From positions 1 to 20,470 of the IMG/VR virus record IMGVR_UViG_3300025769_001094: a DNA stretch of 20,470 nt. One strand, 5' to 3'. Both the position numbers and the translations under genes were made by a program. The stretch comes from a virus. Below are positions 1 to 20,470 of the stretch, piece after piece (positions within the stretch are counted from its first letter, which is position 1; each line of letters opens with the position of its first letter). The notes under the pieces were generated by a model. It saw nothing but the letters and a program-made list of their open reading frames with translations. It was not told the origin of the DNA and did not search any database.

Positions 1-103
1 CCGTCTTGATGCTTTAGTTTGGGCTTTAACCGACCTCTCACTTAACGGATACGCAAAACCACAACTAAAATTAGCGTACTCCAGTGCCAAGGGTTTAATG
101 TAA
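1..103 (+). CDS. terL: Terminase large subunit, C-terminal end (partial)
   Basis: An open frame enters from the left edge (complete codons from base 2) and stops at TAA 101-103, giving 33 residues. It begins RLDALVWALTDL, the ending I know from large terminase subunits, where this helix closes the nuclease domain. The large subunit is the ATP-driven motor and headful or cos nuclease that packages DNA through the portal. The portal gene follows after 4 nt, which is the standard terL-portal order. The ATPase and nuclease motifs lie outside the window, so the call rests on the tail motif and position. The gene is cut by the window edge, not broken. Confidence 0.8.
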   Translation, partial: RLDALVWALTDLSLNGYAKPQLKLAYSSAKGLM

Positions 104-107
104 TAAG

Positions 108-1439
108 ATGGCAAAGAAACTTTCAGAGACAGAAGCAACCCAGATACTAGGGATTGCTGGAGATAATACACAAAACGGTCAAATCCGTGCTGACGAGTTT
201 CTGCCTGAACTGCGTGGCAAACGTGCTATCCGTAAGTATCGTGAGATGCGTGACAACGACAGTACTATTGGTGCTGTTATGTATGCGACAGAGCAAGTAC
301 TACGTGACGTAGACATTAAGGTTATGCCAGCCAATGATACACCTGCAGCTAAACGTGAAGCTGAATTTGTGGAAAGTATCTTTGATGACATGGATCATAC
401 CCTAGATGACCATATCTCTGAGGCTTTGTCGTCCCTGACATTTGGCTTTGCTTGGTTTGAGGTTGTATATAAAAGACGTAATGGCCCAAACAACCGTTCT
501 GATAAGTCACGGTCTAAGTTTACTGATGGACGCATTGGTGTCCGTAAGATTGCATCTCGTGCGCCTTGGACTATTTCTAAGTTTGACGTAGACCAGAAGA
601 CAGGTGATGTCTTAGGTGTACACCAAGAAGGTGCAGGGTTTAACAATACTAGCTTCATTCCTACTCGTAAGTCTTTATATTATCGCACTACAGCTATTAA
701 CAACGATCCTTCTGGTCGTTCTATACTACGTAATGCGTACACTTCTTACGAATACCTTAACAATCTACAGAGCATCGAAGCTATCGCAGTTGAACGTGAA
801 CTTGCAGGTATTCCTGTGGCTCGTATTCCTGCTGAGTACCTCAGTACTGATGCTACTTCCGCACAAGCTGGGTTTGTCGGAAACCTGCAGCAAATACTCA
901 GAGATGTTAAGTTTAACGAGCAGGGATATATTATCCTGCCCTCAGACACCTACCCCGATAAAGACGGAAGTCCTACCTCCAATCGGCTCGTAGATGTTGA
1001 GCTTATGGCCTCTAATGGTAAACGTAATATTGAGATTGACCCTATAGTAAAGCGGTATCAGCATGACATTGCTCGTTCCGTACTTTCAGAGTTTCTTATG
1101 CTTGGTGGTGGCAACACTGGTTCGTATGCATTATCCAAGTCTAAGACAGACCTGTTCCTCCGTGCCTTAGAAAGTTACATCCAAGCTATCGTCGATGTCT
1201 TAAATAAACAGCTTGTCGAGAGACTTTGGGAGTTGAACGGTCTGAACTATGATCTAATGCCAACAGTAGTTGCTGGTGATGTTGCTCCACACGACCTACG
1301 TGAGATCGCAGCGTTCCTACGCAACCTAAATGGTGCTAATATTGATGTGTCGTCCCACCCAGAGGTTATCCAAGACCTTATGGATATTGCTGAACTACGG
1401 TACGACCAAGAAGTAACAACTGAACAGGAAACAGAATAA
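108..1439 (+). CDS. Phage portal protein
   Basis: A 443-residue protein of portal size, directly after the terminase end and upstream of protease and capsid genes. The N-terminal part has FLPELRGKRAIRKYREM (about residues 31-47), then a segment with DNDSTIGAVMYATEQVL and TFGFAWFEVVYKRR. I associate this pattern with portals of the DUF935/Mu gp29-like group in marine phages. The C-terminal third is helical and acidic, as expected for the portal wing and crown. Portals form a dodecameric ring at one capsid vertex that serves as DNA channel, packaging-motor dock and tail attachment site. The ATG follows the terminase stop after 4 nt. The stop TAA overlaps the next ATG by one base (TAATG), so translation is probably coupled. 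The exact portal subfamily is uncertain. Confidence 0.85.
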   Translation: MAKKLSETEATQILGIAGDNTQNGQIRADEFLPELRGKRAIRKYREMRDNDSTIGAVMYATEQVLRDVDIKVMPANDTPAAKREAEFVESIFDDMDHTLDDHISEALSSLTFGFAWFEVVYKRRNGPNNRSDKSRSKFTDGRIGVRKIASRAPWTISKFDVDQKTGDVLGVHQEGAGFNNTSFIPTRKSLYYRTTAINNDPSGRSILRNAYTSYEYLNNLQSIEAIAVERELAGIPVARIPAEYLSTDATSAQAGFVGNLQQILRDVKFNEQGYIILPSDTYPDKDGSPTSNRLVDVELMASNGKRNIEIDPIVKRYQHDIARSVLSEFLMLGGGNTGSYALSKSKTDLFLRALESYIQAIVDVLNKQLVERLWELNGLNYDLMPTVVAGDVAPHDLREIAAFLRNLNGANIDVSSHPEVIQDLMDIAELRYDQEVTTEQETE

Positions 1440-1810
1440 TGGCTAGTCTAGCAGACAGAGTGTTTGACAATGGCCTTTCAGTGCTAGACACAGAGGCCAA
1501 CCGTATTGACATTACCTCACAAGAGGTGACAACATATGCAGAAGCAACCAGTACCTACACTTTAGGTAATTCTACGTCACTTTCCATCGGCGCACCTGCT
1601 GATCGTACAGGCGGGGGTCGTGAAGTTACTGCTGCAGCTATCTCAGATGGTTCTGTCACTGGTACAGGTACTGCTACACATTATGCAATCGTTGATACGT
1701 CAAATTCTCGACTACTTGCTACAGGTTCTTTGAATGCTTCTCAATCGGTAACATCTGGTAACACATTTTCTCTAGGATCATTTACTATCGGTATCCCTGA
1801 TCCTGCATAG
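1439..1810 (+). CDS. Small structural protein of unknown function
   Basis: A 123-residue protein starting MASLADRVFDNGLSVLD, rich in Thr, Ser and Gly, with a predicted all-beta character and no hydrophobic signal. The start pattern and the later GTGTATHYAIVDTSNSRLLA segment recall a family of conserved hypothetical phage proteins found beside capsid and tail genes. I know no assigned function for it. The Ser/Thr-rich beta composition, the position behind portal and the following fibre-like genes suggest a virion surface or decoration role, but that is inference. The start codon overlaps the portal stop by one base, which favours coupled late expression. A gene fragment of a tail fibre is the main alternative. 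Confidence 0.6.
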   Translation: MASLADRVFDNGLSVLDTEANRIDITSQEVTTYAEATSTYTLGNSTSLSIGAPADRTGGGREVTAAAISDGSVTGTGTATHYAIVDTSNSRLLATGSLNASQSVTSGNTFSLGSFTIGIPDPA

Positions 1811-1817
1811 GTGACTT

Positions 1818-2273
1818 ATGGTTAAGCTAGTCAACAGGGCAAAGATGTCCACAAGCACTACTGGAACTGGGACAATAACTCTAGGTTCTGCTGAGAATGG
1901 ATACCAAAGTTTTGCTGATGCTGGTGTAACAGGTGGTGATGTTGTTTCATACGTTATAGAGGATGGAGACAACTGGGAAATTGGCAGAGGTGTATATACA
2001 TCTGTTGGTACGACACTTAACAGAGGCCCATTAGAGTCTAGTAATAGTGGATCAGCTATATCTCTATCAGGGGATGCTAAAATATTTATCTCAGGTACTG
2101 TGAATGAGATTTATCCTTATACTAACACGACTATAAACACAGACCAGACTTTAGATTCTAATGTTGAATACGAAACAGGTAGCGGAACTACTATAAATTC
2201 TGGCGTTACCCTAACTATCCCGACTGACTCACAACTTACAATAAACACGTACTCAGAAAAGCGTCCACTCTAA
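1818..2273 (+). CDS. Fibre-like structural protein, N-terminal adaptor type
   Basis: A 151-residue protein. Residues 1-100 match a recurrent phage pattern: a short VNRAK start, [18 protein letters not shown], then [14 protein letters not shown] and [15 protein letters not shown] recognise this as a domain often found at the start of phage tail fibres or as a separate small structural protein. The last 50 residues ([12 protein letters not shown]..., [20 protein letters not shown]) look like beta-strand repeats of a fibre or solenoid. The start ATG has AGGTGA upstream (about 1809-1814). It sits in a block of four similar beta-rich genes between portal and protease. The likely role is a virion fibre or decoration subunit. 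It is not a pseudogene by any visible sign, although the C-terminus is short for a complete fibre. Confidence 0.6.
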
Positions 2274-2282
2274 GGTAATACA

Positions 2283-2858
2283 ATGGGATTGAAATTAAAC
2301 ACTACCTCTGGTTCTATTACATTAGTTGCAGAAGACGGATCAGGTAATGCTGATGTAACTATACCTCGTGCAGGTATTGGCAGTGTATCCAGTTTAAGTG
2401 ACCTAAGTATTACTGCCACAGCGACAGAACTAAATTATGTCGATGGTGTAACGAGTGCGATACAAACGCAGTTAAACAGTAAGATTACAGCAGATGTAAC
2501 AGGCGAGTTTATTGCTGACAGTTATAACGAAACTTATGCTGCAGTTACATCAACCTCAAACGCCACTACGGTGGATTGTGAAACAGGTAACGCATTTAGT
2601 CATACCTTAACTGAGAACACAACTTTCACTTTTTCTAATCCACCTGCATCAGGCACAGCTTATACCTTTAGCTTAGAGGTTATTCAAGATGCTTCAGCTA
2701 GTGGTTATACAGTTACATGGCCTACATCTGTCGATTGGCCCAGCGCAACTGCTCCTACGCTTACAGCTACCGCATCTGCTAAAGATGTATTTGTATTTTA
2801 CACTCGTGATGGTGGTACTAACTGGTATGGGTTTACTTCAGGACAGGCTTTGGGATAA
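2283..2858 (+). CDS. Fibre-like structural protein with beta domain shared with the tail fibre
   Basis: A 191-residue protein. Residues 45-67 carry TATATELNYVDGVTSAIQTQLN, split here as TATATELNYVDG and VTSAIQTQLN, a phage fibre shaft motif. Residues 87-191 form a Thr/Ser-rich beta domain with HTLTENTTFTFSNP, TVTWPTSVDWPSATAPTLTA and DGGTNWYGFTSGQAL. The same domain closes the tail-side gene at 16641-17486: by hand alignment about 81 of 105 residues are identical without gaps. Such domains are usual in host-contact or decoration fibres. The ATG follows TAAGGT. Given its position in the head block, it may be a capsid or neck fibre rather than a tail fibre. The function is inferred from composition and paralogy only. 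Confidence 0.62.
   Translation: MGLKLNTTSGSITLVAEDGSGNADVTIPRAGIGSVSSLSDLSITATATELNYVDGVTSAIQTQLNSKITADVTGEFIADSYNETYAAVTSTSNATTVDCETGNAFSHTLTENTTFTFSNPPASGTAYTFSLEVIQDASASGYTVTWPTSVDWPSATAPTLTATASAKDVFVFYTRDGGTNWYGFTSGQALG
2541..2855 (+). repeat. Duplicated 105-residue fibre domain, head-side copy
   Basis: This segment encodes residues 87-191 of the gene at 2283. The partner is 17169-17483. The two protein segments align without gaps, with about 81 of 105 residues the same, including identical runs such as HTLTENTTFTFSNP and TVTWPTSVDWPSATAPTLTA. The DNA differs mostly at third codon positions. The copies are therefore old or independently acquired and held under protein-level selection, not a recent copy event. 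Confidence 0.8.
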
Positions 2859-2872
2859 ATAGGAGCAGATAA

Positions 2873-4540
2873 ATGGTAGGCTTTTCCCCATTAGCCTCTA
2901 GTACGCTGGGAGATGATGGGGGCGTAATTAATTACGAGTTGATCGCAAGTAATATTGCTGCTCAACCTGCCTTAATTTCCTCTGCAGCCCTTACGCAAGA
3001 CCACAACTTAGGTGTTGTAAGTTTTGTAACAGGTGCGCCTCTACTACAAACAACAAGTCTTACTCAAGATCATTCATTAACGAGTATAGCACTCCTATTT
3101 GGGACACCAATATTAGGTAGCCCAAGTGTAACACAAGAACATAGCCTACTGGTAACAAACCTAATTTCAGGTACACCAGAACTAGCTAATGTAAATGTTA
3201 CACAAGACCACGGTCTTACAGCATCAGGATTTATTCTAGGTTCTCCTACAGTATCCGATGCACCGATGGCAGAAGATGAGACATTCTCTGCACCATCCTT
3301 AGAGACTGGTAATGTTGTAGTCGAAGACACAAGTATCTCACAAGATCACAGTGTCACTGCAACAAATATAGTTTCTCTGACACCAGAGTTAATTAAAGCT
3401 GGTTTAACTCAAGATCACAACCTACAGCCTACAGAGTTTATCTCAGGTTCTCCACAAGTAGGTCAGTCTGGTCTAACAGAAAACTATAATTTACTTGCAA
3501 CTGGCTTCGTTACAGATACACCACAAGTTGATTTTGTAACCGCAATAGAGCAAGAGAATTTTACTGCAGACAACATCGTAACTGGCAACCCATTTACACA
3601 ATCTGCAGAACTGTCACAAGACCACAGCCTAAGCCCTGTGGGTATATTAACGCCTCTGCCCGATTTAGGTGAACCTGTTGATCCTAACGCAATCGTCGTC
3701 CAAGAAATTAAGGAAATAGAACAAATGTTTGGTGGCTGGCCCAGAAGAGCATATGAAGTCCCTGACGGACGACTGGTACAAGGCGAAAGAGAAATCGAAG
3801 CAACCTTCGGGGATAGAGTTTCGGTTGACCGTAAGGCTAAATCTCTAATCAAGTTTGGTAAGTCGGCTGATCTAGTTGCTGATACACTAGAGACCGTATG
3901 GACTGTCGGTGGTCACGAGACATACGTTACCGATAACACTATTGAGTATGTCTCTAGTTCCTCTGCAGCCGACACACAAACTATCAAAATAGAGTGTCAT
4001 ACAGTCTCAGGTACAGGTGCTGATACTAAGTTTACCTTCCTCGTACAAGAGGTAACACTAGATGGTCAGAACCCAGTAGCCCTAGATACTCCTGTAGCTC
4101 GTGTATCTCATGCATATAACACAAGTGGAACAGAACTTGTTGGTCGTGTAACAGTATACGAAAATACAACAGTGGTTGGTGGTGTACCATCAGACGAAAC
4201 TAAGATACACATTGACATTCCTCAAGGTCTTCAAGGATCACTCAAAGGTGCTACAACATTCTCAGATAGTGATTACTATATTCTCACTGGGGGCTTTGGC
4301 TCTGTAAGTAAGAAGCAAGAGGCTGCAGTAGACTTTTATTTAGAAGTTCGTACAGCAGGTGGTGTATTTATCCAACAAGCTGCAATTAGTGCAACTACTG
4401 GTGGCCCTTGGGACATCGACTTAGACCCTGCAGTTATCATCCCGAAAAATGCAGATGTTCGTATCACAGCAGAATCAGGTACAAATAATGCACATGTATT
4501 CGGAGTATTCAAAGGTTATCTCGCAAAGGTTCTTAACTAA
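2873..4540 (+). CDS. Repeat-containing structural protein (probable capsid or neck fibre)
   Basis: A 555-residue protein with two parts. Residues about 18-270 are tandem 23-residue repeats, the best units reading like TQDHNLxxxxFxxGxPxL. Ten units starting at residue 41 keep an exact period of 23, and a worn unit precedes them. Residues about 271-320 form a linker (IEQMFGGWPRRAY). Residues about 321-555 form a beta-rich domain (KFGKSADL, ETVWTVGGHETY, VSSSSAADTQTI, IIPKNADVRITAESGTNNA) that I recall as a recurrent conserved hypothetical in marine phages. No enzyme motif is visible. The ATG has AGGAG upstream (about 2861-2865). The stop overlaps the next ATG (TAATG). A trimeric fibre or decoration protein is likely. 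The attachment point on the virion is unknown. Confidence 0.62.
   Translation: MVGFSPLASSTLGDDGGVINYELIASNIAAQPALISSAALTQDHNLGVVSFVTGAPLLQTTSLTQDHSLTSIALLFGTPILGSPSVTQEHSLLVTNLISGTPELANVNVTQDHGLTASGFILGSPTVSDAPMAEDETFSAPSLETGNVVVEDTSISQDHSVTATNIVSLTPELIKAGLTQDHNLQPTEFISGSPQVGQSGLTENYNLLATGFVTDTPQVDFVTAIEQENFTADNIVTGNPFTQSAELSQDHSLSPVGILTPLPDLGEPVDPNAIVVQEIKEIEQMFGGWPRRAYEVPDGRLVQGEREIEATFGDRVSVDRKAKSLIKFGKSADLVADTLETVWTVGGHETYVTDNTIEYVSSSSAADTQTIKIECHTVSGTGADTKFTFLVQEVTLDGQNPVALDTPVARVSHAYNTSGTELVGRVTVYENTTVVGGVPSDETKIHIDIPQGLQGSLKGATTFSDSDYYILTGGFGSVSKKQEAAVDFYLEVRTAGGVFIQQAAISATTGGPWDIDLDPAVIIPKNADVRITAESGTNNAHVFGVFKGYLAKVLN
2993..3682 (+). repeat. Ten tandem 69-bp (23-residue) coding repeats
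   Basis: Units begin at residue 41 of the gene at 2873 and recur every 23 residues to residue 270 with no insertion or deletion. Consensus: T/S-Q-D/E-H at positions 1-4, L at 6, a large hydrophobic at 11, G at 14, P at 16 and a hydrophobic at 23. Units 5, 8 and 9 have lost the TQDH signature but keep the phase. A further worn unit occupies residues 18-40. The DNA has diverged far more than the protein pattern, so the array is old. Confidence 0.85.
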
Positions 4541-5721
4541 TGCCTAAAACAGCCCTCAAAAATAAGATGGAAGCCCACAATAAGAAGTCTAAGCATAAGG
4601 TAACTATGCGTATGCTAGAGGCTGTCTATGATCGTGGTGTTGGTGCATACCGTACAAACCCTGCTAGTGTTCGTCCTAACGTCAAGTCACCTGAACAGTG
4701 GGCTATGGCTCGTGTCAACAGTTTCCTGCGTATCGTAAGTGGCTCCAAGTCTGCTAACCACGATAAAGACCTACTACCTTCGTCGCATCCATCGTCGTCT
4801 AAGAAGAAGATGCTAAAGGCACAATATGCTAACGATGTCTTCACAACAGAGATGGAAGCACGTAGCCGTTCTATGGACATGGGTTGTGGTGGAGCTATCC
4901 ACGTACATGAGGTCGAAGGACAGGCCGTTTATATGCCATGTGGAAGCCACCAAGAGTATCTAGACTACTACCGTACCGAAGATGAGCAAGAAGACGCCTC
5001 AGTGGATCGCTTAGAGGCTCTCAGGGTCATTGTACAGGAAGTAATGAAAGAAGAATTTGCCAAGGCTGAATACCAAGGCGAAAAAGTAACTTTAAACAAG
5101 CCACGCAGATTGTCAGGTGGCAACAAAAAGTTTGAAGTGTTCGTTATGGATGGTGACAAAGTAAAACGAGTTACCTTTGGTGATCCTAACATGGAAATCC
5201 GTAGGGATAACCCAAAGGCTCGTGCAAACTTTAGATCACGCCATTCGTGTGATACTGCAACAGACAAAACCTCTGCTCGTTATTGGTCTTGTCGTATGTG
5301 GGAAGGAGGCACTAGCGTGTCTGAACTAACAAAATCAGTCGAGGGTCAAATCCTCAAAGCTGACGAAGAACAACGCATGGTCTATGGCTGGGCATCAGTA
5401 GTAACCGAAAAGGGTGAACCTGTAGTTGACCGCCAAGGCGATGTGATAGAACCTGAAACACTTGTTAAAGCTGTAAATAGCTTTATGGAACATGTGCGTG
5501 TAGGTAAAGAAATGCACAAAGGGGATCAGATTGGAGCAGTAATCCATTCTATGCCAGTCACTAAAGAGATTGGTGAGTCCCTTGGCATACAGAGTGACCG
5601 TGAAGGTTGGATCGTAGCGTTTAAAGTATATAACGATGACGTTTGGGCCAAGGTCAAATCTGGTGAATTAGCGGCCTTCTCTATTGGGGGTCGTGCAATC
5701 AAGGAGGACTACAGTGCCTAA
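4540..5721 (+). CDS. Multidomain prohead protease, XkdF-type serine protease at the C-terminus
   Basis: A 393-residue protein. Residues about 20-65 hold LEAVYDRGVGAYRTN and SPEQWAMARVNSFL, a phage domain of unknown role. Residues about 112-140 hold GCGGAIHVHE and MPCGSHQEY, and about 211-254 hold VTFGDPNMEIRRDNP, RSRHSCD and ARYWSCRMW; both have paired Cys and His. Residues about 268-386 match the XkdF (Peptidase_S78_2) protease family: MVYGWASVV, DRQGDVI, EMHKGDQIGAV, GWIVAFKVYNDDVWAKVKSG and FSIGG. The likely catalytic pair is H326 and S381. The enzyme matures the procapsid by cleaving scaffold and capsid precursors. The DELSLVDRPAN element that usually ends this family is missing and lies in the next gene. 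A strong internal in-frame start sits at 5317. The family call is firm; the roles of the N-terminal domains are not known. Confidence 0.82.
   Translation: MPKTALKNKMEAHNKKSKHKVTMRMLEAVYDRGVGAYRTNPASVRPNVKSPEQWAMARVNSFLRIVSGSKSANHDKDLLPSSHPSSSKKKMLKAQYANDVFTTEMEARSRSMDMGCGGAIHVHEVEGQAVYMPCGSHQEYLDYYRTEDEQEDASVDRLEALRVIVQEVMKEEFAKAEYQGEKVTLNKPRRLSGGNKKFEVFVMDGDKVKRVTFGDPNMEIRRDNPKARANFRSRHSCDTATDKTSARYWSCRMWEGGTSVSELTKSVEGQILKADEEQRMVYGWASVVTEKGEPVVDRQGDVIEPETLVKAVNSFMEHVRVGKEMHKGDQIGAVIHSMPVTKEIGESLGIQSDREGWIVAFKVYNDDVWAKVKSGELAAFSIGGRAIKEDYSA
5301..5319 (+). promoter_or_regulatory. Internal ribosome binding site and GTG start inside the protease gene
   Basis: GGAAGGAGG at 5301-5309 contains a full AAGGAGG anti-16S match, followed after 7 nt by GTG at 5317-5319. 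This GTG is codon 260 of the gene at 4540, in frame, exactly between the RYWSCRMW domain and the protease domain. Starting here would give a 134-residue free protease (5317-5721). Many starts in this window have weaker sites. Real use is inferred, not shown. Confidence 0.6.
5701..5716 (+). promoter_or_regulatory. Ribosome binding site deciding the scaffold gene start
   Basis: AAGGAGG at 5701-5707 precedes GTG 5714-5716 by 6 nt. The GTG overlaps the protease stop (TAA 5719-5721) by 8 nt, so re-initiation after protease translation is likely. A TTG at 5684 is in frame upstream but has no comparable site, so GTG 5714 is chosen. Confidence 0.75.
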
Positions 5722-6511
5722 TTTATTGAAACAGCTTGAACTGGATGAATTGTCCCTTGTGGATCGTCCTGCCAATGCACAGGCAATGGTCTCCTTGTTC
5801 AAGCGTGATGATTCCAATGGAGATAACATGGAACAAGAAGTAGACAAAATGTCAGATGACTTAAAAGCAAAACTGAAGCCATACATGGATAAAGGTATGT
5901 CTGAAGAAGATGCAATGAAAGCATATGAAATGGACATGAAGAAATCTGAAGCAGTAGAGATTGATGAGCTTGATATTGTTAAAGCTGAAAACGATGCTCT
6001 TAAAATTCAGAACGAAGACCTTCGTAAAGCTCTTATCGACAACGGCTTTGTAATCAAAGCTGACACAATCGAAAAGAAAGTTGAACCAGAATACATTGAG
6101 TACGAAGGTGAACAAATCAACAAAGCTGATGTACCTGCTGTAATTCTAAAAGCCTTAGAAGAAGCAGAGTTTGCAAAAGCTGATGCTGAACTAACAAAAC
6201 GTGCAACAGAAGCACTACCACACTTTGCAACAGACGTTGCTAAATCTCTAGTCGCAGAGTTTGGTGAAGTAGAATCTGTCATGGAATCACTGAAAGCTGC
6301 AGACGCAACTTTTGCTGAGACTATGGAAGAAGTTGGTAAATCAGACGCAGATGGCGAGTTTGCTACTGCTACTGATAAACTAGAGACCCTTGTTAAGTCT
6401 TACATGGACGACAACAAAATGAAGAAGAGTGACTACGCAAAAGCATACGCTGCCGTAGCTAAAACCGACGAAGGTAAAGCTCTTATTAACAAAAGCTATA
6501 AAGGGGAATAA
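5714..6511 (+). CDS. Probable capsid scaffolding protein carrying the protease C-terminal motif
   Basis: A 265-residue protein, start GTG 5714. Residues about 9-30 read LELDELSLVDRPANAQAM, which in XkdF/HK97-type proteases normally follows the SIGG motif at the C-terminus of the same chain. The rest is highly charged, Lys/Glu/Ala-rich and helical (ELDIVKAENDALKIQNEDLRK, split as ELDIVKAENDA and LKIQNEDLRK), with no Cys or Trp and likely coiled coil, typical of scaffolds. The position between protease and capsid genes fits a scaffold, which guides shell assembly and is then removed by the protease. An internal ATG at 5828 with TGGAG upstream could give a version without the protease motif. Alternatively this is the second half of a protease-scaffold polyprotein split by a frameshift. 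The scaffold role is inferred from context and composition. Confidence 0.65.
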   Translation: MPNLLKQLELDELSLVDRPANAQAMVSLFKRDDSNGDNMEQEVDKMSDDLKAKLKPYMDKGMSEEDAMKAYEMDMKKSEAVEIDELDIVKAENDALKIQNEDLRKALIDNGFVIKADTIEKKVEPEYIEYEGEQINKADVPAVILKALEEAEFAKADAELTKRATEALPHFATDVAKSLVAEFGEVESVMESLKAADATFAETMEEVGKSDADGEFATATDKLETLVKSYMDDNKMKKSDYAKAYAAVAKTDEGKALINKSYKGE

Positions 6512-6513
6512 TT

Positions 6514-6885
6514 ATGGCTGTAATGCAATCCCGTGACACACGGACATTCATTGCTGGCGAAGACCTATCGTCGGCGCAATTCAAATTCGTAACACTAGAA
6601 TCAGATGGTCAAGTAGACCTAGCTGACGCTGCAGGTGAGAACTGCATCGGTGTTTTGATTAACGACCCAGCGGCTGCAGAAGCAGCAACTGTTGTTATGT
6701 CTGGTAAAGTAATGGTAACTGCTGGCGGTACAATCGCTGCAGGTGCTGCTGTTGCTACAGACGCATCAGGTGACGCTGTAACAGCTTCGACAGGTAACAT
6801 CGTAATGGGTTACGCAACTGAGGCAGGTGTTGATGGTCAAATCATCGCTATCGAACTCATCCAAGGCGGCAACGCTGCGGCGTAA
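6514..6885 (+). CDS. Capsid decoration (cement) protein, DUF2190-like
   Basis: A 123-residue protein rich in Ala, Val, Gly and Thr, starting MAVMQSRDTRTF and followed by GEDLSSAQFKFVTLESDGQV and ENCIGVLINDPAAAEAATVV. It then has GGTIAAGAAVATDASGDAV and a final GQIIAIELI strand. This beta-barrel-like pattern and the position just before the major capsid gene match small decoration proteins of the DUF2190 type, which bind the outside of expanded capsids and stabilise them against DNA pressure. It starts 2 nt after the scaffold stop, with AAGGGGAA upstream as ribosome binding site. Decoration and capsid genes are often co-translated at high level. A different small head protein is possible but less likely. 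Confidence 0.7.
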   Translation: MAVMQSRDTRTFIAGEDLSSAQFKFVTLESDGQVDLADAAGENCIGVLINDPAAAEAATVVMSGKVMVTAGGTIAAGAAVATDASGDAVTASTGNIVMGYATEAGVDGQIIAIELIQGGNAAA

Positions 6886-6909
6886 TCAGCAATAGGAAGG
6901 ATATAGAAA

Positions 6910-7890
6910 ATGCCATTGCTAACACCAAATTCGGTACATATTGATCAGCCGTTGACAAACCTGACCATTGCTTATGTACAAGACCAAACAAACTTTATCG
7001 CTGATAAGGTTTTCCCAACAGTAGGCGTAGACAAACAGTCTGACAAATACTACATCTATGACCGTGACAACATGAACCGTTCAGGTGATGTTAAGGCTCT
7101 TGCACCACGCACAGAAGTCAACCGCATCGGTATGTCACTATCAAACGCATCATTCTATGCTGATGTCTATGGACTAGGTATGGACTTCGATCAGCAAACT
7201 CTTGCTAACGAAGATGCAGCACTAGACATTCGTGCAGCAGGTGCGCAGACACTAACTAACCGCCTATTGATCCACCGTGAAGAGCAGTTTGCAACAAACT
7301 TCTTCGCAGCTTCAATCTGGGGTTCAGAGTCAACACCATCAAACTTGTGGTCAGACTACACAAATGGTACACCAATCGCAGACGTAACAACTGCTCGTCG
7401 TACTATGCAGCTTAAGTCTGGTGGCTTCAAGCCAAACACAATGGTTGTCGGTAAAGAGGTGCGTGACATCTTGATCAACCACCCAGACATTCTAGCACGT
7501 TTGAACGGTGGTGCAACTGTATCAAACACTGCATTGATCACCAACGCTAAGTTGGCTGAAATCTTTGAAGTAGAAAACTTCTACGTCATGGAAGCAGTGA
7601 AAAACACATCTGTAGAAGGTGTTGCAGAAAGCAATGCGTTCATCGGTGGTAAACATGCTCTATTGGTACACTCACCAGCAGGTGCAGGTCTAATGACACC
7701 AGCAGCAGGTGTAACATTTGCATGGAACAACCTATCAGGTGTCAACAACTTGGGCGTAACTGTAGAGTCATTCTCTGACGATGCACTTAAGCGTCAACAA
7801 GTTGCAGAACACATCCAAGTTAAAATGTCATACGACATGAAAGTCACTGGCGCAGACTTGGGTTACTTCTTTGACACAGTTGTTGCGTAA
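6910..7890 (+). CDS. Major capsid protein
   Basis: A 326-residue protein of the usual size for a major head subunit, positioned after protease, scaffold and decoration genes. It starts MPLLTPNSVHIDQPLTN, then NFIADKVFPTVGVDKQSDKY, a pattern typical of E-type/HK97-fold capsid proteins of marine siphophages. Later segments include FKPNTMVVGKEVRDIL, which fits the A-domain strand and helix region, and AEHIQVKMSYDMKVTGADLGY near the C-terminus. There is no long N-terminal delta domain, consistent with a separate scaffold gene. AGGAAGG lies upstream (6893-6901 region) with a longish spacer. A hairpin just after the stop (7901-7924) may set transcript stability. The call is by order, size and motif; no structure was checked. 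Confidence 0.85.
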   Translation: MPLLTPNSVHIDQPLTNLTIAYVQDQTNFIADKVFPTVGVDKQSDKYYIYDRDNMNRSGDVKALAPRTEVNRIGMSLSNASFYADVYGLGMDFDQQTLANEDAALDIRAAGAQTLTNRLLIHREEQFATNFFAASIWGSESTPSNLWSDYTNGTPIADVTTARRTMQLKSGGFKPNTMVVGKEVRDILINHPDILARLNGGATVSNTALITNAKLAEIFEVENFYVMEAVKNTSVEGVAESNAFIGGKHALLVHSPAGAGLMTPAAGVTFAWNNLSGVNNLGVTVESFSDDALKRQQVAEHIQVKMSYDMKVTGADLGYFFDTVVA

Positions 7891-7900
7891 GATAAAACTC

Positions 7901-7924
7901 TGGTGGGGGCGTAAGTCCCCATCA
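7901..7924 (+). other. Hairpin after the major capsid gene
   Basis: TGGTGGGG (7901-7908) can pair with CCCCATCA (7917-7924), an 8-bp stem with one G-U pair and an 8-nt loop. No T-run follows, so it is not a standard intrinsic terminator. It may protect the 3' end of the abundant capsid transcript or reduce read-through. The 64-nt gap 7891-7954 holds nothing else apparent apart from the next ribosome binding site. Confidence 0.5.
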
Positions 7925-7954
7925 AACCCGACTATAAATAACGAGGAAGATGAT

Positions 7955-8344
7955 ATGGCCCGAAGACCAATGCCCTTCCAGTTTGACCGTCCTGTATTTG
8001 TACGTATTCCCTTTGATGGGCATAAGAGACACTTTGAAGCAGGTGACGAGTTCAAGTGGAAAGAGTTAGGTGTAGACGAAATTCGTGTAGAGATACTCTA
8101 TAACAAAGGTTGGTTGCACCACAACTCTGAGATGGAAGTAAAGACAAAAGTCGGTGATGGACTAGAAGAACTGGATGTTGCAGGACTACATGATGTTGTA
8201 GACGCAATCAATGCCAAAGTTAAAGCTAAGTCCCAATCACAAGCAGACTTTGATAAGAAAAAATGTAAGAAGTCCAAGATTGCTGATAAACAACGTGGGC
8301 TTATTCGTAGTTGGCGTAGAACTTACGGACACTTGGAGAACTAA
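7955..8344 (+). CDS. Conserved phage protein of unknown function, head-tail region
   Basis: A 129-residue protein. The ATG at 7955 is chosen because AGGA at 7944-7947 lies at good spacing; the frame is open upstream to a TTG at 7871 inside the capsid gene, which has no ribosome site. It begins MARRPMPFQFDRPVFVRIPF and has FEAGDEFKWKELGVDEIRVE, LYNKGWLHHNSEMEV, KVGDGLEELDVAGLHDVVDA and a basic end, KKKCKKSKIADKQRG and IRSWRRTYGHLEN. I recognise it as a recurring hypothetical protein behind the capsid gene in marine phages, without a known role. The order suggests a head completion or neck protein. The basic C-terminus could contact DNA or the acidic portal surface, but that is speculation. Confidence 0.6.
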   Translation: MARRPMPFQFDRPVFVRIPFDGHKRHFEAGDEFKWKELGVDEIRVEILYNKGWLHHNSEMEVKTKVGDGLEELDVAGLHDVVDAINAKVKAKSQSQADFDKKKCKKSKIADKQRGLIRSWRRTYGHLEN

Positions 8345-8346
8345 TC

Positions 8347-8814
8347 ATGGCTTGGAGCTACGACGAAACTGATCTTGGAACTACGACTGCATCTGGTCGT
8401 TTAAATTCTGTACGTCTGCTTCTTGGAGACACAGATACAAATGATCAACAAGTGCAGAACGAAGAGATTACTTTCGGTCTAGCCCAAACTAATAATAACG
8501 TATACTTTGCCGCTGCATGGTGTGCAAGAGTTGTCGCTGCTAAATATTCACGACAAGTAAATACAAGCCTAGATGGTGCATTAAGTGCAGACTACACAGA
8601 CTTAGCCAAGCAGTATGCAAACCTAGCAGAGACCCTAGAGTATCAAGGCAAGAAAGCTGGTGCTGTAGTAGGTATCAAAGCAGGTGGCATCAGTAAGACT
8701 GCTATTGATGCAGTACGTGCTAATACGGATCGTGTTACACCTTCATTCCGTCGAGACCGTTTCCGTAACCCACCTAGCTACAGTGGTGATGAGTACGGCT
8801 CAGATTACGATTAA
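8347..8814 (+). CDS. Head-tail adaptor (connector) protein
   Basis: A 155-residue protein, mostly helical, with RLNSVRLLLGDTDTNDQQVQ followed by NEEITFGLAQTNNNVYFAAA and CARVVAAKYSRQV. The RLLLGDTD...NEEI pattern followed by an Ala-rich helix is that of gp6/gp15-type adaptors, which form a ring under the portal and link it to the stopper. The C-terminus is basic and disordered (RRDRFRNPPSYSGDEYG), consistent with an arm that docks on the portal. It starts two bases after the previous stop. It is followed by stopper-like, gp10-like and terminator-like genes, the normal connector order of siphoviruses. Confidence 0.7.
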   Translation: MAWSYDETDLGTTTASGRLNSVRLLLGDTDTNDQQVQNEEITFGLAQTNNNVYFAAAWCARVVAAKYSRQVNTSLDGALSADYTDLAKQYANLAETLEYQGKKAGAVVGIKAGGISKTAIDAVRANTDRVTPSFRRDRFRNPPSYSGDEYGSDYD

Positions 8815-8825
8815 GGAGAATTACA

Positions 8826-9185
8826 ATGGCTACTTTCAGAGCTTACGATCTCCTTAAGTTGGTTCAGGATCATGGACAAGAGCTAACACTACGAAAAAAG
8901 ACAACTGCAGGAACTTATGATCCTGCTACAGGTTCAGTCTCAGGTTCAGCAACGACAGATTATGTGGTGGAAGGTTACTTCTTTAATTTTTCCACTGGAC
9001 TACCTATCGGTGATGAAATCAGACGAGGTTCACGCCGTTGCGTAATTCCTGCGCTGGGCTTGGCAGTAGAACCAGATGATGAAGACCAAATCATAGGCCA
9101 AGGTGATACAGTTTCTGTCGTTAGGGTAAACACAATCTTCTCTAATGGTGTTAAGATTTGTTATATCTGTGAGGTCTCAGAATAA
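8826..9185 (+). CDS. Head closure (stopper) protein
   Basis: A 119-residue protein with LTLRKKTTAGTYDPATGSVS, then DYVVEGYFFNFSTG, IRRGSRRCVIPALGL and a final VRVNTIFSNGVKICYICEVS. A small beta-barrel of this kind (T.GTYDP.TG....., RG.R.C..PA) between the adaptor and the gp10-like gene is the standard stopper, which plugs the DNA exit after packaging. AAGGAG precedes the ATG (8814-8819 region). The stop overlaps the next ATG (TAATG at 9183-9187), so it is probably translated with its partner. The sequence alone supports the family moderately; the order adds weight. Confidence 0.65.
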   Translation: MATFRAYDLLKLVQDHGQELTLRKKTTAGTYDPATGSVSGSATTDYVVEGYFFNFSTGLPIGDEIRRGSRRCVIPALGLAVEPDDEDQIIGQGDTVSVVRVNTIFSNGVKICYICEVSE

Positions 9186-9598
9186 TGTCCGTTCAAGCCA
9201 CAATGAGTAGGCTTAAAGGTCGTCTGAATGACTTAGCTGAAGAAAAAATAGAAGAACGCTTAGAAGACCTAGCAGATTATGCCACTCGTATATCTCCTGT
9301 AGACACTGGTGCATATGTAACGTCCTTCTCTATCAAACGTGCAGGTGCAGGTGGTGGTCGTTCTCGTAGTTCTGAGAATAAACCAAGAAACCAAAACCCT
9401 GAGACAAAGAAACAAGAGGCTTATGGTCAACTGTTGACTGACATTGAGGCTCTAAACATCTCAGACATGATAGAGAATGGGAACGTAAGAATAACTTTAA
9501 GAAACCGTTCACCACATGCAAGAGATGTAGAGGATGGTGCTAACTGGCGTTCAAGTGGTTATCACGTATTCGCAAGAATTAGGAGAAAGTTTGGATGA
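9185..9598 (+). CDS. HK97 gp10-like neck / tail completion protein
   Basis: A 137-residue protein. A helical N-terminal half (RLKGRLNDLAEEKIEERLED) is followed by ISPVDTGAYVTSFSI, the hallmark of the HK97 gp10 family: SPVDTG, then a strand, later NRSPHARDVEDG and GYHVFARIRRKFG. Between them a Ser/Arg-rich loop, about residues 54-75, looks disordered. These proteins join the tail to the connector and are needed to finish tails. The gene starts on the stop of the stopper gene and its own TGA overlaps the next ATG (ATGA at 9595), so three genes form a tightly coupled set. Confidence 0.78.
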   Translation: MSVQATMSRLKGRLNDLAEEKIEERLEDLADYATRISPVDTGAYVTSFSIKRAGAGGGRSRSSENKPRNQNPETKKQEAYGQLLTDIEALNISDMIENGNVRITLRNRSPHARDVEDGANWRSSGYHVFARIRRKFG

Positions 9599-10017
9599 GC
9601 ATTTACAATAATATTCGTGCTGCTCTAGAAAGCCATCTTTCCACTACAGCCGACCTACCCGACATTGCCTATGAGAATGTCTCTTTTGATCCTACAACAG
9701 GGTCTAGCTTTCTTAAGGTAGCCTTTGTGCCAGTCTCCAGAAGACCTGCTGTACGAGGCTCAAATCCACAGCAACGGTACGATGGTGTTTTCCGTGTATT
9801 CTGTTATACACCAGAAGGTAACGGCCCTGCTGCTGCTGATGACCTAGCTAACAAGGTAATGGATGCCTTTGATGCTACAACAGACATCTCTTTTACACCA
9901 GCAGGTGGAGATGAAATCATAGTTTCTGTAGACTATGCAGAACGAGATAGTGGGTTTGTAGATACACCGTGGTATTACGCAACAGTGAATATCGGTTGGT
10001 ATATCTTCGCCCAATAA
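9595..10017 (+). CDS. Tail terminator protein (DUF4128-like)
   Basis: A 140-residue protein: MSIYNNIRAALESHL, then IAYENVSFDPTTGSSFLKVA, RRPAVRGSNPQQRYDGVFRV, a helix (AADDLANKVMDAFD) and strands near the end (PWYYATVNIGWYIFAQ). The '.W/YENV.F.P..G..FLKV.F.P' start and RYDG.F.V strand match the DUF4128/tail-terminator fold, an alpha-beta ring protein that caps the finished tail tube and joins it to the neck. It lies between the gp10-like and tube genes, the usual place. ATGA overlap with the upstream gene. Confidence 0.72.
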   Translation: MSIYNNIRAALESHLSTTADLPDIAYENVSFDPTTGSSFLKVAFVPVSRRPAVRGSNPQQRYDGVFRVFCYTPEGNGPAAADDLANKVMDAFDATTDISFTPAGGDEIIVSVDYAERDSGFVDTPWYYATVNIGWYIFAQ

Positions 10018-10028
10018 AGGAATTGCTT

Positions 10029-10184
10029 ATGTATACAGCAAAACAAAACTTTGCCTGTCAAGGTAAATCATACAAAGAGGGAGATAAAATCCCTGCTAAA
10101 ATTGCCAAAGGACTACCTGAACACTTGGTAGAATCTCCAAAGGCTAAATCAACAACTATTCAAGAAATCTCTGAAGGAGAATAA
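10029..10184 (+). CDS. Small conserved phage protein (51 residues)
   Basis: A 51-residue protein, start ATG 10029, chosen because AAGGAA (about 10017-10022) precedes it; the longer frame open to 9969 overlaps the terminator gene and has no ribosome site. It reads MYTAKQNFACQGKSYKEGDK then IPAKIAKGLPEHLVE and an acidic tail. The 'F...GKSY..GD.I......LP..LVE' pattern is a small SH3-like or KOW-like fold often found as a single-domain hypothetical between terminator and tube genes. Function unknown. The next gene starts 2 nt later with a strong site (AAGGAG). Confidence 0.6.
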   Translation: MYTAKQNFACQGKSYKEGDKIPAKIAKGLPEHLVESPKAKSTTIQEISEGE

Positions 10185-10186
10185 CT

Positions 10187-11101
10187 ATGGCTTTTGCACA
10201 GGGTAGCCGTTCCAGTCTCGCTTATATTGCTGAGACAGCATTTGGAACAACACCAGCCTCACCAACATTCGCTTACTTGCCATTCAATACACACTCTATT
10301 GACCTATCAAAAGACCGTGTTGAAGGTAACGAAATTCAATCAGACCGTATGACTCGTGTTGACCGTCACGGTAACAAACAAGCTGGCGGTTCAGTAGAAG
10401 TAGACCTTCGTAAGGCAGACTTTGACGAGTTTATCGAAAGTGCTTTCTTTAGCTCTTTCTCAACAGACGTTGTTAAGATTGGTACAACACCAAAGTACTT
10501 CACAATCGAAGACGCTGCTGAAGACATCTCACAGTACCGTGCCTTTACTGGTATGGCTGTATCTGGTATGTCAGTTTCTATCGCCCCTAACCAAATGGTT
10601 TCAACAACCTTTGATATGGTCGGTAAAGACATGACACAAGCTGCAACAACAGCTTCTACAGGTGGTACACCAACTGCTGCTTCATCTAACCAGCCATTCG
10701 ACAGCTACTCAGGTACTATTTCTGATGGTGGGTCGGCTGTTTCTATCGTGACTTCGATTGACTTCTCAATCCAGAACTCTTTGGCACCTACATTCGTTGT
10801 TGGTTCTGATGCTGCTCAGTCACTAGAGTATGGTCGTGCGGTTGTTGAAGGTACAATGACTGTCTACTACGAAGACGCAACATTGATCAACAAATTCTTG
10901 AACGAGACTGAAAGCACAATCGAAGTATCTGTGGACGATCCTACAGGTGCTAACAGCTACACATTCTTGTTCCCACGAGTTAAGTACAACGGTGCATCTG
11001 TTCCAGTACAGAACCCACAGTCACGCTTGATCACAATGCCTTTCGTTGGTCTATATGACGCAACAGAAGGTACAAACATCAAACTGACACGTACATCGTA
11101 A
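10187..11101 (+). CDS. Major tail tube protein
   Basis: A 304-residue protein starting MAFAQGSRSSLAYIAETAFG then TTPASPTFAYLPFNTHSIDL. This start (GS...L.Y..E..FGTTP..P....LP..) is the signature of siphovirus tail tube proteins of the DUF/TTP group related to lambda V. Later parts are beta-rich: KQAGGSVEVDLRKADFDEFI, IAPNQMVSTTFDMVGKDM and a long C-terminal half that may be a second domain (residues about 150-304). The subunit forms stacked hexameric rings around the tape measure. It is positioned just upstream of the chaperone pair and tape measure. ATG 10187 with AAGGAG upstream. A palindrome and a structured leader follow the stop. Confidence 0.8.
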   Translation: MAFAQGSRSSLAYIAETAFGTTPASPTFAYLPFNTHSIDLSKDRVEGNEIQSDRMTRVDRHGNKQAGGSVEVDLRKADFDEFIESAFFSSFSTDVVKIGTTPKYFTIEDAAEDISQYRAFTGMAVSGMSVSIAPNQMVSTTFDMVGKDMTQAATTASTGGTPTAASSNQPFDSYSGTISDGGSAVSIVTSIDFSIQNSLAPTFVVGSDAAQSLEYGRAVVEGTMTVYYEDATLINKFLNETESTIEVSVDDPTGANSYTFLFPRVKYNGASVPVQNPQSRLITMPFVGLYDATEGTNIKLTRTS

Positions 11102-11200
11102 TCCTCTAGCTAGAGGCGGGGGAGCATCGGTGTCGGGTCTGGTGTTCCCCCTTCAATAACCACCCCGACAAACCCGAATCATCAAAAAGGAGACCCGATT
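11102..11200 (+). promoter_or_regulatory. Structured leader of the tail assembly chaperone gene
   Basis: This 99-nt gap holds a perfect palindrome (CCTCTAGCTAGAGG, 11103-11116) and a 9-bp stem (GGGGGAGCA 11118-11126 with TGTTCCCCC 11143-11151, one G-U). The loop has TCGGGTCT (11133-11140), which is complementary to AGACCCGA (11191-11198). That segment overlaps the AAGGAG ribosome site (11187-11192) and abuts ATG 11201. ACCCGA (11172-11177) and CCCGAC (11164-11169) are rival partners. No T-run follows the stems, so a plain intrinsic terminator is unlikely. It could tune chaperone against tube expression. This is a structure read by eye; folding was not computed. Confidence 0.5.
11103..11116. 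repeat. Perfect 14-bp palindrome after the tail tube gene
   Basis: CCTCTAGCTAGAGG is self-complementary over its whole length and starts 1 nt after the tube gene stop. As RNA, the central GC leaves too small a loop for the full stem, so the inner bases would open. It could be a protein-binding site, a cleavage or stability element, or part of the larger leader fold. No function is shown. Confidence 0.5.
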
Positions 11201-11602
11201 ATGGACTTGATGAACATTGGTACTACCAAAGAAACCACAGACGTTACTTTGTATAACCCAGTAAACTCTGAACTATTGACTAACGAAGATGGCTCAGAGA
11301 TGACAATTACAATTTGTGGCCCATACTCAAAGAAATATAAGGCCATTTCTCACGCACAACAGAACCGTCGATTGATGAAAGCTCAACGTACTGGTGGTAA
11401 GCTAAATCTTACTGCTGAAGAGATTGAAGCATCAGCATTAGACCTCTTGGTTAAGTGTGTAGAGTCTTGGAACATCACAGTAGGTGGTGAACAGCCTGAA
11501 TGCAAAGAAGCTAAAGTGCGTGAACTATTTGAACAGTTACCTTGGGTACGTGAACAAGTAGATGCTGCTTTAGGTGATGCACAGGCTTTTTTGGACAAGT
11601 AA
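11201..11602 (+). CDS. Tail assembly chaperone, short form (lambda gpG-like)
   Basis: A 133-residue protein: VTLYNPVNSELLTNEDGSEM then TITICGPYSKKYKAISHAQQ and NRRLMKAQRTGGKLNLTAEE, followed by LLVKCVESWNITVGGEQPEC. The 'L.P.....L.......I...G..S..Y......N.R' start and the helical second half match gpG-type tail chaperones, which coat the tape measure before tube assembly. It lies between tube and tape measure genes. Its last codons contain T TTT TTG (11587-11593), and the frame -1 to it stays open to 11961, so a fraction of ribosomes should make a longer 253-residue fusion. ATG 11201 has AAGGAG upstream. Confidence 0.78.
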   Translation: MDLMNIGTTKETTDVTLYNPVNSELLTNEDGSEMTITICGPYSKKYKAISHAQQNRRLMKAQRTGGKLNLTAEEIEASALDLLVKCVESWNITVGGEQPECKEAKVRELFEQLPWVREQVDAALGDAQAFLDK

Positions 11603-11639
11603 GGGCAGAACTAGAAGAGTTTGCTGAACACTCTTTTAG
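11572..11639 (+). other. Programmed -1 ribosomal frameshift cassette
   Basis: Three parts lie in a row: a Shine-Dalgarno-like AGGTGA (11572-11577); 9 nt later the slippery T TTT TTG (11587-11593) in the right phase (codons TTT and TTG of the first frame); and a hairpin CTAGAAGAG (11611-11619) with CTCTTTTAG (11631-11639), 9 bp with one G-U and an 11-nt loop. The zero-frame stop is TAA 11600-11602. A -1 slip joins residue 131 to GQVRAELEEF and onward. The spacer to the hairpin (17 nt) is longer than usual, so its stimulating role is uncertain; the slippery site is strong. Confidence 0.8.
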
Positions 11640-11640
11640 G

Positions 11641-11961
11641 ATGGGTCGGAAAGTTAAGGGTAAGTCAACCGAAGCTGACCACCTAGCCCAAGCAGCAAAA
11701 CAAATGGGGAAGAGTTTAGACGAGGTAGAACAGTTTAACTCTGATGCACTCTTCCCTGATGTTGCTGCACATATCTGGTCGTCATTCCTAGAACTACATG
11801 AAGGTAGAACTTATGGGATGTCAGGGCCAAATCCTATATCCTACGACATAATTAAGGCTTGGTGTGACCTTACGAGTATCACACTTTCACCGTGGGAAAT
11901 AGAAACTATAAAGTCCCTTGATAACTTGTGGATCAAAACTATAGGCGAAGAGAATGGCTGA
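11641..11961 (+). CDS. Tail assembly chaperone, frameshift extension (lambda gpGT-like T domain)
   Basis: The frame that follows the -1 slip. From the first ATG (11641) it encodes 106 residues, but the frame is open back through the slippery site, and the fusion with the upstream gene would be 253 residues ending at TGA 11959-11961. No usable ribosome site precedes ATG 11641; the only AGG touches it. It is therefore probably made only as the fusion. It has ADHLAQAAKQMGKSLDEVEQ, then FPDVAAHIWSSFLELHEGRT and SYDIIKAWCDLTSITLSPWE, the helical pattern of T-type extensions (compare DUF1799). The T part recruits tube subunits to the tape measure. The stop overlaps the tape measure ATG by 8 nt. Confidence 0.72.
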   Translation: MGRKVKGKSTEADHLAQAAKQMGKSLDEVEQFNSDALFPDVAAHIWSSFLELHEGRTYGMSGPNPISYDIIKAWCDLTSITLSPWEIETIKSLDNLWIKTIGEENG

Positions 11962-14900
11962 CTTAATCGAATTAGATGTAGTAGTTAGAAATAGGGGTTT
12001 GAAAGAATCCTTATCTACTGTATCTCGCCTAGAGCGTGAGATAATCAAAGCTACTAAAGCCCTTGATAATAATGCTATCTCCCAAAGTCGATATGAAAAA
12101 GTCTTACTGTCTGCTAAACGACAGTATGAAGCACTTGGCGTATCTAGTCAAAAGGCCACTGCAGCCGTAAGAAAGTTTGCAGATTCACAAAGACAACTAA
12201 CAGGTTCTCTTGGTAATTCTACTAAAGCCTTAAAGCAACATACAGAAGCTCAAATGGCGGCGACAAAAGCCTCTAATCGTATGGGTGTCGTTACTCAACA
12301 GGCTGGCTATCAAGTTTCTGACTTTATTGTTCAGGTACAATCAGGGACTAACCCTTTTGTTGCGTTTTCTCAACAGGCATCACAGTTAGCAGGGGTCTTG
12401 CCTCTTGTTGCTAGTAATATTGGATTAACAACAACTGCAGCTATCGCCCTGTCTGCTGCACTTGGTATAGCAATACCTTTGATTGGTGCAATAGGTGCTG
12501 CTTATTTAGTTAGCAGACAAAGAGCTAAAGAGGCTGCTGAAGGTACAGACACTTTTGCTGAGTCATTAAAAGATGCGCAACAAGCTAGTCAAGATTTAAG
12601 GGATGAATTAAAACTTCTAGCCAGTGGCTATAAAGATGTTTCTGAAGCTGCATTTGCTGAAGCGGTAGCTCAAGCAGAAGCTGCTGTTGATGCTGCTCAA
12701 AAGCGTCTAGATAATGCAAGAGGTATAGCTCAGAAAGGTGCTAGAGGTAACTTAAAGGCTGCTGAAGAAGAGCTTAGGATTGCCGAAGAACAGTTAGCAA
12801 CTTACAGACAGAGACGGTCTTTTCTAGAACAAGAGTCTGCCTTTTATGATGACATTTTAGGGTCTGCTGAAGGTCTTGCTGCTCAAGAGGAAGCTCTTAA
12901 TGATATATTTGAAGCTAGACTTGGTACTATAGATGATACTGCTAATAACTATGAGGACATCTTAGGGTCTGTTGAAGGTCTTGCTGCTCAAGAAGAAGCA
13001 TTAAATCAGCTCTATGAAGCTCGTCTAGGAACTATAGATGACACATATAATAATTACGAAGACATCTTAGGGTCTGCTGAAGGTCTTGCTGCTCAAGAAC
13101 AAGCGTTAAACGATTTATTTGAAGCTAGACTAGGGACTATAGACGACACTGCTAATAACTACAAAGACATTTTAGGTTCAGAGGAAGGTCTACAGGAAGC
13201 AGTAGACGTTCTCAACCAGATGTACCAAGACCGTTTAGATAAACTTCAAGCTACAGCAGACGCTTACGACGACATACTAGGCTCAGAGGCTGGACTATTA
13301 GCTGCTGAAAAGGCACGATTGGCTCTTACAATGGTAGGAGATTCTGGTTACGCAGGTGGTCGTGGTGGTGACCCAAGAAAGTTTGCAGAAGCATATTTTG
13401 ATGCTTTAGAGCAAATTAAAGAACAAGAGGAAGCAAGAGCAGAAGCTGCAGAAAAAGCTAGTGATAAAGCTAAAAAGGCTTATGAGAAAGCACAAAAGGC
13501 AGCAGAAAAACTTCGTAAAGAATTAGAAGGCCCAATGGTCAATGCTATCGGTAGTGTATCAGATGCCTTTGGTGACTTCATAGCTCGTGGTCTACAGGAC
13601 TTCAAAGGTTTCGTAAGTCAAATTCTTGGTTCTTTCCAGAACATGATTGCACAGATGATTGCAACGGCTGCTCGTAATCGTATTATGATTAGTATGGGTA
13701 TGGGTGGCGCAGGTACTGTCGCAGGAACCACATCTGCTTTCGCTGGCCCATTGGGCAGTATCATGGGTACAACTGGAGCAGGTGGTACGGCTGGAACTGG
13801 TTTTCTAGGAACTTTAGCTGGTGGTGCATCTGCCCTTGGTAGTGGTTTCATGGCAGGTGTCCAAGGGTTCATGGGTGGCGGTTTTGGTGGTTATATGAAC
13901 ACCCTTTCTGCTACAGCTCTTAACGCTGGCCCTATGGCTACCATCGGTGCTGCTTTACCTGCTGTACTTGCTGTCGCTGCAGTTATCGGACTACTAACCA
14001 AGAAAACTAAGCTACTCGACAGTGGACTAAGAGCTACTGTTGAGGGCTTTGACGTAGCTATTCAAACCTTCCAAGTTACACAAACCAGTCGCTTGTTTGG
14101 TCTACTAAAGGGTAGAAAGAAACTTGGCTTTGCTGATGCACCTGCAGAGTTAGCTGACCCACTGATAGAAGCTATCGGTGACATGCAACAGAGTATTGTT
14201 GATGCTGCTGGTACTCTAGGTATTGGTGCCTCTGCATTTGATGACTTTAGCTATCAGTTTAAGTTATCACTTATGGGTCTAACTGAAGAGCAGAAGCTAG
14301 AAAAGATCAACGAAGAAATCACTAAGATGGGTGATAGCTTTGCTTCTTTGACTGGTCACTTTGAGACTATGAATGAGCTTCTAGCTGCTGCTCAACAACG
14401 GTATGAGCTAGAGACAAGACTTCTAGGTTTACTCAACGACCAATCTGCTCTACTAACTCGTCAAAGGGAATTAGAACGTGCATCTGTAGATGAATTAAAC
14501 AGAAGCACACTTAACCAAATCTATGCTTTAGAAGATGCTTACGGTGCTGTGAACTCCGCATTTGCTACGGTACAAAGGTCTATAGAAGCTCGTAAGACTA
14601 AGATTACTAATTCCTTTAACGAGATTATAGAAACCCTTCAAGCTCGTGTTCAAGCTGCTAGTGATGCTGTAGGTGTAAGTCGTGGTATCTTAAGTTCCCT
14701 TGAGGGTGCTTCTGGTGACTCTGGTATGACTAGAGTTTCTGGTATGGCTTACCTACGTAGTTTACGTGGTGCTTCTCGTATCACTGACCAGAAGAAACTA
14801 GATGATGCTCTACAGGCTATTGCTGATCCATCTCAGGACTTGTACACTAACTTTGTCGATTATCAACGTGACTTCCAAGACCAATCTAATTTAATACGTG

Positions 14901-15730
14901 ATCTAGAAGAACAAGCTGGGCTACAGTTAAGTACAGATGAGCAAACACTACAGCAACTCAAAGATCAAGAGGAAGCTGCTAGAGGTCGTTATGAAGCTCA
15001 GATTGATAAGCTAGATGATCAACTAGAAGCTGCTCAAGCTCAACTAAATGCATTGTTTGGGATTGATACCTCAGTTAAGTCTGTAGCTGCAGCTATTAGC
15101 TCACTTGGTTCTGCAATAGGTGCGGCAAGAGTAGCACAAACAAGTGCCAAAGCCTCTATTACTCCTGACCCTACTATAAATTCTACTGCAAGTAAAGCTG
15201 CAGCAGCAGGGCTAACTAACCTTGGGGTGTATAGTTCTAAGACAGCTAAAAACCCACCAAGTGCTGCTTTCGTTGAGAGAAATGTTGGTAAGGCTTATTA
15301 TCAGATTAGGGGAGCTGAACAACTACTTTCTGCAGCAAGTTCTCTAGGTATTCAGACATCAGGTAAAACTGGTACAGAAATACAAAAGGCAGTCGCTACT
15401 GCCACAAATGCTGTTATCAACATGGATAACAAAACTCGTGGGCAACAGTTTGCTATGGGTGGTATGTTCGGTGGTGGTGTTCGTATGGTTGGTGAACGTG
15501 GCCCAGAACTTGAAGCTACAGGCCCATCACGTATCTTTAGCACTAAACAGACTGCTGAACTATTCCGTAATCCAGAGCTTGTCGCAGAGGTCAAGAACTT
15601 ACGTGAAGAGGTTGCAGGTCTACGTTCTGAACAAAGACAACTACAAGCAAGTAATTCTAAGTATGTCAAGCGGAACTACGATATTAACCGCAAGTGGGAT
15701 ACTGAAGGTCTTCCAGCTACAAGGACTTAA
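11954..15730 (+). CDS. Tape measure protein
   Basis: A 1258-residue protein, the longest gene here, directly after the chaperone pair. The N-terminus (MADLIELDVVVRNRGLKESL) is followed by coiled coil. GYQVSDFIVQVQSGTNPFVA then FSQQASQLAGVLPL leads into a hydrophobic stretch (about 145-188). Residues 298-458 are tandem 35-residue repeats, then a charged coil (485-525). A Gly/Ala-rich hydrophobic region follows (about 555-685), then long coils, and a C-terminal GGVRMVGERGPELEATGPSR typical of tape measures. It sets tail length and passes to the host membrane with DNA. At roughly 1.5 angstrom per residue the tail would be near 190 nm; that is a rule-of-thumb estimate. Confidence 0.88.
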   Translation: MADLIELDVVVRNRGLKESLSTVSRLEREIIKATKALDNNAISQSRYEKVLLSAKRQYEALGVSSQKATAAVRKFADSQRQLTGSLGNSTKALKQHTEAQMAATKASNRMGVVTQQAGYQVSDFIVQVQSGTNPFVAFSQQASQLAGVLPLVASNIGLTTTAAIALSAALGIAIPLIGAIGAAYLVSRQRAKEAAEGTDTFAESLKDAQQASQDLRDELKLLASGYKDVSEAAFAEAVAQAEAAVDAAQKRLDNARGIAQKGARGNLKAAEEELRIAEEQLATYRQRRSFLEQESAFYDDILGSAEGLAAQEEALNDIFEARLGTIDDTANNYEDILGSVEGLAAQEEALNQLYEARLGTIDDTYNNYEDILGSAEGLAAQEQALNDLFEARLGTIDDTANNYKDILGSEEGLQEAVDVLNQMYQDRLDKLQATADAYDDILGSEAGLLAAEKARLALTMVGDSGYAGGRGGDPRKFAEAYFDALEQIKEQEEARAEAAEKASDKAKKAYEKAQKAAEKLRKELEGPMVNAIGSVSDAFGDFIARGLQDFKGFVSQILGSFQNMIAQMIATAARNRIMISMGMGGAGTVAGTTSAFAGPLGSIMGTTGAGGTAGTGFLGTLAGGASALGSGFMAGVQGFMGGGFGGYMNTLSATALNAGPMATIGAALPAVLAVAAVIGLLTKKTKLLDSGLRATVEGFDVAIQTFQVTQTSRLFGLLKGRKKLGFADAPAELADPLIEAIGDMQQSIVDAAGTLGIGASAFDDFSYQFKLSLMGLTEEQKLEKINEEITKMGDSFASLTGHFETMNELLAAAQQRYELETRLLGLLNDQSALLTRQRELERASVDELNRSTLNQIYALEDAYGAVNSAFATVQRSIEARKTKITNSFNEIIETLQARVQAASDAVGVSRGILSSLEGASGDSGMTRVSGMAYLRSLRGASRITDQKKLDDALQAIADPSQDLYTNFVDYQRDFQDQSNLIRDLEEQAGLQLSTDEQTLQQLKDQEEAARGRYEAQIDKLDDQLEAAQAQLNALFGIDTSVKSVAAAISSLGSAIGAARVAQTSAKASITPDPTINSTASKAAAAGLTNLGVYSSKTAKNPPSAAFVERNVGKAYYQIRGAEQLLSAASSLGIQTSGKTGTEIQKAVATATNAVINMDNKTRGQQFAMGGMFGGGVRMVGERGPELEATGPSRIFSTKQTAELFRNPELVAEVKNLREEVAGLRSEQRQLQASNSKYVKRNYDINRKWDTEGLPATRT
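12845..13327 (+). repeat. Tandem 105-bp (35-residue) repeats in the tape measure gene
   Basis: Four full units start at residues 298, 333, 368 and 403, with a partial fifth from 438 to about 458. Each opens Y.DILGS and the first three continue EGLAAQE.ALN...EARLGTIDD. The first three are close at the DNA level: over the first 54 nt, units 1 and 2 differ at 7 positions by hand count. Unit 4 and the fifth have drifted. The pattern suggests recent expansion from an older repeat. Loss or gain of a unit would stay in frame. Confidence 0.88.
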
Positions 15731-15733
15731 TAG

Positions 15734-16639
15734 ATGCAGATTATTAAACCTGTAACAGTTACCAACAGTATTCTCACTAGCTCTAATGTTACCGAAGATG
15801 ACTACGCTGAATGGGCTTCTGGTACGACATATGCTGATGGTGATAACGTCATTGTTATTGGTACGACACATAAGGTCTATGAAAGCCTAGTGAATAGTAA
15901 CTTGGGTAATGACCCAACAACTGATGATGGTACTAACTGGTTGGAAATCAGTGCTACCAATCGTTGGAAAGCATTTGACCAGAAGATTAGTCAACCTGTA
16001 ACTAACCTGAACAGTATACAGTATGTCTTAAGTGATCCAGACTCAAACATTACATCTGTCGCCTTGTTTGGCCTAAAGGGTATTACAGCTAACGTAACTG
16101 TGGCTGATGGTGCTACAGAAGTATACAACCAAGATATATCCCTGACTGACAACAGAAACATTGTTGACTGGTTCACGTATTTCTTTGAGGAACAAGTACA
16201 GAAAGATGAAGCTCAGTGGCTAGACTTACCACCTTATTTAGGTTCGTCAATAACCATCACTGTCACTGCTAACACAGGTGAAACTGCAGAACTTGGTCAA
16301 CTTGTCTTAGGGTTCTTAAGTGATCTTGGTGCTACAACTTACGGTACATCAATCAGTATCGAAGACTTCTCACGTAAAGAGACTGACGACTTCGGTAATT
16401 TTATTGTTGTCGAAAGAGCATTTGCTCAGTTGGCTGACTTTGATGTACAGTTTGAAACTCAAAACGCAAGAAAAATTCAACGGACGTTGGCTGGATTTAG
16501 GGCCACCCCAATCGTCTATATCGGCTCAGAAGATACATCCTATGGTACGACCATCTATGGTTTCTATCGTAGGTTTGATTTAACGCTAGAAGGCCCATCG
16601 TTATCATTCGGAGCTATCGAAGTAGAAGGATTGACATAA
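15734..16639 (+). CDS. Tail tip protein with carbohydrate-binding-like module
   Basis: A 301-residue protein directly after the tape measure. Residues about 24-72 read YAEWASGTTYADGDNVIVIG ... YESLVNSNLGNDPTTDDGTN W, the W..G..Y..GD.V.....Y....N.....P.......W pattern of chitin-binding (ChtBD3/CBM5/12) modules. The remaining 230 residues are beta-rich, with NRWKAFDQKIS, DWFTYFFEEQ and a conserved end, FGAIEVEGLT. The position suggests a distal tail or tail tip protein that starts the tube and may touch the cell envelope. I do not recognise a full Dit family match. AAGGA lies 8 nt before ATG 15734. It could alternatively be a minor tail protein attached to the tip. Confidence 0.6.
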   Translation: MQIIKPVTVTNSILTSSNVTEDDYAEWASGTTYADGDNVIVIGTTHKVYESLVNSNLGNDPTTDDGTNWLEISATNRWKAFDQKISQPVTNLNSIQYVLSDPDSNITSVALFGLKGITANVTVADGATEVYNQDISLTDNRNIVDWFTYFFEEQVQKDEAQWLDLPPYLGSSITITVTANTGETAELGQLVLGFLSDLGATTYGTSISIEDFSRKETDDFGNFIVVERAFAQLADFDVQFETQNARKIQRTLAGFRATPIVYIGSEDTSYGTTIYGFYRRFDLTLEGPSLSFGAIEVEGLT

Positions 16640-16640
16640 T

Positions 16641-17486
16641 ATGGCATACCCACCCATTACCACACTACCTGCCGCACCTAGTAGACAAGACCCCACGAAC
16701 TTTGCTGATGAAGCTGATGCATTTTTGGGTGCATTACCTGACTTCGGTGATGAAGCCAATGCTCTTGGTAGTTATCTAGATGGTGTAGCTTCAGATGTAG
16801 ACACAGATGCTACCTCTGCTGCCGCTAGTGCTGCTGCTGCTGCTGCCAGTGCTACAACTGCAGTAAATGCAGCTAATGCACAAGTATGGGTATCAGGTGC
16901 TTCTTATGATGCTGGCGATGTTGTCTACAGCCCTGTTACTTATCAAACTTATCGTGCTATTACTACACACTCTGGAGAGACTACAGACCCATCTAGTGAT
17001 GCTACTAATTGGGTACAGTTAGGTGGTATTGATGGACTTACAGCTACTGCTGCAGAACTTAACTATAATGATATTACAACACTTGGTCTAACAGAAGCAT
17101 CTAAGACAGTAACTGCTGATGCTAATGGTGTCGTCACTTTTGATAATGGTATATCAGAAGAGTTTACAGCAGTTACTTCTACATCTAATGCTACCACTGT
17201 AGATTTACAAGATGGTACAAACTTCAGTCACACTTTAACTGAGAACACTACGTTCACATTCAGCAACCCTGCAGCCTCTGGCAAAGTATCTAGCTTTACA
17301 ATAAAGATAGTTCAAGATGCTAGTGCATCAGGTTTTACTGTAACTTGGCCTACTTCAGTTGATTGGCCTTCAGCTACAGCCCCGACTTTAACCGCAACTG
17401 CATCTGCAGTAGACTATTTTGTGTTTATCACTCATGATGGTGGTACTACATATTATGGATTTACTGCTGGTCAAGCACTAGCATAA
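16641..17486 (+). CDS. Tail fibre protein with carbohydrate-binding-like module
   Basis: A 281-residue protein. Residues 1-45 (LPAAPSRQDPTNFADEADAF, LGALPDFGDEAN) are a common attachment start of phage fibres. Residues about 56-80 are a low-complexity Ala/Ser/Thr coil. Residues about 82-128 (VWVSGASYDAGDVVYSP ... ATNWVQLG) resemble a chitin-binding-type module, like that in the gene before. Residues 134-145 carry TATAAELNY. Residues 177-281 are the beta domain shared with the gene at 2283. The likely job is host recognition or linking further fibres. The ATG is one base after the previous stop region; AGAAGGA is upstream (16624-16630). Confidence 0.75.
   Translation: MAYPPITTLPAAPSRQDPTNFADEADAFLGALPDFGDEANALGSYLDGVASDVDTDATSAAASAAAAAASATTAVNAANAQVWVSGASYDAGDVVYSPVTYQTYRAITTHSGETTDPSSDATNWVQLGGIDGLTATAAELNYNDITTLGLTEASKTVTADANGVVTFDNGISEEFTAVTSTSNATTVDLQDGTNFSHTLTENTTFTFSNPAASGKVSSFTIKIVQDASASGFTVTWPTSVDWPSATAPTLTATASAVDYFVFITHDGGTTYYGFTAGQALA
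17169..17483 (+). repeat. Duplicated 105-residue fibre domain, tail-side copy
   Basis: This segment encodes residues 177-281 of the fibre gene at 16641 and is the partner of 2541-2855. Both copies sit at the C-terminus of their genes and end DGGT..YGFT.GQAL, each followed shortly by a large fibre-like gene. The protein is conserved but third positions are scrambled. Confidence 0.8.
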
Positions 17487-17496
17487 GGAATACAAT

Positions 17497-19422
17497 ATGT
17501 CTAACTCGAAGAAACTCTTACAAGCCGCTGCGGGTGCTGCTGGTGGTGAAGCCCTGAACGTAGAAGATGTGTTCAGCACTTATTTGTATGAGGGAACAGG
17601 CTCTGCGCAAACGATCACCAATGGCATTGACCTTGATGGCGAAGGTGGGATGGTTTGGTTAAAGCGCAGATCAGCTTCAGAATCACATTATTTATATGAC
17701 ACTGAAAGAGGCACTAGAAAGGCAATTGCATCAGATAATACAGCAGCACAAAGCACTCTTTCTCTAGGTCTTGATATTTTTAATTCAGATGGTTTTAGAT
17801 TAAATGTTAGCCATACTGATAGCGGTGTAGATTTTACTACTTGGACATTCCGCAAAGCCCCTAAGTTCTTTGATGTGGTGACTTATACTGGGGATGGGAC
17901 AAGCAACAGAGCTATTAGCCATAATCTAAACAGTAGTGTTGGCACTATTATTGTAAAATCCACAAGCAATGTTACAAACTGGATGGTTTGGCATAAGGAT
18001 TTAACAACAAATTACCTTTTAACTTTAAACAGCACAGCAGCACAAGGAGACTATTCAACAGTCACAATACACGATGTAACATCAACATCATTTCAAGTTG
18101 ATAACTACAGTATGCTAAATGCCTCTGGTGTAACCTACGTAGCCTACCTATTCGCCCACAACGATGGTGACGGTGAGTTCGGCCCTGATGGTGATGCTGA
18201 TATTATCAAGTGTGGGAGTTATACTGGTAATGGTTCATCTACTGGCCCTAGTATTGATCTTGGGTTTGAGCCTCAGTGGTTGCTTATCAAGAACGCCTCT
18301 GGCACTGGCGTTTGGTGGATGCTTGATGTGATGAGAGGGTTGGTTGTTGGCGGTGACGATGCAATTTTGACTGCTCAAGGTAGTGGGGCAGAGTATGCAC
18401 AAAACGTAGTATCGCCAACCCCTACGGGTTTTAATATAACGTCAAGCGCAGGTCAAATTAACACATCTGGGGACACCTACGTCTACATAGCCATTCGCCG
18501 TGGCCCTATGGCTGTGCCTGAGAGTGCGACTGATGTGTTTGCTATTGATACTGCTAACAGCACTGGAAATGCTCCACCTTGGATGTATTCAGGATGGCCT
18601 GTTGACCTTGGGATGCATACAAACAAAACTGGGTACGCTACAAACGCTAGGGTTGTGCCACGTCTTACGTCCCCAAACTATTTATATACATCATCTACCT
18701 CCGCAGAAATTAGTGCTGACACTACTAATAAGTTTGATTATATGGATGGCTACAATTCTGGAACCTTTACAAGCACAGATTTTATCTCTTGGATGTGGCG
18801 TCGTGCTCCCAGCTTCTTTGATGTCGTTGCTTACACGGGGAACGGAACAGCAGGGCGTACTGTAAGCCATAACCTTGGTGTTGCACCTGAGATGATATGG
18901 GTGAAGAATAGGGCAGATTCCGATAATTGGGAAGTATATCATTCTGCTCTTACAGCAACATCTAGTTTGCGATTAAATACAACCAATGATGAAATTGTTG
19001 CATCAACACGATGGAACAACACAGAACCTACTGACACAGTGTTCACTGTTGGAACTTGGAATACTACAAATGGCTCTGGGGATGGCATGATAGCCTACCT
19101 ATTCGCAAGCCTAGATGGTGTTTCTAAAGTAGGGAGTTATACTGGGAATGGTTCTACGCAAACGATTGACTGTGGGTTTAGCAGTGGTGCTAGGTTTGTG
19201 TTGATTAAAAGGACTGATAGCGCAGGCAATTGGTATGTCTGGGATACGGAACGTGGTATCGTTTCTGGCAATGACTCGCACTTGTTGCTAAACACAACGG
19301 CTGCTGAAGTTACAACGTATGACAGCATTGACCCTGTAGCATCAGGCTTTGCAGTCAATCAGGTCGGAGTACTGAACAATAACGAATCGGGCGCAAGCTA
19401 CATCTTCTACGCAATCGCATAA
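17497..19422 (+). CDS. Large tail fibre / receptor-binding protein with internal repeats
   Basis: A 641-residue protein starting KKLLQAAAGAAGGEALNVED and then VFSTYLYEGTGSAQTITNGI, a start I recall from abundant marine phage fibre proteins. Five repeats of a beta unit begin near residues 29, 129, 241, 446 and 547: a YTGNG...-type strand, then a hydrophobic LGF or HNL segment, (V/L)WLK or (L/I)LIK, W.V.D..RG, and L.LN.TAA. Trp is frequent, consistent with glycan binding. AAGGAA precedes the ATG. It is followed by a tail-fibre chaperone gene. Near-identical DNA stretches in the middle and end suggest recombination. Base composition changes inside the gene (about 50-55% GC in the middle, about 35-40% near 18961-19020 by hand count). 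Confidence 0.75.
   Translation: MSNSKKLLQAAAGAAGGEALNVEDVFSTYLYEGTGSAQTITNGIDLDGEGGMVWLKRRSASESHYLYDTERGTRKAIASDNTAAQSTLSLGLDIFNSDGFRLNVSHTDSGVDFTTWTFRKAPKFFDVVTYTGDGTSNRAISHNLNSSVGTIIVKSTSNVTNWMVWHKDLTTNYLLTLNSTAAQGDYSTVTIHDVTSTSFQVDNYSMLNASGVTYVAYLFAHNDGDGEFGPDGDADIIKCGSYTGNGSSTGPSIDLGFEPQWLLIKNASGTGVWWMLDVMRGLVVGGDDAILTAQGSGAEYAQNVVSPTPTGFNITSSAGQINTSGDTYVYIAIRRGPMAVPESATDVFAIDTANSTGNAPPWMYSGWPVDLGMHTNKTGYATNARVVPRLTSPNYLYTSSTSAEISADTTNKFDYMDGYNSGTFTSTDFISWMWRRAPSFFDVVAYTGNGTAGRTVSHNLGVAPEMIWVKNRADSDNWEVYHSALTATSSLRLNTTNDEIVASTRWNNTEPTDTVFTVGTWNTTNGSGDGMIAYLFASLDGVSKVGSYTGNGSTQTIDCGFSSGARFVLIKRTDSAGNWYVWDTERGIVSGNDSHLLLNTTAAEVTTYDSIDPVASGFAVNQVGVLNNNESGASYIFYAIA
18140..18236 (+). repeat. 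Direct repeat pair in the large fibre gene, copy 1
   Basis: TAGCCTACCTATTCGC (18140-18155) recurs exactly at 19091-19106. The 23-nt stretch 18214-18236, starting GGGAGTTATACTGG, recurs at 19132-19154 with one difference. The distances, 951 and 918 nt, are multiples of three, so exchange between copies would remove an in-frame block of the receptor-binding region. Confidence 0.75.
19091..19154 (+). repeat. Direct repeat pair in the large fibre gene, copy 2
   Basis: The second copy of the stretches at 18140-18155 and 18214-18236. It encodes the AYLFA and GSYTGNGS motifs that open the last repeat of the fibre protein. Confidence 0.75.
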
Positions 19423-19448
19423 TCAACTGACACAGGAGACTTTCAATC

Positions 19449-19958
19449 ATGTCAGAATATCGCAACCGAACAACAGGTGAAGTTAAAACACAAGGGGCTT
19501 GGCGAGCAGCAAACCCCAACATGTCCCTGCCACGGGTCTGGAAACAGGCAACCCTAGACGCACTAAACCTTGATCCAGTGCTAAAGTCACCCGCTGCAAC
19601 CGTCGGGCAATACCAAACATCAGTGCGTGATGGTGTTGTCCAAGATGCTAACGGCAACTGGGTAGAGAACTACGTTGCCCGTGACATGTTTGCAGACACC
19701 ACAGAGGATGGCGTTACAACAACCAAGGCAGAGCATGAGGCGGCGTATCAGGCTGGCTTGGATGCTAAGACTGCCGAAGGTCATCGCACCACACGCAATA
19801 AGCTATTGGCTGACAGCGATTGGACGCAGATGAATGACAGCCCTCTCAGCAATGAGGTCAAGACGGCTTGGGCAACCTATCGTCAAGAGTTGCGTGATAT
19901 GTCAGATTTAGCATCATGGCCTAATATTGCCGATGATGATTGGCCTGTAGCACCATAA
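19449..19958 (+). CDS. Tail fibre assembly chaperone-like protein
   Basis: A 169-residue protein. The last third (residues about 114-169: TTRNKLLADSDWTQMNDSPL, then WATYRQELRDM and WPVAP) matches the phage tail assembly chaperone pattern R..LL..SDW......YR..LRD......WP..P seen in proteins encoded directly after fibre genes. The first two thirds (EYRNRTTGEVKTQGAWRAAN, LPRVWKQATLDAL, NGNWVENYVARDMF) resemble the N-terminal part of such proteins. It probably helps fold or attach the fibre encoded upstream. AGGAG precedes the ATG. GC content is higher than in neighbours (about 54% over 19501-19740 by hand count against about 40% at 20041-20100), which suggests separate acquisition together with part of the fibre. 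Confidence 0.72.
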   Translation: MSEYRNRTTGEVKTQGAWRAANPNMSLPRVWKQATLDALNLDPVLKSPAATVGQYQTSVRDGVVQDANGNWVENYVARDMFADTTEDGVTTTKAEHEAAYQAGLDAKTAEGHRTTRNKLLADSDWTQMNDSPLSNEVKTAWATYRQELRDMSDLASWPNIADDDWPVAP

Positions 19959-19969
19959 GGAGAACAACA

Positions 19970-20416
19970 ATGGGATATGTCTTAGGTAACCGAAGTAAGG
20001 AAAAACTACAAGGTGTTGACCCACGGCTAGTTGCTGTTGTTGAAAGAGCTATTGAAATCTCTGAGCAGGACTTCTCTGTAATCTGTGGTTTACGTACTGT
20101 TGAAGAACAGGAAGCTCTAGTAGCAAAAGGTGCATCACAGACGATGAAGTCTAAGCATCTAGAAGGTAAAGCTGTAGACCTAGCTGCCTACTGTGATGGC
20201 ATACGTTGGGAACTAAACTTGTACGACGAGATTGCAGATGCAATGCTCAAAGCTGCTAAAGAACTAGGAGTGACACTACGCTGGGGTGCTGCATGGCACA
20301 AAGCATTAAACGACTGGGATGGAACTGCAGAAGACCTGATGAATGAATACATTGACATTCGTCGTTCTGCTGGTCGTAGACCCTTCATAGATGCCCCTCA
20401 TTTCGAGGTTCTATAG
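19970..20416 (+). CDS. Endolysin, peptidase M15 family (L-alanyl-D-glutamate peptidase type)
   Basis: A 148-residue protein, start ATG 19970, chosen for AAGGAG at 19958-19963; the frame is open to 19940 but that overlaps the upstream gene. SKHLEGKAVDLAAY (residues 61-74) gives the S.H..G.A.D zinc site with H63 and D70. DAPHFEV (141-147) gives H144 and the catalytic acid D141. GLRT (40-43) is the conserved Arg region. The size and layout match M15_4/VanY-like phage endolysins, which cut the peptide cross-bridge stem of peptidoglycan. No signal peptide or separate wall-binding domain is visible, so release needs a holin. The following partial gene may supply it. Confidence 0.88.
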   Translation: MGYVLGNRSKEKLQGVDPRLVAVVERAIEISEQDFSVICGLRTVEEQEALVAKGASQTMKSKHLEGKAVDLAAYCDGIRWELNLYDEIADAMLKAAKELGVTLRWGAAWHKALNDWDGTAEDLMNEYIDIRRSAGRRPFIDAPHFEVL

Positions 20417-20418
20417 TC

Positions 20419-20470
20419 ATGTACGAGATGGTAGACTTAATTATGCAATGGCTTGTAGCCCCTGTTATAG
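20419..20470 (+). CDS. Start of a small, probably membrane-associated protein (partial)
   Basis: An ATG 2 nt after the endolysin stop opens a frame that runs off the right edge: MYEMVDLIMQWLVAPVI, 17 residues. It is hydrophobic after a short acidic start, as in small holin or inner-membrane spanin-type proteins, and lies behind the endolysin, where lysis genes cluster. Only a fragment is visible, so the product cannot be named. There is no strong ribosome site; translational coupling to the endolysin gene is plausible. Confidence 0.4.
   Translation, partial: MYEMVDLIMQWLVAPVI

Follow-up and report, generated by a model that had tools for sequence, protein, structure and literature searches.

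The window, by which we mean the whole stretch of DNA analysed here, is a 20,470-base IMG/VR-type virus record that probably comes from a marine phage. Its genes run in the order portal, several fibre-like genes, protease, downstream gene, cement protein, major capsid protein and tail genes. The nearest isolate is Roseobacter phage CRP-6, with 85-87% identity in the protease domain and 67% in the downstream protein. The features of the locus are given below, where A1 denotes the alignment of split proteases and A7 the alignment behind the fusion model described later.

108-1439, portal gene
4540-5721, plus strand, prohead protease gene of XkdF/S78_2 type (393 aa)
5317-5718, plus strand, protease domain used in alignments A1 and A7
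5515-5517, plus strand, presumed catalytic His codon (in EMH); H67, invariant in A1 and A7, equivalent to HK97 gp4 H65
5680-5682, plus strand, presumed catalytic Ser codon (in FSIGG); S122, invariant in A1 and A7, equivalent to HK97 gp4 S114
5701-5707, plus strand, Shine-Dalgarno sequence (AAGGAGG) for the downstream gene, within the coding sequence of the protease C-terminus
5714-5721, plus strand, 8-nt start/stop overlap GTGCCTAA
5714-6511, plus strand, downstream gene (265 aa), probable scaffold, with the displaced protease strand at its N-terminus
5735-5776, plus strand, displaced motif LELDELSLVDRPAN, residues 8-21 of the downstream protein
5747-5749, plus strand, codon of E12, proposed as the third catalytic residue or as a key residue of the strand
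6514-6885, plus strand, cement/decoration protein gene (PF09956, E 1.3e-8)
6910-7890, plus strand, major capsid protein gene (phrog_1005, E 1.1e-74; PF03864)

The protease gene thus sits between the portal and major capsid genes, as is the case for S78/S78_2 prohead proteases. Elsewhere in the window, an ORF in the portal-protease interval (2873-3700) opens with roughly twelve imperfect copies of a repeat, (S/T)QDHSL...G.P, and a tape-measure-like gene holds a 105-bp unit (35 aa, DILGSAEGLAAQEEALN...) in 3.2 tandem copies at 12851-13191. The genes at 2283-2858 and 16641-17486 have a near-identical C-terminal segment in common (TSTSNATTVD...FSHTLTENTTFTFSNP.ASG) and form a paralogous fibre-like pair flanking the head and tail genes.

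The protease matched PF14550, its closest Pfam family, at residues 270-388 (E 2.6e-17, 63.4 bits against a cut-off of 24), and it also matched several PHROG head maturation proteases. The window His and Ser were tied to HK97 gp4 H65 and S114 by alignment through a profile of single-chain proteases (A6). The gene is laid out with DUF5824-like and DUF5754-like accessory regions on the N-terminal side and the protease domain on the C-terminal side. The accessory regions span the N-terminal two thirds of the gene (4540-5316); relatives of the DUF5754-like region are separate genes in many marine and Salinibacter phages, and the CRP-6 protease is without the first accessory region. A possible internal start, the GTG at 5317 after AAGGAGG (5304-5319), would yield a candidate protease-only product. 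This start is kept in near relatives only and lost in others, and we dropped it as a conserved feature.

The protease chain ends in FSIGGRAIKEDYSA*, nine residues after SIGG, where the original prediction had counted eleven. Tail lengths read from the sequences themselves showed that split proteases usually stop 10-16 residues past the Ser. The strand with the third conserved residue is absent from the protease chain and is encoded in the next gene; by lacking this strand in the same chain, the window protease is a split variant and an atypical member of S78/S78_2. The downstream ORF, which begins MPNLLKQLELDELSLVDRPAN, starts at a GTG (5714-5716) in the +1 frame relative to the protease, whose TAA stop lies at 5719-5721. 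These coordinates confirm that the motif opens the next gene, in frame +1 and across an 8-nt overlap, behind an AAGGAGG-GTG of its own. Shine-Dalgarno-like matches of at least 5 nt preceded 87% of 237 related downstream starts, compared with 6% of random sites, the former figure being an upper estimate since the starts were picked with a Shine-Dalgarno score.

The sole Pfam match of residues 5-33 of the downstream protein was to the C-terminal positions 131-159 of PF04586 (Peptidase_S78), at an E-value of 0.013-0.02 that lies below the gathering score; 27 of 46 related downstream N-termini also matched this family. Its homologues include the downstream genes of the RDJL group (phrog_24785, E 2.9e-10), and in CRP-6 the homologous protein matches the portion of phrog_80 that comes after the protease (E 0.0011). 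Its relatives carry an unknown-function label in PHROG, and a comparison with curated scaffold families gave no match, the only matches being to unknown-function families and to the post-protease part of phrog_80 and phrog_21715. On the basis of its position between the protease and the cement and capsid genes, of these weak matches to the post-protease part of single-chain families, and of analogy, we propose that the downstream gene probably encodes the scaffold protein.

The distribution of the split was examined in a full set of 405 loci, assembled from an IMG/VR scan, profile scans and annotated phages, with junctions counted as distinct sequences after removal of repeated contigs. The IMG/VR scan with the protease returned 80 close relatives, and the gene is split in every one whose contig covers the site. 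Over the split group as a whole, the motif lies in a downstream gene at 195 of 199 distinct scorable junctions (window-type 118/118, RDJL-type 69/73, others 8/8; the motif was not found at the remaining four RDJL-type loci). Relatives with one continuous frame were sought in this group, as the original prediction had suggested, and at none of the 199 junctions did the motif follow the Ser in the protease chain. The same arrangement is present in near-identical and distant relatives from independent samples, in the isolates CRP-6, RDJL Phi 1, Mulvp2, Carvaje, KPP23, RHph_Y60 and Vibrio 1.089, and in prophages of GTDB genomes (for example one Ruminiclostridium MAG and one Dehalococcoidia MAG), in agreement with the earlier preference for a real split with re-initiation.

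Outside the split group the element occupies other positions. In single-chain proteases of the BillNye/Trina type it follows the Ser in the same chain (81/81 distinct junctions). Among the PBSX-type XkdF loci (L338-L405), all 67 whose N-terminus is complete carry it ahead of the protease domain, as if the chain had been circularly permuted relative to HK97 gp4. The expectation that SIGG is followed by the motif in one chain therefore holds for HK97-type and BillNye-type proteases but fails for PBSX-type XkdF. A tree built from 63 protease domains has a branch (94/80) with the 40 main split rows on one side; across this tree, the element must have changed position no fewer than five times. Two further split phages, Rhizobium phage RHph_Y1_11 and Pseudomonas phage KIL4, fall on the XkdF side, KIL4 being a long branch of uncertain placement.

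The split protease carries the label 'DNA methyltransferase' in RDJL Phi 1 (gp71, positions 1777-2175 of locus L083), in several Vibrio phages and in PHROG 1530. By its sequence, the labelled protein is a protease of the XkdF type that retains both His and Ser, and the label is apparently a misannotation that has spread.

To relate the two pieces to single-chain enzymes, we compared profiles of the split protease (A1), the single-chain proteases (A6) and the downstream N-termini (A8, 46 rows). A1 aligned to A6 columns 5-117 (E 1.2e-15) and A8 to A6 columns 132-165 (E 2.3e-8); A8 also aligned to HK97 gp4 138-166 (E 4e-4). A6 and HK97 gp4 aligned through the whole region, which placed H57, S111 and E141 of the former on H65, S114 and E141 of the latter. 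Similarly, in the single-chain family phrog_21715 the window protease covered positions 20-110 and the downstream gene the next stretch, 120-327 (E 0.0015), and phrog_80 was matched by the protease at 14-343 and, weakly, by the downstream gene at 353-537 (E 0.054). By these comparisons the two pieces are homologous to consecutive parts of one enzyme. The resemblance of the motif to a protease C-terminal element, first proposed from the window alone, is thereby borne out, both by the PF04586 match and by the match of A8 to the single-chain profile.

Conservation of the element centers on a few positions. E12, S14, V16, A24 and K30 are invariant in all 46 rows of A8 and all lie inside the motif, the residues after it show no conservation, and these five positions are also conserved in chains that carry the element and the protease together. 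At the first motif position a Glu is present in 82 of 82 single-chain sequences, in 150 of 153 sequences of the window group (the other three being unscored) and in 75 of 83 of the RDJL group. The RDJL-group exceptions have F, K, A or I, indicating that the Glu is not strictly required. XkdF has a His at this position in 61 of 67 sequences, and His is likewise the third catalytic residue of herpesvirus assemblin. E12 of the window aligns with HK97 gp4 E141, which lies 27 residues past the Ser. In a published alignment of T4-type proteases, the triad consists of a His, a Ser and an Asp 25 residues past the Ser (SPN3US gp245 H77, S153 and D178; PMC5694885). From these alignments we propose, with moderate confidence, that this Glu of the downstream protein serves as the third catalytic residue.

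To place the cut in a fold, we used AlphaFold models of a natural single-chain relative (L262, the first row of A6) and of a window fusion. In the L262 model, Ser111 lies in a strand at 107-124 and Glu141 in a strand at 129-146; block confidence is 90 for the first and 75 for the second, and low past residue 150. The positions of these two strands put the cut at the turn of a predicted beta-hairpin, and the ends of split proteases, 10-16 residues after the Ser, coincide with the end of the modelled Ser strand. The best PDB match to this model over its whole length was the T4 protease gp21 (probability 1.00, TM 0.46-0.49). By sequence, T4 gp21 gave no match to A6, and a search for a solved S78 structure found none.

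For the window fusion, the two frames were joined in silico by one four-base step that altered residues at the junction only, and the alignment (A7) combined protease relatives with three natural gene pairs translated through the stop codon. The protease domain was modelled confidently, with most of residues 11-120 above 85, and its best PDB match was HCMV protease (probability 0.84, E 0.12), a match consistent with an assemblin-like fold. The motif region, covered by four rows of the alignment, had a pLDDT of about 32-36 and its strand was left unplaced. The suggestion of a two-subunit protease gains from the homology of both pieces to consecutive parts of an enzyme; the fused model speaks neither for nor against strand complementation.

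We consider it fairly likely that the locus encodes an old two-gene protease whose last strand is given in trans by a scaffold-like protein. An alternative, which we judge unlikely, is that the element, while homologous to the protease strand, has taken on another role, such as a capsid docking tag, a scaffold dimerisation strand or a cleavage site, and that the split protease folds and works alone. The confident prediction of the window protease domain without the motif, the replacement of the Glu in a few split relatives and the fact that the Pfam XkdF model PF14550 stops ahead of the motif would all be consistent with such a change of role. However, PF14550 ends early because XkdF carries the element at its N-terminus. 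In addition, the invariance of E12, S14, V16, A24 and K30 across 46 diverse downstream genes with variable residues beyond, and the retention of these same residues when the element is in the protease chain, argue against a new role.

The geometry of the junction bears on two further explanations. Using starts picked by a scoring rule, we found overlaps of 8 nt (n=68), 1 nt (n=22), 4 nt (n=18), 11 nt (n=14), 14 nt (n=3) and 23 nt (n=1), and gaps of 0-4 nt (n=42), 13-47 nt (n=7) and more than 100 nt (n=15), among 190 distinct sequences. At three loci (L144, L146 and L155) the protease pieces are separated by a gene that bears an HNH-like HVDHIVPL...GLHVPWNLQVLP motif and is inserted exactly at the split, like homing endonucleases. 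Other loci have different small genes between the protease and the downstream gene.

A programmed +1 frameshift, in which a protease-scaffold fusion would be made in small amounts alongside the two individual products, would fit the +1 frame and 8-nt overlap seen in the window and many of its relatives. The frame and spacing of the junction are not conserved, however, and whole genes can intervene; this free variation excludes a conserved shift site. By our reasoning GCC-TAA would also re-pair poorly in the +1 frame, and we ruled out the fusion raised in the original prediction as highly improbable. The third option raised there, a one-base sequence or assembly error in the record that broke a continuous protease-scaffold gene, has nothing in the window to recommend it and a negligible chance of being correct, as it is excluded by the same variation and by nine relatives from other samples that, at 96-98% identity, share the junction and reading frame of the window, with no continuous relative in the group. 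One relative, L063, resembles such an error: it has 75 nt from SIGG to the motif compared with 74 in its siblings, the extra base lying in an A run past the protease stop and ahead of the motif (about 4185-4210 of L063), which is probably an indel error in that contig.

Returning to the two-gene protease with a strand supplied in trans, we propose the following model. The enzyme is divided over two genes at the predicted beta-hairpin turn, with the upstream gene encoding the protease domain with its His and its Ser strand, and the downstream gene, most likely the scaffold, opening with the partner strand ELSLVD.PAN and its conserved Glu, which would probably stand in place of the third catalytic residue. 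The genes have separate translation signals, and the two proteins would be translated separately, the downstream one from its own strong start overlapping the stop of the first gene. Within the growing procapsid, the N-terminal strand of the scaffold may pair with the Ser strand of a protease molecule, which would both recruit the protease to the scaffold and complete the enzyme, such that cleavage of scaffold and capsid protein would begin only inside the assembled shell. More tentatively, a widespread group of tailed phages may use a split-enzyme switch of this kind, in which the scaffold supplies the last strand and the third catalytic residue and the protease gains activity only by binding scaffold inside the procapsid.

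For tailed phages and herpesviruses, a general question is how the procapsid protease is brought into the shell and held inactive until assembly is complete. Donation of the last strand by the scaffold would make recruitment and activation a single event. Strand donation would also explain why the element occurs at three positions in the superfamily (after the protease, before it and in the next gene), as well as why split proteases such as that of RDJL Phi 1 are poorly annotated. We found no description of a split XkdF/S78 protease in the open-access literature, which was the scope of our search. The enzyme family itself is known, and its arrangement over two genes, with the last strand encoded in the second, seems to be undescribed though widespread.

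Several known systems can be set beside the window. HK97 gp4 (MEROPS S78, PF04586) is alike in fold by profile, and its His65, Ser114 and Glu141 align with the window His, Ser and downstream Glu12, the last through the single-chain profile; in HK97, however, the protease is one continuous chain and the scaffold is a domain of the capsid protein, whereas the window uses two genes. The PBSX-like XkdF proteases (PF14550) share the portable element with the window but carry it N-terminally in the same chain, where most have His for Glu. The best structural matches are T4 gp21 for the single-chain relative and herpesvirus assemblin (HCMV protease) for the window model, but both are single-chain enzymes. 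The single-chain protease-scaffold proteins of the Streptomyces phage BillNye and Rhodococcus phage Trina type (phrog_80 and phrog_21715) are collinear with the two window genes joined end to end and, unlike the window, have no gene break. The phages RDJL Phi 1 and Phi 2, CRP-6, Klebsiella Carvaje, Pseudomonas KPP23 and Rhizobium RHph_Y60, together with the Vibrio phages, are split at the same place as the window, but differ from it in junction spacing and frame and, in most cases, have a longer scaffold-like protein.
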